Origin: Algoriphagus sp. CAU 1675
Lineage (GTDB): Bacteria > Bacteroidota > Bacteroidia > Cytophagales > Cyclobacteriaceae
Direction of reading: 5' to 3'
NCBI RefSeq assembly: GCF_029222925.1
Contig: NZ_JARHUI010000004.1
Location: 1 to 64,000, forward strand
DNA length: 64,000 nucleotides
The translations under genes were made by a program, and so were the position numbers. This document shows positions 1-64,000 of this stretch, piece by piece (within the stretch, counting starts at the first letter, position 1; every line of letters starts with the position of its first letter). Below the pieces are notes generated by a model. The model was not told the DNA's origin. It did no database searches and worked only from the letters and a program-made list of their open reading frames with translations.

Positions 1-204
1 CCTGAATCAGCCTGGAATGGCCTCTGGCGCATTCCTGCTTGTTCTTGTCAAATCGCTAAAAATCAGCGGATCTCAAAGGCAAGCTTTGAGCTAGCTGATT
101 TTCTTAACGCTTCTTGACTGCGTACAAGCACCGGCTGCTTCACAGGCCTATTAGTCACGGTTTTGTTTAGGAAATAAGGGGTGGTTTGTTTTACGCTAGT
201 GTAT

Positions 205-570
205 AAGCTCATGGCTATCGACATTGCGAGGAGGCGGTAAGCCGACGTGGCAGTCTTTTAGGTAGCTTGTAAGTTGTAGTTTATAGGTTGATCCTAACTA
301 CCTACTGCTCAATGGTATTATAGGTTAATTGTTTAATTGGTTAACTGTTTTATTGATCAGGAGAAACGAGCTGGTTGAGGAAAAGGACTCCGAAGGAGTC
401 GAACTGTGAATAGCCTAGGGTGAAACCCTAAGATACTGAATGGAATACAGAACCAGCGCTGGTGCAAGATTTGGGATGGGAAATGGGTTGAATTGCCAGT
501 AAGACAAAGACGACCTATCGGATTGAAAATCCTACGATATATAGTTCGACATTGCAAATGTCGAACAGCT
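205..570. repeat. Hairpin-rich dispersed repeat, copy A (left of capsule locus)
   Basis: This stretch aligns along nearly its whole length, in the same orientation, with 19991-20363. It starts with a fragment of the common palindromic repeat (CATTGCGAGGAGGCGG). A run of short hairpins with three-base loops follows: GACTCC-GAA-GGAGTC, AGGGT-GAA-ACCCT, GGATT-GAA-AATCC, and a 10-bp stem GTTCGACATT/AATGTCGAAC around GCA. It has no credible coding frame. I saw nothing recognisable in 1-204 or 571-812. It resembles a REP-like element (inference). Confidence 0.8.
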
Positions 571-812
571 AGGGACAGCTGGGGATTCAATTCCTTGCTA
601 AAGCCCATACAGTCTTGGGGTTAGTCCAGCTTTCCTTCCAATAACACCCCAGTCTTCTCCCATACTATCTAGGGAACCAAAAGGGAAGTTAGCGGGACAA
701 TACCCGAATGAAACTGGGCCAAAATGAACCCTTGGTAAGGGGTTTCCCTGGCTTTGCCATTGAGTTGACAGCTCTCAAAACCTGAGAATACTGCTTTTTC
801 AGATGTCCAGAA

Positions 813-1041
813 TCAAGGTAGATAGTCCTCAAGATCCGCCTCGGGGATACCTGTAAATGCCGAAAATTCAGAGACAGTGATAAACTGTCCCTTATTTTTA
901 TCCAATAGGGAACGGATTTTCTGAAGTACCAAATGACTGTATCGTTCACTCCTTCCTATGATCCTCTGGATTTCCGTTTATGTACTCAGTCAGCTGTAGG
1001 TAAAAACTTGTTTTCGGGAACTGTTCCGATATCAATTCCAT
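813..1041 (-). pseudogene. Small frameshifted gene remnant (~77 residues)
   Basis: On the minus strand an ATG at 1041 opens a frame reading MELISEQFPKTSFYLQLTEY and continuing INGNPEDHRKE before a TGA at 946-948. The overlapping frame continues as GRSERYSHLVLQKIRSLL, then GQFITVSEFSAFTGIPEADL, and stops at 813-815. Both halves look like ordinary protein and together would give a compact ~77-residue protein whose end resembles a small helix-turn-helix. The family is not recognised. The likely cause is a single frameshift around 946-977. Two overlapping tiny genes or a sequencing error are alternatives. Confidence 0.5.
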
Positions 1042-1186
1042 CTGATTAAGTGCTTCTTTTCATAAGTTTGTTTTTGAGACAAACTTACTGGCTCTAGAAC
1101 TCTAGTGAAATATATACTCGCTTAAGTAGATACTGGCAATTAGGTTAATCCTTTCGGAATCAGTAGGTTATCAACGGCACTAAAAT

Positions 1187-1256
1187 AAAATGGTCTGTGC
1201 GTACACAGACCAGAATTGAGTTATTGAAAATGAAAAGGTCTGTGCGGACACAGACC
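1187..1256 (-). terminator. Tandem terminator hairpins after the capsule operon
   Basis: Two nearly identical perfect hairpins, each GGTCTGTG / CACAGACC around four bases (1192-1211 and 1237-1256), sit just past the stop of the last capsule gene. On the minus strand each is followed by a T-rich tail. This is a double intrinsic terminator for the long minus-strand operon. Confidence 0.65.
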
Positions 1257-1267
1257 AAGGTGGAAGA

Positions 1268-2962
1268 TTAATCTTTATTTTTCTCTTTATCCTTATTCTT
1301 AAAGAGATAAATCAAACTGACTTGGCTATGTATAGAGAAAAGATTTTGCCCTCTAGGGAAATCCGGTGTACTGGAGGGATCTAACTGCCATTGGTAGTTC
1401 AATCCATTGATCAACTGAAGCTTAGAACTTAAAAGAAGGTTGTTCCATTGGTGGTCAAACAAAAATCCGAGACTAAGGTCTACCCATGGCTTATGTTCAT
1501 TTTGCTGACCGAAGGCGCGATAAAAAAAGTCTTGATGATTTGCTAAACGTTCTAAAAGAATACCAGCTTTATTAAATTTATCTACCAATGAGATTTCTAA
1601 TGTTTGAACATTTGATCCTGTGCCAATTCCTACACCAAGGGCTTGACCATAATTGGTAAAACCACGAACCTGATAATGGGTATGCCAGGATGTAAAACCT
1701 CCTAAACCAATATACCTAATGTATCTATTAACGGATTCTTGTTGATGAGTGATTTCACCTCTAAATTGTATAAACTTATTATCAGATTGTAAACGAACAA
1801 GTTTATTAAAACCTAACAAATAAGCACGCGCATGCTCAGGATTAAGAAAAAATTCTCTCCAATTAAAAGAATGATCCCTCCTAGCAAATTCAAAATAAAT
1901 TTCAGCCCTGGCTCTCTTAAATAAATACCTTCCAAAAACAGAAACTTGTTGATCCTGAGCTTTAGCATCATAATCAACCGAATTACCATTTTGAAATAAT
2001 TTAGTCTTAGTAAAAGATTCAAAAATGGGAAACAAATCTAGAAATGAATTACCCCTATTATCATTGTATTGTTGAAACGTACGACTAAATCCTATAAAAA
2101 GTCCAGAAATCCATTTGGGTTGAAAGGACATGGTCATTCCATTCAAAAACCGCCAATCTTTAGGAACAGAATTAAAATAATTGAAATTTAAGTATTTTGA
2201 TTGACTGGCATTAAATCCCGAAGACTCTAACCTACCTAAAAGGATTTGACTCTCGAAATAGCCCAAAAAAGTTTTAGCTGGTTTAATAGTATTAAAAGTA
2301 AAATGAGGAAAACCAGGAGCATTATTTGAAAAAATAAGACTGTTCCATTGACCAGGACCCCACCATATATTACGATTTGCAAAACCTAATTCAAAAGAAC
2401 CATATTGAAAAGTAAAAGAAGATTGCCCCAAATTATAATTAGAATAAATTCCTTCGCCAAACTTTTCTGGAAAATCATTAAAATTCCAAAAATGAAATCT
2501 ATCTCGAATTACATTATTCGTAAATCCTTCTTGAAACCCAAAATAAGATAAATTTGAAGCGTAAACAAATTCAGGTTGAAAAACCAAATTAAAAAATAAG
2601 TATTTAACATTTATACCTCCACTTAAAAAAAATTGACTTCCTCGATTAGGAATCATACTGTAATCACGCCCAATATAAGGACGCTTGGAATTATAATCTG
2701 AAGTTAATAAAATTGGAACTAAATTAATCTTAATATAATTCGGATTTTTATTTTTAATATTAATTAAAGAATCAATAATGAAGGGAAAAGTTTTAAAATT
2801 AAAAGATAAATCATGAAATGAAGAATCAATTAATTGATTTCTACGAAAATTTTCTTCAAAAATAGGATAACCAACAGGAAAATTTTGAGAAAATATTGAA
2901 TTACTAAAAACAAAAAAAAATATTAACAAGCTAAACCTGAATTTATGAATACACACAAACAT
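1268..2962 (-). CDS. Wzi-like capsule assembly outer-membrane protein
   Basis: This 564-residue protein has a signal peptide (about 1-26, hydrophobic core then SIFSQ). The rest is rich in aromatic and alternating residues, as in an outer-membrane beta barrel. The signature block near residues 199-222 (IWWGPGQWNSLIFSNNAPGF) is typical of the Bacteroidota capsule assembly Wzi family, which anchors or organises capsule polysaccharide at the outer membrane. It is the last gene of the minus-strand locus, 10 bp after the WecG-like gene and just before tandem terminators. Base composition is AT-rich, though less so near its 3' end. Confidence 0.85.
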   Translation of the reverse strand: MFVCIHKFRFSLLIFFFVFSNSIFSQNFPVGYPIFEENFRRNQLIDSSFHDLSFNFKTFPFIIDSLINIKNKNPNYIKINLVPILLTSDYNSKRPYIGRDYSMIPNRGSQFFLSGGINVKYLFFNLVFQPEFVYASNLSYFGFQEGFTNNVIRDRFHFWNFNDFPEKFGEGIYSNYNLGQSSFTFQYGSFELGFANRNIWWGPGQWNSLIFSNNAPGFPHFTFNTIKPAKTFLGYFESQILLGRLESSGFNASQSKYLNFNYFNSVPKDWRFLNGMTMSFQPKWISGLFIGFSRTFQQYNDNRGNSFLDLFPIFESFTKTKLFQNGNSVDYDAKAQDQQVSVFGRYLFKRARAEIYFEFARRDHSFNWREFFLNPEHARAYLLGFNKLVRLQSDNKFIQFRGEITHQQESVNRYIRYIGLGGFTSWHTHYQVRGFTNYGQALGVGIGTGSNVQTLEISLVDKFNKAGILLERLANHQDFFYRAFGQQNEHKPWVDLSLGFLFDHQWNNLLLSSKLQLINGLNYQWQLDPSSTPDFPRGQNLFSIHSQVSLIYLFKNKDKEKNKD

Positions 2963-2972
2963 ATATAATAAT

Positions 2973-3734
2973 TTAAATACGCTTAAAACCTTGTTTATAA
3001 AATTGAATAAAAACTAAAAAAGGAAATATCAAAAGTTTGGATTGTCTTTTAATACGATAAAAAGTAAAATCTTGAAACAATCTATAAAGCCATTCAAATC
3101 CTAAATTTTGAATCCATAAAGGAGCTCTCTTGACATTATTTGACCAAAAATCTAAGACTCCACCATTTCCAAAAATCAATTTTGCGTTTATTTTATCAAA
3201 ATTTCTAAATATCCATTCTTCTTGTTTAGGATTTCCTAAACAAACCATTAAAACATCAGGATTTAAGGAATTTATATTAGCAATGATTTTTTTTTCGTCT
3301 TCTAAGTCAAAAAAACCATGATGACAACCTTTAAAACCAAAATAATTAAATTCCTTTTCAAATTTAGAAATAACTTTATTACAAATGTTAGGCTTACCCC
3401 CTAATATAAAAAACGAGAAATTACTTGAACTACATAATTTAACAAGTTCCGGAAAAAAATCAGTTCCTGTTAACCTAACATTCAATGGGTTTTTATAAAG
3501 CAATTTAGAAGCCCACACAATTCCAATTCCATCAGCCAAATTAATTTCAACTGCATTTAAATAATTAAATAATAAAGGATTTTTCTTAGATTCAAGGAGA
3601 AATTCTGGATTAGATAATGCTATTAAAAACTTTTGATTTGAAACAAGTTTATCATGAACAATAGAAATTAATTCAGACAATGTTAAAACATTAAATTTAA
3701 CGTTTAATATTTTAAGGGTATTTATATTTAGCAT
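2973..3734 (-). CDS. WecG/TagA/CpsF family glycosyltransferase
   Basis: This 253-residue protein has the features of the family that adds N-acetylmannosamine or a similar sugar to a lipid-diphosphate-linked amino sugar on the cytoplasmic face. Seen are LADGIGIVWASKLL near residue 67, LTGTDFF, FFILGGKPN, the conserved VCLGNPKQEEW block near 160 and the basic end with LGFEWLYRLFQD. Length is normal. The AT-rich coding sequence and tight spacing (12 bp after the preceding gene) mark it as part of the same operon. The exact sugar cannot be read from the sequence. Confidence 0.88.
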   Translation of the reverse strand: MLNINTLKILNVKFNVLTLSELISIVHDKLVSNQKFLIALSNPEFLLESKKNPLLFNYLNAVEINLADGIGIVWASKLLYKNPLNVRLTGTDFFPELVKLCSSSNFSFFILGGKPNICNKVISKFEKEFNYFGFKGCHHGFFDLEDEKKIIANINSLNPDVLMVCLGNPKQEEWIFRNFDKINAKLIFGNGGVLDFWSNNVKRAPLWIQNLGFEWLYRLFQDFTFYRIKRQSKLLIFPFLVFIQFYKQGFKRI

Positions 3735-3746
3735 AATTAATAAATC

Positions 3747-4565
3747 TTATCTTGTCTTAATTTCTTTAAAAAACCCCAAGAAGGAAAAATACAAACAATT
3801 AAAGAAGGATAAATGTTTATAATATTTAAAAAAAAGAAAAAAGGGGCTTAATGAAAAATAAACTATTCCTTTTAAGGTAGAAATTCTTGTTAAAAAAGCT
3901 GATCTTGCATAAAAATAGTTTTTAGAATAAATTTTATTTTTACCTGAACTTTCAAAATCATGATTGACAAAAAATAGAGGAAAATAAACAATAGATTTTT
4001 TATTAAAATAACAATCAAAAAGAAAAATAGTCTCTTCACCAAAATTCCACCCGAATTTAGATCCTAAACCAAACCTTGAATCAAATTTAATATTGGAACA
4101 AATAATAGAATTTCGCTTAAAGGCAATTTCAATACTACTGACATTAAATAAACTTCTTTTATTTAACATAAACATTTCAGATTCATATTTTTTATACTCA
4201 AAATTATTTATCCCGGTATTTATTTTTCCAACTATAACATCAAAATCATTTAATTTAAAAGCAGAAATAATATTAATAAAATAATCAAGGGAATAAGAAA
4301 CATCATCATCAGCTAGTAAACAAATATCAGCTTTAGAGTGAAGTAAAGCATTATTACGATTAATAGACAAACCATTACCATAGATAGGAAAAATATTTAA
4401 ATCATTCCGGAAATTAAAGGCACTATAATTATATTTAATTAAAGAATTAGAAATTTGATGGGAAACAATATAATTTATAAAAGAATATTGACGAGGTAAA
4501 ATTATATTAGAAACATTATAAATACTTTCATTATAACAACAAATTAGAACATCAATTTTCAACAT
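3747..4565 (-). CDS. GT2-like glycosyltransferase
   Basis: This 272-residue protein looks like a family 2 (GT-A fold) glycosyltransferase. The N-terminus MLKIDVLICCYNES matches the usual opening strand, and LLADDDVSYS near residues 83-92 is the metal- and nucleotide-binding DxD region. A second block, KFGWNFGEETIFLFD, resembles the catalytic acidic loop. It probably adds one sugar of the repeat unit on the inner membrane. It lies between the polymerase and the WecG-like gene in an AT-rich operon. Donor and acceptor are unknown. Confidence 0.75.
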   Translation of the reverse strand: MLKIDVLICCYNESIYNVSNIILPRQYSFINYIVSHQISNSLIKYNYSAFNFRNDLNIFPIYGNGLSINRNNALLHSKADICLLADDDVSYSLDYFINIISAFKLNDFDVIVGKINTGINNFEYKKYESEMFMLNKRSLFNVSSIEIAFKRNSIICSNIKFDSRFGLGSKFGWNFGEETIFLFDCYFNKKSIVYFPLFFVNHDFESSGKNKIYSKNYFYARSAFLTRISTLKGIVYFSLSPFFLFFKYYKHLSFFNCLYFSFLGFFKEIKTR

Positions 4566-4586
4566 AATATAAATTAATTAATTAAA

Positions 4587-5666
4587 TCAATAATCAAAAT
4601 AAAAATTAAAAGGAGAAGATAAACTAAAAGAGGTTGAAATAGAATATAAAAAAAACATAAAATAACAAATCAATAAAAATAAGCCGATTAAATAATTAGA
4701 AATAGATTTTGACAAATAAAACAAATAATAGGAAAGAAAAGAAAGTACAAAAATTCTAAAAAAAATTAGATAATTATTAAACCTGTGCAATAAATGGATG
4801 TCAGAAAATACATGTGATAGAATTACGCCAAAAACAAAAACATTGTAATATGGTATAAAAAAAGGAAATATATTTTTTAATTTATCACTGTAAATAATAC
4901 ACAGCAAATAAATAAAATTTCTAAATAAAACACCAAAACCGGAATTAATAGAAATTCTATTATCAAAAGCTAATTCAATATTTTTAGCATAGAATTGATA
5001 TCCTAAAATTTCAGAAACAAATACACTAATATTTTTAACATAATCTAAAGTATCAATAAAATAAAAACATAAAACAATAAAAATTGTATATAGTCTATTA
5101 GGGAAGATATCTTTATTAACAAAAAAATAAAATAGAACAAAAACAATTGAGGCTTTATGGAATAAAAAAGACAATAAAACAAAAAAGATGAATTTGTAAA
5201 AATTATTGACATAAATAAATCTAAAACTATAAAAGATTAAGGAAATACTAATAGCTTGACGAATTCCATTTAAAGAAAAAAACAAAAATCCATCAGTATA
5301 TATAAAAAAAATAAAAAAAACAAGAATATATTTAAAATCTTTAATACTGAGAAGCAAAAAAAACCAAATTATTAAATTTAAAAAAATAAAATATAAAGAA
5401 AAATGAAATCCATTATTTGAAAAAAATGAAGTGATCAAATTAAAACCCCATTCAAAATCTTCAAAACTATAATTAAAAATTGAAAAAAATTTATATTCAT
5501 TTAAATAAGAAAGATAATCTACACCCACATTATATCTAAGACCTAGAATTAAAGAGGTAATGAAAATGATAAAAATAAAGACAAAATAAAAATACTTTTT
5601 TGCAATATAGGAAACAGCAATAGAAATATATAAAAGAAAATTATAGATAAAAAAAGCTAAAAACAT
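4587..5666 (-). CDS. EpsG/Wzy-like polysaccharide polymerase
   Basis: This 359-residue, extremely hydrophobic protein has about ten membrane helices. The motif LILGLRYNVGVDYLSYLNEY near residues 40-60 and ..LNGIRQAISISLIFYSFRF (about 130-150) match the EpsG family of polymerases that join repeat units in the periplasm. It sits between two glycosyltransferases and near a Wzx flippase, the usual place of Wzy. Wzy proteins vary greatly in sequence, so the call relies on topology, the EpsG-like motifs and context. Confidence 0.75.
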   Translation of the reverse strand: MFLAFFIYNFLLYISIAVSYIAKKYFYFVFIFIIFITSLILGLRYNVGVDYLSYLNEYKFFSIFNYSFEDFEWGFNLITSFFSNNGFHFSLYFIFLNLIIWFFLLLSIKDFKYILVFFIFFIYTDGFLFFSLNGIRQAISISLIFYSFRFIYVNNFYKFIFFVLLSFLFHKASIVFVLFYFFVNKDIFPNRLYTIFIVLCFYFIDTLDYVKNISVFVSEILGYQFYAKNIELAFDNRISINSGFGVLFRNFIYLLCIIYSDKLKNIFPFFIPYYNVFVFGVILSHVFSDIHLLHRFNNYLIFFRIFVLSFLSYYLFYLSKSISNYLIGLFLLICYFMFFLYSISTSFSLSSPFNFYFDY

Positions 5667-5670
5667 GATG

Positions 5671-6753
5671 TTAAGAAATATTATTTAATAATTTTTTAAT
5701 TTCTAAATTCCAAGAAAATTGCTTAGAATAATTATGAATTTGTAAACTAGAAACTGAAATATTAATAAACCAGTTATATAAATGATTTAAGTCAATTAAA
5801 TTTTCGTCTTCAGAAACCCTATATACAAAATTTGAATTTCTAAATCCAGGATCATCCTCTGAAAAAACAATTGGAAGACCATATGAACAATATTCCCTAT
5901 TTTTGAGTGCTTGTATAGTATGAATACCTTTTCGATGATTACCCAAACATCCTAAGGAAATATTACACATCTTATAAACATTTTCAAGATCTTCACCAAT
6001 TTTAAAACCATGAAAAACAACATGATCATTTAAATAAGAATCCGAAATAATACTGTTTTTTAAATTTTCTAAAAATTCACCTTCTCCAACAAGATGGAGA
6101 TAAAAATTATTAGGCTTATATTTAGATAAAGAATTTATAAATCTATCAGTACCGTGCCAAAAATTAAAATTTGCTACAGAGATAAAATTTAAATTTTTAT
6201 ATTCAGCCCACTTTTTATTTACAACAGGAAAATTAAATGAAGAAATACAATTAAAAAGATTAATAGTAGGAATATCATAGATAAATTTATCTTCACTAAA
6301 AGTAATTATTTTATAAACAAAATATTTTAATATCCTCCAGAAGACCTTATCAATTAAATTTAAAATAAAAAAAACAAAATTCTTTGGATACTCTCTATAG
6401 TAAGGATATGTTGGAATTTCTACTAATATTTTAATGTTATTATTTCTAATTTTGGAAATTAAGACTATACAAAATATAAAAAAACTTGGAAAAATAAACC
6501 TAACATACAAATAAGAATATGATTTAAGATTAAATTTTATTAAATAATAAAGCAAATAAAAATTTCTTAATAAAGGTAAATTTACATAAGTTAAAAATTT
6601 ATTTTTAAAAAAAATTTTAAAATTTTCGTAGTACAATAAATCGACATTAACACCATTATAAACAAATCCATCAATTTGACTAAAAATCTTATTTTTTACA
6701 CCGTGATAAAATTCAAACTTAACATTACTAAAATACAACAAATTAAAACCCAT
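5671..6753 (-). CDS. GT4-like glycosyltransferase
   Basis: This 360-residue protein has a GT-B layout. The C-terminal half holds LNFISVANFNFWHGTDRFIN, LHLVGEGEF and the EX7E-like region KNREYCSYGLPIVFSEDD near residue 285, as in family 1/4 retaining glycosyltransferases. The N-terminal half is more divergent and includes a hydrophobic stretch likely to touch the membrane. It follows the flippase gene after 43 bp and precedes the polymerase by 4 bp. Sugar specificity is unknown. Confidence 0.78.
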   Translation of the reverse strand: MGFNLLYFSNVKFEFYHGVKNKIFSQIDGFVYNGVNVDLLYYENFKIFFKNKFLTYVNLPLLRNFYLLYYLIKFNLKSYSYLYVRFIFPSFFIFCIVLISKIRNNNIKILVEIPTYPYYREYPKNFVFFILNLIDKVFWRILKYFVYKIITFSEDKFIYDIPTINLFNCISSFNFPVVNKKWAEYKNLNFISVANFNFWHGTDRFINSLSKYKPNNFYLHLVGEGEFLENLKNSIISDSYLNDHVVFHGFKIGEDLENVYKMCNISLGCLGNHRKGIHTIQALKNREYCSYGLPIVFSEDDPGFRNSNFVYRVSEDENLIDLNHLYNWFINISVSSLQIHNYSKQFSWNLEIKKLLNNIS

Positions 6754-6796
6754 AAATTAATTAATATTAACGGAGTATATTATAAATAAATTAGAT

Positions 6797-8089
6797 TTAA
6801 AAAATTAATAATTTAAGAAAATAAGAAAAAATCATACTTATTGGGAGAAACAATAAATATAAATAAGAAAAATAAAAATTGAGTTCTTTAAAATTAAAAT
6901 AATTACTTAAAATAAAATTAATTGTTTTAGAAAAAGCTAAACCAATAGGTACAACATAAATCCCAAATTCTTTAAAAGCAAAAATAAAAATTAAATTCAC
7001 AAAACTTCCAATTAATGAAGAATATGAAATTACTTTAGTATTTTGAGTTATTTGAGGCCCAACCCTAACGAAATTAGACAAGATATTTAATGACATAGGA
7101 TAGCAAAGAATAGTAAAAAAATTAGAAGCCCCTAGATAAGACGAATTAGAAAGTAAAAGAACAATATAATCCGAAAATAAAATTAATAAAAAAGAAACTA
7201 TTGAAAGTAATAAAATAGTCCGTTTGTAGAATTTTAATAAAATAGGAATTAATAAGTGAGAATTAGTATACTTATATACATATGGTAACCAAACATTATT
7301 AAAAGCCAAATTAAAGAACATAAAAAAAGAAGCGATTCTTAAAGCAACAGAATATAATCCTGCATCACCTAAATTAAAATATTTACCAATAAAAATTTGA
7401 CCTAAAGATGAATCAATCCATTCACCAAATATAGCAGGAATAGTAGGAATAGAAAATTTCAATATAGTTTTTAAAATATTAAAATCTATAATAAAAGAAA
7501 AGCTATTTTTATTAATAACGTAAAAATATAGGATAAGAAAAAGATCAGAAATAAACAAACCTCCAAAAAAACCTACAATTCCCAATTTAAAGTAAATAAT
7601 AAGAATTAATGAAATACCAACATGAATTAAAACATTAATAATTGATCCCAAAAAATATAGGTATGGAATATTTTTAAAACGAGAAATGATAGAAAAAAAT
7701 GAATTTAAACTTCCAGATGGGATAGTGAAAAACATTAAAATGTAAGAAATATAATATTCATGCTTAGTAAAGTCTAACAAAACAAATTTACCCAAAAGCA
7801 TATACATTAAAAATGAAATAAACACAGATAAAACAACAATAGACAAAAATGAAGTTGATAATAAATATTTAATATTATAAGTATTATTATAATAATACCG
7901 AGCCACTCCTGAATGAATATTTAAATTAGAAAACATATCAATAACACTTTTAATAGAAAAAATAATAGCCATTGCTCCAAAGTCTTCTTTACTTAAAATA
8001 GAAGTATAAATAGGCATTAAAAAAATTGATAAAATTTTACCAAGAAAAGGACTAAAACCATAAATTAAAAACTTTTTAATAAAGTCCAT
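6797..8089 (-). CDS. Wzx-like oligosaccharide flippase
   Basis: This 430-residue protein has about 12 membrane helices. Its N-terminus (FLIYGFSPFLGKILSIFLMP, then YTSILSKEDFGAMAI) is typical of the polysaccharide transporter (PST/MOP) family that moves lipid-linked repeat units across the inner membrane. It partners with the EpsG/Wzy-like polymerase two genes downstream. The gene is very AT-rich. No truncation is seen. Confidence 0.85.
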   Translation of the reverse strand: MDFIKKFLIYGFSPFLGKILSIFLMPIYTSILSKEDFGAMAIIFSIKSVIDMFSNLNIHSGVARYYYNNTYNIKYLLSTSFLSIVVLSVFISFLMYMLLGKFVLLDFTKHEYYISYILMFFTIPSGSLNSFFSIISRFKNIPYLYFLGSIINVLIHVGISLILIIYFKLGIVGFFGGLFISDLFLILYFYVINKNSFSFIIDFNILKTILKFSIPTIPAIFGEWIDSSLGQIFIGKYFNLGDAGLYSVALRIASFFMFFNLAFNNVWLPYVYKYTNSHLLIPILLKFYKRTILLLSIVSFLLILFSDYIVLLLSNSSYLGASNFFTILCYPMSLNILSNFVRVGPQITQNTKVISYSSLIGSFVNLIFIFAFKEFGIYVVPIGLAFSKTINFILSNYFNFKELNFYFSYLYLLFLPISMIFSYFLKLLIF

Positions 8090-8096
8090 ATAAAAA

Positions 8097-9260
8097 TTAA
8101 TAATATAAATTTAACCAATTTCCAATTTGATTATTCCAAGTCTGATTAAATCCTAAAATATTTTTATTAACCTTACATTTATTATATTCATTATCAAAAT
8201 TCATATATAAAAAATCCAATAGTTTAAATAAAGACAAATTAAGACCATCAATTTCATGAAAATATAAACCAGATTTTTTAAAAGATTCATATGGCAGCCA
8301 ATCGCCACAAATAATAATAGAACCGGAAAGGAATCCCTCAATTAAACTTGAAGATAAACCATCAAAAGTAGAAATTTGAAGAAAAATATCAGTAGAATGC
8401 CTTAAATAGGCAACTTCAAGATCAGACATTTTTTGAGTTAAAATAATGAATTTAAAATTAAATTTCCTTAAAACCAATAATAAAGAATCATGCAAATTTG
8501 AATCAAAACCATAGGTCATAGGGAAAATAAGAAAGAATTTTGAAGAAAATTCTTCTGTCAAATTATTTCGTATAATAAAATTCAAAAATTCCAACTGCTG
8601 ATGTAGTGATTTCCCACTATAACCAACACAAATAGAAATAAGATTATCAGGAATATTAAATATACTTTTGGAATGAAGTCTATTACCATTAGAAACTAGA
8701 ATTTCAATATTGGAAATAATATTAGATCCATACAAAAATTTTTTAATTTTTAATTTATTAATATTATATGAAATAAGTTGCTGTTCTTTTTCATGTGTAA
8801 AAACAGTAATATAAGAAGAATTAATCACCATTTTTTTGAAAAAAAGAAAATATAATTTACGTGAACCAAATAATTTTAAAGATTCAAGCTCCCCTCCCCA
8901 TAAGGTGCTAATGATTTTAAAGGGAAAAAATTTATAAATAGGAGAAAAAAGCACAATTTCTGGTAACAACCATTTAAAATGTAAAACGTTATATTTATTC
9001 TTATTTAATAACAAATATAACAATAACTCAATCCCAATATAAAATGGTTTAATAAAAGATCGAAAAAATTTAATTTTTGGAATAAATGTCGAATAATATG
9101 AAGTTACACGATAATTAAAATTAAATTCATGAGAAAACTTTCCCAAATCGTTTGTAACAGAATAACATTCAATATACATATTATCATTTTTTGTAATAGC
9201 ACTAGAAACATAATCTCTAAAAAAAATACTATCAACTTGACCAACAATTAAAATATTCAT
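8097..9260 (-). CDS. GT-B fold glycosyltransferase
   Basis: This 387-residue protein opens with MNILIVGQVDSIFFRDYV and has YNVLHFKWLLPEI and STLWGGELE in the N-terminal domain. The C-terminal domain has FDGLSSSLIEGFLSGSIIIC near residue 310-330, the donor-binding region of family 4 enzymes, where the usual EALACGTPVI appears as EGFLSGSIIIC. It probably adds a sugar to the lipid-linked repeat unit. One base separates it from the upstream nucleotidyltransferase gene. Donor and linkage are unknown. Confidence 0.72.
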   Translation of the reverse strand: MNILIVGQVDSIFFRDYVSSAITKNDNMYIECYSVTNDLGKFSHEFNFNYRVTSYYSTFIPKIKFFRSFIKPFYIGIELLLYLLLNKNKYNVLHFKWLLPEIVLFSPIYKFFPFKIISTLWGGELESLKLFGSRKLYFLFFKKMVINSSYITVFTHEKEQQLISYNINKLKIKKFLYGSNIISNIEILVSNGNRLHSKSIFNIPDNLISICVGYSGKSLHQQLEFLNFIIRNNLTEEFSSKFFLIFPMTYGFDSNLHDSLLLVLRKFNFKFIILTQKMSDLEVAYLRHSTDIFLQISTFDGLSSSLIEGFLSGSIIICGDWLPYESFKKSGLYFHEIDGLNLSLFKLLDFLYMNFDNEYNKCKVNKNILGFNQTWNNQIGNWLNLYY

Positions 9261-9261
9261 G

Positions 9262-10302
9262 TTATAATAAAAACTTGATATACTGATCCCATTGGCCTAC
9301 ATCTTTCCATGAATTATCTGAAACAGGAAAAACCCCTACTTTTCGGTCTTCATTAATTAATTTATCAATTAAATGAGTAATATGAAAAAATTGATTCTCG
9401 GGAATTTCATGTAATAAATGTGGTTCTAAAATATACATACCAGAATTTATCATAAAATCATATGAAGGTTTTTCTTTAAGTTCCTTCAACCTTCCATATG
9501 AATTAATCTCTAATGTCCCATATGGGATTTCTATTGATTTTAAAACTGAAACAAGAGTAATTTCATTTTTTTCTTCATAATGATATTTTAGAATATCATT
9601 ATAATCCTGATCTATTAAAATATCACAATTAGTAACAAAAAAAGTAGTATTTAATTTATTTTTTAATAAATACAAACTTCCTGCAGTTCCCAAAGGTTGA
9701 TCCTCCTTAAAATATTCAATAATAAATGGAAGATTTAATTTTTCTAAATAAAATTGAATTAATTCAAATTTATAATTAACACTTAAATAAAAATTATTTG
9801 ATCCATACTTATTAAATCGATTAAAAATTTCCTCTAACATAGTTTTTTCTCCAAAAGGAATTAGAGGCTTTGGAATAATATTTGTTAAAGGTTTAAGTCT
9901 ATTACCTTGACCACCAGCCATTATAATTACAGGTAAATTAAATTTATTAATAGGAATTTCTTGATTTTGAGGAAACAATTCGTTCCAATAAATAACTTTA
10001 ACTAAATCACGTTTCTCATTAATAATAGGCATAAATTCAGCTCTAATATTAATCATAATGTTTTTAAGTTCACTCATTGATTGAAGAGGAGAACCGACAA
10101 TATTAGTAGCTCTATTAATCTTGAAAACGGGTAAATCTAAATTTAAATTTTTTAAAATTGCTCTTTGAATATCACCAATGGATATCAAGCCAAAAAATTT
10201 ACCTTCCTTATCAAGAATTATCAATAATTTTCTACCTACATCATCCATTTTTTTTAATGCTGATTTTATTGAGGCATCTAAATCTATTATTAAATCTTTC
10301 AT
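9262..10302 (-). CDS. CBS-domain sugar-1-phosphate nucleotidyltransferase
   Basis: The 346-residue protein has a pair of CBS domains (about residues 1-120, with FGLISIGDIQRAIL). A nucleotidyltransferase domain from about 127 starts with PVIIMAGGQGNRLKPLTN and includes PKPLIPFGEKTM, the nucleotide- and sugar-phosphate-binding loops. This architecture is known from PtmE-like enzymes that make GDP-activated amino sugars, but the other nonulosonic-acid genes are absent here, so the product sugar is uncertain. It overlaps the epimerase gene by 4 bp (ATGA), which suggests translational coupling. Confidence 0.85.
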   Translation of the reverse strand: MKDLIIDLDASIKSALKKMDDVGRKLLIILDKEGKFFGLISIGDIQRAILKNLNLDLPVFKINRATNIVGSPLQSMSELKNIMINIRAEFMPIINEKRDLVKVIYWNELFPQNQEIPINKFNLPVIIMAGGQGNRLKPLTNIIPKPLIPFGEKTMLEEIFNRFNKYGSNNFYLSVNYKFELIQFYLEKLNLPFIIEYFKEDQPLGTAGSLYLLKNKLNTTFFVTNCDILIDQDYNDILKYHYEEKNEITLVSVLKSIEIPYGTLEINSYGRLKELKEKPSYDFMINSGMYILEPHLLHEIPENQFFHITHLIDKLINEDRKVGVFPVSDNSWKDVGQWDQYIKFLL

Positions 10303-11150
10303 AAATAGTATCGAATTTTATTTATCCCTTCTGCTAAAGAAATATTTGGTTCCCACTCATATAAAGCATATGCTTTTCTTATATCAGCATAACAATCTAA
10401 TACTTCATTATCTCTATATTCATTAAGATATTTTATTTCACAATCTACATTGTAACATTTCAAAATTGTATCAACAATTTGAGAAACGGAATAGGAAATT
10501 CCAGAACCAACATTTAAAATTTCAAATTGATTATTTTTAAAAGAGGATAATAAAACTTTATATATCAAATTTAAGAAATCTGAAATATACAAAAAATCAC
10601 GTTTAGGCCTAGGATCTTTTAAAGTAATAGATTTAGATTTTAATTGAGATATTATTGTAGGTATTAAAAAATTAGTCGGTTGATTAGGACCAAATAAGTT
10701 GAAAAGCCTTAAATTCACTACTTTAATACCAAAATCACTTGAATAAGCTTTACATAATTTCTCTGAAATATATTTTGAATTTGCATAAGGATTATGTGGA
10801 TTTAGATTATGGTTTTCATCAACCGGTAAATATTGTGGTTCACCATATAGATATGAACTAACATTAATTACTTTAGCACTATACTTTCTAGCTAATTCAA
10901 GAGCATTAATTGTACCCAACAAGTTAAACTCATAAAATTCATTTGGATTTTTAAAAGAATCTGGAACATAAGTTCTAGAAGCTAAATGAATTAAAACATC
11001 GAATTTATCAATGCTCTTAGTACTATTTAAATCTAATAAATTATAACCTTTATTTCTACTAATTTCAAAAACATCAATATTATTACTCATTAAAAAGGGA
11101 ACTAAAAATGAGCCTAAATATCCACTGCTACCTGTAATTGCAACTTTCAT
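10299..11150 (-). CDS. NAD-dependent sugar epimerase/dehydratase
   Basis: This 283-residue short-chain dehydrogenase-like protein has the Rossmann motif TGSSGYLG at residues 6-13, a serine-containing NVSSYLYGEP and the catalytic YANSK (YxxxK) near residue 122. It acts on a nucleotide sugar in the cytoplasm, as an epimerase, dehydratase or reductase. It is the last AT-rich gene: five bases upstream lies the 4,6-dehydratase gene with ordinary composition, a possible junction between imported and resident DNA. Confidence 0.82.
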   Translation of the reverse strand: MKVAITGSSGYLGSFLVPFLMSNNIDVFEISRNKGYNLLDLNSTKSIDKFDVLIHLASRTYVPDSFKNPNEFYEFNLLGTINALELARKYSAKVINVSSYLYGEPQYLPVDENHNLNPHNPYANSKYISEKLCKAYSSDFGIKVVNLRLFNLFGPNQPTNFLIPTIISQLKSKSITLKDPRPKRDFLYISDFLNLIYKVLLSSFKNNQFEILNVGSGISYSVSQIVDTILKCYNVDCEIKYLNEYRDNEVLDCYADIRKAYALYEWEPNISLAEGINKIRYYL

Positions 11151-11155
11151 TTTGT

Positions 11156-12358
11156 TTACATTTTTGAATCTAAATTTTTTCCAGTTTCCTTATGATCGAA
11201 TGCAGGCAACAGTTCATAGAAAATATTGACTATATCTTTTTTTACCCACTGCTTTCGCTTTAATAAACCGTTGATCGCAGCAAGGAACCAATCGAGTTTT
11301 TCTTCTTTGTACGGAAGGCTACTCTTTACTATTCCGAGATTCTCAAATCTTTCCAAATCCAAAATCTCACCTTCCATAAAGAACTCCTCAAAGTCTTTCT
11401 CTCCCGTAGTATCACTTTTGGTAAAATAGCAAGGCCAATATTTTTTATCTGTGAAAAGAGATTGATATTCTAAATTAAAAAATTGACGGGCTTCTTCTTC
11501 TGAAGAGCAAATATAAGGCTCATAGCCTAATTGCTTTAGGTAATTGACTGCTATTTCTGCAAATGTTATTAAATGTAAATCCTCGCTTAATTTGGGGAAA
11601 AATATATCGTTGTTTTCACCTAACAAACAAGACATCAAACAGAGTTCGCCAGATTCCTGAGGGGTTACAAAGTATCTTTTGATATCATTGGGTGCAACAA
11701 TTGGTTGCTTTTTATGTAATCTTTGGTTGAAACCATGTAACAAAGAACCATCAGAAAATGCCACATTAGCAAACCTTGCAGTTGAAATAGAGATATCTCT
11801 ACTCTCTCTCATTAAAAATAACTCCATGATGCGTTTTGATGCTCCCATCATGTTAACAGGATTTGCTGCCTTGTCCGTAGAAACGCAAAAGTATTTTTTT
11901 ACTCCCTTTTCTTTAGATTGCTGGATTGTTTTCAAGGTATTTAGAATATTCACCTCAACCATTCGCATTAATGTAAAAGGATCCTTCTCACTTCGAACAT
12001 GCTTCAAAGCAGATAAATTGAGAACATAATCATAATCGCCATCCGATTCCCAAAAAGCATCATATATTGGTGAACCAATATCTAATGCAAAGGTCCTGAA
12101 ATCACCAGCTATATAGCCAAAAGAACTCCTGATATCCCTGACCATTTCAACTAAATTGTTTTCGCTAATATCGACAACATGGAGTTTCTTTGGGTTACGC
12201 TTAAAAATTTCCTTAGTAACTGCTTGGCCGATAGACCCAGCACCTCCAATTACCAAAAATTTCGAATCTTCAGCTTTCTTATTAAGAATTATTTTATTTT
12301 GCTCAATATCTTGAGCAATAAGTATTTTTTTTCTTCCAATAAGTTTTAAAATATCCAT
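11156..12358 (-). CDS. UDP-GlcNAc 4,6-dehydratase-like enzyme
   Basis: This soluble 400-residue protein belongs to the CapD/FlaA1-type nucleotide-sugar dehydratases. It shows the Rossmann loop FLVIGGAGSIGQAV, the LKHVRSEKDPF block, CVSTDKAANPVNMMGASKR with MxxxK in place of YxxxK (as in the CapD/PglF branch), and a distinct C-terminal domain. It likely makes a 4-keto-6-deoxy amino sugar. The first ATG (12388) lies inside the dehydrogenase gene. The ATG at 12358, just past that gene's stop, is preferred because it gives MDILKLIGRKK and no overlap. Confidence 0.85.
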   Translation of the reverse strand: MDILKLIGRKKILIAQDIEQNKIILNKKAEDSKFLVIGGAGSIGQAVTKEIFKRNPKKLHVVDISENNLVEMVRDIRSSFGYIAGDFRTFALDIGSPIYDAFWESDGDYDYVLNLSALKHVRSEKDPFTLMRMVEVNILNTLKTIQQSKEKGVKKYFCVSTDKAANPVNMMGASKRIMELFLMRESRDISISTARFANVAFSDGSLLHGFNQRLHKKQPIVAPNDIKRYFVTPQESGELCLMSCLLGENNDIFFPKLSEDLHLITFAEIAVNYLKQLGYEPYICSSEEEARQFFNLEYQSLFTDKKYWPCYFTKSDTTGEKDFEEFFMEGEILDLERFENLGIVKSSLPYKEEKLDWFLAAINGLLKRKQWVKKDIVNIFYELLPAFDHKETGKNLDSKM

Positions 12359-12368
12359 TGAACTGAAA

Positions 12369-13679
12369 TTAAAGCCTTGCGTCGACAAACTCTTTCTTCA
12401 AAACCGATTTCACATCAAAAATCACTTGATCATCTGATTTTTTTAAATCCCATGATTTAAATTCCTTATGCGCAACAGCCAAAATAATTGCAGAATATTG
12501 ATCTAAATTATCGTGGGTATTTCCGTTGATGATTTTAATTCCATATTCATTCATAACCTCTTTAGGGTCTGCCCATGGATCAAAAACATCTACGTCCATA
12601 TCAAATGACCTCAACTCATTATAAATATCGATTACTCTTGTATTTCTAACATCTGGACAATCTTCTTTGAAGGTAAAGCCCAAGATCAATACCCTAGAAT
12701 CAATTACCTTTAGACCCTTTCGCATCATATGCTTAATAGTTTCTGTAGCAACATGCTTGCCCATTGAGTCATTCAATCTTCGACCTGATAAAATAATTTC
12801 CGGATGATAGCCTACTTCTTGAGCCTTCTGGGCTAAATAAAATGGATCTACCCCAATACAGTGTCCTCCCACCAAGCCAGGCTTAAATGGCAAAAAGTTC
12901 CATTTAGTTCCTGCTGCTTCCAAGACTTCCTGAGTATCTATTCCTAATAAATTGAAAATTTTTGATAGCTCATTGACAAAGGCAATGTTGATATCCCGTT
13001 GTGAGTTTTCGATGACTTTGGCAGCCTCGGCTACTTTGATGGAAGAGGCTTTGTGGGTTCCTGCCGTAATCACAGACTTGTATAATTGATTTACATATTC
13101 TGCCACCTCTGGTGTAGAGCCTGATGTTACCTTAAGAATCTTGGTCACTGTATGTTCCTTGTCCCCAGGATTAATACGCTCCGGACTATAACCAGCAAAA
13201 AAGTCTATATTAAATTTTAAGCCTGAAACCCTTTCTAAAACTGGAACACATTCTTCCTCGGTTACACCAGGATAAACCGTTGATTCATAAATCACCACAT
13301 CGCCTTTTTTCAATATTTTCCCTATCGCCTCCGAGGCTTTGAGCATGGGTGTTAAAATTGGCCTATTATGCTTATCGGTTGGAGTAGGAACAGTTACTAT
13401 ATATATATTGCATGAAGAAATAGGAAGGACAGCATCGGTAATTTGTAGACCTTTTCCCTTTTGATCTAATACAAGGGAAGATTGTACTAATACTGATTGT
13501 AAATCCTGATCTTCTACCTCCAAAGTCCGGTCATGCCCCTTTTGAAGTTCATCCACCCTTTTTGGGTCAATATCGTATCCTACCGTTTTGTATTTTTCAG
13601 CAAAGGCAACAGCAAGAGGAAGTCCAACATAGCCCAATCCCATGATGGCTATTTTTGCTTCAGATAAAGGTGTTAACAT
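12369..13679 (-). CDS. UDP-N-acetylhexosamine 6-dehydrogenase (WbpO/TviB type)
   Basis: This 436-residue UDP-sugar dehydrogenase has the NAD loop [33 protein letters not shown], the catalytic-lysine region [20 protein letters not shown], and the catalytic cysteine in [13 protein letters not shown]. The sequence around these sites matches the branch that oxidises UDP-GalNAc or UDP-GlcNAc to the uronic acid. The product would be an acidic amino sugar for the polysaccharide. Composition is like the rest of the genome, unlike the downstream glycosyltransferase block. Confidence 0.9.
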
Positions 13680-13744
13680 ATTGAAATGAAATCGATTACT
13701 TAAATCAGGTTTTAGAATATTATTTAAATTAAAAAAGAAAAAGT

Positions 13745-13878
13745 TATTTAAAGTTTAATGTTAAAGATGTTAAAAACGTTAAACGTTAAAGATGTTAAGT
13801 GTTAAGAGCGCAAAGATTATAACTATAAACATTAATATAATTTTTAACTATTAACGCTTAACATTTAACGATTAACTC
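13745..13878. repeat. GTTAA-rich inverted repeat element
   Basis: The left half repeats GTTAAA/GTTAAG words in close succession (ATGTTAAAGATGTTAAA and similar). The right half holds their reverse complement (TTAACGCTTAACATTTAACG). The whole can fold into a long imperfect hairpin. Related elements occur at 15045-15240, 15658-15910 and 25801-25856. It contains no gene. Confidence 0.7.
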
Positions 13879-15003
13879 TTACACTTTACCTTCTGTTTCC
13901 TTCCATTGCTCTTTTACTCCCTTTAAAAACTCAGCACCAAAAACCGAACCTAAGCCTAGGATAAATCCCAAAATGGTGAAAATAACCAGAATCAGAGGGC
14001 GTTTGGGAGCTGATTTTTCTGTGGGAATAGTAACAGGCTGAATCACTGAAAAGATGGGAGTGTCTTTGGAGACCTGCAGCTTCGCCTGTTCCAATTGCTT
14101 CGCCAATTCGGTGTAAATGCTAAAAGCAAAATTGTACTCAGCCTCCAGTCTTTGTAATTCATTGTTTACAGATGCTGAAACGATATTTTGGTTTCTATCC
14201 CTAAAATTAGCTAAGCGGGACTGAATCTTTTCAAACTCTGTTTTTTTCTCCTCAAACTGAATCTCGGTATACTTCAATTGTTCCCGGGCATTTTGGATTT
14301 TATAAGCTATGACCTCCTTTTGGAGCAAAGTCTCCGCATATTTAGCCATTTGGGCTGCCATAATAGGGTCAGGCATTACAAAGGAAATAGATACAAAGCC
14401 TTCTTTATCATTGGGAGTAACTGCCAGCTGATTGTCCAAAATTTTAAACAATTCAAATTCCTCCTGACTCACACTGAGTAATTCTCCTCCTTCACTAGGC
14501 AGGAATGAACCTTCATCTCCTCCTTTGATCGCTTTTATGATTTTTCCGGGTAAACCAACCGTATACTCCTTAAACAAAGCTAAAACCCCAGGTGAATAAA
14601 TTTCGGTGAAGTATTGTCGATAACTTACTTTTTCCCCGGATCCAGGCAAAGAAATTTCTGCCTCTAATAAGGCCTTTTTAAAAGGAACTGAGCCCACAAA
14701 TTTGGGATACAAGGCCGGAGGTATTTCAGAGCCACCAGAAATCCCTCCCAAATTGATCCCAGCCAATGATGCCAAACCACTTAAGCTACCTCCCGCTTTT
14801 CCGGATTCAGCAGTTTGTGGAATAAAGGCGGAGGAGGCGGTAAACTCTTTTGGAGAAAGGATAGCCACGAACAAACCCAAAACCATAAAAATCAAGGTTA
14901 TGGAGATTACCTTTTTTCGATTATTCCAAACAGTTTTTGCCAGGGCAAGAAGGTCGATTTCGTCTTCGTCCGGTTCTTGTTTATATTGATTCGTTTCTGT
15001 CAT
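13879..15003 (-). CDS. Wzz/GumC-like chain-length determinant protein
   Basis: This 374-residue inner-membrane protein has a short acidic cytoplasmic N-terminus, a first membrane helix (about 34-52, ISITLIFMVLGLFVAIL), a large periplasmic region with coiled coil (about 215-310) and a second helix near 335-355 preceded by the proline-rich SAPKRPL. This is the Wzz layout that sets polysaccharide chain length. No tyrosine kinase domain is attached, and none is seen in the window. It is flanked on both sides by GTTAA repeats. Confidence 0.88.
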   Translation of the reverse strand: MTETNQYKQEPDEDEIDLLALAKTVWNNRKKVISITLIFMVLGLFVAILSPKEFTASSAFIPQTAESGKAGGSLSGLASLAGINLGGISGGSEIPPALYPKFVGSVPFKKALLEAEISLPGSGEKVSYRQYFTEIYSPGVLALFKEYTVGLPGKIIKAIKGGDEGSFLPSEGGELLSVSQEEFELFKILDNQLAVTPNDKEGFVSISFVMPDPIMAAQMAKYAETLLQKEVIAYKIQNAREQLKYTEIQFEEKKTEFEKIQSRLANFRDRNQNIVSASVNNELQRLEAEYNFAFSIYTELAKQLEQAKLQVSKDTPIFSVIQPVTIPTEKSAPKRPLILVIFTILGFILGLGSVFGAEFLKGVKEQWKETEGKV

Positions 15004-15044
15004 GAATTCGATACTATTTTTTTAAGGCTATTAAAAGCATTATT

Positions 15045-15240
15045 GTGCTCAACGTTAAAAATGTTAAGCGTTAAATATGTTAAACGTTAAAAATGTTAAG
15101 TGTTAAAATCATAAAATGTTATTGGGATAAAGTAGATTAATATTACTGGGCTTAAAAATTTTGATGTAGAAAGCCAAAGACCCAAGTTTTAACGATTTAA
15201 CAATTAACTATTAACATTAAAGGGCCTACATTTAATCGAT
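15045..15240. repeat. GTTAA-rich inverted repeat element
   Basis: The left arm (about 15048-15112) has six GTTAAA/GTTAAG words. The right arm (about 15187-15235) carries the inverse (TTTAACGATTTAACAATTAA). It lies between the chain-length gene and the four-helix-bundle gene and can fold into a long imperfect stem. It contains no gene. Confidence 0.65.
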
Positions 15241-15276
15241 TCTTCAATAGTTGTCAAATACTCTACTCGGTAAACG

Positions 15277-15657
15277 TTACTTATAACCTTTTCCTCCACT
15301 GTTTTTTAGGGTTTGAATCAAACCTTGGATTTTATATTTGAGACTTTCCGTTTTTTTTAATACCTCTAAATGTTCTTCTAGAGATATAAATCCAGCATCA
15401 TGAGCACGATAAGATTGTGATCTTGTCTCTGCTGATGAAGCCTTAGCAACATATAAAAACTGTATGAATTCCTTATTTCCATCTCTTTCAAACCCTTCAG
15501 CTATATTATCCATTACAGAACCCGAAGAGGAATTTATTTGACTACAAAACCGAAAATCTTTTGAAAATTCAGGATTCCTTGTCAATCTTCTAACTAAAAC
15601 GCACAAGTCCCTCGCTATTTGCCAAACTTCAAGTTCTTCAAAGTTTTTGATGGTCAT
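15277..15657 (-). CDS. Four-helix-bundle protein (23S rRNA intervening-sequence type)
   Basis: This 126-residue protein matches the four-helix-bundle family first met in the intervening sequences of some 23S rRNA genes: FEELEVWQIARDLCVLVRRL at the start, QINSSSGSVMDNIAEGFER in the middle and FLYVAKASSAETRSQSYRAH after it. Members are scattered through Bacteroidota genomes. The molecular function is unknown, and the acidic/basic bundle suggests protein or RNA binding. It sits alone inside the capsule locus with GTTAA repeats on both sides, so it may be a guest rather than a capsule gene. Confidence 0.85.
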   Translation of the reverse strand: MTIKNFEELEVWQIARDLCVLVRRLTRNPEFSKDFRFCSQINSSSGSVMDNIAEGFERDGNKEFIQFLYVAKASSAETRSQSYRAHDAGFISLEEHLEVLKKTESLKYKIQGLIQTLKNSGGKGYK

Positions 15658-15910
15658 AGGGGTTAAATGTTAAGCGTTAAAAATGTTAAAGTCGTTTAAT
15701 GTGGAAGGTTTTAAAGATTTGATTCAAATTTTCAAACCAAGTTTATAAAAATTAACCCAAAACTAAAAAAGCACCTACGTTTAACGATTTAACAATTTCC
15801 GAATCAAGCACTGCCCCTTCCTTATCCTTGCTTAACGGTTAAACTTTAACCAATTAAATCCTTTACCTAAATCTACGGCTTAACAATTAACGTTTAACTT
15901 TTAACGATCA
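15658..15910. repeat. GTTAA-rich inverted repeats between export and four-helix genes
   Basis: A left arm right after the four-helix gene start (15660-15695, TTAAATGTTAAGCGTTAAA) is matched by inverse copies at about 15778-15800, 15830-15865 and 15885-15910 (TTAACAATTAACGTTTAAC). No gene lies in this 257-bp stretch. Confidence 0.6.
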
Positions 15911-15914
15911 TGCC

Positions 15915-18503
15915 TTATTGAATTATCCTATCCACCAAAATACCTAAGGTAGCCAAACTCGATGCGATGCCTATCCAACTTTGGGCACTCATCCCTTCCC
16001 TTTCAGGTTTGGTAGGCACAATGATTTCTGCCCCAGGTTCGATTCCGGGATAAAAATTGAAGAACAAAAACTTCTTGGTTCTGCTTACATCCCCATTGGC
16101 ATAAACCACATAGCTTCCTCCCTTTCTGGATTTATCCGTAAAGCCACCAGCTTGGGAAATGTAGGATTTGAAACCAGTACCATTTTTATATCGGGTTGAG
16201 GTAGGATACAAAACCTCTCCTCTCATCCTGACGGTTTGCAATTGTTTTGGAATGCTGAGTACATCCCCTTCTCTTAAAATCAAATCCTGAGGTCCATGCG
16301 GATTAGCCAAAATTGCCTGCAGATCAATCCCGATCAGTTCTGTGTCTCTCATTTCAAATTCCTCAACTTCACCCTCACCCAAATTTTCAATGGAAGCCTT
16401 TCTCAGTTCACTGGATTGCAAATTTTCCCGGGAACTTTCCTCCCCTCTTTGGGAAATTTTTTGATCAATTCTATTGAGTAATACTTTCTCCGATTCAGTC
16501 TGATTTAAACTGTCTCTGCTGATATTGGATTTTACACCCCTGAGGTTTTCAGCCTTCACTTCATATTCTGAAGGGCTTTTGTAAAACTCATTTCTTCGAA
16601 TTAGGGTAGCTCCTTTGACATAGGCATAGGAAGTCAAGCCTCCTGCCCTTTTCAATAGATCTGAAATGCGTTCATCAGCATGAGCTATAGCAAATTGTCC
16701 TGGATAAAACGCTTCACCCTCTACACTTACCAATTTTTCATCCTGAAATCCGGGACTTCTTCTCACCATCACATGGTCAAATGGCTGCAGAGGATCATTC
16801 GCCTTTATTCCAGAAACCTTCAAATCCCTATCTATATCCAAAACGATGATTTCAGCGAGCTTTCCGGAAACATCATCTTTTATTCTTCTGGCAATTTCAA
16901 TTCTGGATGAAGTTGCAGACTCCTTAAATCCACCTGCTCTCATTACCAAATCAGCCACCGTCATGTTGTCCCCAAAGGAAAAGGAACCTGGCTTATTGAC
17001 TTCTCCGGAGATCTTTATAAAGTATTCTTCACGCAACTCATAAATACTTGGAATATTCAACACATCCTCTTTTTGCAATAAAATATCCTCAGCCTCTCCA
17101 TTGACTACTGCCCGAATATCCACAGGAAGAATCTCCAATGAAAAATCAGCTTTGGTTCTGTAGAGAGTTGCTCTGTTCAAAAATGCATCTTCCCTCAAGC
17201 CTTCTGCCTTGGCAATTAATTCTTTAACACCCATTCCCTCCTCTAACTCAAAGGTCCCTGGTCTTTCCAAAGCTCCGGTAACCTGCACCCGGTTTGCAAA
17301 ACGGCTTTGGATTTTACCGACTCTGATAACATCCCCATCCTGTGGATTAAAAGAAGGAAAATTGCCTGCTTCCACATCTTCAATCTTCATTTCCTTTCCG
17401 GTTTTCCTACTAACCGAAAGTCTATCCTTGTAGGCTATACTGGAAAATCCTCCTGCAAAAAGAAGTAAATCCTCCAAGGTCTCCCCCGACTTAATTTCAA
17501 AAAGTCCTTCCCTTCTTACCGCTCCAAGGAGCTCAACTCTGGTTCTAACTGGAGGAACGATCATAACATCGTTGTCTCTCAGGGTAATCAAATTTCCAGA
17601 TTCCCCTTTCGTCAGAAACTCATATACGTCCAACTCGGTAAGCAATTTATTATCCCTGTAAATCTGTATATGCCGGAAGGAACCATTCTCACTGGGTCCA
17701 CCTGCTGCAAACAAGGCGTTGAAAGGTGAAGCGAATGAAGGAAGGGTATATGTACCTGGCTTAGTCAACTCTCCAACCATGGAAATGGAAACGGTTCTGA
17801 TATTCCCCAATCTCAATTCCATAAAGGTGTTGGGATTACTTCCCTGAAGGCCTGAATAAATTCTACTCAAGGCGGACCGAACTCTTCCAGTCGCTGCCCC
17901 TACTGTGGCACCCCCAACTTTGATTGGTCCCACATTAGGAACCAAAATAGTTCCTTCTGGACTTACTGTCAGATCGTAAGATTGTTGGGAAGCTCCATAT
18001 ACATCGATCAGCAACTGATCACCTCCTCCCAAAGTATAGCTCTGAGGAGTTGGGATGTTCAAACTTGGGTTGAATGTCAGTTCCCTGTTATGAAAAAGTT
18101 TAAAACCAAAAATCTTCTTCTGAGTAGGTGTCAAATCAAAATAGGGATCTGACTTTCTGATTTCTTCAAATGGATCTCCATCTTGGTTTGGCAAACCTAC
18201 AACCTGTCTCATTCCAGTAGATTCCTTGGATTCACCTGAACTCTTCATAGAACTGGCTCCACTTCTAAGCGCCATAATTCGCTGTCTTAGTTTTGCTGCT
18301 TCTCCAGCAGGCAAGCCTCTTTCCAGTGCCAAGGCTTCTAATTGCTGCTCATTCAAACCAGAGGACTCAGCTCTTTTCAGAAGTTGTTCGATCTGTGCAT
18401 CAGACAAGTTATCAACTTTCAAATTCTGAATATCCGACAGAGACTGTGCCTGTACCACTATTTGAGCAGTAAAAAGAATTAAGAGGAACAAAAGTTTTTT
18501 CAT
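15915..18503 (-). CDS. SLBB-domain polysaccharide export outer-membrane protein
   Basis: This large Wza-like export protein (862 residues from the ATG at 18503) has a signal peptide (MKKLLFLLILFTAQ..), a charged helical stretch, a polysaccharide-export domain near 135-225 (SYTLGGGDQLLIDVYG, then SPEGTILVPNVGPI), and about six or seven SLBB repeats, each with a grossly similar V.GEV..PG.....  pattern. One C-terminal membrane helix (SWIGIASSLATLGILVDRII) ends it. It should form the outer-membrane channel. An upstream ATG at 18527 would add eight residues before the signal peptide and is less likely. It is much longer than E. coli Wza, as is usual in Bacteroidota. Confidence 0.92.
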   Translation of the reverse strand: MKKLLFLLILFTAQIVVQAQSLSDIQNLKVDNLSDAQIEQLLKRAESSGLNEQQLEALALERGLPAGEAAKLRQRIMALRSGASSMKSSGESKESTGMRQVVGLPNQDGDPFEEIRKSDPYFDLTPTQKKIFGFKLFHNRELTFNPSLNIPTPQSYTLGGGDQLLIDVYGASQQSYDLTVSPEGTILVPNVGPIKVGGATVGAATGRVRSALSRIYSGLQGSNPNTFMELRLGNIRTVSISMVGELTKPGTYTLPSFASPFNALFAAGGPSENGSFRHIQIYRDNKLLTELDVYEFLTKGESGNLITLRDNDVMIVPPVRTRVELLGAVRREGLFEIKSGETLEDLLLFAGGFSSIAYKDRLSVSRKTGKEMKIEDVEAGNFPSFNPQDGDVIRVGKIQSRFANRVQVTGALERPGTFELEEGMGVKELIAKAEGLREDAFLNRATLYRTKADFSLEILPVDIRAVVNGEAEDILLQKEDVLNIPSIYELREEYFIKISGEVNKPGSFSFGDNMTVADLVMRAGGFKESATSSRIEIARRIKDDVSGKLAEIIVLDIDRDLKVSGIKANDPLQPFDHVMVRRSPGFQDEKLVSVEGEAFYPGQFAIAHADERISDLLKRAGGLTSYAYVKGATLIRRNEFYKSPSEYEVKAENLRGVKSNISRDSLNQTESEKVLLNRIDQKISQRGEESSRENLQSSELRKASIENLGEGEVEEFEMRDTELIGIDLQAILANPHGPQDLILREGDVLSIPKQLQTVRMRGEVLYPTSTRYKNGTGFKSYISQAGGFTDKSRKGGSYVVYANGDVSRTKKFLFFNFYPGIEPGAEIIVPTKPEREGMSAQSWIGIASSLATLGILVDRIIQ

Positions 18504-18545
18504 GAAGAGAATGAAGTTTAATCGCAAAATTGGATTAGTATTTTT

Positions 18546-18728
18546 AACCGCGAATTGCGCTGATTACGCTAATTTTATTCAATTTGAGCTCGCAGACCTC
18601 GCAATTACACTAAGACTTTAAAATTTTTATTCGGTGAATCTGTAAGTTCTAAGAGAATAATTTTAACCACGAATTACACAAATTTTTTAATGAATTTTGG
18701 CTCGCATAGCTCGCAATTACACAAAGTG
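18546..18728. repeat. Left flank repeats of the GxxExxY gene
   Basis: Two related copies lie in tandem: AACCGCGAATTGCGCTGATT.. at 18546 and AACCACGAATTACACAAATT at 18665, each ending in a CTCGCAATTACAC block. Their inverse occurs on the other side of the GxxExxY gene at 19188-19226. They are also just upstream of the export gene and may affect its promoter. Confidence 0.6.
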
Positions 18729-19112
18729 TCAACTATCACTTTTAGGATCTAGAATTATTCGCTTAAATTCAAGTGACTTTGGACTGAAGTTTAAAAGTAG
18801 ACCTAGGGGTTTGTTTGTAGCCTTAAGGTAGTTGATTACTTGAGCATAATGTTCATCGAGAATCATGGAACAACTTTTTAGCTCTACTATAATATCACCA
18901 TGACATACAAAGTCGGCGATAAAGAATTTTGTCAAGGTATTGCCTTTGAAAATTATCGGTAATTTAACTTCTTTCTCAAACGGTATATTTTGATCTGCTA
19001 ATTCAATACCAAAAGCCTCCTGGTATACACTTTCCAAGAAACCTCCTCCAAGTTCTTTATGCACATTCATCGCTGCCCCAACAATTTCGTAAGTCTCCTT
19101 CTTAAAAATCAT
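18729..19112 (-). CDS. GxxExxY protein (PD-(D/E)XK nuclease-like)
   Basis: This 127-residue protein carries the family signature GGGFLESVYQEAFGIEL near residues 22-38. A predicted nuclease core follows: FFIADFVCHGDIIVELKSC gives D...ELK, the arrangement of the PD-(D/E)XK fold. GxxExxY proteins are widespread single genes of unknown role, often in repeated intergenic DNA. Here inverted repeats lie on both sides, between the capsule regulator and the export gene. Activity is inferred from the motif only. Confidence 0.87.
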   Translation of the reverse strand: MIFKKETYEIVGAAMNVHKELGGGFLESVYQEAFGIELADQNIPFEKEVKLPIIFKGNTLTKFFIADFVCHGDIIVELKSCSMILDEHYAQVINYLKATNKPLGLLLNFSPKSLEFKRIILDPKSDS

Positions 19113-19187
19113 TTAAGATTCTCTCAAATTAATCCTAGAATGATTTTTTCTATTCATGTTCAACGCTAACTAAATTTTATTAGTGAT

Positions 19188-19226
19188 AATTCGCGCAATT
19201 CGTGGTTTTTACCAATTCGTGGTTAC
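19188..19226. repeat. Right flank inverse repeat of the GxxExxY gene
   Basis: AATTCGCGCAATTCGTGGTT at 19188, followed by AATTCGTGGT at 19214, is the reverse complement of the left-flank units at 18546 and 18665. The GxxExxY gene is therefore enclosed by inverted repeats about 0.5-0.65 kb apart. Confidence 0.6.
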
Positions 19227-19309
19227 AGCTTCGCCCTTTCAGTCACATTTCTGTGCTTAGCGGCTTAAATTTACCAATGAAATCAAGTTCTCCTTTACAG
19301 GAAAAATCT

Positions 19310-19816
19310 TTATTTCTCAAACAATATCAAAGCCTCCTGATCGGTAATTTCTTCCCGAATCTCAAAGCTTACTTTTCTTTGAATGGACTCCTTTATGCGT
19401 TCACTCAAGTGAAGCAAATATTCCCCATCCAAGTCCTCACCACAGATTTCAACACAAATCTCTCCAGAGTCCAATCCTCTAGCATAATCTCCTACCAAGG
19501 CCACCTGAGTCACGTTCCCCATTCTTTCAAGAACTGTGCTGAGTAGCTTGTCAAAACCCAAATATTTCCTGATCAAATCCTGAAGATTGGAAAAAAGCGG
19601 ATGATTAATATTTGCTTGGTAATCGATTTTGTTTTTATCGTTGATTTTGACCAAAAGACCTGCATCCGAAAGATTATTCAGTTCTTTTCGGATAGCATTG
19701 GTTGATTCCCCGAATTCTTCAGCCAACCCACGAAGATGACCCTGATTTTTAGGGTTACTAAAAAACTTTACCAGTAGCCGGAGTCTTGTCTTAGAGGTGA
19801 TTAAAGAATTCAGCAT
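19310..19816 (-). CDS. Winged-helix regulator with degenerate nucleotidyltransferase domain
   Basis: This 168-residue protein has an N-terminal winged helix (about 1-65: ITSKTRLRLLVKFFSNPKNQ, then LAEEFGESTNAIRKELNNL). The C-terminal domain resembles small MNT-type nucleotidyltransferases (VALVGDYARGLDSGEICVEI near 105-125). The canonical G-S and D-x-D residues appear changed (GD, and EICVE instead of a DxD), so catalysis is doubtful. Similar proteins stand at the head of polysaccharide loci in Bacteroidota. Its place upstream of the export gene suggests control of the locus (inference). Confidence 0.75.
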   Translation of the reverse strand: MLNSLITSKTRLRLLVKFFSNPKNQGHLRGLAEEFGESTNAIRKELNNLSDAGLLVKINDKNKIDYQANINHPLFSNLQDLIRKYLGFDKLLSTVLERMGNVTQVALVGDYARGLDSGEICVEICGEDLDGEYLLHLSERIKESIQRKVSFEIREEITDQEALILFEK

Positions 19817-19990
19817 AAAAATCGCAAATCAAGCGAGTCACAAAAGTACTCGTCATAGTTTTTTTACAAAAGTATTTTGAGACAATTTTTTAAGGGAAAT
19901 TATAAGGTGTTGATTTTGAGTTGTTTTTTTGAAAATATTCGGAGTTCCTTGTTTATCTGGTTAACTGATAAAGGATCTAAGGAGAGTCAA

Positions 19991-20363
19991 AAGCTCATGG
20001 CTTTCGTCACTCTGCGAGGAGGCGGTAAGCCGACGCGGCAGTCTTTTAGGTAGGTTGTGAGTTGTAGGTTATTGGTTATAGGTTGATCATCCGAGCTTAC
20101 TACTCAATGGTATTATCGGTTAATTGGTTAACTGTTTAACTGGTTAATTGTTCAGGGGAAACGGTGATTGGATAAAAGGACTCCAAAGGAGTCGAACTGT
20201 GAATAACCCAAGGTGAAACCTTGGGTCACAAAATTGAAGTTATTTCCAACGCTGGCGCAGGGTTTGGGTTTGGAAATGGGTTGAATTGCCAGCTAGACAA
20301 AGACCACCTTTCGGATTGAAAATCCTACGATATATAGTTCGACATTGCAAATGTCGAACAGCT
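19991..20363. repeat. Hairpin-rich dispersed repeat, copy B (right of capsule locus)
   Basis: This is a direct copy of 205-570. It keeps all the short hairpins, with base changes that preserve pairing: CAAGGT-GAA-ACCTTG here versus TAGGGT-GAA-ACCCTA in copy A. The 10-bp stem GTTCGACATT/AATGTCGAAC is identical. Another triloop hairpin (GGGAT-TGC-ATCCC) lies beyond it near 20452. The rest of the gene-free stretch 19817-20593 shows nothing recognisable beyond AT-rich flanks. Confidence 0.8.
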
Positions 20364-20593
20364 GGATTTACTGATTATGATCGTAGGTTATGAGTTTAAA
20401 ATTGAGCGTTTGGATGGCATACGGGATTGGAAAGCATACGATTAAAGCTTGGGATTGCATCCCGATCCAGATAATCCTTTAAATTTTGAAATGGTAAAGC
20501 GTTACATGGTACACCTTTCCTTTTTTCTTTCGTTTAATTTGAGGAATTCGTGGTTCTCTTTTTCTTTATCCAATTACTTCTTTAATTAGACCT

Positions 20594-21103
20594 ATGAAAA
20601 ATATGCTAACCGCATTTTTAATTTTTATCACGCTATCCGGAGCATTTGCCCAGTCAAGTGATTTTTTGCTTTTAAAAAAAGGTGTCAACTCCAAATCCCA
20701 AATTAGATATTATGCAGGCGAGCAAATCACCTACAAAAGTGCCAAATTGGGCTATTTCGTTACGGATGTGATCAAGGAATTTGATCAAAATTACATCTAT
20801 CTGAGTGAAAATATCCTTTCCCCAAATGACATTTTGGAGATTGATATTCGAAACAAGGATCCCAGAAACAGTACACTGAAAAATTTTAATTCCTTGTTTC
20901 TGGGAGCGGGAATCCTGCTTTTTACTGTAGAATCTGTTAATTCAATCTATCAACGGGATGAATTTTCAATCAACAAAGGGGTTGGTTTGACTTCTGCCAT
21001 CTTAACTGGTTTGGGAATTGGAATGCTACCGCTTCGATACAAGACGTTTCGAAACCAAGGAAGAAACAGACTTCAGATTATCCTGATGCGGATGGATGAG
21101 TGA
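20594..21103 (+). CDS. Exported hypothetical protein
   Basis: Not recognised. This 169-residue protein has a clear signal peptide (MKNMLTAFLIFITLSGAFAQ). A polar middle follows, and then two moderately hydrophobic segments (near 98-113, FLGAGILLFTVESVN, and 132-148, LTSAILTGLGIGMLPL) that may be membrane helices. It stands alone between the hairpin repeat and prfB. No motif suggests a function. Confidence 0.6.
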   Translation: MKNMLTAFLIFITLSGAFAQSSDFLLLKKGVNSKSQIRYYAGEQITYKSAKLGYFVTDVIKEFDQNYIYLSENILSPNDILEIDIRNKDPRNSTLKNFNSLFLGAGILLFTVESVNSIYQRDEFSINKGVGLTSAILTGLGIGMLPLRYKTFRNQGRNRLQIILMRMDE

Positions 21104-21358
21104 TTTTTTGAGTTCAAACCATTTGTTTGAATCAAAAGATCGTAGGTTATAAGGTGTGGGTTGAGTATCGTTCTTCCTAAATATAGCGTTTACCAATTGA
21201 CTAACTACTTAATTGGTTGATCGATTAGGGGGAGTTCTCTTACCCATTCTCCTTTTGCCTTTCATCTTTATTCAATCGTTCTTAGGAATAGTAAATTCGC
21301 TTTAGCAAAAGCCATTTATTTTTCAGACTTTTGCAGCTTCATTTTCAATTTAAACATC

Positions 21359-22460
21359 ATGACTTCGGAACAACAGAAAGACTTGAAAGCCCGCACCTCG
21401 GCTTTAAGGAGGTATCTTTGACTACGATCGGAAGAAAGCAGAAATAGAAGATCTAGAGGCCGTTTCGGCCCAGCCTGACTTTTGGAACAATCCTGAAGAG
21501 GCTGAAAAAACAATGAAACAAATCCAGGTAAGAAAGGGATGGACCAGTTCCTTCGAAAATCTGGATAAAATTATCCAGGACTTAGAGGTACTTTATGAGT
21601 TTTATTCCGCTGATGAAGTCAGCGAGGATGAAATCAAGGCTGAATACCTAAAAGCCAAAGCCGCAGTTGAGGAACTGGAACTCAAAAAGATGCTCTCATC
21701 AGAAGAGGATCAATTGAACGCCGTCCTTGAAATCAATCCCGGGGCAGGAGGAACAGAAAGTAACGACTGGGCCTCAATTCTCATGAGAATGTACATCATG
21801 TGGGGCGAGAAAAACGGATACAAAGTCCGGGAAGTAGATGTTCAGCCAGGAGAAGTCGCCGGAATCAAATCTGCCACATTGGAATTTGAAGGCCCGTTGG
21901 CTTATGGTTTTTTGAAATCTGAAACCGGTGTTCACCGTTTGGTAAGGATTTCTCCTTTTGATTCAGGAGGAAGAAGACATACTTCCTTTGCCTCTGTTTA
22001 TGCCTATCCGGAAGTGGACGATTCCATTGAAATTGAAATCAACCCTGCGGATGTAGAAATGCATACTTCCCGATCAGGAGGTGCAGGTGGTCAGAATGTC
22101 AACAAGGTTGAAACCAAAGTTCAGCTAACCCACAAACCAACCGGTATTGTGGTGGTTTGCCAAGTGGAGCGTTCTCAGCTTGCCAACCGGGAAAAAGCCA
22201 TGCAAATGCTGAAGTCCCGTTTGTACCAAATGGAGTTGGAAAAAAGGAATGCGGAAATTGCCAAAATTGAATCTTCCAAACTGCGAGTAGATTTTGGTTC
22301 CCAGATAAGAAACTATGTACTGCATCCATACAAACTTGTAAAGGACAACAGAACAGGTTATGAAACATCTGATACCCAACACGTTTTGGATGGAGGATTA
22401 AATGAATTTATGAAAGCTTACCTACTCGCCCAAAGCGAGGAAGAAGCTAATAAAGAATAA
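21359..22460 (+). CDS. prfB: Peptide chain release factor 2, programmed +1 frameshift
   Basis: RF2 ends translation at UGA and UAA. The gene starts with ATG at 21359 and reads 20 codons to an in-frame TGA at 21419-21421. The stop is preceded by AGG AGG TAT CTT TGA C, the classic frameshift site with an internal Shine-Dalgarno-like AGGAGG. A +1 shift at CTT leads into GAC TAC GAT and the main frame, giving 366 residues in all. The anticodon-like SPF ([12 protein letters not shown]) and the catalytic GGQ ([11 protein letters not shown]) are present. Low RF2 would favour the shift, so the gene controls itself. Confidence 0.97.
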
Positions 22461-22462
22461 AG

Positions 22463-22491
22463 AAAAGGCCGGATATTCATTCGGCCTTTTC
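22463..22491 (+). terminator. Intrinsic terminator of prfB
   Basis: AAAAGGCCG and CGGCCTTTT form a 9-bp stem around a 10-base loop, starting two bases after the prfB stop and ending in T residues. Confidence 0.8.
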
Positions 22492-22545
22492 TAATTGTAT
22501 TTGGTATGAAGTGCGCCTTTATTTTCTAAATCCGAATTGTCATTT

Positions 22546-23715
22546 ATGAGAATACTTCCTTCCTTTTTTACGCTCAATTTCTTCCTACTCAGTTTGAGTT
22601 CCTTTTTATTTTTCTCCTCATTCAACATGATCATTCCCGAACTCCCCTCCTATTTGACTTCCCTCGGAGGTGAAGATTACAAAGGATTGATTATTTCCTT
22701 ATTCACGCTTTCAGCCGGACTTTCAAGACCCTTCAGCGGAAAATTGGCTGATAAAATCGGAAGAATCCCCGTGATGATTGTAGGCACCACGGTATGCTTT
22801 ATAGTAGGCTTATTATACCCCTTGATGAGTTTTGTTGGAGGATTTTTGTTTTTGCGATTTGTCCATGGCTTTTCTGCCGGATTCAAACCAACCGGCACTT
22901 CCGCTTATGTTGCGGATATTGTTCCTATTCAGCAGCGTGGAGAAGCCATGGGAATCCAGTCCTTCTTTGGCTCCATGGGAATGGCCGCCGGACCGGCAAT
23001 TGGAGGGTGGATTGCTACCCAATGGTCAATCAACACCCTGTTCTATTTCTCTGCATTTACAGCCATCTTTTCGATTCTGATCTTGGTTAGGTTGAAAGAA
23101 ACCTTGGTAGAAAAAGAGCCCATTTCATGGAGCCTATTCAAATTAAAAAAAGATGAAATTATTGAAAAAAGGGTGTTGGTACCGTCCATGGTATTGTTCC
23201 TACTGGTATTTTCCTTTGGGGTGATTTTGACCATTATCCCAGATTTTTCCACTCATTTAGGCATTGAAAACAAGGGATTATTCTTTGCAGTATTTACCCT
23301 TTCCTCACTTGGAATCAGGTTGGTTGCAGGAAAAACATCTGATAAATACGGCCGTGTTCCGGTCATGCGGGTTGCAAGTCTAACCATGGTCTTAGCCTTG
23401 ATAACCATCGCGTTTTCCGAAAGTAAGGCAGGCTTAATGGGAGCGGGTGTATTATTCGGCTGTGCTGTGGGAATGTACAGCCCAACCACAACGGCCTGGG
23501 TCGTGGATTTATCCCTCGATAAATTCCGCGGAAGAGCCTTAGCCACTATGTATATATTCTTAGAGGCCGGAATTGGAATTGGGGCCATTGTTTCCGGCTT
23601 TCTTTATGCAAACAAAGCTGAAAATTTTAGGCTGGCGTTTTTGACTAGCGGGGCAATTGCATTTTCCGGATTTTTGATCCTGATTTTCTTGAGAAAGAAA
23701 AAGTACCAAGTCTAA
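22546..23715 (+). CDS. MFS transporter
   Basis: This 389-residue protein has about 12 membrane helices. The major-facilitator loop GKLADKIGRIPVMIVG lies between helices 2 and 3, and a matching GKTSDKYGRVPVMRV in the second half. The helix-5 region has GSMGMAAGPAIGGWIA, typical of drug-efflux-type (DHA1) members. The substrate is unknown. The ATG at 22546 is chosen over a TTG nine bases earlier. It follows the prfB terminator, so it is transcribed separately. Confidence 0.88.
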   Translation: MRILPSFFTLNFFLLSLSSFLFFSSFNMIIPELPSYLTSLGGEDYKGLIISLFTLSAGLSRPFSGKLADKIGRIPVMIVGTTVCFIVGLLYPLMSFVGGFLFLRFVHGFSAGFKPTGTSAYVADIVPIQQRGEAMGIQSFFGSMGMAAGPAIGGWIATQWSINTLFYFSAFTAIFSILILVRLKETLVEKEPISWSLFKLKKDEIIEKRVLVPSMVLFLLVFSFGVILTIIPDFSTHLGIENKGLFFAVFTLSSLGIRLVAGKTSDKYGRVPVMRVASLTMVLALITIAFSESKAGLMGAGVLFGCAVGMYSPTTTAWVVDLSLDKFRGRALATMYIFLEAGIGIGAIVSGFLYANKAENFRLAFLTSGAIAFSGFLILIFLRKKKYQV

Positions 23716-23769
23716 ATTCAATTTGGTATAAGGGGAAATTTTGTCCCAAACAGGATACTTCTATTTCAC

Positions 23770-24960
23770 TACGTTCGCAAGGGCGCCGTCCAGGCATTGT
23801 CTTTTACGTCATTGCGAGGGGCATTTCTATAACACCATTGAGTCAAGTATTCAATCTGTCCCGAAGCAATCTTGAGGTTCCAAAAATTGTAATGCAGATT
23901 ACTTCACTTCGTTCGCAATGACGTCCAGGCCTTGACTTTTACGTCATTGTTAGGGACATTTCTATAACACCAATTGGGTCAAATTTTCAATCTGTCCCGA
24001 AGCAATCTTGAGGTTCCAAAAATTGTAATTCAGATTGCTTCACTCCGTTCGCAATGACGGCCAGACATTGTCTTTAACGGCATTGCGAGGGACGTTTCAA
24101 AAACACCGATTGGGTCAAATTTTCAATCTGTCCCGAAGCAATCTTGAGGTTCCAAAAATTGTAATTCAGATTGCTTCACTCCGTTCGCAATGACGGCCAG
24201 ACATTGTCTTTAACGTCATTGCGAGGGACGTTTTAAAAACACCGATTGAATCAAGTATTCAATCGGTCCCAAAGCAATCTAAAGGTTTCAAAAATTTTAA
24301 TTTAGGTTACTTCACTCCGTTCGCAATGACGTCCAGGAATTGTCTTTTACGTTATTGCGAGGGATATTTCTATGGCACCATTGAGTTAAGTATTCAATCT
24401 GTCCCGAAGCAATCTTAAGGTTCCAAAAATTGTAATTCAGATTGCTTCACTCCGTTCGCAATGACGGCAAAGCATTGTCTTTTACGGCTTTGCGAGGGAC
24501 GTTTCAAAAACACCGATTGAATCAAGTATTCAATTCGTCCCGAAGCAATCTTAAGGCACCAAAAATTGTAATACAGATTGCTTCACTCCGTTCGCAATGA
24601 CGGCCAGGCATTGTATTTTACGTCATTGCGAGGGGCATTTCTATGACACCATTGAGTCAAGTATTCAATCTGTCCCGAAGCAATCCTGAGGTTTCAAAAA
24701 TTGTAATGCAGATTGCTTCACTCCGTTCGCAATGACGGCCAAGCATTGTCTTTTACGTCATTGCTAGGGATATTTCTATGACACCAATTCATTCAAGAAT
24801 TCAATTGGTCCCGAAGCAATCTTAAGGTTCCAAAAAATGTATTTCAGATTGCTTCACTCCGTTCGCAATGACGGCCAAGCATTGTCTTTTACGGCATTGC
24901 GAGGGACGTTTCAAAAACACCGATTGAATCAAGTATTCAATTCGTCCCGAAGCAATCTTT
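23770..24960. repeat. Tandem array of nine ~135.5-bp palindromic units
   Basis: The phrase tCATTGCGAGGG or a variant recurs at 23809, 23944, 24080, 24216, 24352, 24487, 24623, 24758 and 24894, a period of 135 or 136 bases. Each unit holds nested inverted repeats: CATTGCGA and GAAGCAATCT on one side, AGATTGCTTC and TCGCAATG on the other. Each unit can therefore fold into a large stem. Units differ by scattered changes. No ORF of note lies in the gene-free stretch 23716-25084. Confidence 0.93.
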
Positions 24961-25084
24961 AGCTTCTTCGAATTCTCAAAAAATTTGCTTCTTTAGATCC
25001 CCTGAATCGCAAATGTCAAAAATTCTTCGGTAAAAATTCACAATTGACTAAATTCAACTGGATTGGTTTTGAGAAGAGAATAAC

Positions 25085-25384
25085 ATGAAAAAAGGTGGAG
25101 CTATTTACATCATGACAAATTGGAAAAAGTCAGTCTTATATACCGGAGTAACAAATGATCTCATCAGAAGAGTTTATGAGCATAGATCCAAGTCTAACCC
25201 TAATTCATTTACAGCCAGATATAATTTATCTAAACTTGTATATTTCGAGCCTTTTCATACCATTGAAGAAGCTTTAGCCAGAGAAAAACAAATTAAAGCT
25301 GGAAGTAGAAATAAGAAGGAAGCCTTAATTAACAGTTTGAACCCAAATTGGAGAGACCTTTGGGAAGACATTCAAAAGTGGTAA
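25085..25384 (+). CDS. GIY-YIG single-domain nuclease inside the repeat array
   Basis: This 99-residue protein is a stand-alone GIY-YIG domain: AIYIMTNWKKSVLYTGVTND gives the YI..LYTG core, IRRVYEHRS supplies the conserved arginine and YEHR, and EALAREKQIKAGSR holds the glutamate helix. Such UPF0213-type proteins are predicted DNA nucleases, most without known targets. The gene lies between nine repeat units on the left and two on the right, alone and in its own frame. A role in spreading or maintaining the repeat is inference. Confidence 0.9.
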   Translation: MKKGGAIYIMTNWKKSVLYTGVTNDLIRRVYEHRSKSNPNSFTARYNLSKLVYFEPFHTIEEALAREKQIKAGSRNKKEALINSLNPNWRDLWEDIQKW

Positions 25385-25424
25385 ATAATGGGTTTCAGCC
25401 ATGATTTTAAACATCCTATATTTC

Positions 25425-25739
25425 CTAAAACAGATTGCTTCACTCCCTACGCAATGACGTCCAGGAATTGTCTTTTACGTTATTGCGAGGGATATTTCTA
25501 TGGCACCATTGAGTTAAGTATTCAATCTGTCCCGAAGCAATCTTAAGGTTCCAAAAATTGTAATTCAGATTGCTTCACTCCGTTCGCAATGACGGCAAAG
25601 CATTGTCTTTTACGGCTTTGCGAGGGACGTTTCAAAAACACCGATTGAATCAAGTATTCAATTCGTCCCGAAGCAATCTTAATGCACCAAAAATTGTAAT
25701 ACAGATTGCTTCACTCCGTTCGCAATGACGGCCAGGCAA
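25425..25739. repeat. Continuation of palindromic array (two units), near-identical to 24323-24610
   Basis: The 288 bases at 25451-25738 match 24323-24610 with one difference seen (AATGCACC versus AAGGCACC). They carry unit starts at 25480 and 25615. The first part (25425-25450) is a diverged half-unit with a CCCTAC variant of the usual CCGTTC. Confidence 0.92.
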
Positions 25740-25800
25740 AAAAGCTTCCTTCGATTACGTGAATCGCAAAGACGGCAAACCTTTGTCCTTTTCCCTTTTG

Positions 25801-25856
25801 AAGGTTAATTGGTTAACAGGTTAATCGTTAAAGCTGTTAAGCGTTAAGTGGTTGGA
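25801..25856. repeat. GTTAA-type repeat fragment
   Basis: A short run of GGTTAATTGGTTAACAGG and CGTTAAAGCTGTTAAGCG words, of the kind found around 13.8-15.9 kb, lies directly downstream of the M24 peptidase gene. Confidence 0.5.
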
Positions 25857-25864
25857 TCCAATTC

Positions 25865-27217
25865 TTAATTTCCTAAATGTTTAGATCTTCTTGGAATAGC
25901 CAAGATTTTCTTCTGTCTTCCATTGAAATAGGTCACTTTTTCCCCGTCAAAAAAAGCCCCTTCTTCCAACATGATTCTTACATCCTTATTCCATTCTTTC
26001 ACAAATACCACAGCATTTAATTCAATGGCATAAGCAGTATTTGCGTTTAAAGAAAAATCCCCCGCTCCCGGAGTATCCCCTTGGTTATCCCACATTCCAA
26101 TGGTTGGTCCAGCCGAATGTCCATAAAAGCCTAATGGATGGGTATAGATGCTTCCTCGAATCCTCTCCTCCTCCATTTGTTTTCTACTTGCTTTTAGAAT
26201 TTCATTTCCGGATTTCCCCTTTACAAAATTTGATGTCAGGATATCTTGGAGCCTATTTCCTGTTTCAAATGCCTTTTGTAGATAATCTGGGACTTCATTC
26301 TCTCCGGGTTTCAGAACATAGGCCATTTCCTGAGTATCGGTATTCAACCTTAAATAAGTGATTCCAAAATCAATATGAAGCAAATCCCCAGGCAAAATCA
26401 CTCCATCGTTAGGTCTGGAGGCAAAAGAACGACTGGCGGCATCGATTGAAGAATCGGGCCTTTGAATATCAACTGATGGGTGAAACCATGTATCCAACTT
26501 CAGGGATTTGATTTTTTCCCTATACCACCAAACAACATCCTCGGTGGTGGTTACTCCGGGGGTAATTACTTTTTCGGATAGTCCTTCTTGTACAATAGCA
26601 TGAGCCAACTCCTGAATATGGCGGTAGGTAGCCATTTCGGAAGCTGTCCGAGTCTCCAGCCAGCGAACAGCCAAGGTCTGGGCAGAAACTACTCGATCTC
26701 TAAAATTTGAAGGAAGCTTTGCCATGAAGGATTGATGTTCGGAAAAAGTCAAGCCATCTGCATGTCCATAATCCTTCCCAAAATTCAATCCTATCTTTTT
26801 TGGATTCTTTGAACTGATCAACTCCATCAATGCCTGCCATTGGTCTGGTTGGGATTCCGGATCCCAGGCCCTTTTGAAAGATTTACCAACATCATACCTG
26901 GCAATGGCATACGTTTCCACTTTTTGGTTTGGTCCCGGCTGGAACATGACCAAAATAGTTCTCCTCCTAGCAGCCATCCAAGTAGCAGGAAGCAAAGTTC
27001 TGATTACTGGATCCTCATTGTACTCTCTGGAAATCACCACCCACATATCAATCCCGGTTTCCGTCATCAATTCAGGCAAGAGATTTTCCACCCGGTCTTC
27101 CAGCCAAGAATCAATGACCTCTGCTTGGGCTCGGGTAGTAAGGACAGCTAAATCCTGGGAATAAAGGGAAAATGAATATGAAGAAATAAAAATCAGTATT
27201 ATCAGTATTTTTTGCAT
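25865..27217 (-). CDS. Secreted M24-family metallopeptidase (Xaa-Pro peptidase-like)
   Basis: This 450-residue protein has a signal peptide (about 1-21) and a creatinase/prolidase-like N-terminal domain, then the M24 pita-bread domain. Expected metal ligands are visible: the first Asp in DLLHIDFGITYLRLNTDTQ and a second Asp in its TDTQ, His in THPLGFYGHSAGP, and Glu residues in AIELNAV and LEEGAFFDG. It probably removes N-terminal residues next to proline from peptides in the periplasm. It follows the MATE gene by 36 bp, so both may be co-transcribed. Confidence 0.87.
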   Translation of the reverse strand: MQKILIILIFISSYSFSLYSQDLAVLTTRAQAEVIDSWLEDRVENLLPELMTETGIDMWVVISREYNEDPVIRTLLPATWMAARRRTILVMFQPGPNQKVETYAIARYDVGKSFKRAWDPESQPDQWQALMELISSKNPKKIGLNFGKDYGHADGLTFSEHQSFMAKLPSNFRDRVVSAQTLAVRWLETRTASEMATYRHIQELAHAIVQEGLSEKVITPGVTTTEDVVWWYREKIKSLKLDTWFHPSVDIQRPDSSIDAASRSFASRPNDGVILPGDLLHIDFGITYLRLNTDTQEMAYVLKPGENEVPDYLQKAFETGNRLQDILTSNFVKGKSGNEILKASRKQMEEERIRGSIYTHPLGFYGHSAGPTIGMWDNQGDTPGAGDFSLNANTAYAIELNAVVFVKEWNKDVRIMLEEGAFFDGEKVTYFNGRQKKILAIPRRSKHLGN

Positions 27218-27253
27218 TGTATTTGAATTTAGGATTGAATTTAAGAGATTAAT

Positions 27254-28597
27254 TCAATCCTTATTCATTACAATGGCTCTTTTACTTAATTGGTGAAAGC
27301 GATAAAAAAGAATGACTGCGGTAATACTCAAGCCAGTCAAAAGTCCATACCAAATTCCTCTTTCTGCAAGTCCCAGTTCGAAGGCCAAAAAATACCCCAA
27401 AGGAAGACCCAGCCCCCAATAGGCAAAAAGTGTGATCCAAGTAGGGAATTTCACATCCTCCATTCCTCGCAAAACTCCCAAGCCTGCAACCTGTGCGCCA
27501 TCGGAAAGCTGAAACAGACCCGCAATGATCAACAAGGAGGCTGAAGTAGCGATTACCTCTGGATCATCGATATATAACATGGGAAGGTAATTTCTCAAAG
27601 TCACAAAAAGAATGGCAGTAAACGCCATAAATATCAAGACCATCCCAAAGATTACCAGTCCTGCTTCCCTCATGGCCTTATAATTATTTCTACCAATCTG
27701 ATTACTTACCCTAATCATTCCTGCTGTGCTGAGTCCAGCGGCCATCATATAGCTGATGGATGCCAGGTTCAATGCGATTTGATGTCCTGCCAGGGCATTT
27801 ACCCCTATCCATCCCATCATAATGGCTGCAGAACCGAAAGCACTTACTTCGAAAATAAACTGAAAACCTGTTGGCAGGCCAATTTTTAATATCCGGTTGA
27901 TCATGGGAAAGCTGAGTTTGCTAATCCCAATTTGTAAATTGAAATTCAAATACCGCTTGGAGTTCATGACATACCACCCCATCATCAGAGGCATCAAGAC
28001 TCTTGAGATCAAAGTGGCCCAGCCGGCTCCCATTAAACCCATTTCAGGGGCACCCAATTTCCCGAAAATCAAAACCCAGTTCAGAAATACATTGACCAAG
28101 TTGCAGAAGATGGTCACAAACATTGCCTGGCGAGTCTGAGAAAGTCCTTCCGCAAACTGCTTGAAATTTTGAAAAACCATAAAGGGAAAAAGAGAGGCAG
28201 TAATGACAAATAAATAGGGAATGGCAATATCCACCACCTCTTCCGGTTGATCCAAAAACTGTAAACCTTGTGAAAGACCCAGAATAATACTTATCAAAAC
28301 AAAAGCTGTGATTATATTAATCCATAGGCCATGTTGAAACAGCCTTCCAATTCTTCCAGCCTTTCCTTTGCCTTCAGCCATAGACACCAATGGAGTGATC
28401 CCCATGGAAATCCCCATCCCAAACATCAAAATGACGAAAAAGATACTGTTGGCCAAGGACGCGGCCGCAAGTGGAACTGCCCCTAATCTTCCTACCATCA
28501 TGCTATCCGCAACCCCAACGGAGACTTGGCCCAATTGGCTTAGAACAACCGGATAAGCCAGCTTAAAAGTGCTGTTAAAATGGTCTCGAATTGTCAT
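27254..28597 (-). CDS. MATE family efflux transporter
   Basis: This 447-residue protein has about 12 membrane helices. The start (FKLAYPVVLSQLGQVSVGVA) and the loop DSMMVGRLGAVPLAAASLAN are typical of NorM-type MATE exporters, which expel organic cations and drugs using Na+ or H+. A similar pattern recurs in the second half (GLPTGFQFIFEVSAFGSAAI). It lies 3 bp after the NUDIX gene and 36 bp before the M24 peptidase gene in one probable operon. Confidence 0.9.
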   Translation of the reverse strand: MTIRDHFNSTFKLAYPVVLSQLGQVSVGVADSMMVGRLGAVPLAAASLANSIFFVILMFGMGISMGITPLVSMAEGKGKAGRIGRLFQHGLWINIITAFVLISIILGLSQGLQFLDQPEEVVDIAIPYLFVITASLFPFMVFQNFKQFAEGLSQTRQAMFVTIFCNLVNVFLNWVLIFGKLGAPEMGLMGAGWATLISRVLMPLMMGWYVMNSKRYLNFNLQIGISKLSFPMINRILKIGLPTGFQFIFEVSAFGSAAIMMGWIGVNALAGHQIALNLASISYMMAAGLSTAGMIRVSNQIGRNNYKAMREAGLVIFGMVLIFMAFTAILFVTLRNYLPMLYIDDPEVIATSASLLIIAGLFQLSDGAQVAGLGVLRGMEDVKFPTWITLFAYWGLGLPLGYFLAFELGLAERGIWYGLLTGLSITAVILFYRFHQLSKRAIVMNKD

Positions 28598-28600
28598 CTT

Positions 28601-29143
28601 TTAATAGCCCAATATTCGGGCAACTTTTAAAATTCCTGCAATGCTTATTGAGTCAGTAATTTCCCCTGTCATAACCATCTCCACTACTTCCTTAAAAGGA
28701 ATTCTTTTGACCTGCAGGACCTCGGTTTCTTCGAATTCAGTCTCCCCCTCCGTGAGTCCTTCCGCCAAATAGACTATCCCTTCCTCATCTGTTACAGAAT
28801 TTGAAGTATGAATTTTCAATACTTCTGTCCACTTTTCTGCAATCAGCCCGGTTTCTTCTTTCAGTTCCCTTTTTGCACTTTCCAGCAAGTCCAATTCAAT
28901 TGGTCCTCCACCCATTGGAATTTCCCAAGAATACGCATCGAGTGTATACCGAAACTGGCCTACCAACCAAGTATATCCTTCCTCATCAATCGGAATGATG
29001 GCCATGGCCTTGTTTTTGAAATGAACCTTTCCATACACCCCGTCCTTACCGGCAGGGTTGATGATATCATGCTGTTCTAATCTAATCCACGGGTTTTCGT
29101 AAACAGTTTGAACGGCTTTGGTTTTCCAGGGGTTATCGGTCAT
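28601..29143 (-). CDS. NUDIX hydrolase (ADP-ribose pyrophosphatase-like)
   Basis: The 180-residue protein holds a complete NUDIX box: GGGPIELDLLESAKRELKEE followed by TGL (about residues 78-100). This matches GX5EX7REUXEEXGU. The upstream context (SWEIPMGGGP) resembles ADP-ribose and related nucleotide-sugar pyrophosphatases. It likely cleaves a nucleoside diphosphate derivative in the cytoplasm. It is the first gene of a likely operon with the MATE transporter. Confidence 0.9.
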   Translation of the reverse strand: MTDNPWKTKAVQTVYENPWIRLEQHDIINPAGKDGVYGKVHFKNKAMAIIPIDEEGYTWLVGQFRYTLDAYSWEIPMGGGPIELDLLESAKRELKEETGLIAEKWTEVLKIHTSNSVTDEEGIVYLAEGLTEGETEFEETEVLQVKRIPFKEVVEMVMTGEITDSISIAGILKVARILGY

Positions 29144-29151
29144 GTTTTCTC

Positions 29152-29178
29152 AAAAAAAAAGGGTGACTTTCGCCACCC
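29152..29178 (-). terminator. Terminator of the Lrp/AsnC gene
   Basis: On the minus strand GGGTG and CACCC pair around GCGAAAGT (29161-29178), followed by a run of nine T residues (29152-29160). Confidence 0.8.
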
Positions 29179-29202
29179 AATATGGTTTACAAAAGCCAAT
29201 TA

Positions 29203-29697
29203 TTAAGCTGGAATAGGCAATACTTTTGAATCTTTGAAGGTGGAAAGAATCACCATGGACTGCATGGAATCCACTTCTTTGATTTCAGACACTTTTTCCA
29301 ACATCAGCTTCTGATAGGCTGTGATATCTTTTGCAATTATCTTAAGGATAAAGTCGCCCGTACCAGTGATATGATGACATTCGATCACCTCAGGAATACC
29401 ATTGATCTCTTTCATGAAAGCATCGATATTGGCCTTGTTGTGTCCGATCAAGCTCACTAATACAAACGTGCTTACACCCAATCCGATCTTCTCAGGATCC
29501 AATTTGGCATGGTAACTTTTGATAATTCCGGACTGTTCCAATTTTTTCACACGCTCCAAGGTGGGAGCAGGTGAAAGTCCAATGTCTTTAGATAGTTGGG
29601 CGTTTGTGATTTTAGCGTTTCCCTGAAGAATTTCTAAAATTCTGCGGTCGATTTTATCGAATTTGATTCTTACGCTATTATCCATGATCTCTTGCAT
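29203..29697 (-). CDS. Lrp/AsnC family transcriptional regulator
   Basis: This 164-residue protein has an N-terminal helix-turn-helix (FDKIDRRILEILQGNAKITN, then LSKDIGLSPAPTLERVKKLE, about residues 13-60) and a C-terminal RAM ligand-binding domain (about 75-155, with HHITGTGDFILKI). Lrp proteins are octamer-forming regulators responding to amino acids. The target is unknown. It is monocistronic, with a terminator behind it and a promoter-like box in front. An ATG 12 bases inside is an alternative start. Confidence 0.92.
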   Translation of the reverse strand: MQEIMDNSVRIKFDKIDRRILEILQGNAKITNAQLSKDIGLSPAPTLERVKKLEQSGIIKSYHAKLDPEKIGLGVSTFVLVSLIGHNKANIDAFMKEINGIPEVIECHHITGTGDFILKIIAKDITAYQKLMLEKVSEIKEVDSMQSMVILSTFKDSKVLPIPA

Positions 29698-29717
29698 TTA
29701 CAAAATTTTATGTGGTG

Positions 29718-29725
29718 CAAAGTTA
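29718..29725 (-). promoter_or_regulatory. Promoter -7 box (TAACTTTG) for the Lrp gene
   Basis: TAACTTTG on the minus strand matches the Bacteroidota -7 consensus TAnnTTTG, about 20 bases before the start codon. No clear -33 TTG is seen. Confidence 0.45.
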
Positions 29726-29895
29726 TAATATTTAAGGAAAATTTTAAAACGATTATTCGCTTTTTAATCAGTTAAAATCAAAATTTTCTTTAGCCAATAA
29801 AGGGATTTAGCAAAGAATACTAAGGAAAACCCTTTTGAGCCTAGAAAAATTCAAATTATCTCCTGAATTATTTTCTAGAAACGTAAAGATTTTAA

Positions 29896-31095
29896 TTAAA
29901 GTTTATTCTTTTTGATAAAATCCCTTGCGGCCTGATGAGCGGGATGTTTTCGCTTTGCGTACTTCTTCACTTTTTTGAAATAATCTTTGGAAAGTTTATT
30001 ATTCCCTTCTTCCGCAGCTATTTTACCCAACTGCACCAATGAAAATAGGTAATAGCCACTTTCTTGAGATTCGGATTCTTCCCCAAAAGAAAGCGTTTTA
30101 AGATAATAGCTCTTGGCTTCCGCTTCATTTCCAATACGTTCGTAATACTGCGCCAAATAAAATGAGGCATATCTACCGCTATTGGACTCATAGCCCACTT
30201 GACCGGCTTTGATTCTATCCAAAATTTCAAAAGACTCCTTAACGGATTCAGTCCATTTTCCAACGGCATAAAGATGTCGTGCATAGGACCTGTGGAAATA
30301 TGGATTGTTCGGGAATTTCCCGTGCAGGTATTCTGATATTCTTAGGGCCTCATACGGTTTCTTTTCTTCGGAGGCATAGAGACGAAACAAAAAATACATA
30401 GCCTCAATACGGGTATAAAATGCATTTTCAGCAACGTATTCCAATTGCTGTATCCCTAATTCCTTACTGCCTTTGGGGAAAAGAGCCATTACCGGTTTTA
30501 ATAGGGGATAATTTTCCGGAATCCAAACGGAAAAGTAATTGAACAGGGCATCACCTAAGAGCAATTCCGGATTAAATTCCTCTTCTCCCCTACTCAATTC
30601 CATGTATTTCAAAGCATTTTTACCAGCCCAAGCAGCTCGAGTCCAGCTTTTTCTTTCGGACAACAATCTTCCTTGAAAACCATATCCCGCTGCAAGAAAA
30701 AAGGCTGCTTCTTTATTGGTCTCATCTTCATCAAACAATTGTTCGGCCTTTTCATTGGCCCGCTCAATATAATTGAGAAACAATTCATCATAGGCGGTAT
30801 TAGTCACATCCACCTCAATTCTCCACCAATAACTCAAGGCCATCAAAAAATCCGGAAGAGGATGGTTTGGAAACTGATAAGCCAACACTTGAAAGTCCCG
30901 TTCAGCTGTCTCAAAATCAAAATTATACATGCTATTGATGGACTTGGTAACCCGATATTGGAGACCACGGTCCAGCAGCAGATACGGGGAAGGCACATAA
31001 ACCAAACTATCTGCCGGAGCTGACTGGGCAAAAGTCAATTGCCCTGCTATCAAGCCAATTAAAAACAAAACTATCTGAACACTCTTCTTCAACAT
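29896..31095 (-). CDS. Exported TPR-like protein
   Basis: This 399-residue protein has a signal peptide (about 1-23, LIGLIAGQLTFAQ) and helical repeats through most of its length (for example FDFETAERDFQVLAYQFPNH, YYERIGNEAEAKSYYLKTLS). The pattern fits a tetratricopeptide solenoid in the periplasm. It is not a named family I recognise, and its partner is unknown. It is divergent from the membrane-protein gene at 31172. Confidence 0.75.
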   Translation of the reverse strand: MLKKSVQIVLFLIGLIAGQLTFAQSAPADSLVYVPSPYLLLDRGLQYRVTKSINSMYNFDFETAERDFQVLAYQFPNHPLPDFLMALSYWWRIEVDVTNTAYDELFLNYIERANEKAEQLFDEDETNKEAAFFLAAGYGFQGRLLSERKSWTRAAWAGKNALKYMELSRGEEEFNPELLLGDALFNYFSVWIPENYPLLKPVMALFPKGSKELGIQQLEYVAENAFYTRIEAMYFLFRLYASEEKKPYEALRISEYLHGKFPNNPYFHRSYARHLYAVGKWTESVKESFEILDRIKAGQVGYESNSGRYASFYLAQYYERIGNEAEAKSYYLKTLSFGEESESQESGYYLFSLVQLGKIAAEEGNNKLSKDYFKKVKKYAKRKHPAHQAARDFIKKNKL

Positions 31096-31114
31096 AAAAC
31101 CTCTGAATAAAAGG

Positions 31115-31122
31115 CAAAATTA
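31115..31122 (-). promoter_or_regulatory. Promoter -7 box (TAATTTTG) for the TPR gene
   Basis: On the minus strand TAATTTTG fits TAnnTTTG, 20 bases before the TPR gene start in the short divergent intergenic space. Confidence 0.4.
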
Positions 31123-31171
31123 TACCATATCTCGCACAAACCTGTAGATTTGGATTAGATTGATCTTAAAA

Positions 31172-31822
31172 ATGCCTAAATCTATTTCTCCTAAAGCTGA
31201 ACGTTTAAAAGCCTTGATTGATTTCGATAAGAGGCTTTATTTTTTGGTATTGGTACTTCTTTTTATTTTGATCCGATATCTCACCAACGCGCTGATCATT
31301 GAATCCATTCCAGATTCAGAAAATTTAGATGCAAAAGGCGAACTGATGATTTTCCATGTATTCAATACCCTGGATTACATTTGGACTCCCTTTGCCCTTC
31401 TTTTGAAATTTACAGTCATTGCCTTTCTCTTTTGGGTAGGGGGATTCTTTTTGGGCTACAAACTCTCATTCAAAGAGCTTTGGCAGTTTGCACTTGTAGC
31501 TGAATTTGTCTTTTTATTTCCTGAATTGATCCGCTTTTTGGTTTTCATCGGAACCAATAGTAATGTCACTTTTACCGAAATCATGGAGTATAGACCATTT
31601 TCACTATTGGCTTTGTTCGGTCCGGAAAATTTAGAAGACCGCTATCACTATGCATTTGGAACACTCAACCTATTTGAACTTGCCTATGGTTATATTTGGG
31701 TATTGGGCTTCCATGCAATCAGCAATAGACCCTTACGGGAATCTATTTTTGCCGTTCTTTTGAGTTATTTCCTTCCTTTGGCAATCTGGCTTTCTTGGTA
31801 CATCATTGTGTACCGGAGCTAA
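31172..31822 (+). CDS. Multi-pass membrane protein (Yip1-like)
   Basis: This 216-residue protein has five or six membrane helices (RLYFLVLVLLFILIRYL, then FALLLKFTVIAFLFWVGGFF, and others) and a basic N-terminus. The general look is of bacterial Yip1-like proteins, but I see no firm signature. The ATG at 31172 is preferred over a TTG 12 bases upstream. It stands between the divergent TPR gene and the convergent photolyase operon. Function unknown. Confidence 0.65.
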   Translation: MPKSISPKAERLKALIDFDKRLYFLVLVLLFILIRYLTNALIIESIPDSENLDAKGELMIFHVFNTLDYIWTPFALLLKFTVIAFLFWVGGFFLGYKLSFKELWQFALVAEFVFLFPELIRFLVFIGTNSNVTFTEIMEYRPFSLLALFGPENLEDRYHYAFGTLNLFELAYGYIWVLGFHAISNRPLRESIFAVLLSYFLPLAIWLSWYIIVYRS

Positions 31823-31893
31823 AGCACAATGAATTTTTCATGTAATCATTCTTTTTAATTCCCATGGGAAAACTCGTTTGACAAATAATCATT

Positions 31894-32046
31894 CTAATGT
31901 GAGGGAATCCTCTGACTAGATTTCATTCCCCTGCATTTTTTGGAGCAAAATTTAACCTCCGCCCAGTTTTTCTCCCATTTTTTCCTCCAAGTGAAAGGTC
32001 GCTGGCAGACAGCACAAATCTTGACGGGCAAGTTTTCCTTTTTCAT
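31894..32046 (-). CDS. DUF2256 small zinc-ribbon-like protein
   Basis: This 50-residue protein begins [20 protein letters not shown] and ends with [13 protein letters not shown]. Four cysteines in two pairs (CAVC and CSKKC) and the tryptophan-rich middle ([13 protein letters not shown]) match DUF2256, a small family encoded next to, or fused with, cryptochrome/photolyase proteins. Its ATG overlaps the photolyase stop (ATGA), so it is translationally coupled. The cysteines probably bind zinc (inference). Confidence 0.9.
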
Positions 32047-33512
32047 TTTCTACGTTTCGGTATTGTGTGCTTTTCAAGGATTCTCAAAGCCTCCCTTTTC
32101 ACATCTGTATCCTTTTGTGCATCCCAAATCTTTTTTCTTGCCTGATTGGCAGCTATTTGCGGAGAAACAATCGGATACGGATAATCTTGACCTATTTCTA
32201 AACCTAAATCCTTTTGCTCAATGGCAGTTAATTCCCAAGGTCTATGAATGAATGAATTGGGAACCTTTTGAAGTTCAGGAACCCATTTTCGAATAAAAAC
32301 ACCCTCAGGATCATGATCCTGAGATTGTTTGACGGGATTATAAATTCGAACCGTGTTGATACCGGTTACCCCAGCCTGCATTTGTAGCTGTGGATAATGG
32401 ATTCCCGGTTCAAAATCCAAAAACATCCGAGCCAAGAAGTCTGCTCCTTTTTGCCAACTTTGCCCCAAATAATGGGTTAAGAAACTCACCAGCATTGCTC
32501 GCATTCGAAAATTCAAATATCCTGTTTCCCGCAAACACCTCATGCAGGCATCTACCAAAGGGTAACCCGTTTTCCCTTCTTCCCATGCTCTAATCCATTC
32601 TTCCTTTTCTGGAAAAATCAATTTAAAAAAGCCCCTATTAATGTGTTCATGTTCCATTCTAGGCTCCATTTCAAATTTTTGGATGAAATGACAATGCCAT
32701 CTCAATCTGGATTGAAAATTTATCACATCCTTAATTGGAGCCCCATTCCCAATATGAATTTCAGAGATTTGATATAATTCCCGAATGGACAGACATCCCC
32801 AGGCTAAATAAGGGGAAAGCCTACTGCAACCTTTTCTACTCTGCTCAGGCTTGCTGATATGGCGGCTGTAATTTTCAACTCTCTCTGCGAAAAAACTATT
32901 CAAATATTTCCTGGCATAAGACTCCCCGCCAGGCTGCATCTTGGAATTTGGAGTTCTCCATTCCGACGGAACGGAGAATCGAGAAAATTCTTCAATCGGA
33001 GATCTTGATAAATTTAGAAATACAGCTTTATCGAGAGGAGGATTTTTTAAAGGTTTTTTAATAAAATCAGTCCAGTCACTTTTCCAGCTTTTCCGGTTTT
33101 TCCTTCCCCTTTGCACAGCTTGCTGAAGGTACTCTTTCCATATAATCCCCTTTTCAGCAAAAATTTTTTTCATGAGCAGGTCTCTTTGGAAAGTAATCCC
33201 GATTCCTGTTTCTTGATGTGAATAGACTGATTTAATAGCATATTCCTTGGCTAAAAGGCCAAAAACAACCTCGACTTCTTCATAAAAAACCTGAACTGAT
33301 GCATTGAAAGGCGCTAATCTGATCTGCATGTCCTGCAAGCTTTCCCAAACAAATCTCCAATGCCTTGCATCACTTTGAGGAGCAGAAACCAAGGATGGTT
33401 CAAAACAATAAACAAGAACTATTGGAAGAGCATCTTGAATTGCTTCATAGAGGGGTTCATGATCGCTGAATCTTAAATCCCTTTTTAACCAAACTACAGA
33501 AATTTTCTCCAC
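32043..33512 (-). CDS. Cryptochrome/photolyase family protein
   Basis: This 489-residue flavoprotein has the N-terminal photolyase domain ([20 protein letters not shown]) and the C-terminal FAD-binding domain with [40 protein letters not shown] and [20 protein letters not shown]. Members repair UV-damaged DNA with blue light or act as light sensors. The stretch normally reading NNGNWQW is replaced here by [15 protein letters not shown], so this is not a textbook CPD photolyase. It is coupled to a DUF2256 gene and divergent from a TIGR03643 gene 40 bp away, a conserved trio. Confidence 0.92.
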
Positions 33513-33552
33513 ATGGCTTCAAACTTTACAAAGGCCAGAAAGTTTGAAAAAC

Positions 33553-33837
33553 ATGAAAAACTTAAAATTTCTGACAGAGGAAGACCTTGACCGTATCATT
33601 GAAATGGCTTGGGAAGACAGAACTCCTTTCGATGCCATCAAAGCTCAATTTGGAATCAATGAATCCGAAACCATTGATATTATGCGGAGAAACATGAAAA
33701 GAAGTTCTTTCAAAATGTGGCGAGCGAGAGTTCAGGGACGGCCGACCAAACATTCTAACACTTCAGCGAAAAATCCTGTCCGTTTCAAGTCAAAAATGCA
33801 AAGGGGTATCAGTCAGAACAAAATATCAAAACGTTGA
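33553..33837 (+). CDS. TIGR03643 family protein
   Basis: This 94-residue protein matches TIGR03643: LTEEDLDRIIEMAWEDRTPF, then AIKAQFGINESETIDIMRR, SSFKMWRARVQGRPTKH. The first half looks like a helix-turn-helix and the tail is basic, so nucleic-acid binding is possible. The family is usually found beside cryptochrome-type photolyases, as here. An upstream TTG at 33544 is less likely than this ATG. Confidence 0.88.
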   Translation: MKNLKFLTEEDLDRIIEMAWEDRTPFDAIKAQFGINESETIDIMRRNMKRSSFKMWRARVQGRPTKHSNTSAKNPVRFKSKMQRGISQNKISKR

Positions 33838-33851
33838 ATGGGTGTAAAGCA

Positions 33852-33881
33852 AAAAAAGTGGGCCATATGACCCACTTTTTT
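33852..33881. terminator. Bidirectional terminator
   Basis: AAGTGGG and CCCACTT form a strong stem with A-run on the left and T-run on the right. It lies between the convergent TIGR03643 and rhodanese genes and serves both. Confidence 0.85.
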
Positions 33882-33898
33882 CCAACAATAAACCCGTA

Positions 33899-34234
33899 TT
33901 ACACTGTTTCAAAAGGCCATCTCATGATGCCTCCTGCCATATTTTTAAGTTTTTCGAAGCCTAAATCCGCCATAATCTCACAAGCCTGTCCACTTCTGTT
34001 TCCACTGCGGCAATAGATCAGGTAGGTTTTGTCTTTAGGAAGGTTTTTCACCTGATTGACAAAATCTCTGGACATGATATCGATGTTTCTGGCTCCTCTG
34101 ATTTTTCCTGAAGCAAACTCACCTGGAGTTCTCACATCTAGAATTACTGTATCAGGTTGAAGCATCAACTCATGAAACTCACCTACTGGGATATCTTCGT
34201 AATTTTTTGGTTTCGATTGAAAGAAATTAAACAT
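33899..34234 (-). CDS. Rhodanese-like domain protein
   Basis: This 111-residue single-domain rhodanese has the start of the fold in FHELMLQPDTVILDVRTPGEFASGK (split over residues 24-48). The active-site loop YCRSGNRSG near residue 74-82 holds the catalytic cysteine. It transfers sulfane sulfur in the cytoplasm. The gene is transcribed alone, from a promoter region holding a GTGA-N6-TTAC box like those of the neighbouring sulfide genes, which suggests shared control by the Crp/Fnr protein. Confidence 0.92.
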   Translation of the reverse strand: MFNFFQSKPKNYEDIPVGEFHELMLQPDTVILDVRTPGEFASGKIRGARNIDIMSRDFVNQVKNLPKDKTYLIYCRSGNRSGQACEIMADLGFEKLKNMAGGIMRWPFETV

Positions 34235-34290
34235 AGTTGTCAGTTTATATTTTATGATACAAAGGTAAATCCCAATAGCATCTCAAATCA

Positions 34291-34304
34291 GTAATAAAAG
34301 TCAC
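34291..34304 (-). promoter_or_regulatory. Crp/Fnr-type box upstream of rhodanese gene
   Basis: Minus-strand GTGACTTTTATTAC fits GTGA-N6-TYAC, 57 bases before the rhodanese start codon. It is one of five such boxes in 34.2-38.2 kb. Confidence 0.5.
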
Positions 34305-34313
34305 AACAGTATT

Positions 34314-34568
34314 TTAGGCTGCTGATAATTTCTTTTTTACTTCAAGAAATGCGAGTCTCAGGAACATAAGCCAAGGAAACCCATGAAAGATCAGATCTCC
34401 CCAATCGATCAACTTCATTCCTACAGCTCCACCAGCAACCCATTTGATTTTACCCCAAATGTGGGGTTCGGGCACAAATGGAGCCAATCCAAGCGTTAAG
34501 GAAAGGAGAATTACAGTTCTCCATTGATTAAATGGATTCAGGGAGGTTACTTTTTCTTTTTCAGCCAT
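34314..34568 (-). CDS. Small membrane protein after sterol desaturase
   Basis: This 84-residue protein (from the ATG at 34568) has two or three hydrophobic segments (WRTVILLSLTLGLAPFV, then KWVAGGAVGMKLIDWGDLIF). I do not know a function for it. Its start overlaps the end of the desaturase gene by 22 bp in another frame, so the two are coupled in one operon. A longer start at 34589 would deepen the overlap. Confidence 0.65.
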   Translation of the reverse strand: MAEKEKVTSLNPFNQWRTVILLSLTLGLAPFVPEPHIWGKIKWVAGGAVGMKLIDWGDLIFHGFPWLMFLRLAFLEVKKKLSAA

Positions 34569-35422
34569 GGGTAAGTGATTTGCGTCCAAAAGGTTTTCGG
34601 GAATTCTTCCATATGATCAAAGCCTAAAGGCTCATCTTTCCCAGGATTTGGGATATAAGCTGTTCCAAAAAGGTAGTCCCACAAACTGAGACTGATCCCA
34701 AAATTCACTCCGTGACTACCTTCGGGAAGATGCTTGGCATGATGCCAGGTATGCATGACCGGATTGTTTAAAATATACTTCAAGGGCCCATAGGTGATCT
34801 TTACATTCGCATGATTGAGATGACCAATGGCTACAGTGATGATATGAAGGATAAAGAAATCATCCAGTCCAAAACCAATCATGGCAAGGGGAATATATTG
34901 CACTGACTTGTAAACGACAGTTTCCATCCAGTGATAGCGAAGATGCGCCGCAAAGCCCATTTCCTCTACGGAATGGTGAACCTTATGAAACTCCCAAAGT
35001 GTAGGGGAATAATGAAGCCATCTATGGACATTCCACTGGATAAAGTCCGCTACTAGGAACATAAGTAAAAATTGACCCCAAACAGGCCAGGACCCTACCT
35101 CAATTGCCACTAAGTTGGTGATCCCGAATAACCCCAGGAAATCATTGAAGAGTTCGACAAACACATTGGAGACTGCATTATACAGGACCAAGGAGAATAG
35201 AAAAAAGTTGAAAAACATGTAGAAAGCATCCAGCCAGAAATCCTTTCGGAAAATAGACTGATTTTTTCTCCAGGGAAAAATGATTTCCAATGACCAAACC
35301 AAGACAGAAAGTCCTACTAACCACCAGAAGTAATTATGCCACGATGGGTACAGAATTTCTGAAGTCAGATAATTCCAGTACCCATAGTAGCCATCAATGA
35401 ATGTTTTAAAATATTTTTCCAA
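34547..35422 (-). CDS. Sterol desaturase/fatty acid hydroxylase superfamily protein
   Basis: This 291-residue membrane protein has the three histidine clusters that bind the di-iron centre: HRWLH (about 143-147), HKVHH (about 156-160) and HTWHH followed by the late histidine in EGSHGVNFG. It should hydroxylate or desaturate a lipid-like substrate using oxygen. The substrate is unknown. The gene starts 17 bp after the TauE/SafE gene and is probably co-regulated with the sulfide genes. Confidence 0.9.
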   Translation of the reverse strand: MEKYFKTFIDGYYGYWNYLTSEILYPSWHNYFWWLVGLSVLVWSLEIIFPWRKNQSIFRKDFWLDAFYMFFNFFLFSLVLYNAVSNVFVELFNDFLGLFGITNLVAIEVGSWPVWGQFLLMFLVADFIQWNVHRWLHYSPTLWEFHKVHHSVEEMGFAAHLRYHWMETVVYKSVQYIPLAMIGFGLDDFFILHIITVAIGHLNHANVKITYGPLKYILNNPVMHTWHHAKHLPEGSHGVNFGISLSLWDYLFGTAYIPNPGKDEPLGFDHMEEFPKTFWTQITYPWLKKKK

Positions 35423-35438
35423 GATTAATGGAAGTTAT

Positions 35439-36245
35439 TTACAATGCGATTAATTCTTTTCCAATAATATAAATACCCATCAACAACACAAACCATCCAA
35501 AGCCTTTCTTAAGGGCTTTTTCATTGATCTTCTTGGACAAGGAGCTACCAATGAAAATACCTACAATAGATAGTCCGGTAAAGATCAACAGCATCTGCCA
35601 GTCTATAGGCTGGTTGGACACATCGCCAAGGAAACCAATCAGTGACTTAGCTGCAATGATCAACAAGGAGGTACCAACTGCCAGTTTCATTGGAAGTTTA
35701 GCCAAAAGTACCAAAGCAGGAATTATCAGGAATCCTCCTCCTGCACCAACAATACCCGTGATAACGCCAACGATAGAACCTTCCAAAGCAATCATAGGGA
35801 TATTGAACTTGACTTCTCCTTCTTCTTTTTCCTCTTTTTTGGCTCCTCCTTTAATCATGGAGTAAGATGCTGCTAGCATGATAATGGCAAAAAACACCAT
35901 GATACCCACGTTCTTGGTTATAGCCGTTTCACCTAAGGAAAATAAAGGATCAGGAAGTGCAGGAACCAAGAATTTTCGTGTCAGGAATACAGCAATAAAT
36001 GAAGGAATTGCAAAAACAAGGGCTGTCTTATAATCTACCAAGCCCTGCTTCATGTAGTTTCCAGCTCCAACCAAAGATGTGGAGCCCACAACAAACAAAG
36101 AATAGGCAGTAGCCAATACCGGATCCACTCCTAAGATATAAACCAGAACCGGAACGGTCAGGATTGAACCGCCACCACCGATCAGGCCTAAACTAACTCC
36201 AATAAGAATTGCTGCTGCAAAACCTATTATAACTATGATATCCAT
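35439..36245 (-). CDS. TauE/SafE family sulfur-compound exporter
   Basis: This 268-residue protein has about eight membrane helices. The repeated signature GLIGGGGSILTVPVLVYILG near the start and GIVGAGGGFLIIPALVLLAK in the second half are the hallmark of TauE/SafE, thought to export sulfite, sulfoacetate or other small anions. Between a rhodanese and a sulfide:quinone oxidoreductase, a role in removing oxidised sulfur is plausible. It is the first gene of the operon with the desaturase. Confidence 0.9.
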   Translation of the reverse strand: MDIIVIIGFAAAILIGVSLGLIGGGGSILTVPVLVYILGVDPVLATAYSLFVVGSTSLVGAGNYMKQGLVDYKTALVFAIPSFIAVFLTRKFLVPALPDPLFSLGETAITKNVGIMVFFAIIMLAASYSMIKGGAKKEEKEEGEVKFNIPMIALEGSIVGVITGIVGAGGGFLIIPALVLLAKLPMKLAVGTSLLIIAAKSLIGFLGDVSNQPIDWQMLLIFTGLSIVGIFIGSSLSKKINEKALKKGFGWFVLLMGIYIIGKELIAL

Positions 36246-36303
36246 AATTTCTTGTTTTAAAGTTTAACAACACAAAAGTAGCTAACTCATACCCCCACAT
36301 GCG

Positions 36304-36317
36304 GTGACAAATGTTAC
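36304..36317 (-). promoter_or_regulatory. Crp/Fnr-type box upstream of TauE/SafE operon
   Basis: GTGACAAATGTTAC (plus strand as written) fits the imperfect palindrome GTGA-N6-TYAC, 59 bases before the TauE/SafE start. Confidence 0.5.
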
Positions 36318-36403
36318 ATGCTCACTAATAATCAAGTCAGAATATATTGACACTAGTTACTATCTAATCCCCATATTTATGCTCACTTATATTTCACACA
36401 GCT

Positions 36404-36417
36404 GTGATATTTATCAT
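36404..36417 (+). promoter_or_regulatory. Crp/Fnr-type box upstream of universal stress gene
   Basis: GTGATATTTATCAT is one base from the perfect palindrome GTGATA-N2-TATCAC, 49 bases before the universal stress protein start. An overlapping TCACA/TGTGA inverted repeat lies at about 36394-36407. Confidence 0.55.
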
Positions 36418-36465
36418 GTTTTTTTGAAGTTAAAACAGATAAATTAGGACAATAAATTGAAAGCC

Positions 36466-37269
36466 ATGAAAATCGTCGTCCCGGTAGATTTTTCAGAAAA
36501 CTCTATCAAAGCCCTTGAATTTGCCATTGCACTGGCAGATAAAAAACACGGATCCATCACTTTGGTTCATGTGATAGACTTGGTTTATGATTTTGCTTCA
36601 CAAGCCGCCATCGCTCTTGAAAGCATGCATAAAGACGCAGAGGCCATGATGAACAAACTCATCCAGACCTATTCGGCTACTGAAATCAAGATGGATTACT
36701 TGATCAAAGAAGGGACAACATCCGTTACTGTCGTTAAAATTGCAGATGAGCAGCAAGCCTCCTTAATAGTAATGGGTACTCAGGGTGCCAGTGGGCTCAA
36801 AAAAGCTTTAATTGGGAGCACAACGGTGAATTTGATTAAAGAAGCAAACATCCCTGTTTTGGTAGTACCTGCATCCGCCATTGTTTCCCAGATTCAAAAA
36901 GTAACCCTAGCCTTGGAATTTGCCAACCATGAAGAAAAATTCATCGACTGGGTAGTAAATATGAGTGGAAAATGGGGCCTTGGACTTGAGTTCCTACATG
37001 TGCAAACAGACACAGACTTCAAAAACAGTCTATCTTCCATGGGGCTGGAAAAATACCTGGAAATAAAATACCCCGAATTGAATACCAGAATCCACACTTT
37101 CTATGCTGAAAGTGCCTCAGCAGGACTAGAGCAATACTTGGATGAACACGAGAATTTGATATTGGTCATGTGTCATGAACACCGAAATCTTTGGAATCAA
37201 ATCTTGACCAAAAGCCAATCGGTTGAAATGGCCTACCATACTCATGTACCACTTCTGGTTATGAGCTGA
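36466..37269 (+). CDS. Universal stress protein (tandem UspA)
   Basis: This 267-residue protein has two UspA-type domains. The first begins MKIVVPVDFSENSIKALEFA and has the ATP-binding loop GTQGASGLKKALIGSTTVNL near 105-125. The second (from about 145) is degenerate, without the full G-x2-G-x9-GS motif. Such proteins bind ATP or AMP and respond to stress. Its promoter carries a Crp/Fnr-type box. It ends one base before the convergent crp/fnr gene. The ATG at 36466 is preferred over a TTG nine bases earlier. Confidence 0.88.
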   Translation: MKIVVPVDFSENSIKALEFAIALADKKHGSITLVHVIDLVYDFASQAAIALESMHKDAEAMMNKLIQTYSATEIKMDYLIKEGTTSVTVVKIADEQQASLIVMGTQGASGLKKALIGSTTVNLIKEANIPVLVVPASAIVSQIQKVTLALEFANHEEKFIDWVVNMSGKWGLGLEFLHVQTDTDFKNSLSSMGLEKYLEIKYPELNTRIHTFYAESASAGLEQYLDEHENLILVMCHEHRNLWNQILTKSQSVEMAYHTHVPLLVMS

Positions 37270-37926
37270 TTATTTGCTAATCAATTCTTCAAAGTCGTCT
37301 CGGATGTAAATAACATTACGTCCCAGTTCAATCCACTTCTTTTTTTCCAATTGTTTGAGAAGTCTGGAAATCACCTCTCTTGAGGTTCCTAGTTCATTGG
37401 CAATTTCCTGATGGGTAGTTTGAAGCTCGTTGGTCTTGTGTTGCTTCATTTTGGTGACGATATACCGCATCAAACGCTCATCCATTCGCTTAAAGGCTAC
37501 CGCATCTAGAGCTACTAACATCTCCTGAAAACGGTTTTGGAAGGTGGAAGAAACAAAATCCTTCCACTGCTTGAACTCATCCATAAACTGTTCATGCACC
37601 GCGACTGGAATCATAATCAAAAGAGCTTTTTCCTCCACCACAGCTTTGATTTCGCTAGGTTTTGAGGTAGTGCAGCAGGTCAATGAAAGGGCACAGGTCT
37701 CTCCGGGATCTAAATAATACAAGAACAATTCCTTTCCTTCTTCATCCATTCGCATTATCTTAATGGAACCTTCCAGAACGATGGGGACTGATTTGATGAA
37801 TTTACCTGGTTCCATTACAATCTGTCCAGGTTCAAGCTCCATGATTTGACCTTTCTCAAGAATTGCCTTCAGTAACTTCGGGTCAGTAAAATTTGGTAAT
37901 GCGGTTTTAAGTTCTTCGATTGTCAT
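37270..37926 (-). CDS. Crp/Fnr family transcriptional regulator
   Basis: This 218-residue regulator has an N-terminal cyclic-nucleotide-binding-like beta barrel (about 15-115, with LYYLDPGETCALSLTCCTTS) and a C-terminal helix-turn-helix (TTHQEIANELGTSREVISRL, about 170-190). No N-terminal cysteine cluster of the iron-sulfur FNR type is present, but the C..TCC motif might sense redox or sulfur (inference). A perfect GTGATA-AA-TATCAC box lies 46 bases before its start, so it probably regulates itself. Four similar boxes precede the neighbouring sulfide genes. Confidence 0.92.
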   Translation of the reverse strand: MTIEELKTALPNFTDPKLLKAILEKGQIMELEPGQIVMEPGKFIKSVPIVLEGSIKIMRMDEEGKELFLYYLDPGETCALSLTCCTTSKPSEIKAVVEEKALLIMIPVAVHEQFMDEFKQWKDFVSSTFQNRFQEMLVALDAVAFKRMDERLMRYIVTKMKQHKTNELQTTHQEIANELGTSREVISRLLKQLEKKKWIELGRNVIYIRDDFEELISK

Positions 37927-37971
37927 GTTTTTGAAAAGTTGCCAAGCTAAAATTATGACAGGCCGAAATTA

Positions 37972-37985
37972 GTGATAAATATCAC
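37972..37985 (-). promoter_or_regulatory. Perfect Crp/Fnr-type palindrome upstream of its own gene
   Basis: GTGATAAATATCAC has 6-bp arms without mismatch and lies between the divergent regulator and sulfide oxidoreductase genes, nearer the regulator. Confidence 0.65.
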
Positions 37986-38134
37986 AAACGTCAGCCTTCG
38001 GCCAAGACTTATATTTCAAAATTTTGAGTTTAAACACTCAAATTCATCTATGAAAAAATCAATTAATCATTCAGCAAAATAGTTCAATAACAAATAACGA
38101 GTTTTTAAATTATTGATATTTCACTTAGAAAAAG

Positions 38135-38148
38135 GTGAGGAAAGTCAC
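38135..38148 (+). promoter_or_regulatory. Crp/Fnr-type box upstream of sulfide:quinone oxidoreductase
   Basis: GTGAGGAAAGTCAC keeps the GTGA-N6-TCAC arms and lies 61 bases before the start codon at 38209. Confidence 0.5.
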
Positions 38149-38208
38149 TAAAACCAATGGAATCAATTTCTATCTTTCTAAACCTGAATAGACCTAAACG
38201 ATAAAACA

Positions 38209-39468
38209 ATGAAACATTATCAGATTCTGATAATCGGCGGAGGAACAGCCGGAATCACCACTGCAGCTCAATTGAAACGTAAAGATTCAAGCCTGAATAT
38301 CGGTATCATTGAGCCATCCGAAAAACACTACTATCAACCGGCATGGACCTTAGTGGGTGCTGGTACCTATAAATTTGAAGACACCGCAAGAAATGAAAAA
38401 GATTATATTCCAAAAGGTGTCGATTGGATCAAGGACAAGGCCACAAAGATTTCGGGAAAGAACAGTACCGTGTCCACCGAAAAGTCCGGAAATTTCACGT
38501 ATGAATACTTGGTAGTAGCGCCTGGTTTGGTCATGGCTCCTGAATTAATTCCCGGATTGCCAGAAGCCATGGATAAAGGTGTAGTATGCAGTAATTACAC
38601 CAACCCAAAACATACTTGGGATGTACTTCAAAATTTCAAAGGGGGGAATGCTGTTTTCACCCAGCCTACTACGCCGATCAAGTGTGGAGGAGCCCCTCAG
38701 AAAATCATGTATTTGGCGGAAGAATATTTTAGAAAATCAGGGGTAAGAGAAAAAACAAATGTTTCGTTCATTACTCCGGGAACCATCATTTTTGGTGTTC
38801 CTGACTTTGCCAAAACCCTAAATAAAATCATCGAGGAGAGAAATATTATTTTCAAACCTTTCTTGGCTCCTGTAAAGATAGATGCAGAAAAACAAGAAAT
38901 TTATTTCAAATACATCAAACCGGATTCAAGCTATGAACCTGAAAAAGGAAGCAAACTTGGAGAGGAAGTTACAGAAGACAATTTAGTCAAGGTTCATTTT
39001 GACATGTTGCACTTAGCACCACCCCAAGCTGCACCAAAATTTATCCAGGAATCGGATATTTCCATTCAGGAAGGCGCTGGAAAAGGCTGGGTTGATGTAG
39101 ACATACACTCACTTCAGCACCAGAGATTCCCCAATGTGTTTGCTTTAGGCGATGTCGCCAACCTTCCAACAGCCAAAACAGGTGCTGCAGTTAGAAAACA
39201 AGCTCCTGTGGTAGTGGAAAATCTCCTTAAACTAATCAAAACCCAAAAGGTGGGAACTGCCGCATACTCCGGTTATTCCTCCTGTCCATTGGTTACAGGC
39301 TACAGCAAGATGGTTTTGGCGGAGTTCAAATATGACAACATACGAGATAGTGATCCGCTCATCTCAAAATTTGTAGATACCTCCAAAGAGCAATACAGTA
39401 TGTGGCTCTTGAAAAAATACGGGCTTCCATTTATGTATTGGAACCTAATGCTCCGAGGAAAAGCTTAA
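38209..39468 (+). CDS. Sulfide:quinone oxidoreductase, type II
   Basis: This 419-residue flavoprotein oxidises sulfide to sulfane sulfur and passes electrons to quinone at the membrane. The FAD-binding loop is ILIIGGGTAGITTAAQLKR at the start. The two redox cysteines of the type II (mitochondrial SQOR-like) branch are visible at about C159 in PIKCGGAPQKIM and C359 in YSSCPLVTGYSK. FPNVFALGDVANLPTAKTGA is the second FAD motif. The C-terminal LPFMYWNLMLRG matches the membrane-contact end. Nearby rhodanese, TauE/SafE and Crp/Fnr genes fit sulfide detoxification. Confidence 0.94.
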   Translation: MKHYQILIIGGGTAGITTAAQLKRKDSSLNIGIIEPSEKHYYQPAWTLVGAGTYKFEDTARNEKDYIPKGVDWIKDKATKISGKNSTVSTEKSGNFTYEYLVVAPGLVMAPELIPGLPEAMDKGVVCSNYTNPKHTWDVLQNFKGGNAVFTQPTTPIKCGGAPQKIMYLAEEYFRKSGVREKTNVSFITPGTIIFGVPDFAKTLNKIIEERNIIFKPFLAPVKIDAEKQEIYFKYIKPDSSYEPEKGSKLGEEVTEDNLVKVHFDMLHLAPPQAAPKFIQESDISIQEGAGKGWVDVDIHSLQHQRFPNVFALGDVANLPTAKTGAAVRKQAPVVVENLLKLIKTQKVGTAAYSGYSSCPLVTGYSKMVLAEFKYDNIRDSDPLISKFVDTSKEQYSMWLLKKYGLPFMYWNLMLRGKA

Positions 39469-39481
39469 AATTCAGCAAATC

Positions 39482-39511
39482 AGCCCGGTTTTCAAGCCGG
39501 GCTTTTTTTTT
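39482..39511 (+). terminator. Terminator after sulfide:quinone oxidoreductase
   Basis: AGCCCGG and CCGGGCT pair around a short loop and are followed by a long T run, 14 bases after the stop. Confidence 0.85.
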
Positions 39512-39594
39512 CACTTTTATCTAAATCCAAGAAAAGCCTAAACAATCTATAACCATTTGAAGTATACCGAATTGGAAAGTGAATAATCCAACCT

Positions 39595-40221
39595 ATGGAT
39601 GCATTTCGGAAAAAACTATTTACAACTTTTGGCTTACTGGTTTTGTTAGGCTTGTTGCCTATAGGATGCGGGGAACCCTGCAATCATCCATGCGGATGTT
39701 CTCCAAGCTTTGAGGTAAAGGATTTTTGGATCAGATCCTTTGAAACACTTTCTCTTACTACGGAAGGACAGCAAGTTAGTCCTACAACTACTCTCCCCTA
39801 TTCAAGCATTACGAAATCATTTAGAATCAAAGAAATTGAAACTATCGCCCTGGAAAAATCAGCAAGTCAAAATTTACCGGGATTTGCATTTGCATGCAGC
39901 CCTCCTAGTCCCAAATCAGCTGACCGATTGGTAGATGTCATGATCTACAATTCCAAGGAAGTTTCCTTTGAAAATGGAACAGTCCTCAAAGTAGGACAAG
40001 AACTAAGCGAATTCTTTTTGATTGGAAATTTTTTCTCCGCGCAAAGTCAAACTATTGAGGATTTTTTGAGTCAACCCAGAGACATCTATATGGAGGACCT
40101 CTTCAAATTGACCTGGAACTTGGATCCCGGAAAAGAGGTGCAATTACAGTTTAGCCTAAGGATAATCTTGGAAAATGGAAAAGAATTCATTTTAAACGAA
40201 GAGCTTCTTAGCATCCACTAG
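39595..40221 (+). CDS. Hypothetical lipoprotein
   Basis: Not recognised. This 208-residue protein has a lipoprotein signal (LLVLLGLLPIGC, cysteine near 25), then a cysteine-rich stretch (EPCNHPCGCSP) and a beta-rich remainder ending LENGKEFILNEELLSIH. It is likely anchored in a membrane facing the periplasm. It lies between the sulfide genes and the iron-transport operon, preceded by its own terminator-separated region. No function can be given. Confidence 0.65.
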   Translation: MDAFRKKLFTTFGLLVLLGLLPIGCGEPCNHPCGCSPSFEVKDFWIRSFETLSLTTEGQQVSPTTTLPYSSITKSFRIKEIETIALEKSASQNLPGFAFACSPPSPKSADRLVDVMIYNSKEVSFENGTVLKVGQELSEFFLIGNFFSAQSQTIEDFLSQPRDIYMEDLFKLTWNLDPGKEVQLQFSLRIILENGKEFILNEELLSIH

Positions 40222-40285
40222 GACAAATCTTTTGAAACATGATAAAAATCTTTTTTATTTTTCTTTAGATTCATTCCAGATAACG

Positions 40286-40293
40286 TATTTTTG
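40286..40293 (+). promoter_or_regulatory. Promoter -7 box (TATTTTTG) for feoA-feoB
   Basis: TATTTTTG fits TAnnTTTG and lies 31 bases before the feoA start. This supports the short FeoA start at 40325 over longer readings that would begin upstream of the promoter. Confidence 0.5.
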
Positions 40294-40324
40294 CAAACAG
40301 GAAAAGATTCCATTCCAATTATTC

Positions 40325-40546
40325 ATGACTGCAGACCAATTACCCGTATCAAGAAGTGCCCTAATCAAAGAAATTAAGGACTCCCCTTTAAGAATCAACT
40401 TGATGGAATTGGGCTTTCTTCCTGGAAAGACTATTAAACTGCAGCACGTAGCTCCTTCAAATGGTCCAATGGCATTTTGTCTCGATGACACTATGCTGGC
40501 TTTGCGAAAGTCAGAAGCGGCTTTGTTGGATGTACAACTTCTTTGA
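40325..40546 (+). CDS. feoA: FeoA family ferrous iron transport protein
   Basis: This 73-residue SH3-like protein works with FeoB. It has RINLMELGFLPGKTIKLQHV and GPMAFCLDDTMLALRKSEA, the usual FeoA blocks. The ATG at 40325 gives the normal family length, and a promoter box just upstream argues against the longer frame from 40232. FeoB starts 6 bp after its stop. Together they import Fe2+ across the inner membrane. Confidence 0.9.
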   Translation: MTADQLPVSRSALIKEIKDSPLRINLMELGFLPGKTIKLQHVAPSNGPMAFCLDDTMLALRKSEAALLDVQLL

Positions 40547-40552
40547 TATTTC

Positions 40553-42688
40553 ATGTCCGAGCCAATACACACCCCCACAGTAAAGACATTAAAGATTGCT
40601 ATCATCGGTAACCCGAATGTTGGCAAATCCACGATTTTCAACCAATTGACCGGACTAAATCAGAAAATCGGAAATTATCCCGGAGTCACTGTAGACAAAA
40701 AAACCGGAGTAATGAATTACAAGGGGGTGAATTACGACATTATTGACCTTCCGGGAACCTACAGCCTTTATCCCAATTCAGAGGATGAGATTATTGCCCA
40801 TAGAGTCCTAAATCAGATGAGTGAAACCGAAAAGCCTGATTTTGTGCTGATGGTGATCGATTCTTTGCAACTCTCCAGAGGGCTTTTTCTTGCTTCCCAA
40901 CTGATTGATTTAGGTTTAAATCTAGCCATCGTGCTTAATATGGCAGATTTGGCAGAAAAGAAAAGCGTGGAAATCAAAGGTTTTGAACTGTTCAAAGCGC
41001 TGGGGGTTCCTGTACTCAACACCGATGCCCGAGGAGCAAAGGGATTGGATCAAATCCGAGAACTCATCCATACCAAAAACTTCATCCAAGCCGAGGAGTT
41101 TTTGAATGTATCTGATTTCATTGATCCCTCCGTATTAACTGAAGTAAAAGAGAAATTTGGCCTAAGAAACAATTATCAAGCCTATCAATTACTCCGATTT
41201 GCACCGAGAGACAAAGGACTTTCCACAGAAAAACTGGATTGGATCAAGGAAAAGCTGAAAAGCATCAAGGTCAATTTTGCTGCTGCCCAACTCGAGGAGA
41301 CCAAGCTTCGCTATAAAAAAATTACAGGAATCGTCGAAAAAGCTGTTGTCAAAAAAGAACAGAAACCCATTGGAAGCAATAAAATTGACAAAATATTCCT
41401 TCATCCAATTTTAGGCTATTTCGTATTTGCTGGAATTCTCCTAGTGATGTTTCAGGCAATATTTGCTTGGGCATCAGTACCAATGGACCTAATTGACGGA
41501 CTATTTGCAGAGTTAGCCTCCTTGGTCAACGATAGCCTACCCGAAGGTCCCCTTACCAGCTTGATTTCAGAAGGACTAATCCCTGGAATTGGAGGCGTTG
41601 TCATTTTCATTCCTCAAATTGCCCTTCTTTTTGGCTTTCTTGCCATCCTTGAGGATACAGGCTATATGTCGAGAGTTGTCTTTCTCATGGACAGATGGAT
41701 GAGGCCTTTTGGGCTACATGGTAAAAGTATTGTGCCCCTGGTTTCCGGAATAGCCTGTGCCATTCCAGGAGTAATGGCAGCTAGAAACATTGGAAACTGG
41801 AAGGAAAAAATTATCACCATCATGGTAACTCCATTGATGAGTTGTTCCGCCAGGCTTCCAGTCTATATCATTTTGATCGGATTGGTTGTACCCAATGAAT
41901 CCATCCTTGGCTTTGTCAATCTTCAAGCTTTGGCATTACTGGGACTTTATCTCTTGGGAGTTTTCGGAGTCTTGGCTACAGCCTTTATTTTGAAAAACAT
42001 TCTCAAAACAGAGGAAAAAAGCTTTCTCATGGTCGAACTTCCAACCTACAGAACTCCTAGATGGAAAGATGTGGGACTTACCATGTACAACAAGTCCAAA
42101 ACCTTTGTATCAGAAGCAGGAAAAGTAATTTTGGCTATTTCTGTAGTCTTATGGGTATTGGCCTCCTATGGACCTCCTTCTGCTATTGAACCTATAGAAG
42201 CTGAGAGAGACCAAAAAATTGCCCTAGCCCAAAGTGAAGAAGAAATCGAAGAGATCGAAATAGAAGCATCGTCCCAATTGCTAGAAAATTCATTTATCGG
42301 TATCATGGGAAGAGCGATAGAGCCGGCCATCCGCCCATTGGGATATGACTGGAAAATCGGAATCGCGCTGATCACATCATTTGCAGCAAGAGAGGTTTTT
42401 GTATCTACCATTGCAACCATTTACAGTATCGGAGGTGATCCTGAGGATGACCTCACCATCCGTCAAAAACTGGATTCCCAAATCAATCCAATAACGGGTG
42501 AAAAAGTATTCAATAAGGCTACGGCGTTTTCCCTTATGGTATTTTACGTATTTGCTATGCAGTGTATGAGTACCTTGGCAGTAGTTTACAGAGAAACCAA
42601 AGGATGGAAATGGCCTCTCATTCAGACCATTTACATGACGGCATTGGCTTATTTATCTGCTTTGATAGTATTTCAGATTTTATCCTAA
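40553..42688 (+). CDS. feoB: Ferrous iron transport protein B
   Basis: FeoB (711 residues) is the Fe2+ permease with a cytosolic GTPase. G motifs are visible: G1 IGNPNVGKSTIFNQLTG, G3 IDLPGTYSLYP and G4 LNMADLAEKK. They are followed by a helical spacer and a membrane part from about 285 with two Gate regions (FLAILEDTGYMSRVVFLMDR and SFAAREVFVSTIATIYSIGG) and conserved cysteines (SGIACAIPGV, PLMSCSARLPVY). Length is normal. It follows feoA and precedes a 38-residue Cys-rich protein by one base. Confidence 0.97.
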   Translation: MSEPIHTPTVKTLKIAIIGNPNVGKSTIFNQLTGLNQKIGNYPGVTVDKKTGVMNYKGVNYDIIDLPGTYSLYPNSEDEIIAHRVLNQMSETEKPDFVLMVIDSLQLSRGLFLASQLIDLGLNLAIVLNMADLAEKKSVEIKGFELFKALGVPVLNTDARGAKGLDQIRELIHTKNFIQAEEFLNVSDFIDPSVLTEVKEKFGLRNNYQAYQLLRFAPRDKGLSTEKLDWIKEKLKSIKVNFAAAQLEETKLRYKKITGIVEKAVVKKEQKPIGSNKIDKIFLHPILGYFVFAGILLVMFQAIFAWASVPMDLIDGLFAELASLVNDSLPEGPLTSLISEGLIPGIGGVVIFIPQIALLFGFLAILEDTGYMSRVVFLMDRWMRPFGLHGKSIVPLVSGIACAIPGVMAARNIGNWKEKIITIMVTPLMSCSARLPVYIILIGLVVPNESILGFVNLQALALLGLYLLGVFGVLATAFILKNILKTEEKSFLMVELPTYRTPRWKDVGLTMYNKSKTFVSEAGKVILAISVVLWVLASYGPPSAIEPIEAERDQKIALAQSEEEIEEIEIEASSQLLENSFIGIMGRAIEPAIRPLGYDWKIGIALITSFAAREVFVSTIATIYSIGGDPEDDLTIRQKLDSQINPITGEKVFNKATAFSLMVFYVFAMQCMSTLAVVYRETKGWKWPLIQTIYMTALAYLSALIVFQILS

Positions 42689-42689
42689 A

Positions 42690-42806
42690 ATGTGGCAAGA
42701 AGTAACAGTTGGATTGATTTTGATCGGGGCACTAACGTACCTTTTGAAGCGCTTTTTCCTCAAACCTAAAACCTCACCGGGATGCGATAAATGCATCAAA
42801 CCCTGA
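42690..42806 (+). CDS. FeoB-associated Cys-rich membrane protein
   Basis: This 38-residue protein starts one base after feoB. It has a single membrane helix (VTVGLILIGALTYLLKRFF) and a short tail with two cysteines in GCDKCIKP. Small proteins of this kind follow feoB in many Bacteroidota, and their role in iron transport is unproven. The size, position and motif make this a confident gene. Confidence 0.85.
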   Translation: MWQEVTVGLILIGALTYLLKRFFLKPKTSPGCDKCIKP

Positions 42807-42856
42807 TTTTCTCAGGATTTGAAGCTGCATTTCTGATTTTTTGATAATTTCAACGC

Positions 42857-44332
42857 ATGGGCAAAGTAGCCAGCCAAAGCATTCAAACCACCATTTTTTC
42901 TTACCTGGGAGTAGTCATTGGGTATTTCAATGTGCTTTGGCTCTATCCTTATGCCTTGGAGGCATCCGAATTAGGAACTTTCCGTACTATTCAGGATTTA
43001 GCACTTTTATTTGTCCCATTTGCCCAATTAGGCTTGGGACATGGAATAACACGCTTTTTCCCAAAGCTCAAACAAGGGCAATCTGCTTTTTTAAGTTTTA
43101 GCTTACTTCTTGCAACAATAGGTTTCCTGTTGATCAGTTCCCTGTTTTGGATATTTAAATCCCAACTTGTTGATCTTTTCGCTGCAAATTCCCCAGAAGT
43201 AATCCATTACCTCTGGATAGTCCTTTTCATTACATTTTTGGCTCTCGCCAACAGTATCCTTGATGCATACAGCAGATCATTCCTGAAAGTAGCTATTCCC
43301 ACTTTCATTAGGGAAGTCTTCCTGCGGTTACTTACTTCTATTTTGATGGGTATTTACTTATTCAAATGGATAAGTTTTGAACAGTTAATGAGTGGCTTAA
43401 TCGCTTTGTATGGGATCCCGCTAGTTGGAATGCTGGCCTACCTCATCTGGTTAAGAGTTTTGAAATTTGATTTCAGATGGAATTCTTTTCCAGAAGGTTT
43501 CCGAAGCTCCTTCATTAGATTTAGCCTCATTACATTTTTGGCAACTGCTGCCTCGACTTTGATCATGAAAATTGACAGCATCATGGTGAGTTCCATGGTC
43601 AGCTTGGAAGCAAATGCCATTTACACCATTGCATTCAGCATGGCTTTAGTGATTGAAATGCCAAGAAGAGCCATTTCTCAAGTAGTGATGCCGGTAGTTG
43701 CAGATCATTTTACACAGGGAAAGCTGGAGGAAATTAATGCTTTGTACAAACAGGTATCGAGAAGACAGCTTTATGTCTGCCTTTTACTTTTCATTGGAAT
43801 TTGGGTCAATATTGATTCGATTTACCATTTTATTCCCAATCGTGAAATCTACGAAAGCGGTAAATGGGTGGTGTTTTTAATAGGAATAGGAAAGCTTTTC
43901 GATGTAGCATTTTCCATCAACAGCGAAATTCTGGTTTTTTCGAAATACTATCGGTTTAACCTCCTGGCGACTGTAGGCATGAGCCTGATGATCATATTAC
44001 TCAATTATTGGTTGATCCCTATTTATGGGATAGAAGGTGCAGCTTTAGCCTCTGCCTTAGTCATGTTTCTTTTTAACCTTGTCAAGTTTCTATACTTAAA
44101 AATCAGATTAAGCTTCAGTCCTTTTGATTGGACAACGACCCGAATTCTTTTCCTAGGAGCTATTGCCCTCCTACTGCCTGAATTATTACCAACAATGGAA
44201 AATCATTTGCTGGATTTAGGAATTCGATCAATTTTGATCCTGGTAATTTACTGGACGGGAGCGGTAATTGGAATCTATGGAAAAGAGGAGCTAAGCTGGG
44301 TACTGGAAAAAATAAAAAAGTCCGGATCTTAG
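42857..44332 (+). CDS. Oligosaccharide flippase family protein
   Basis: This 491-residue protein has about 14 membrane helices and belongs to the polysaccharide transporter (PST/MOP) superfamily: QTTIFSYLGVVIGYFNVLWL at the start and FSLITFLATAASTLIMKIDS midway. It probably flips a lipid-linked sugar. It is not linked to other polysaccharide genes here and is more GC-rich than the Wzx at 6797-8089. The preceding gap is 50 bp, so co-transcription with the feo genes is possible. Confidence 0.85.
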   Translation: MGKVASQSIQTTIFSYLGVVIGYFNVLWLYPYALEASELGTFRTIQDLALLFVPFAQLGLGHGITRFFPKLKQGQSAFLSFSLLLATIGFLLISSLFWIFKSQLVDLFAANSPEVIHYLWIVLFITFLALANSILDAYSRSFLKVAIPTFIREVFLRLLTSILMGIYLFKWISFEQLMSGLIALYGIPLVGMLAYLIWLRVLKFDFRWNSFPEGFRSSFIRFSLITFLATAASTLIMKIDSIMVSSMVSLEANAIYTIAFSMALVIEMPRRAISQVVMPVVADHFTQGKLEEINALYKQVSRRQLYVCLLLFIGIWVNIDSIYHFIPNREIYESGKWVVFLIGIGKLFDVAFSINSEILVFSKYYRFNLLATVGMSLMIILLNYWLIPIYGIEGAALASALVMFLFNLVKFLYLKIRLSFSPFDWTTTRILFLGAIALLLPELLPTMENHLLDLGIRSILILVIYWTGAVIGIYGKEELSWVLEKIKKSGS

Positions 44333-44739
44333 AGTGTTACAAACCTCCGTATAGACAAGATTTGAGCTGCCTTAAAACCGCAAACTTCCACTGTTATCCT
44401 GCCGAAGCGAGGTCCCACTTTGAAAGTATCAAAATAGGATGAGGCCTGTTTTTGGAGAGGGCTTTACTCGGTAATTTTTGTTAATTGTGAAGTTTGAACA
44501 TGTCGGCGACCCGGACTTATGCAAATATACGAGATAATCCCGGGAGAGTTGGCATTTTGATAATTTAGGATTTGACTTTCAGAGAAATTCGCTAATGACC
44601 TGAAGTTCAACCCAGGAATCTTGGAATAAAATTCCGAAATATAGAAATATATAAACCAGAGAGCATTCAATTCAGTTTAAATCCAATAAAAACAAAATAT
44701 TATTTTAAACACAAACTAGCTCAAACCACACATAAACCT
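44333..44739. other. Gene-free stretch
   Basis: No gene, RNA or repeat could be supported here. A 68-residue minus-strand frame (44464-44670) lacks any recognisable motif and has no start signal. The left part is of ordinary composition and the right is AT-rich, leading into a promoter. Confidence 0.5.
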
Positions 44740-44747
44740 TAAATTTG
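44740..44747 (+). promoter_or_regulatory. Promoter -7 box (TAAATTTG)
   Basis: TAAATTTG fits TAnnTTTG, 22 bases before the universal stress gene start. Confidence 0.45.
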
Positions 44748-44769
44748 ACCTTTCAAACTCCAGTCTACT

Positions 44770-45690
44770 ATGTACCTGATCAAAAAGCTTATTGTTTGTC
44801 TAGACCAAACTCCCCTGGATAAAACACTAATTCAATATGCCTCCTTCATTGCATCGGTAAACCAGACCAAGAAAATTTATTTTGTCAACGTTATAAAGAA
44901 CCTATCGGTACCCAAAGAGGTCTTGGAGGAATTTCCCAACCTCGTGGAGAACATGGTAAGTGAAAGACAGACTGCAATGGAAGTTTCTGTCAAGGAGAAT
45001 TTCACTCACGTCAAAGGAGTATCGCTCAACTATATAGTGAAGGAAGGTTCTCTTTCAAAAAAGGTGCTCAAACTAGCCGACGAAAAATCAGCTGATATGA
45101 TCATCATCGGCAGAAAAGTAAACCTTCCGGGCACTGGAGTTGCTTCCTTGAGGCTTGCTCGAAGAGCCTCCTGTTCCTTACTCATTGTCCCAGAAGACTC
45201 CACTCCAAAAGTCAACAAACTCTTGGTTCCTTCAGATTTTTCTGATTATTCCAAAGATGCTTTGGAAGAGGCAATAATGATTGCTGAAAAACACGGAAAT
45301 GTAGAGATAGTTTGTCAAAACGTCTTTTCGATTCCTTCCGGGTATCACTTTACCGGAAAAACATATGAAGAGTTTACCCAGATCATGCAAATGCATGCTG
45401 AGATCAATTACAAAAAGTTCATCAGGAAGATTGACACCAAAGGAATAAAAATCACTCCGATTTATACCAAAGACGAAGACGATGATCCCGTTCAGGAGAT
45501 TGTCAGTAAAGCTCTGGAAATCAAAGCTGATGGAATCATCATCGGTGCCAAAGGTCGAACAGCGGCCACTGCACTGTTTATCGGAAGTATGGCTGAGCGG
45601 CTAATCCAATACAACGACAGTCTTCCGCTTTTAGTGACTCGCCCAAAAGGAAAAAATGCTGGTATTCTGGATTACATTATGGAAATTTAA
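44770..45690 (+). CDS. Universal stress protein (tandem UspA)
   Basis: This 306-residue protein has two UspA domains. The first (about 1-140) starts MYLIKKLIVCLDQTPLDKTL. The second (about 150-290) starts VNKLLVPSDFSDYSKDALEE and carries the complete nucleotide-binding loop IIGAKGRTAATALFIGSMAE. It likely binds ATP and acts in stress survival. It is monocistronic, ending at a strong terminator. It differs from the paralogue at 36466, in which the first domain has the intact motif. Confidence 0.88.
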   Translation: MYLIKKLIVCLDQTPLDKTLIQYASFIASVNQTKKIYFVNVIKNLSVPKEVLEEFPNLVENMVSERQTAMEVSVKENFTHVKGVSLNYIVKEGSLSKKVLKLADEKSADMIIIGRKVNLPGTGVASLRLARRASCSLLIVPEDSTPKVNKLLVPSDFSDYSKDALEEAIMIAEKHGNVEIVCQNVFSIPSGYHFTGKTYEEFTQIMQMHAEINYKKFIRKIDTKGIKITPIYTKDEDDDPVQEIVSKALEIKADGIIIGAKGRTAATALFIGSMAERLIQYNDSLPLLVTRPKGKNAGILDYIMEI

Positions 45691-45714
45691 AAGGTAAAAC
45701 CCCGAGTTTACATT

Positions 45715-45767
45715 CCTTGGTTTGGGGAGGATTTTAAAATCCCCTACAAACCAAGGATTTTTTTTTG
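45715..45767 (+). terminator. Terminator after universal stress gene
   Basis: CCTTGGTTTG and CAAACCAAGG, with inner GGGGA/TCCCC pairing, form a long stem followed by nine T residues. Confidence 0.85.
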
Positions 45768-45865
45768 CCAATTATTTTAATCCAACTTTCAAAAAACTGT
45801 TTCCTTCTATCCCAAAAATGCTCAAATTGGAGATTCACCTTAATTCAAAATCAATTAGCAAACCC

Positions 45866-46651
45866 ATGCAACTCAAACCCAATTTACTTCAATCTGTAAA
45901 AGTCCTCACCTTGGCCGCTGGGCTTATGTTTTCTTCAAACGCATTTGGTCAAACAGGTGTCGGTATTAAACCTATCGAAGGAGCAGAGTTAATGCTGGAC
46001 GGAAGCAAGGAAATGCTTCATCAAAAATGGACCTATTGGGAAGGACCAAGATTTTCATCAGAACTTCCTATCAAATGGACAGAAGTCTCCGACCCCGTTG
46101 ATGGTGGAAAAGCCATCAGCAGCAATGACCCTGCGGGTGCTGGAGGAAAATATGGAGCTGCTGATATCGTCACCAAAAAAGAATACAGGGACTTCAGAGC
46201 CCATGTAGAATTTCTCATCATGAACGAAGGCGGAAATAGTGGGGTCTACCTTCAAAATAGATACGAAATCCAGGTCTTGGACGGGGATTATGGACTGCAC
46301 GGAATGGCCGCGGTAATTAATGAACACCTTCCAAAAGAACAGGCCTACAACGGAATCGGAAAATGGAATGCTTACGATATCGTGTTCAAGGCTGCCCGGT
46401 TCAAAGATGGAAAGTTGAGTGAAAAGGCAAGGGTAACTGTTTATTTCAATGGTAAAAAAATCCATGAAAACGTAGAAATCCAACAAGTATGGGGAGGTCC
46501 AAATTCCGGAATGGATGGTGGAAATGACGGGGGAAAAGGAATCACAGACCGTCCAGGTGGACTCAAACTTCAGGCTGAAGGCCATGATGTAAGATATAGA
46601 AATATCTGGATCAAGGAATTAAATCTGGACGGAAAATCCACTGACTTTTAA
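45866..46651 (+). CDS. Exported DUF1080 (3-keto-disaccharide hydrolase-type) protein
   Basis: This 261-residue protein has a signal peptide (VKVLTLAAGLMFSSNAFGQ) and one DUF1080 domain, a concanavalin-like beta sandwich found in many Bacteroidota exported proteins. Conserved parts are GNSGVYLQNRYEIQVLDGDY, WNAYDIVFKAARF and GPNSGMDGGNDG, then DRPGGLKLQAEGHDVRYRNI. Several family members act on glycosides. The frame extends upstream through the previous terminator, so the ATG at 45866 with its signal peptide is chosen. Confidence 0.85.
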   Translation: MQLKPNLLQSVKVLTLAAGLMFSSNAFGQTGVGIKPIEGAELMLDGSKEMLHQKWTYWEGPRFSSELPIKWTEVSDPVDGGKAISSNDPAGAGGKYGAADIVTKKEYRDFRAHVEFLIMNEGGNSGVYLQNRYEIQVLDGDYGLHGMAAVINEHLPKEQAYNGIGKWNAYDIVFKAARFKDGKLSEKARVTVYFNGKKIHENVEIQQVWGGPNSGMDGGNDGGKGITDRPGGLKLQAEGHDVRYRNIWIKELNLDGKSTDF

Positions 46652-46686
46652 ACCGTATTACTATCACTTTAAAAAGAGAGAACATG

Positions 46687-46719
46687 AAAAAGCTTCCTGA
46701 AAACTCAGGAAGCTTTTTT
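46687..46719. terminator. Bidirectional terminator
   Basis: AAGCTTCCTGA and TCAGGAAGCTT form an 11-bp stem with A and T runs outside, between the convergent DUF1080 and M56-TonB genes. Confidence 0.88.
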
Positions 46720-46747
46720 AATTGAAACCAAAAACAAAAGCAAATAT

Positions 46748-48022
46748 TTAGCTTAACTTGAATCGTATTGGGAGACGCATTCTGGTTCTTACTTCCCTAC
46801 CCCGCTGCTTTCCTGGCTCCCATTTTGGTGACATAGAAATCACGCGCAGCGCTTCCTCATCGCATCCTGCTCCAATTCCCCTAAGAATCTCCGGATTTGA
46901 AATCAAACCATCGGTACCTATTTCAAATACTACAATCACTGTCCCTTCTACCCCCATTTCTCTAGCCTTTGCAGGATATTGCAAGTTGGTGGCCAAAAAC
47001 TGATTCCAACCGCTCATTCCACCCGGTGGCTGAGGTTGCTCTTCCACAACATCAAACACCTCATCTGCATCGATTTCCACTACTTTTCCATTGACCATTC
47101 CTACCAATTCAGAGGATCCATCCTTTTTTAGAACCTCGACCACATTTTCAGGCTTAATCGGTTCTTCGCCAATACTTTGATCACAGGCAAATACCAGGAA
47201 CATTATGCCAACTAAGGGCAACAAAAGTAAAAATCTACTCTTTTGCATGGAGTCAGATTGCGTTTTATTCATCATAACAATTCTTTTTTTGGTTTGAAAT
47301 TGATTAAAACTATTCGTGAATTGCCAGCCTTGATCCTGAGTAATCAATCTCAACAAAAGCCTGGAATAATCGATTTGGGAAAAAGATTGAGTTACACCCT
47401 GATCTGCCTGATATTCATGTACTTCCCTAAGGGATTTTTCAAGGCTATAGATCCATGGATTAAACCAGAAAATAGCTTTTACTAATTGCAGCAATATCAA
47501 ATCCCAGGTATGTCTTTTGGAAACATGCACGGACTCATGAAGCAAGATTTGTCTTTGATCAGGGTCCTCTGGATCAAATTTTGGAAGCAAAATGTAATTG
47601 AAAAATGAAGCTGGTTCAAATGAAGGATGAACGGCAAGATTCATTCCCTTGTATTGATACTTTTCAACCAACTGTAATTGGAAAATCGGTTTCGCGAGCC
47701 CCAAGACTATTCTCCCAATGGTCAACAAAAAACCCAAACCGTAAACTGAAATAAAAATGTTTTGCCATGAATACACCGATTCCTGCATGGCCACTTGCTC
47801 CCCTACGTTGATGGTAGGCAAGGAAAATTCAGCAAGAGTTGCGCTTTGGGGAGCAAGCTCAAAGGACATCAGTGGCAACAATAAAGCCAAGCCCAAAGAC
47901 CCTAGTAAAACCGCCCGGTTCCAGTCAAAAAATGTCAGTTGATCCAAAACCAATTTATAAAAGCACCAGCTACAAGCCAGAATGATGCTGCCTTCCAGCA
48001 GGTAATTCAAAATAGAATTCAT
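46748..48022 (-). CDS. M56/BlaR1-like membrane peptidase fused to TonB C-terminal domain
   Basis: This 424-residue protein has membrane helices in the first half and the zinc protease motif HESVH (in ILLHESVHVSKRHTWD) with a downstream EYQAD. A further membrane segment ends in FLVFACDQ (about 275-290). The C-terminal TonB domain (about 335-424) has YPAKAREMGVEGTVIVVFEI and RMRLPIRFKLS. BlaR1-like proteases relay a signal to a BlaI-like repressor, whose gene overlaps this one by 4 bp upstream. The signal and target are unknown. Confidence 0.88.
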   Translation of the reverse strand: MNSILNYLLEGSIILACSWCFYKLVLDQLTFFDWNRAVLLGSLGLALLLPLMSFELAPQSATLAEFSLPTINVGEQVAMQESVYSWQNIFISVYGLGFLLTIGRIVLGLAKPIFQLQLVEKYQYKGMNLAVHPSFEPASFFNYILLPKFDPEDPDQRQILLHESVHVSKRHTWDLILLQLVKAIFWFNPWIYSLEKSLREVHEYQADQGVTQSFSQIDYSRLLLRLITQDQGWQFTNSFNQFQTKKRIVMMNKTQSDSMQKSRFLLLLPLVGIMFLVFACDQSIGEEPIKPENVVEVLKKDGSSELVGMVNGKVVEIDADEVFDVVEEQPQPPGGMSGWNQFLATNLQYPAKAREMGVEGTVIVVFEIGTDGLISNPEILRGIGAGCDEEALRVISMSPKWEPGKQRGREVRTRMRLPIRFKLS

Positions 48023-48393
48023 TTTTTTCCTGATTTTTCATATTCATCAATCAACTTCTGAAGATCATCGATTTCATTTTTGGAAATCTTTTTTTCCTTA
48101 ACCATGAAAGAAAGGAAATTCCCTACCGAACCTTCAAAAAAGTGCTTAACCATGTGATTGATGCTCTTTTTGCTGTACTCCTCCTGTGTCAATAGAGGAA
48201 AATACAGATGGGTAGTACCGTATACCTTATGAGATAAATAGCCTTTTTTCTCCAACAATTTGATGGTAGATGCCAAAGTAGTATAAGGGGGTTTTGGCTC
48301 AGGCAATTCGTCCAAAATATCGCGGACAAGCGCATTTTCCAGCTTCCAGAAAATACGCATTATTCGCTCTTCGTGTTGAGATAATTCATTCAT
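48019..48393 (-). CDS. BlaI/MecI/CopY family repressor
   Basis: This 124-residue winged-helix repressor starts MNELSQHEERIMRIFWKLEN and has the recognition part PPYTTLASTIKLLEKKGYLS (about 35-55). The family is cleaved by a partner membrane protease. The partner is the next gene, overlapping by ATGA. No beta-lactamase gene is seen nearby, so targets are unknown. Repeated ATCTACG words upstream may be its operator. Confidence 0.92.
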   Translation of the reverse strand: MNELSQHEERIMRIFWKLENALVRDILDELPEPKPPYTTLASTIKLLEKKGYLSHKVYGTTHLYFPLLTQEEYSKKSINHMVKHFFEGSVGNFLSFMVKEKKISKNEIDDLQKLIDEYEKSGKK

Positions 48394-48423
48394 GCAACCA
48401 ATCTAAAAATAAATTTTTAAAAT

Positions 48424-48449
48424 ATCTACGATTTTTTCGTTAATCTACG
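48424..48449 (-). promoter_or_regulatory. Possible BlaI operator (repeated ATCTACG)
   Basis: ATCTACG occurs at 48424-48430 and 48443-48449 in the same orientation, 19 bases between starts, just upstream of the repressor gene. BlaI-type operators contain TAC/GTA half-sites. Confidence 0.35.
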
Positions 48450-48479
48450 TGAAAAATTTAAACCGGGAAATAATTGGTA

Positions 48480-49103
48480 TTAAATCAATTCCTTGACCTT
48501 TTTAAAAATCAGAAAAAGTTCTGCCCCTATCTGGTGGGAACGCTCCGTATATTTTTCACCCTCCAATTCTGTATCATCAAAGGCTTTGGGATCCTCAAAG
48601 CGGAATGCTATCCTAGCATCAGCGCCGGGAATAAAAGGGCAATTTTCATCTGCATGATCACAAGTCATCACAGCAGTAAATCCTGATTGGGGATTGCTTT
48701 TATCATCATAAACTTTTGAAAATGCCAAAATTGGAAAAGAATTTTCTCCCCATCTGACACTGTAAACAGGATTACCATTTCCACTTTTGGAAACCTGAAA
48801 ACCATCCCTTTCAATTGCCTGGACGGCACGTTCATTAAATGCAGTCACCTCAACTCCACCAGAGTAGCAGTTGGCAGGAATCCCGTAATAATCCGCTGCA
48901 GTTTGTGCCCAAATCTGGGAAAACTGTGAACGACGGCTATTATGAGTGCAAATAAAATTCAACCGAACTTCCTCCCCTTTCTTGATTTTCAAAGAGATGA
49001 ACTTGACCATCTCTTCGATAGCTGGCATTCGATTTTCCGGTATATCGGCAATCGGTAAATTCGAGATGGTTTCCTCTAGTTTGGGATAAAAATTCCTATT
49101 CAT
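48480..49103 (-). CDS. Low-molecular-weight phosphatase/arsenate reductase-like protein
   Basis: This 207-residue protein has the phosphate loop CTHNSRRS (Cx5R, about residue 48-55) near the start of NFICTHNSRRSQFSQIWAQT. The later block TCDHADENCPFIPGADARIA and FRFEDPKAFD are shared with thioredoxin-coupled arsenate reductases. It may reduce arsenate or dephosphorylate protein. The ATG at 49103 follows the DUF6428 stop by four bases and is preferred to one at 49139 inside that gene. It is third in the arsR operon. Confidence 0.85.
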   Translation of the reverse strand: MNRNFYPKLEETISNLPIADIPENRMPAIEEMVKFISLKIKKGEEVRLNFICTHNSRRSQFSQIWAQTAADYYGIPANCYSGGVEVTAFNERAVQAIERDGFQVSKSGNGNPVYSVRWGENSFPILAFSKVYDDKSNPQSGFTAVMTCDHADENCPFIPGADARIAFRFEDPKAFDDTELEGEKYTERSHQIGAELFLIFKKVKELI

Positions 49104-49107
49104 AGAA

Positions 49108-49581
49108 TTAGCAGCAGCCTCCTCCGGGAACGCAGGCACCAGAAGATTGAATTGAAGGCATAGAAAGTCTGACTTTTGGCTTCTCAGCTGGAATCCCGCA
49201 CTTATCCTTTGCCAGGCAATCCGTCATTTTGGCTACCAATTGAAATTCAGAATCGTGAAATTCCAGACTGTATTTTCCTATGGTATCACCTTGGTATTCC
49301 ACTTCCACTTCCAAATCCTCAAGTTCCAATACCCGCTCAGATAGTTCAATGATATCAATTAGTTTCTGGGCTCCCAATCTATGATCAAAATCCCCATCCT
49401 CCCAAAGTTGGAAACTTATGGCCTTGTCATTTCTCACTGTGCCTCCGCAATCAATAAAGCGCTTGTTGATCTGACCGATTTCAGTAATGTGGAAGTGAGC
49501 CGGAACAGCTTCCCCATTCGGAAGACGGAAAGTGATTTCGGAAAGTCCGTTTAAGCTGGATTTAATTTCTGATAATTTCAT
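49108..49581 (-). CDS. DUF6428 family protein
   Basis: This 157-residue protein starts MKLSEIKSSLNGLSEITFRL. It contains VPAHFHITEIGQINKRFIDC, FQLWEDGDFDHRLGAQKLID and a cysteine-rich tail (GACVPGGGCC). DUF6428 proteins are usually found between an ArsR-type regulator and an arsenate-reductase-like phosphatase, and their activity is unknown. The tail suggests metal or arsenite binding. Earlier starts lie inside the arsR gene. The ATG at 49581 is supported by the operator-like palindrome just upstream. Confidence 0.82.
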   Translation of the reverse strand: MKLSEIKSSLNGLSEITFRLPNGEAVPAHFHITEIGQINKRFIDCGGTVRNDKAISFQLWEDGDFDHRLGAQKLIDIIELSERVLELEDLEVEVEYQGDTIGKYSLEFHDSEFQLVAKMTDCLAKDKCGIPAEKPKVRLSMPSIQSSGACVPGGGCC

Positions 49582-49588
49582 AGATTTA

Positions 49589-49604
49589 ATTGTAATATTA
49601 CGAT
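49589..49604 (-). promoter_or_regulatory. ArsR-type operator between arsR and DUF6428 genes
   Basis: The 16-bp near-palindrome ATTGTAATATTACGAT (one mismatch, core GTAATATTAC perfect) lies eight bases before the DUF6428 start. Confidence 0.55.
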
Positions 49605-49624
49605 GTATTTGAATAATTTTTTTT

Positions 49625-49960
49625 CTAGCAACAATTTCCCCCTTCACAGGAGTCAAATTGATCAAAAAGCTCATTAAATAGACTTTTCACATTGTCCCAA
49701 TTGTGAGAATCGATGCAATAACTCACCGATGCTCCTTCAATGGTTCCTTTGATCAGTCCTATCTCCTTCAACTCACGTAAATGTTGGGAAATGGTCGCCT
49801 GAGCCAAGCCCAATTCCTGAACCAGGGTACCGTTGATACAGGAATTGCTTTTTAGCAAATACTGTAAAATGGCGATCCGAGCAGGATGAGCAAAAGCTTT
49901 GGCAACTCTAGCCAGTTCATTTTGATCAGGAGAAAAGAGTTCTGTTTTTGAAAGCCCCAT
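49625..49960 (-). CDS. ArsR/SmtB family metalloregulator
   Basis: This 111-residue winged-helix repressor has LARVAKAFAHPARIAILQYL near residues 15-35, the recognition helix in GLAQATISQHLRELKEIGLI and a tail CEGGNCC. The recognition region has no CVC arsenic motif of the classical ArsR, so metal binding may use the C-terminal cysteines. It heads an operon with DUF6428 and a phosphatase. A palindrome upstream of its own gene and one before the next gene suggest self-control. The ATG at 49960 is chosen over a TTG upstream. Confidence 0.9.
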   Translation of the reverse strand: MGLSKTELFSPDQNELARVAKAFAHPARIAILQYLLKSNSCINGTLVQELGLAQATISQHLRELKEIGLIKGTIEGASVSYCIDSHNWDNVKSLFNELFDQFDSCEGGNCC

Positions 49961-49965
49961 AATTA

Positions 49966-49981
49966 ATCGCAATATTACGAT
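49966..49981 (-). promoter_or_regulatory. ArsR-type operator upstream of arsR-like gene
   Basis: ATCGCAATATTACGAT is a 16-bp palindrome with one mismatch, five bases before the start codon. It shares the core AATATTACGAT with the site at 49589. Confidence 0.6.
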
Positions 49982-50138
49982 ATTAAGATTAAAACTTCAT
50001 ACATCAATCATATTTTTCATCAACCATTGATACGGCCAACATTTAATCTTTGTTAATTCTTCCTTAAGAAGCCTATTTTAATGAACCGCTCAAATCAAAA
50101 ATCATTTTTAAATACGCTTTATTTTATAATTTCAGGTC

Positions 50139-51104
50139 ATGATTTGGGCTTACCCGGACTTTACACTAACCGTCTTTTTGGCGGGTATTTTCGCAATTAT
50201 ATACAGCATTTACCTCTTCCGCTATTGGTTTATCAATAAGCGAATGAAGGTTGAAAAAAGAAGGCTATTTACTAAAATGGTCCTTCGTACCCTTTATTTT
50301 GCCTTGTTCTTAATTGCCTTCGCAGGCCCATCAATCGGTGTTTCCACCAAGGAGGTAAAGGAAGAGGGAAAAGATATCTTTTTGGCTTTGGACTTATCCC
50401 AATCCATGACTGCAACGGACATTGGGCCCAACAGACTCGAAAGAATCAAATTTGAACTAAAAAACCTTATCAAAAATTTCCCTTCAGACAGGATTGGCCT
50501 GATCATTTTCAGTACGGAGTCATTTATGCAATGTCCTCTGACTTTTGATCAGAGTGTTCTTTCTCTTTATTTGGAAGGTCTTAACACAAGTTTGGTCCCC
50601 AATGCGGGCACAGATCTCAATACGCCATTGAAAATGGCATTGGAGAAGTTCAGCAAAGATGAAACCCAACAGCTCAAGTCAAAATCCATTGTCCTAATCT
50701 CAGATGGAGAGCACTTTGGGGATGAGCTGAGTGATATAAACCAGGAATTGAATGACAATGGGATCAAAGTATTTACTTTGGGAATAGGCACTGAAGAAGG
50801 AGGAACAATGCCAAGGGGAAATGGACTTGTTATGGATCCAAATACCGGTAAACCGGCTTTGACACATTTGGAAAGAAAATATCTACAGGAAATCTCATCC
50901 GACACCAACGGACAATACTTTGAACTTTCTTCACAAACTCAGGAAATGGGGAGGTTGATAACTGCACTGGAACAATTGGAAGGAGGCTTGGCCAACACTC
51001 GAGTGGTTGAGGCAAGTTCCAATAAATACTTCTTCTTTTTACTTGCCGGATTGATTTTGGCCTTATTGGACATGACTTTACCAATCAAAACCATCAAATT
51101 GTAA
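50139..51104 (+). CDS. VWA domain protein (BatA/BatB-like)
   Basis: This 321-residue protein has two N-terminal membrane segments, a von Willebrand A domain (about 90-290) with the MIDAS residues in LALDLSQSMTATD, TDLNTPL and the acidic ISDGEHFGDE, and a final membrane helix. BatA/BatB proteins are linked to aerotolerance or envelope stress. Two TPR genes follow at 1-bp distance. The usual MoxR ATPase, DUF58, BatA and BatD genes are not adjacent in this window. Confidence 0.88.
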   Translation: MIWAYPDFTLTVFLAGIFAIIYSIYLFRYWFINKRMKVEKRRLFTKMVLRTLYFALFLIAFAGPSIGVSTKEVKEEGKDIFLALDLSQSMTATDIGPNRLERIKFELKNLIKNFPSDRIGLIIFSTESFMQCPLTFDQSVLSLYLEGLNTSLVPNAGTDLNTPLKMALEKFSKDETQQLKSKSIVLISDGEHFGDELSDINQELNDNGIKVFTLGIGTEEGGTMPRGNGLVMDPNTGKPALTHLERKYLQEISSDTNGQYFELSSQTQEMGRLITALEQLEGGLANTRVVEASSNKYFFFLLAGLILALLDMTLPIKTIKL

Positions 51105-51105
51105 C

Positions 51106-51753
51106 ATGAATTGGGCAAAGGTTATTCTTTCGGTTTTCCTACTGATTCCAGCTTCCTGGACTCGGGATTCGAAACTAAATGCCGCGATTGATGTGGCAGC
51201 TGAAAGCTATGCCAAAGGTGAATATGAACAGTCTGCCAAAGATCATCTGGCGATCATTGAGCAGTTCAATTTTGAGTCCGCTGCCATTGACTTCAATATC
51301 GGACTGAGCTATCATCATTCAGAATCTCCGGATGAGGCAATGACCTATTACGACAAAGCAAGTATTGCCCCTGATAAAATTTTGTCCTCCTTTTCATTCA
51401 ACCAAGGCGGAGTGATTTTTGGAAACAAGAAGGAATATGAGGCAGCTTTGAGTAAATTTAAATCAGCGCTGATCAAAGATCCCCTAAACGAGGTTGCACG
51501 TCATAATTATGAAATGCTTGCTAGGTGGATGGAGCGGGATAAAGAACGCCAAAATCAGGATCAAAACAAGCCTGAACCTTCTGAATTTGCCAAGCGAAAA
51601 AAGGCAGAAGCAGACAGGTTGGTTGAACAATTCAGGTTTAGGGATGCATTACAAGTAATGAATGAAGCCTTGCAGCAAGATGAAACTGTAGCAGCCTATG
51701 AGGAGTTTATTAATAGTCTGAAAGAAATCAATGAGATCAATGAAAAGAACTAA
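51106..51753 (+). CDS. TPR protein of the Bat-like operon
   Basis: This 215-residue protein has a hydrophobic signal-like start (VILSVFLLIPASWT) and helical repeats of TPR type (AIDVAAESYAKGEYEQSAKD, FNQGGVIFGNKKEYEAALSK). It follows the VWA gene by one base and ends one base before the next gene, so the three form a tight operon. It probably supports the VWA protein in the periplasm (inference). Confidence 0.8.
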   Translation: MNWAKVILSVFLLIPASWTRDSKLNAAIDVAAESYAKGEYEQSAKDHLAIIEQFNFESAAIDFNIGLSYHHSESPDEAMTYYDKASIAPDKILSSFSFNQGGVIFGNKKEYEAALSKFKSALIKDPLNEVARHNYEMLARWMERDKERQNQDQNKPEPSEFAKRKKAEADRLVEQFRFRDALQVMNEALQQDETVAAYEEFINSLKEINEINEKN

Positions 51754-51754
51754 G

Positions 51755-52363
51755 ATGAAATACCTTGCCGTTTTTCTTTTCTTTCTGTCTACGGGCTTCT
51801 TGAAGGCACAGAATGCAGGGGATTATTTCAACCGGGCAGCAAGGTCTTATGTCAAAACTGAAAAAGAAGCCGCATTAAATACAGTTAACGAGGGATTGAA
51901 CAAATTCCCAGGAGACTCGAAACTGGAAGCGCTGAAGGAAAAGCTTCAAAAAGAACAGGAAGAGGAGCAAAACCAAAATCAGCAACAGCAAAACCAGCAG
52001 AACCAACAACAGGAACAGCAACAAGAGCAGCAGCAAGGTCAGGGTGAAGAAGGAGAACAACAGGAATCCAAAGACCAGGGAGAGAAAACAGACGAAGACA
52101 AAGCTAAAGAATCCCAGTCCGGAAATCCCCAGGACCAAAGCGAGGAACCTGCTAATGAAAACGCAAACGATCAAATGGATGCCAATCTTGCGGATCGTCA
52201 GAAATCTTTGGAGGAATTCAAGGAAAAACTGAAAGCAATGAATCTAACTCCGGAGCAAGCAGCCCAAATTCTGGAGAGCATGAATGCTGCCGAACTCCGG
52301 TTTATACAACAAAACAAGAAGAAACCTACTCAAAGACCCAAAAGAGGACTTCCTGACTGGTAA
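51755..52363 (+). CDS. BatC-like exported protein with Q/E-rich linker
   Basis: This 202-residue protein has a signal peptide (MKYLAVFLFFLSTGFLKAQ), one TPR-like unit, a long low-complexity stretch of glutamine, asparagine and glutamate (about 65-150), and a conserved end (LTPEQAAQILESMNAAELRF, then RPKRGLPDW). That end is typical of BatC-like proteins. Its role in the Bat complex is unknown. The ATG at 51755 is used; an earlier one lies within the preceding gene. Confidence 0.82.
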   Translation: MKYLAVFLFFLSTGFLKAQNAGDYFNRAARSYVKTEKEAALNTVNEGLNKFPGDSKLEALKEKLQKEQEEEQNQNQQQQNQQNQQQEQQQEQQQGQGEEGEQQESKDQGEKTDEDKAKESQSGNPQDQSEEPANENANDQMDANLADRQKSLEEFKEKLKAMNLTPEQAAQILESMNAAELRFIQQNKKKPTQRPKRGLPDW

Positions 52364-52427
52364 AATCAAGTTTGGATAGTTCAGAGGGTCTCTTTTTAGA
52401 TTGATATTACCTTAAACCCAAATAAAG

Positions 52428-53609
52428 ATGATTAAAGAAGTTTATATAGTAGCAGCAGTAAGAACCCCCCTAGGAAGTTTTGGAGGGAAGTTATCTGGTC
52501 TTACCGCCGTGGAGCTCGGAAGTATTGCAATCAAAGGAGCACTTCAGAAATCCGGTGTGCAAGCTGAAGCAGTTCAGGAAGTTTTTATGGGAAATGTCAT
52601 TTCCGCCAATTTGGGACAAGCCCCAGCCAGACAGGCAGCGATTGGAGCCGGAATTGGATACAATGTACCCTGTACTACAGTTAACAAGGTTTGCTCATCC
52701 GGAATGAAAGCCGTGATGTTTGGAGCACAGTCTATCATGCTCGGGATCAATGACGTAGTAATAGCAGGCGGAATGGAAAGCATGTCCAATGTCCCCTATT
52801 ATGTACCAAAAGCGCGTTTTGGTTATAAATATGGAAATGCGGAATTGGTAGATGGATTAGTCAAAGATGGTCTCTTTGAGGTCTACTACAAATTCCCAAT
52901 GGGAAATTGTGCAGATAATACCGCCAAGGAAATGAATATCAGCCGGGAGGAACAAGACGCCTATGCCATTCAGTCCTATCAGCGATCTGCAGCTGCTTGG
53001 TCCAATGGAAAATTCAAGGACGAGGTCATCCCTGTAGAACTAATGGGCCGAAAAGGAGAAAGCATTCTGATTGATGAAGATGAGGAATTCAAAAATGTGG
53101 TTTTTGAAAAGATCCCATCTCTCCGCCCAGTTTTTGAAAAAGACGGCACTGTAACCGCAGCAAATGCATCCACGATGAATGACGGAGCTTCTGCCCTTGT
53201 TCTGGTAAGCAAGGAAAAAGCAGAGGAATTGGGCCTTAAGCCTTTGGCAAAAATCCGAGGATTTGCCGATGCTGCCACCGATCCATTATGGTTTACCACA
53301 GCTCCAGCCCTAGCCATTCCAAAAGCAATCAAACATGCCGGATTGAGCACTGAGGATATTGATTTCTATGAAATCAACGAGGCTTTTTCCGCTGTAGCTT
53401 TGGCTAATCAAAAAGAACTTCACTTGGACAACAATAAACTGAATGTTTACGGGGGTGCTGTTTCCCTTGGACACCCTCTAGGAGCCTCTGGAGCCAGAAT
53501 CATTTCTACCCTGAATTCAGTCTTGCATCAAGAAGGGGGTACCATAGGGGTTGCAGGTATTTGCAATGGCGGAGGCGGAGCTTCGGCCATGGTCATAGAA
53601 AAAATGTAA
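52428..53609 (+). CDS. Acetyl-CoA C-acetyltransferase (thiolase)
   Basis: This 393-residue thiolase has the active-site cysteine in VNKVCSSGMKAVMFGAQ (about C88), the catalytic histidine region YGGAVSLGHPLGASGARI and the final cysteine in GVAGICNGGGGASAMVIE. It condenses two acetyl-CoA or cleaves acetoacetyl-CoA, in fatty-acid or ketone metabolism. It is monocistronic and closed by a hairpin terminator. Confidence 0.94.
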   Translation: MIKEVYIVAAVRTPLGSFGGKLSGLTAVELGSIAIKGALQKSGVQAEAVQEVFMGNVISANLGQAPARQAAIGAGIGYNVPCTTVNKVCSSGMKAVMFGAQSIMLGINDVVIAGGMESMSNVPYYVPKARFGYKYGNAELVDGLVKDGLFEVYYKFPMGNCADNTAKEMNISREEQDAYAIQSYQRSAAAWSNGKFKDEVIPVELMGRKGESILIDEDEEFKNVVFEKIPSLRPVFEKDGTVTAANASTMNDGASALVLVSKEKAEELGLKPLAKIRGFADAATDPLWFTTAPALAIPKAIKHAGLSTEDIDFYEINEAFSAVALANQKELHLDNNKLNVYGGAVSLGHPLGASGARIISTLNSVLHQEGGTIGVAGICNGGGGASAMVIEKM

Positions 53610-53623
53610 AAATGAATCCAAAC

Positions 53624-53651
53624 ATCCGCAGAATCCTTGGTTTCTGCGGAT
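53624..53651 (+). terminator. Terminator after thiolase gene
   Basis: ATCCGCAGAA and TTCTGCGGAT form a 10-bp stem around eight bases, 14 bases after the thiolase stop. The T-run after it is weak. Confidence 0.6.
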
Positions 53652-53662
53652 TATCTTCTTCT

Positions 53663-54748
53663 ATGAAAGTAATCTTTTTCACGCTTCTCATCCTACTTTT
53701 AGGACTTGAGGCACAAGCTCAAGATACAGTCCGCACGTACTATAATGAAGAAGAAACACTAATCAAGGAAATATATATTCGGATTAATGGAAAAGCGGAA
53801 GGTCAGATCAAACGCTTTGACGAAGAAGGAAAGCTGATTCAGATAGGCGAATTAAAAAATGATCAAAGACACGGAATATTCTTGGATCTAGATCCAAATA
53901 CCGGAGACACTTTGAGGATCATTCCATTTCTTAACAATCAGAGAGACGGAGAAAGTAAAAGCTTTTATCCCAATGGAAACATCCAACAGAAACTAACCTT
54001 TGTCAATAATGAAATTCAAGGGAAAGTCATCTCCTATTTTCCCGACGGAACCGTTCAGGATAGCACCGAATTCAGAGACAACAAGCCTTCAGGAATATCT
54101 CAATCTTTTTATGAAAATGGTAAAATCAGAATCCGTACCACTTACCTCCAAGGCAGGCTAAATGGAAGTTATCAGGAGTTTTATGAGAACGGACAGCTTT
54201 CAGTTAATGCCACTTACCTGGATGGAGAATTGGAAGGAACAGAAACCAGATATTTTGAAGATGGAAAATTACAGTCTTCCCGAACCTATTCAAACGGGGT
54301 TTTGGACGGTAACTATTTATTGAATTTTCCAGATGGCAATCCTCAACGCAAGGGAACTTATAAAAAAGGATTGCCTGAAGGAGAATTGATTTCCTATTAT
54401 GAAAATGGAAAAATCAAAGAAAAAGGGGTTTACAAAAAGGGAGTGCCCCAACAGCCAGTAGTTGTTTATTTCCCAGAAGGAAAAATTGCCAAAAGAAGTA
54501 TTTTCTCTGAAAAAGGAATCCTTCAAAGGGAAGCAAGCTATTATGAAAATGGGCAAACTTACCAGCAGGTAAATTTCCTTAATGGAAAAGCTGAAGGAGA
54601 GGTTAAAGTCTACCGGGAGGATGGCACATTGGCGGAAATAAAGAGATTCCAAGGCGGAAACCTGCATGGAAAGAGAGAATACTTTGATGAATCCGGCCAG
54701 CTGGAAAAAGTAGAGGTATACGAAAAAGGAAAGAAAACTGACAAATAA
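53663..54748 (+). CDS. Exported MORN/YwqK-like repeat protein
   Basis: This 361-residue protein has a signal peptide ([20 protein letters not shown]) and about eleven to thirteen repeats of ~23 residues with a [16 protein letters not shown] pattern. They match MORN-type repeats annotated as the YwqK family antitoxin group. There is no toxin gene nearby, so the antitoxin label is not supported here. It is probably a periplasmic or outer-membrane scaffold. The ATG at 53663 lies beyond the thiolase terminator and starts the signal peptide. Confidence 0.8.
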
Positions 54749-54783
54749 TCACCTAGTCCAAAGCAGAAAGGAAAAGCTTTTTC

Positions 54784-54791
54784 TATTTTTG
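54784..54791 (+). promoter_or_regulatory. Promoter -7 box (TATTTTTG) for purC
   Basis: TATTTTTG fits TAnnTTTG, 16 bases before the purC start codon, and agrees with the short start at 54807. Confidence 0.45.
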
Positions 54792-54806
54792 CCAAAAATC
54801 AAAAGC

Positions 54807-55748
54807 ATGAGTAACGCAATCAAAGAAACCCACTTTCAATTTCCAGGTCAGGTAGGTTTTTACAAAGGAAAAGTCCGAGACGTTTATATGTTCGAACAGG
54901 AGCTGGTTGTAGTAGCTTCCGATCGGATTTCAGCTTTTGATGTGGTATTGCCCCGCCCTATTCCCTACAAAGGACAGGTTTTGAATCAAATTGCCGCCAA
55001 GTTTTTGGAAGCAACTTCAGATCTGGTTCCAAATTGGGTTACCTCGACCCCGGACCCCAATGTGACAATTGGAAAACGATGCGAACCGTTTAAAGTTGAA
55101 ATGGTAATCCGTGGATATATGTCCGGACATGCTGCCCGTGAATACAAAGCCGGAAAAAGAATGATCTGCGGTGTGCCTATGCCAGAAGGGATGAGAGAAA
55201 ACGACCCATTTCCAGAGCCTATCATCACTCCTACAACCAAAGCAGATGAGGGCCATGACGAGGACATTTCAAAAGAAGATATCCTGGCCAAAGGAATTGT
55301 AAGCCCTGAAGATTATGCCATTCTGGAAAAATATACAAGAGCATTATTCCAAAGAGGCCAAGAAATGGCTGCCGATAAGGGCCTGATTTTGGTTGATACA
55401 AAATATGAATTTGGAAAATATGGGGATAAAATCCTCCTGATCGACGAGATCCATACACCTGACTCCTCCAGATACTTCTATGCGGAAGGCTATGAAGAAA
55501 ACCAGGAAAAAGGATTGCCCCAGAAACAACTTTCCAAGGAGTTTGTAAGACAGTGGTTGATTTCTAATGGATTCCAGGGAAAAGAAGGACAGGTAGTCCC
55601 TGAAATGACGGATGAAATTGTAGAAAGCATTTCCGATCGCTATATTGAATTGTTTGAAAAAATCACCGGAGAAAGCTTTAAAAAAGCAGAAACAGAACAA
55701 ATTGAAAAAAGAATAGAGGCGGCGATTTTAGCCCATCTGTCCAAATAA
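54807..55748 (+). CDS. purC: Phosphoribosylaminoimidazole-succinocarboxamide synthase
   Basis: PurC (313 residues) joins aspartate to CAIR with ATP in purine biosynthesis. Motifs seen are [44 protein letters not shown] and [20 protein letters not shown]. It ends with [18 protein letters not shown]. Length is typical of the longer bacteroidete type. The ATG at 54807 is preferred over an earlier one (54789) that overlaps the promoter box. Confidence 0.95.
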
Positions 55749-55759
55749 ACCTTAAGAAT

Positions 55760-56140
55760 ATGAGATACACTATAGATAAAAAAGAGCAGTATGTGGTTTT
55801 CACCCCAATGGAAGAAAAACTGGATTCTCTGCTCGCTCCAAAATTGAAGTCTGAATTATTGACTGTTCATGCAGAAGGCTATACCAACCTGGTATTGGAT
55901 ATGAGCTTGGTAAAATATGTAGATTCCTCAGGCTTGAGTGCTTTGCTGGTTGGAGACCGCGAATTTGGAAAAAATGGAGGAATCTTCTTGATTTCAGGAG
56001 TTCAGGACCACGTCATGAAACTTCTGAAAATCTCAATGTTAGATAAGCAATTAAATTTGGTAAACACGCTTGAAGAAGCCGGTGAGGCTATTTTCATGCT
56101 TGAAATAGAAAAAGACGAAGAAGAAGACGAAGAGATTTGA
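55760..56140 (+). CDS. STAS domain protein (anti-anti-sigma-like)
   Basis: This 126-residue protein matches the SpoIIAA/STAS fold: LAPKLKSELLTVHAEGYTNL, then LVLDMSLVKYVDSSGLSALL (with the phosphorylatable serine in DSSG) and LLKISMLDKQLNLVNTLEEA. A highly acidic tail (EIEKDEEEDEEI) ends it. A partner kinase or sigma factor is not seen here. Its TGA stop overlaps the TTG start of rnz, so the two are coupled. Confidence 0.87.
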   Translation: MRYTIDKKEQYVVFTPMEEKLDSLLAPKLKSELLTVHAEGYTNLVLDMSLVKYVDSSGLSALLVGDREFGKNGGIFLISGVQDHVMKLLKISMLDKQLNLVNTLEEAGEAIFMLEIEKDEEEDEEI

Positions 56141-57054
56141 GACCCGACTTTGAGGTAACAATCATAGGAAACACCTCTTCGATTCCTGTGCACGGAAGAC
56201 ATCATACTGCACAGGTGGTAAGGTTTGCCCAGGATCTTTTACTTCTGGATTGTGGAGAGAGCACGCAAATTCAGCTTCGCGCTCTCCACATCAAAACCTC
56301 CAAAATCAGTCATATTTTTATTTCCCATTTACATGGGGACCATTATTTAGGGTTGGTTGGGTTACTTTCCAGTTTCCATCTTTCCAACAGAAAAACGCCC
56401 ATCACGATTTTTGGCCCACAAGGCTTGGATGAAATCATTACTACGCAATTTAGGTGGAGCAATACCCGCTTATCTTATCCATTGCATTTTCACCAAACCG
56501 ATCCGGATGGCTTCAAGTTGCTGGTAGATATGCCGGGTTACCAGGTCTACAGTTTTCCTCTGAAGCACCGTCTTCCTACTACAGGTTTTTTGATCAAGGA
56601 AAAAAGGGGCTTGTATAGCCTGATCAAAGAAAAACTGAATGAAAAAAAATTGCCTCTGGAAGCCATACAATCCTTAAGAAACGGAATAGATTATATCTCC
56701 AGTGACGGTGATTTTTATTTGGTCAATGAATATTGTCACCCCCATCCCCCACTGAGATCCTATGCCTTTTGTTCAGACACCAAATTTGATCCAGAACTCA
56801 GTCAATACATAAAGGGTGTGGACACACTATATCATGAGTCCACATTTATGGAAAATCTTAAGGAAAGAGCTGAATTAACCCAACACAGTACAGCAATGGA
56901 AGCCGCCGAAATCGCCAAAATCGCGGGGGTCAAGCAGCTACTTTTAGGACATTTTTCATCCCGATATGTAAATCTCCAGCCCTTGTTACTGGAAGCCCAA
57001 TCGATATTTCCTAAATCTATCTTAAGTGTAGAAGGAGAAACTTACACCCTATGA
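56137..57054 (+). CDS. rnz: Ribonuclease Z
   Basis: RNase Z (305 residues) trims tRNA 3' ends. The metallo-beta-lactamase metal site is FISHLHGDHYLGLVGLL, with further ligands in CSDTKFDPE and LLGHFSSRY. HRLPTTGFLIKEKRGLYSLI is the exosite-proximal block. No ATG lies near the expected N-terminus, so the start is TTG at 56137, overlapping the STAS stop. It overlaps the next gene by four bases. A longer frame is not possible. Confidence 0.93.
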   Translation: MRPDFEVTIIGNTSSIPVHGRHHTAQVVRFAQDLLLLDCGESTQIQLRALHIKTSKISHIFISHLHGDHYLGLVGLLSSFHLSNRKTPITIFGPQGLDEIITTQFRWSNTRLSYPLHFHQTDPDGFKLLVDMPGYQVYSFPLKHRLPTTGFLIKEKRGLYSLIKEKLNEKKLPLEAIQSLRNGIDYISSDGDFYLVNEYCHPHPPLRSYAFCSDTKFDPELSQYIKGVDTLYHESTFMENLKERAELTQHSTAMEAAEIAKIAGVKQLLLGHFSSRYVNLQPLLLEAQSIFPKSILSVEGETYTL

Positions 57055-57842
57055 CCAATTTTAAAAATTCCAGAAAAACCAATCTCTTCATGATACTTGG
57101 AGGGATTTTCCTCACCAACGCGATCTTGGCAGAGATCATAGGGGTAAAAATATTCTCTGCTGAAAAATCTCTGGGGTTTGAACCTGTCAACTGGGTATTT
57201 TTCGGGGAATACATATTGGATTTCAATTTGACTGCCGGGGCCATCATCTGGCCTATAGTATTTATTACCACGGACATTATCAATGAATATTTTGGAAAAA
57301 AGGGCGTCCGAAAAATCAGCTTTCTGACTGCCGGGCTGATCGCCTATGGATTTTTGGTAATAGCTGCTGTCACGAAACTTACACCGGCAGAGTTCTGGTT
57401 GGATGTAAATTCAAGTGGACCTAATGGAAGTTTCTTTGACATTGACTTTGCATTCAATACCATTTTCAGACAGGGACTGGGAATTATTATAGGTTCATTG
57501 ACAGCCTTTCTTTTGGGGCAGTTGATTGATGTGTTTGTTTTCCAAAAACTGCGTGCCGTAACAGGCTCAAAAATGATTTGGCTGAGGGCTACTGGTTCTA
57601 CACTGGTTTCCCAGTTAATCGATTCCTTCGTGGTATTGGGAATTGCCTTTTACCTTTTCGGCAATTGGAGTCTGAGTCAGATTATCGCTGTTGGCTTGAT
57701 CAACTACGTCTACAAATTCAGTGTGGCAATTCTACTCACACCTCTACTTTATGTAGCACATAATCTTATTGACAAATATTTAGGAAAAGAACTTTCTGAA
57801 CAACTGATGGAGGAAGCCAGCCAGGATCAGTCTTTTCTTTAA
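57051..57842 (+). CDS. Queuosine precursor transporter
   Basis: This 263-residue protein has about six membrane helices and the family features of YhhQ/DUF165: LTNAILAEIIGVKIF, then FITTDIINEYFGKKGVRKIS and SQLIDSFVVLGIAFYLFGNW. It imports 7-cyano-7-deazaguanine-type precursors for queuosine in tRNA. Overlap with rnz (ATGA) couples a tRNA-processing and a tRNA-modification gene. Confidence 0.92.
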   Translation: MTNFKNSRKTNLFMILGGIFLTNAILAEIIGVKIFSAEKSLGFEPVNWVFFGEYILDFNLTAGAIIWPIVFITTDIINEYFGKKGVRKISFLTAGLIAYGFLVIAAVTKLTPAEFWLDVNSSGPNGSFFDIDFAFNTIFRQGLGIIIGSLTAFLLGQLIDVFVFQKLRAVTGSKMIWLRATGSTLVSQLIDSFVVLGIAFYLFGNWSLSQIIAVGLINYVYKFSVAILLTPLLYVAHNLIDKYLGKELSEQLMEEASQDQSFL

Positions 57843-57986
57843 AATTAGGCTGATAAGACCAAAAAAATAGCTCGGCATTACACAACCCTTCAGTCCACAC
57901 CAAATATTTTTTGCCAAAACAAGGGTATATCTATAGAATCTTCTAAATACTTTTTTCAACCATTAGGTTTTCCAAACAAATATCCA

Positions 57987-57994
57987 TACTTTTG
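57987..57994 (+). promoter_or_regulatory. Promoter -7 box (TACTTTTG) for the helicase gene
   Basis: TACTTTTG fits TAnnTTTG and would give a leader of about 90 bases before the helicase start, long enough for cold-shock-type control (inference). Confidence 0.45.
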
Positions 57995-58090
57995 CAACTC
58001 GAATTAAAAAGAACATTTTTCTGAGCCGTGAATCCTTACTGTCGCTTGTCTGGGATTTAGGAAACATGGCAGGAAAAGTAAGGACACATC

Positions 58091-59857
58091 ATGGACAACA
58101 ATTTAAAATTCTCAGACCTGGGGATTTCAGAGGAAATCTTACGGGCCGTGGAAGAGATGGGCTATACCCAACCTTCCCCAATTCAATCACAGGCTATTCC
58201 ATTTGTTCTTGAAGGGAGGGATGTCATCGGACAAGCCCAAACCGGAACAGGAAAAACTGCAGCCTTTTCTATTCCTATCATCGACTTAGTCGATCCAGAT
58301 TTCAACAAACCCCAAGCAATCATCCTTTGCCCAACCCGTGAATTGGCGGTACAGGTAGAGGGAGAAATTCAAAAGCTTGCAAAGTTCCACCGAAAAATCA
58401 GTTCCGTCGCCATTTATGGGGGGGAATCCATTGACAAACAGATCCGCGTTCTCAAAAAAGGAGTTCAGATTGTAGTAGGTACTCCAGGCCGCGTTCAGGA
58501 CCACATTAACCGTGGGACGCTGAAGTTGGAAGATGCTGGAATCATTGTATTGGATGAAGCTGATGAAATGCTAGATATGGGCTTCAGAGACGATATTGAA
58601 GCCATTTTGCAGGAAATGCCTGAAGAAAGACAAACAGTCTTCTTCTCAGCAACTATGGCCAAGCCTATCATGGACTTGACCAAAAAATACCAAAACAATC
58701 CGGAAGTAATCAAGGTTGCCAAAAAGGAATTGACCGTTGACCGAATTGAGCAGGTTTTTTATGAAGTAAAGCCATCTCTCAAGATGGAACTGATGACCCG
58801 CTTGATGACTGTAAATAATTATGCCCTAAGCGTGGTATTCTGTAATACCAAAAGGATGACCGATGAGGTTACCGAAGCTTTGGGAGCAAGAGGAATTTTG
58901 GCAGAAGCACTTCACGGAGACCTTTCACAGGCACAGCGAGACAAGGTAATGGGCAAATTCAGAAAAGGTCTTTGCTCTGTACTAGTAGCCACTGATGTAG
59001 CAGCAAGAGGAATTGACGTGGACAATGTTGAGGCTGTATTCAATTACGATCTACCATTGGACGAAGAATATTACGTTCACAGAATCGGAAGAACAGGACG
59101 TGCCGGTAAATCCGGAACTGCAATCAACTTTGTGACAGGTCGTAGAGACTTCATGAAAGTTCGTGATCTGGAAAGATTCACCAAGGCAACCATTACCAAG
59201 ATGGCCCCACCATCTGTTTCTGAACTGATCGAGTTGAAGAAGACCCAATTGGTAAAGGATGTATACAGAGTGCTAAGCCAGGAAGAAGATACTCAGATTT
59301 TTGAATCAGCTTTGGGGCAAATGCTTGCCGAAGGTTTAACTGCAGAGCAAGTAGCCATGGGACTGATCAAGTTGAACATGGGAGATGCCGTCAAAGAAAT
59401 GAAAGATCAAGACTTTGGGCTTGAGTCTTTTGGAGACAGAAGAAGAGACAGTAGTAGCAGAGGAGAAAGAGGTGATCGCTTTGGACGTGGCGAAAGAGGC
59501 TCTGAAAGAGGAGGAAGATTCAGTGAAAGACGTGAAGGCGGAAGATTCAGCGATAGAAAAGAAGGAGGAAGACGCGAAGGCGGAAGATTCGGAAGCGGTC
59601 CAGAAAGATCTCGTGATGCCAACATGACCCGTTTGTTCATCAATTTGGGTAAAAAAGACAGAATCCGACCGAATGACATCGTGGGCGCCATCGCAGGTGA
59701 AGCAGGAATTCCAGGAAGAAGCATTGGAGGAATTGACATCTATGATAACTTCTCTTTTGTGGATGTACCACAAAAAGATGCCGATCATGTAATCCGCACC
59801 ATGAAACACAACACCATCAAGGGTAAAACCGTAAATATGGAGATTTCGAAAGGTTAA
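58091..59857 (+). CDS. DEAD-box RNA helicase (DeaD/CsdA-like)
   Basis: This 588-residue protein has all helicase motifs: Q motif, GQAQTGTGKTAAFSIP (Walker A), PTRELAVQ, GTPGRVQDH, VLDEADEML (DEAD), FFSATM, DVAARGIDVDNV and HRIGRTGRAGKSG. A basic, glycine- and arginine-rich stretch (about 445-510, many RGG/REGGRF units) leads to a C-terminal DbpA-type RNA-binding domain. It remodels RNA in ribosome assembly or at low temperature. It is monocistronic, with a strong terminator. Confidence 0.95.
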   Translation: MDNNLKFSDLGISEEILRAVEEMGYTQPSPIQSQAIPFVLEGRDVIGQAQTGTGKTAAFSIPIIDLVDPDFNKPQAIILCPTRELAVQVEGEIQKLAKFHRKISSVAIYGGESIDKQIRVLKKGVQIVVGTPGRVQDHINRGTLKLEDAGIIVLDEADEMLDMGFRDDIEAILQEMPEERQTVFFSATMAKPIMDLTKKYQNNPEVIKVAKKELTVDRIEQVFYEVKPSLKMELMTRLMTVNNYALSVVFCNTKRMTDEVTEALGARGILAEALHGDLSQAQRDKVMGKFRKGLCSVLVATDVAARGIDVDNVEAVFNYDLPLDEEYYVHRIGRTGRAGKSGTAINFVTGRRDFMKVRDLERFTKATITKMAPPSVSELIELKKTQLVKDVYRVLSQEEDTQIFESALGQMLAEGLTAEQVAMGLIKLNMGDAVKEMKDQDFGLESFGDRRRDSSSRGERGDRFGRGERGSERGGRFSERREGGRFSDRKEGGRREGGRFGSGPERSRDANMTRLFINLGKKDRIRPNDIVGAIAGEAGIPGRSIGGIDIYDNFSFVDVPQKDADHVIRTMKHNTIKGKTVNMEISKG

Positions 59858-59882
59858 TGATTATATAGGTTAATTAGGTTTA

Positions 59883-59916
59883 AAGCACATTTCTTTCGGG
59901 AAATGTGCTTTTTTTG
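59883..59916 (+). terminator. Terminator of the helicase gene
   Basis: AAGCACATTTC and GAAATGTGCTT form an 11-bp stem around TTTCGG, followed by T residues. Confidence 0.9.
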
Positions 59917-59942
59917 TGAGCAGTTTTAGCAAATAGATTTCC

Positions 59943-60647
59943 ATGCAGCTTTTCTTTCAAGAAAATATAACGCCACCCCTAATCACCCTTGAACCGGATG
60001 AATCCAAACACCTGACTAGGGTGTTACGAAAAAAACAAGGGGATGAAATATTTTTAACCAACGGAAAAGGGGAACTTTTTACCTGCGTATTATTGGAAGC
60101 TAACCCCAAAAAATCAACGCTAAAGGTTCTAAACAGGAAGTTTGTACCCTTGGACGATTTTTATATCCACTTAGCTATTGCTCCTACCAAAAGTCCTGAC
60201 CGAATGGAGTGGATGGTGGAGAAAATCACTGAAATCGGCTTCCATGAGCTCACCCTGCTCGAAACCACGAATTCGGAGCGAAGCTTTTTGAAAACTGATC
60301 GACTTCATAAAAAAATAATTTCTGCTTGTAAACAGAGCCTAAAACTCCATACTCCCCAACTCAACCCAACAGTCTCATTGGATACCGTTCTGAAATCCGA
60401 GGAATATGAAGATTATCAAAAATTCATTGCCTATGTGGATGAGGATCATGACCAACACTTATTTGACTTAGCCAAGCCCAAAGGGAAATATTTGGTCCTA
60501 ATTGGGCCAGAGGGAGATTTTGACCCAAAGGAAATCCAAGCAGCGATTGCTGGCGGGTTTAGTCCTGTTTCTCTAGGCAAAAGCCGATTAAGAACTGAAA
60601 CCGCCGGCTTGGCTGTAGTCGAGATGCTACAGATACTTAACCGTTAA
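59943..60647 (+). CDS. rsmE: 16S rRNA m3U1498 methyltransferase
   Basis: RsmE (234 residues) methylates U1498 of 16S rRNA. The PUA-like start (DESKHLTRVLRKKQGDEI), APTKSPDRMEWMVEKITEIG and the SPOUT knot (LIGPEGDFDPKEIQAAIAGG, then LGKSRLRTETAGLAVVEML) are present. Length is normal. Confidence 0.94.
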   Translation: MQLFFQENITPPLITLEPDESKHLTRVLRKKQGDEIFLTNGKGELFTCVLLEANPKKSTLKVLNRKFVPLDDFYIHLAIAPTKSPDRMEWMVEKITEIGFHELTLLETTNSERSFLKTDRLHKKIISACKQSLKLHTPQLNPTVSLDTVLKSEEYEDYQKFIAYVDEDHDQHLFDLAKPKGKYLVLIGPEGDFDPKEIQAAIAGGFSPVSLGKSRLRTETAGLAVVEMLQILNR

Positions 60648-60765
60648 ATTCAACGTTTTTTTCAGGGATGCTTCAAGTAACTCTTGAAGTCACCAAGCAA
60701 ATTTTTAATTTAGAGTTAAAGAAGCGATTTTTTAAATTCAATTCCGGACCAAATCCATCATTGCC

Positions 60766-61119
60766 GTGCCTTACAAAGAGCGAGAAATAGAGAAGAAATA
60801 TCATTCCATAGGAGAAGTTGCCCAAATGTTCAAGGTTGCCGCATCCCTGATCCGGTATTGGGAAGGAGAATTTGACATCATTCGACCCAAGAAAGACAAG
60901 AAAGGAAACCGTCGCTACACCAAAGATGACATTCAAAAAATTCGATATATCTACCATCTTGTCAAAGAAAAAGGATATACGCTTGATGGTGCCCGGGAAG
61001 TCATTGCCCAGGGAAAAGAAAAGGGATTTGATAAGGTCGCTGCGGTTCAAAAACTTCAGGAGATCAAAGATTTTTTAATCAACATCAGGGACGAAATCAA
61101 TGCAAAATCAGACTCATGA
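60766..61119 (+). CDS. MerR family transcriptional regulator
   Basis: This 117-residue protein has a MerR-type winged helix (YHSIGEVAQMFKVAASLIRY, WEGEFDIIRPKKDKKGNRRY, about 12-52) and a short helical tail. It lacks an effector domain, so it is a short MerR. The start is GTG at 60766. No ATG fits the N-terminus. Its 3' end overlaps dprA by 20 bp, so the two are probably co-expressed. The target is unknown. Confidence 0.88.
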   Translation: MPYKEREIEKKYHSIGEVAQMFKVAASLIRYWEGEFDIIRPKKDKKGNRRYTKDDIQKIRYIYHLVKEKGYTLDGAREVIAQGKEKGFDKVAAVQKLQEIKDFLINIRDEINAKSDS

Positions 61120-62218
61120 AGAACTCAGGTATTTCATTGCCCTAGCACTTGCGCCTAAAGTCGGACCCGGTGTATTTAAAGCAATATTGGCTTATTCAGG
61201 ATCACCTACCGCATTTTTTCAAATACCCAAAGGAAAAGCAGCTAAAATCCCCAAAGTGGGCCCCAAGCTTTTGGAAATCCGATCAGCTGAACAAAGCTTA
61301 CTACGGCAAGCAGACGAACTCCTCAATTCCTCTCAAAAATCTAATTTTGAAATCCTAACCTCTCTGGATCCTAGTTTCCCACAAAGACTAAAATCCTTAG
61401 AAGATGGACCGGTATTGATTTTCAAAAAAGGTAATGCCGAACTAAACCTAGAACGAACCGTGGGAATCGTAGGAACCCGAAATGCCACTACTTATGGAAA
61501 AGCCAGCACCCAAAAAATTGTGGTCGATCTGGCCCAATATCAACCAGCAATTATATCCGGTTTAGCCTATGGAATCGACATAGAAGCACATAGATCTGCC
61601 ATACAAGCCGGCCTACCAACGATTGCCGTGATGGGCTCTCCTATCGACCAAATCTACCCAGCTGTACATAGAAAAACAGCGGAACTATTGCAGGAAAACG
61701 GAGCTTTGATTAGTGAATATGCTCCTGGAAGTAAAATGATGCCTGGGAATTTCCCAGCCAGAAACCGAATTATTGCAGGGCTATCCGATGCCTTGATCGT
61801 GGTGGAAGCTGCAGAAAAAGGAGGAGCTTTGATCACCGCAGAAATTGCCTATAGTTACAATAAAGAAGTATTTGCCGTCCCTGGAAACCTTCAATCCACC
61901 TATTCCGAAGGCTGCAACCAACTTATCAAAAAGATGAAAGCCTCGATCTACACCGGCCCAAATGATATTTCTGAGGCTTTATTCTGGACTAAACCAGGGG
62001 AAACTAAAGCAAAGAAAACTGAGGTAGACCTAAGTGGACGAGAGGAAATGGAAAAAGCTATTTTGCTTTACCTAAAAGAAAAAGGCGAATCAGAAATTGA
62101 TCTCATCTCCTATTCAACCGAAATTCCACTGGGACTGCTTTCTTCCAAACTTTTAAGTCTTGAATTCGAAGGGATCATCAAGTCTCTTCCGGGAAAAAAG
62201 TATAAGCTTTTGGTTTGA
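61100..62218 (+). CDS. dprA: DNA-processing protein DprA
   Basis: DprA (372 residues) loads RecA on incoming single-stranded DNA in transformation. It has an N-terminal helix-hairpin region, a Rossmann-like core (VGIVGTRNATTYGKASTQKI, SGLAYGIDIEAHRSAIQAGL, FPARNRIIAGLSDALIVVEA, KEVFAVPGNLQSTYSEGCNQ) and a C-terminal winged helix (about 305-370). All expected parts are intact. It meets the convergent PepSY gene directly. Confidence 0.94.
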   Translation: MQNQTHEELRYFIALALAPKVGPGVFKAILAYSGSPTAFFQIPKGKAAKIPKVGPKLLEIRSAEQSLLRQADELLNSSQKSNFEILTSLDPSFPQRLKSLEDGPVLIFKKGNAELNLERTVGIVGTRNATTYGKASTQKIVVDLAQYQPAIISGLAYGIDIEAHRSAIQAGLPTIAVMGSPIDQIYPAVHRKTAELLQENGALISEYAPGSKMMPGNFPARNRIIAGLSDALIVVEAAEKGGALITAEIAYSYNKEVFAVPGNLQSTYSEGCNQLIKKMKASIYTGPNDISEALFWTKPGETKAKKTEVDLSGREEMEKAILLYLKEKGESEIDLISYSTEIPLGLLSSKLLSLEFEGIIKSLPGKKYKLLV

Positions 62219-62770
62219 TTATTTCCCCTTCAACCTTCTAATCAACTTGGGATAATACCAAAGGAAGAACCCGCTAAAAGACAAAAATATCAATCCCAAG
62301 GAAGTGAGCGTTGAGTAGGTCAGTTTTGCTCCTTCGTCCCCATTTAGGTAAAAATCCACAATACTTCCGTCATGGACTTTTTCAATCCAGTCTGAATGTC
62401 TGGTTCCCACAGAAAGTACTTCCCCTGAGAATCCATCCACCTGCACTTCTGTAAAGTGCGTTTTGAAAGTCACCTTGGCAATCCCTTTATCCGGCCGAAT
62501 ATCAATGCGATCGACTTCAGGGTCTCTACCTAACTTTTCCATTTCCTCCTCTCCTATCCTTACCATTTGCGAAGGCAAAATCCAAGTACCGGATTCCACT
62601 TTGGTTTTTTGCGTTGGAGGTAATAATTCTACTTTCTTTTTCCAGGCCAAAAGGATAGAGGTAATTCCAATTAGGAAGAAGAAAAGAATCAAAGCCAACC
62701 CAAACCACTTATGGTATTGCCTATACCAGCGAAGGGATTTTACTTTTGTTTGAACAGGACTATCTGCCAT
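62219..62770 (-). CDS. PepSY domain membrane protein
   Basis: This 183-residue protein has two membrane helices (about 18-38, WFGLALILFFFLIGITSI, and about 158-175, LTSLGLIFLSFSGFFLWY) around a PepSY domain (about 70-150: VRIGEEEMEKLGRDPEVDRI, EVQVDGFSGEVLSVGTRHSD). Such proteins are often tied to iron or peptidase control. It is short for the PepSY-TM family and may be a half-length form. It lies 3 bp after the HMG-CoA lyase gene in the same direction. Confidence 0.85.
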   Translation of the reverse strand: MADSPVQTKVKSLRWYRQYHKWFGLALILFFFLIGITSILLAWKKKVELLPPTQKTKVESGTWILPSQMVRIGEEEMEKLGRDPEVDRIDIRPDKGIAKVTFKTHFTEVQVDGFSGEVLSVGTRHSDWIEKVHDGSIVDFYLNGDEGAKLTYSTLTSLGLIFLSFSGFFLWYYPKLIRRLKGK

Positions 62771-62773
62771 ATA

Positions 62774-63625
62774 TCAGGAATTGAATACGAATCTTGCCAA
62801 TTTGATTGCTTCAGCAAGTTCGGATTTTTTGAGATTCAACTCGTATCCTTCCTGTTCAAGGGTCTGAATCATGAGTTCAGTGGCCATATTCCCAAGCAAT
62901 TCATCCTTTGCCATGGGACATCCCCCAAAACCCATGATCGCGCCATCAAATCTTCTACATCCACCCTTGAGTCCCGCAAGCACTTTTTCAGACACGGATT
63001 CAGGTCTGCTATGCAAATGGGCTCCAAATTCTATTTGAGGAAAAGCTTGGGTCTGAACCTGAAAAAGCTCGGTGATTAACTCAGGGCTTGCTACACCAAC
63101 AGTGTCGGAAAGGGAAACTATTTCAATTTGAAGTTGAGCCAGTTTCTCCACAAATTCCGCAACCAATTCAGGGGAATAGGGGTCCCCATAAGGATTCCCA
63201 AACCCCATACTGAGATAAACCACCAGTTTTTTTCCTTTTGAGATGCAGAGATTTTGAATGCTTTCAACGGTTTTCAAAGCTTCCGCTATGGATGCATTGG
63301 TATTTCTCTGCTGAAAAGTCTCTGAAACAGAAAGAGGAAAGCCCAAATAATCTATTTCCTGAAAATAAAGGGCATCTTCAGCACCGCGCACATTCGCCAC
63401 GATGGCCAAAAGCTTGGATTTGGATTGGTGCAAATCCAGCATCTCCAGAACCTCTGCCGTGTCCCTCATTTGAGGGACAGCTTTGGGGCTTACAAAACTC
63501 CCGAAATCAATGGTATCAAATCCCACTTCTATCAGTTGGTTGATATAGGCAGCCTTGATAGCAGTATCTATAAAAGTTGGAATCCCCTGCATGGCATCCC
63601 GGGGACATTCGATTAATTTGACCAT
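62774..63625 (-). CDS. Hydroxymethylglutaryl-CoA lyase
   Basis: This 283-residue enzyme cleaves HMG-CoA to acetyl-CoA and acetoacetate, in leucine breakdown. It has LIECPRDAMQGIPTFIDTAI, FDTIDFGSFVSPKAVPQM, LSDTVGVASPELITELF, the metal-binding EFGAHLHSRPESV, and GFGGCPMAKDELLGNMATEL with the catalytic cysteine. The opening ECPRD differs from the more common VGPRD, so it is on a diverged branch of the family. A thiolase at 52428 would use the products. Confidence 0.87.
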   Translation of the reverse strand: MVKLIECPRDAMQGIPTFIDTAIKAAYINQLIEVGFDTIDFGSFVSPKAVPQMRDTAEVLEMLDLHQSKSKLLAIVANVRGAEDALYFQEIDYLGFPLSVSETFQQRNTNASIAEALKTVESIQNLCISKGKKLVVYLSMGFGNPYGDPYSPELVAEFVEKLAQLQIEIVSLSDTVGVASPELITELFQVQTQAFPQIEFGAHLHSRPESVSEKVLAGLKGGCRRFDGAIMGFGGCPMAKDELLGNMATELMIQTLEQEGYELNLKKSELAEAIKLARFVFNS

Positions 63626-63663
63626 GCCCGAAGGTAAAGAGAACTTAGAAAAAAGAGGAACCG

Positions 63664-64000
63664 CTAGGATAATTTGAATCGAACAGGAAATCTAAAAAAC
63701 GATTCTACCACTTCTCCATCTTCCATTGCGGAATAAATTTATCAGGATACTTTTCGATTAACCTTTGTGCTTCCCTCTCAAGAGATGGATGGCATTCTCC
63801 TTTATTTATTATTTGGGGATCTTTCACATTCCCCTCTTTATCCACCAAACAAATGACAATGACAGTTCCTACTGCTCCTGCGGATCTAGCGGCCTGTGGA
63901 TAGGATAGATTCTTAATCATGTAATTAGTCCAGCCTTCATGGCCGCCATTAGGAGTTGCTTCTCTACTTTCTAGATAAGAAACACTTTGTCCCTCCTGAT
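63664..64000 (-). pseudogene. TonB C-terminal domain protein, frameshifted and cut by window edge
   Basis: The minus-strand frame runs from the window edge as TPNGGHEGWTNYMIKNLSYP, then AARSAGAVGTVIVICLVDKE, typical of the TonB C-terminal domain in Bacteroidota signal proteins. It stops at 63705-63707 after FIPQWKMEKW. In the neighbouring frame the expected ending reads GEVVESFFRFPVRFKLS and stops at 63664. One missing base near 63715 restores the family's usual end, so this is a frameshift. A sequencing error is possible. The start is outside the window. Confidence 0.75.

Follow-up and report, generated by a model that had tools for sequence, protein, structure and literature searches.

Three small genes in the Algoriphagus sp. 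CAU 1675 sequence analysed here (one stretch of 64,000 nucleotides, hereafter the window) are each enclosed by repeats of a different kind, and we hypothesize, with somewhat better than even confidence, that each is the sole gene of a repeat-bounded cassette whose protein works on the structure formed by its own repeats. Pfam and NCBIfam matches agree with the preliminary description of this DNA on the positions and families of all three genes, and each of the three repeat sets between which it had placed them could be located:

15052-15121, no strand: GTTAA word array (ATGTTAAG/CGTTAAAA words), downstream side of the four-helix gene
15188-15221, no strand: TTTAACGATTTAACAATTAAC words, downstream side of the four-helix gene, inverted relative to 15665-15690
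15277-15657, minus strand: four-helix-bundle gene, 126 aa, 23S rRNA IVP family (TIGR02436, E 1.6e-28; PF05635, E 5.6e-29)
15663-15690, no strand: array of GTTAA words that lies immediately upstream of the four-helix gene
15780-15908, no strand: additional TTTAACGATTT / TTAACGT words in the space separating the four-helix cassette from an SLBB gene
18546-18726, no strand: downstream arm of GxxExxY, with AACCGCGAATTGCGC, AACCACGAATTACACAAATT and two CTCGCAATTACAC words
18729-19112, minus strand: GxxExxY gene, 127 aa, PD-(D/E)XK-like (TIGR04256, E 4.6e-42; PF13366, E 1.7e-39)
19187-19224, no strand: upstream arm of GxxExxY, inverted, AATTCGCGCAATTCGTGGTT ... CCAATTCGTGGTT
23716-25864, no strand: complete GIY-YIG insert in the gap of the MFS and M24 genes; the 12 relatives in which both neighbours are seen together all lack it
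23765-24966, no strand: 8.8 copies of a 136-bp unit upstream of GIY-YIG, with GTCATTGCGAG / GCAATGACG CGTC-type hairpins
25085-25384, plus strand: GIY-YIG nuclease gene, 99 aa (PF01541, E 7.8e-14)
25426-25732, no strand: the 136-bp unit again, 2.3 copies, on the downstream side of the gene and in the same direction as the upstream copies

The proteins are under purifying selection (median dN/dS 0.05-0.16). The window GIY-YIG protein retains the family-conserved residues Y8, Y19, G21, R29, H33, E67 and N86, and in an alignment of 24 GxxExxY sequences D67 and E77 are invariant and K79 is present in at least 90% (the L030 sequence lacks the lysine); we take these three to be the D...ExK catalytic residues of a PD-(D/E)XK nuclease. 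The four-helix protein matches the sequence of PDB 2gsc (E 9e-8), and none of the three window genes matches the transposase models of Pfam and NCBIfam at E 0.001. Within the 3.81-Mb genome there are seven four-helix matches, four GxxExxY matches (one decayed) and three GIY-YIG matches (one of a tRNA-linked kind), while among 38 relatives GxxExxY occurs in 25 and the ‘four helix bundle protein’ in 33. Searches with the window proteins recover almost no family members from phages (0, 0 and 2 of 50,697) and few from plasmid records (8, 12 and 33 of 72,556).

Flanking repeats were scored as dinucleotide-shuffle z values and compared with 194 control genes with intergenic flanks, the usable loci being 62 of 110 for GxxExxY, 32 of 61 for the four-helix family and 56 of 82 for GIY-YIG. 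Inverted repeats at z>3 flank 39/62, 20/32 and 29/56 of these loci, respectively, against 9/194 controls, and they lie above the control 95th percentile in 48/62, 25/32 and 36/56; direct repeats at GIY-YIG loci reach z>3 in 38/56 and exceed the control 95th percentile in 40/56. Mismatched-locus controls, in which the flank of one locus is set against the flank of another, were exceeded too, and the repeats thus belong to each locus itself. Moreover, each family has its own repeat class: heptamer words around four-helix genes (lags of 7, 14 and 21), words of 8-11 nt around GxxExxY (lags of 8-11) and GTCAT-tagged palindromes around GIY-YIG, the flanks of which have no period comparable to the words of the other two. 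Repeat words and proteins are correlated in all three families (Mantel r ~0.2, reached in 0/500 permutations, with species relatedness uncorrected).

GTCAT-tagged hairpins (the search pattern itself demanded a GTC tag immediately followed by a stem that begins with AT) occur on both sides of the gene at 47/81 GIY-YIG loci, compared with 4/456 other ORFs, 0/108 GxxExxY loci, 0/61 four-helix loci and 2/114 control genes whose gaps on either side are 100 nt or longer. The association also holds outside the phylum of the window, and in two locus sets fetched after the CGTC idea arose hairpins lie on both sides in 11/23 and 8/12. A C[CT]N tail, which is outside the search pattern, follows 178/201 hairpins; loci of alpha-proteobacteria and Neisseria include several with a strict CCA tail, and in the window the units have CTG at their end. 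Stems of 8 bp are found on both sides at 12/81 GIY-YIG loci and 0/456 controls, with units whose stems reach 8 bp or more beside the gene in Sinorhizobium, Azospirillum, Rhizobium, Shinella, Neorhizobium and Neisseria. At 22/81 loci the pattern used detects no GTCAT-tagged hairpin up to 300 nt from the gene. Several pattern-negative loci (e.g. L069, L086, L087) carry TGACA-tagged words, which the pattern misses.

The GIY-YIG repeats follow the protein clade rather than the genome. A clade of four loci in four genomes (L069, L070, L086 and L087, support 0.94) has CTTCGAC-type words in common; G020 and G016 also have GIY-YIG loci of the GTCATTGC and GTCATTTCGACC types, respectively. Matches to TCATTGCGAGGNAC lie at the GIY-YIG locus in 1/1 cases in G000, 4/5 in G009 and 26/32 in G020, while 6/32 in G020, 1/5 in G009 and all four matches in G016, G018 and G027 lie away from the listed GIY-YIG genes.

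In the window, AACCACGAATT-type words are inverted around GxxExxY (18546-18566 and 18665-18684 versus 19187-19207); 29 of the 30 GxxExxY loci retrieved from relatives have no match to this word, and it is the arrangement, not the particular word, that is common to them. The two arms can pair across the gene, with a median of 36.5 expected pairs for GxxExxY and 29.5 for the four-helix family (p 4.6e-14) versus 11.5 in controls, but only 43/101 and 18/59 loci, respectively, lie above the control 95th percentile; for GIY-YIG the figure is 8/42. The window four-helix gene, which sits between wzz-like and SLBB genes and hence outside 23S rRNA, has flanks that mix direct and inverted words and few arm pairs (6.9 expected pairs). 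Rfam has no match anywhere in the window, and at two orthologous four-helix sites co-evolution of the two arms within the locus was not significant (p 0.24 and 0.22). As the window also contains GTTAA arrays with no four-helix gene (323-355, 13758-13798, 13851-13881, 20118-20152 and 25802-25848), the pairing in the window is by itself no proof of association, which the survey supplies. Cassettes of both families tend to be co-directional with same-strand neighbours (14/17 independent sites for four-helix, 26/31 for GxxExxY), and GIY-YIG has no orientation bias (21/35).

Orthologous gaps lacking the cassette exist at all three window loci (12/12, 6/6 and 1/1 informative cases) and at a plasmid GIY-YIG locus, all of them in other species or related plasmids rather than sister strains. 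Two Shinella gaps without GIY-YIG (L347, L349) have no match to the REP of the GIY-YIG locus, and the MFS-M24 gap of L119 contains a gene-less hairpin. Independent sites number 62 among 64 GIY-YIG loci and 49 among 68 GxxExxY loci. At 4/5 tested shared sites the four-helix copies group as a clade, either by themselves or with a single further copy, which marks them as old residents; these cassettes mostly stay in place by vertical inheritance. The preliminary description had proposed that the three genes share a life style as a new type of minimal mobile cassette, an idea that flanks no richer in repeats than random intergenic DNA, or a lack of empty-site alleles, would have contradicted. Both were looked for, and the excess over the 194 controls and the cassette-less gaps together support a shared life style of one small gene bounded by repeats, albeit not a single type of cassette, given that each family has its own repeat class and that GIY-YIG lacks the orientation of the other two. 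The word ‘mobile’ fares less well: the four-helix family is mostly vertical, and since cassette movement went unobserved, mobility is our inference.

How might such cassettes work? The GIY-YIG gene lies within REP palindromes that bear the CGTC tag and form arrays or dimers; their hairpins its nuclease may recognize and cut beside the GTC tag, and such cutting could spread both the gene and gene-less REPs; recognition, cleavage and copying are the steps that we infer here. In the other two families short repeated words would make up two complementary arms around the gene, such that a transcript could close into a stem with the gene in its loop, as in rRNA intervening sequences, and the cassette tends to follow the direction of transcription of neighbours that lie on one strand. 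We propose that GxxExxY may act on this stem as a PD-(D/E)XK nuclease and the four-helix protein as a nucleic-acid binder.

Other explanations account for parts of this picture. That these genomes simply have repeat-rich intergenic DNA, in which any gene with long intergenic flanks would look alike, is very improbable: GTTAA and other word arrays do recur in several gene-less gaps of the window, but the z>3 contrast with controls, the mismatched-locus comparison, and the persistence of the hairpin result against controls with gaps of at least 100 nt and outside the phylum all speak against it. We consider it unlikely that the repeats are the mobile or recombinogenic entity and the small genes mere passengers, landing in or captured by existing arrays where insertion is harmless. 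Gene-less arrays are expected under such a scheme and are seen (GTTAA in the window, the L119 hairpin, the GIY-YIG word away from listed genes), and CGTC REPs form dispersed families in alpha-proteobacteria, according to the available portion of PMC3733652. However, passengers should be any small gene in any repeat, whereas repeat class is specific to each family, the words go with the protein clade, the GIY-YIG word is concentrated at its locus in G000, G009 and G020, and the Shinella gaps lack the REP along with the gene.

A slightly more serious, though still doubtful, alternative is regulation or RNA processing without mobility, with the arms forming an RNA stem that RNase III cuts or that serves as a terminator or attenuator, the small gene lying in an operon, and its protein having a host function on that RNA. 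Arm pairing, purifying selection and the co-directional four-helix and GxxExxY cassettes are consistent with this, as is the precedent of the Coxiella rRNA intervening sequence cut by RNase III (PMC4990558, from the part of the source available). Such a function would leave unexplained the cassette-less gaps in relatives, the many independent sites (as for GxxExxY) and the variation of arm sequence between loci while the layout is kept, and it does not fit GIY-YIG, as that family lacks an orientation bias. We therefore retain the reading of repeat-bounded cassettes, and it is possible, if somewhat short of probable, that they exemplify a general class of minimal mobile elements, in which one gene of ~100-130 codons lies between hairpin-forming repeats. 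Such a class would have at least three origins with unrelated proteins (GIY-YIG, PD-(D/E)XK, four-helix bundle), would inherit repeat layout and word class instead of a fixed sequence, and would include GIY-YIG as the missing partner of CGTC REPs from Neisseria to Bacteroidota.

For the partner that this well-known hairpin-repeat family has so far been missing, the small GIY-YIG nuclease is a good candidate. In the available portion of the published account (Di Nocera 2013, PMC3733652), CGTC REPs, a superfamily that includes Neisseria dRS3 and Rickettsia RPE, are catalogued in five phyla with human pathogens and nitrogen-fixing symbionts among the hosts, have a CGTC/TGTC tag, an AT-starting stem of 8-9 bp, a loop of 4-5 and a CCA-type tail, and “apparently lack a dedicated transposase”. 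The GIY-YIG repeats are like these in their CGTC/TGTC tag, AT-starting stem and CC/CT tail; unlike them, the window units are arranged in 136-bp arrays and their exact stems are shorter than 8-9 bp, as at most Bacteroidota GIY-YIG loci, and a nuclease gene lies between the repeats where that portion reports no dedicated enzyme. If a GIY-YIG nuclease of 99 residues does fill this role, one small protein and one hairpin would suffice to test directly how a common bacterial repeat arose.

In the RAYT (TnpA-REP) system of GTAG REPs and REPINs (REPtrons), repeat type tracks enzyme clade. The GIY-YIG system resembles it in this respect, in having gene-less repeats elsewhere and in that palindromic REPs of the enzyme's own type surround a small nuclease gene with a single domain; by our proposal GIY-YIG would serve the CGTC REPs as the unrelated RAYT serves the GTAG REPs. 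RAYT is an HUH (Y1) tyrosine transposase with a GTAG tag, whereas here the enzyme is GIY-YIG and the tag GTC(AT). A true RAYT was rejected, and since the protein is PF01541 and not HUH, it can only be said to work like one.

The same logic suggests a role for GxxExxY and ‘four helix bundle protein’, families annotated by motif only. Four-helix words resemble the TAACTGA heptamer arrays in intergenic DNA of Bacteroidetes, Cyanobacteria and Beggiatoaceae (MacGregor 2015, PMC4679880) but are tied here to a four-helix gene; the main text of that paper makes no mention of a helix bundle or S23. Likeness to Avd of diversity-generating retroelements consists of a weak match of the window four-helix protein to the PHROG family for Avd (E 2.8e-4). 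Finally, the 23S rRNA intervening sequences of Coxiella and Leptospira (S23p/IVP ORF) have the same protein family and scattered presence, with the ORF within terminal inverted repeats (in Coxiella a 28-bp stem cut by RNase III, in the available part of PMC4990558), an arrangement that the four-helix cassettes may share: inverted flank similarity exceeds the control 95th percentile at 25/32 loci and arm pairing does so at 18/59, the window copy being weakly paired. Unlike them, the four-helix cassette lies between protein genes and its arms are mostly tandem heptamer words, and the same logic would place the rRNA intervening sequences in a wider class.

Profile matches place the three small genes of the window in the families and at the positions that the preliminary description gave them, and a repeat search likewise bears out its observation that a different kind of repeat surrounds each:

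15277..15657, minus strand: four-helix-bundle (4HB, 23S rRNA IVP) gene, with GTTAA words around it
18729..19112, minus strand: GxxExxY gene, with inverted AACCACGAATT/CTCGCAATTACAC words around it
25085..25384, plus strand: GIY-YIG gene, with 8.8 copies of a 136-bp unit before it and 2.3 after it

We refer to one small gene plus its flanking repeats as a cassette, and to the two repeat stretches as its arms. We rejected the idea that the three belong to a single linked unit, because each lies in a gap of its own that is empty in relatives. GTTAA arrays are present in gene-less gaps of the window too, and arrays of a further, GTAGGTT-type word lie without a gene in the gaps at 262-290, 20050-20085 and 21142-21169. 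Rfam gave no match within the window, PADLOC gave only two weak matches (E 0.0018 and 0.0067) as a sign of defence-system membership, and matches indicating phage or plasmid transmission of the families were few, some of the ‘plasmid’ records being chromosome-sized.

Beyond the genome that contains the window (3.81 Mb, with the window on contig C12), the families are widespread: among 38 relatives 4HB occurs in 33 (1-15 copies each), GxxExxY in 25 and relatives of the window's GIY-YIG in 23, with internal stops in some copies, and of 148 genomes from the window's phylum, 114 carry 4HB and 86 have GIY-YIG relatives. On reading the flanks, we find that many copies sit between short repeats whose word varies by locus while the layout stays constant. 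GxxExxY words include ACCACAGAGGACACAGAG, CGCAAAGGCGCAAAG, CACGAAAGCACGAAAG and ACAGGATTTACAGGAT, with reverse complements on the opposite side, 4HB words include AAGTACCAAGTACAAAGTAC, AAGTATCAAGTATC and GAAGACCGAAGACGG, and GIY-YIG genes are flanked by palindromes that, for example, start with GTCATT and end with AATCT or AATCC. The window's own AACCACGAATT is absent from 29 of 30 GxxExxY loci of relatives, and the association is thus not with one sequence. Very short palindromes (CCCGATAGATCGGG, CCGCAGTATTGCGG) lie within words or repetitive extragenic palindrome (REP) units at four loci (L021, L023, L062, L063), like insertions into repeats. At one GxxExxY locus (L227) the inverted similarity of the arms seems by eye to continue beyond the words into the last part of the upstream, carA-like gene, as if one arm were a copy of host flank.

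The proteins of all three families are maintained by selection. Median dN/dS is 0.16 (15 unsaturated of 45 pairs) and 0.13 (7 of 10) at two 4HB sites, 0.05 (one pair) and 0.09 (six pairs) for GxxExxY, and 0.06 (3 of 15 pairs) for GIY-YIG. Six GIY-YIG residues that we take to be catalytic positions are near-invariant (Y8 in 73/74, Y19 in 76/78, G21 in 78/78, R29 in 80/80, E67 in 79/80, N86 in 71/79), as are D67, E77 and K79 in 24 GxxExxY sequences.

The flanks were compared with background using locus sets that are the best-scoring matches among those listed and not random samples. The GxxExxY set holds 110 loci (29 of the relatives' 30, fragment L025 being dropped, the best 80 of 572 confirmed, and the window's), the 4HB set 61 (60 fetched plus the window's) and the GIY-YIG set 94 including the window's, with 12 of 33 plasmid records fetched and with L083 (stop, contig end) and L321-L326 (weakest matches) left out; 12 of the 94, beside tRNA genes or pieces (nine by ARAGORN; L074, L088 and L090 by eye), were set apart, leaving 82. 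Controls were 194 genes with intergenic DNA on either side, the score was a z over dinucleotide shuffles with the control 95th percentile as cut, and loci with two usable gaps were scored (62/110 GxxExxY, 32/61 4HB, 56/82 GIY-YIG). Inverted flank similarity exceeds the cut in 48/62 GxxExxY loci, drawn from the listed best matches (p 1.2e-21), in 36/56 GIY-YIG loci (p 1.3e-20) and in 25/32 4HB loci (p 6.2e-16), a figure inflated by orthologous sites; direct similarity exceeds it in 40/56 GIY-YIG, 17/62 GxxExxY and 3/32 4HB loci. The repeat enrichment that the preliminary description proposed to look for in the flanks of family members is thus present in all three families. The 4HB flank-similarity tests over-count independence because the sets hold orthologous sites, and the 49 4HB loci with both neighbours represent 20 independent sites. 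Across many phyla, the median inverted score is 21 in 76 GxxExxY loci (those of the best 80 of 572 that passed a flank-length filter) versus 12 in 254 other ORFs. When the two flanks are taken from different GxxExxY loci, upstream from one and downstream from a second, the signal is not reproduced (p 8e-25), and this mismatched-locus test also holds for 4HB (inverted, p 3.9e-11) and GIY-YIG (direct, p 1.2e-16).

The repeat class differs between the families. Self-match is in excess at lags 7 (10 standard errors), 14 and 21 in 4HB flanks and at lags 8-11 in GxxExxY flanks; in the same analysis GIY-YIG flanks have no comparable word period and a small excess at lag 5 only. A search for hairpins with a GTCAT tag, a 5-bp exact stem and a loop of at most 40, run after flank-length filtering (81/82 GIY-YIG and 108/110 GxxExxY loci kept), finds them on both sides of 47/81 GIY-YIG genes versus 4/456 other ORFs with flanks intergenic or not (p 1.4e-40). 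The contrast stands against controls with two gaps of at least 40 nt (3/216) or at least 100 nt (2/114), and 59/81 GIY-YIG loci carry a hairpin on at least one side versus 12/114 of the latter. The suggestion that all intergenic DNA looks alike is rejected by these controls with intergenic flanks or gaps (194, 216 and 114 genes). Hairpins on both sides occur in 0/108 GxxExxY loci (including those from the best 80 of 572), 0/61 4HB loci and 0/12 tRNA-linked GIY-YIG loci. A C[CT]N tail, which was not in the search pattern, follows 178/201 hairpins, and in one genome (G020) 26 of 32 genome-wide matches to the repeat word of GIY-YIG loci lie at its GIY-YIG locus.

These hairpins resemble known units. 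Di Nocera and co-workers distinguish two REP super-families, GTAG and CGTC, and describe CGTC units, known from five phyla and including Neisseria dRS3, as having a CGTC or TGTC tag, an 8-9 bp stem starting AT and a CCA-like tail; according to that paper, the CGTC units seem to have no transposase of their own (PMC3733652). CGTC-type units (for example, CGTCATCCTCGGGCTTGACCCGAGGATCCA and CGTCATTCCCGCGCAGGCGGGAATCTA) adjoin GIY-YIG genes in Sinorhizobium meliloti (L336, tagged hairpin on the upstream side only), Azospirillum lipoferum, Rhizobium, Shinella, Neorhizobium and Neisseria gonorrhoeae. GIY-YIG loci fetched after the CGTC idea arose are an independent test of the association, and carry hairpins on both sides in 11/23 cases from other phyla and 8/12 from plasmid records. 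Text searches of open-licence PMC papers gave none that links GIY-YIG to repetitive extragenic palindromic, dRS3 or palindromic intergenic repeats. Among the 20 papers listed of 211 matching a wider search, GIY-YIG and RAYT both occur in an Amanita mitogenome paper and a mollicute study; a search for papers with at least two of six family and repeat names listed PMC3733652 and PMC8934634 only, and a term search of the main text of a 2025 REP survey (PMC12306157) found neither GIY, RAYT nor transposase.

A second GIY-YIG subfamily, mostly of 80-96 aa (L073-L075, L077-L082, L088-L090), includes a locus in the window's own genome (L089, G000:C11:349570-349770). ARAGORN places a tRNA gene within 400 bp in 9/12 of these loci; by eye, the 3′ part of the tRNA is copied on the gene's far side in many, often with a palindrome (CCGCCGCGGCGG, CCCGATTAATCGGG) replacing the anticodon arm.

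Within the main GIY-YIG group, the repeats go with the protein and not with the genome. The window's locus and five others from its phylum (L062, L063, L064, L276, L277) have GTCATTGC words and are together all the descendants of their common ancestor in the tree, at a support of only 0.046, and four loci from four genomes with CTTCGAC-type words (L069, L070, L086, L087) form a clade with support 0.94. One genome (G020) holds one locus of each type, and another (G016) a GTCATTTCGACC locus (L068) and a CTTCGAC locus (L087). For pairs that share less than 60% identity and come from different genomes, protein identity correlates with flank similarity (r 0.20 for GIY-YIG, 0.19 for GxxExxY, 0.23 for 4HB; 0/500 permutations each), in a statistic that ignores species relatedness. 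Site independence was analysed in loci with two near neighbours (68 GxxExxY, 49 4HB and 64 GIY-YIG, the last including tRNA-linked loci); shared location can hardly account for the GIY-YIG correlation, because its 64 loci represent 62 independent sites, and it is part of the correlation for 4HB and GxxExxY. Arm co-evolution within orthologous 4HB sites was not significant at an odhB-lpd-like (n=11, p 0.24) or an acyltransferase-like site (n=6, p 0.22); these names, like carA-carB, nuoD, wzz and SLBB, were assigned by eye from translations.

Empty sites, which the preliminary description had also proposed to seek, exist for all three window genes as cassette-less orthologous gaps in relatives of other species, a pattern that fits either direction of change. 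A search of 22 genomes gave 12 loci at which the MFS and M24 genes were both found, and in all 12 (L118-L129) the two are neighbours with neither GIY-YIG nor the 136-bp array; GxxExxY is missing from the HTH-SLBB gap in 6/6 loci (L092-L096, L113), and 4HB from the wzz-SLBB gap in 1/1 (L092). In one gap of Shinella plasmids, two loci (L343, L351) hold GIY-YIG with four matches to one CGTC REP, two (L347, L349) hold neither, one (L348) has a short gap only and one (L350) another gene. A gene-less two-armed word hairpin (CCGCAGAT...ATCTGCGG) and GTTAA words lie at gaps that in the window hold cassettes (L119, MFS-M24; L113, HTH-SLBB), and look like MITE-style derivatives. The same operon gaps hold different cassette types in distant bacteria (L330, L338, L049, L354, L032 and orthologues): the suf operon carries 4HB in the window's genome (L049, by eye) and next to annotated sufB in Riemerella (L354), and GIY-YIG between annotated sufB and sufC in Azospirillum (L338), and, by eye, relatives have 4HB in the odhB-lpd-like gap where L330 has GIY-YIG.

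Orientation was counted per independent site. GxxExxY and 4HB cassettes are co-directional with same-strand neighbours at 26/31 and 14/17 sites, and GIY-YIG shows no such bias (21/35); divergent gaps hold 4/49 GxxExxY, 1/20 4HB and 5/62 GIY-YIG sites. Predicted pairing of 150-nt flanks across the gene has a median of 36.5 for GxxExxY, 29.5 for 4HB, 18.9 for GIY-YIG and 11.5 for 194 control ORFs, and exceeds the control 95th percentile in only 43/101, 18/59 and 8/42 loci of the three families; for the window's own copies the expected pairs number 41.6 for GxxExxY and only 6.9 for 4HB. Of five shared sites tested, four have 4HB copies that group together, in a clade of their own or in one that includes a single further copy, suggesting that this cassette seldom moves or is kept because it is of use.

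The GIY-YIG gene is the clearest of the three cases because its nuclease residues are kept, tagged hairpins occur at 59/81 loci, its sites are many and unrelated, and its repeats change with the protein. In GxxExxY and 4HB cassettes it is the layout with two arms that stays constant, not the word, so the simplest guess is that their proteins would recognise arm structure rather than the word. Putative actions of the proteins on the repeats are binding, cleavage and movement of the cassette. The co-directional placement and predicted closing stem of GxxExxY and 4HB cassettes recall rRNA intervening sequences, described in PMC4990558 as an S23p ORF inside terminal inverted repeats. Not being an HUH enzyme, the GIY-YIG protein falls outside the RAYT family, and the nearest working model for it and its repeats is a RAYT, the HUH tyrosine transposase, with its GTAG REPs.
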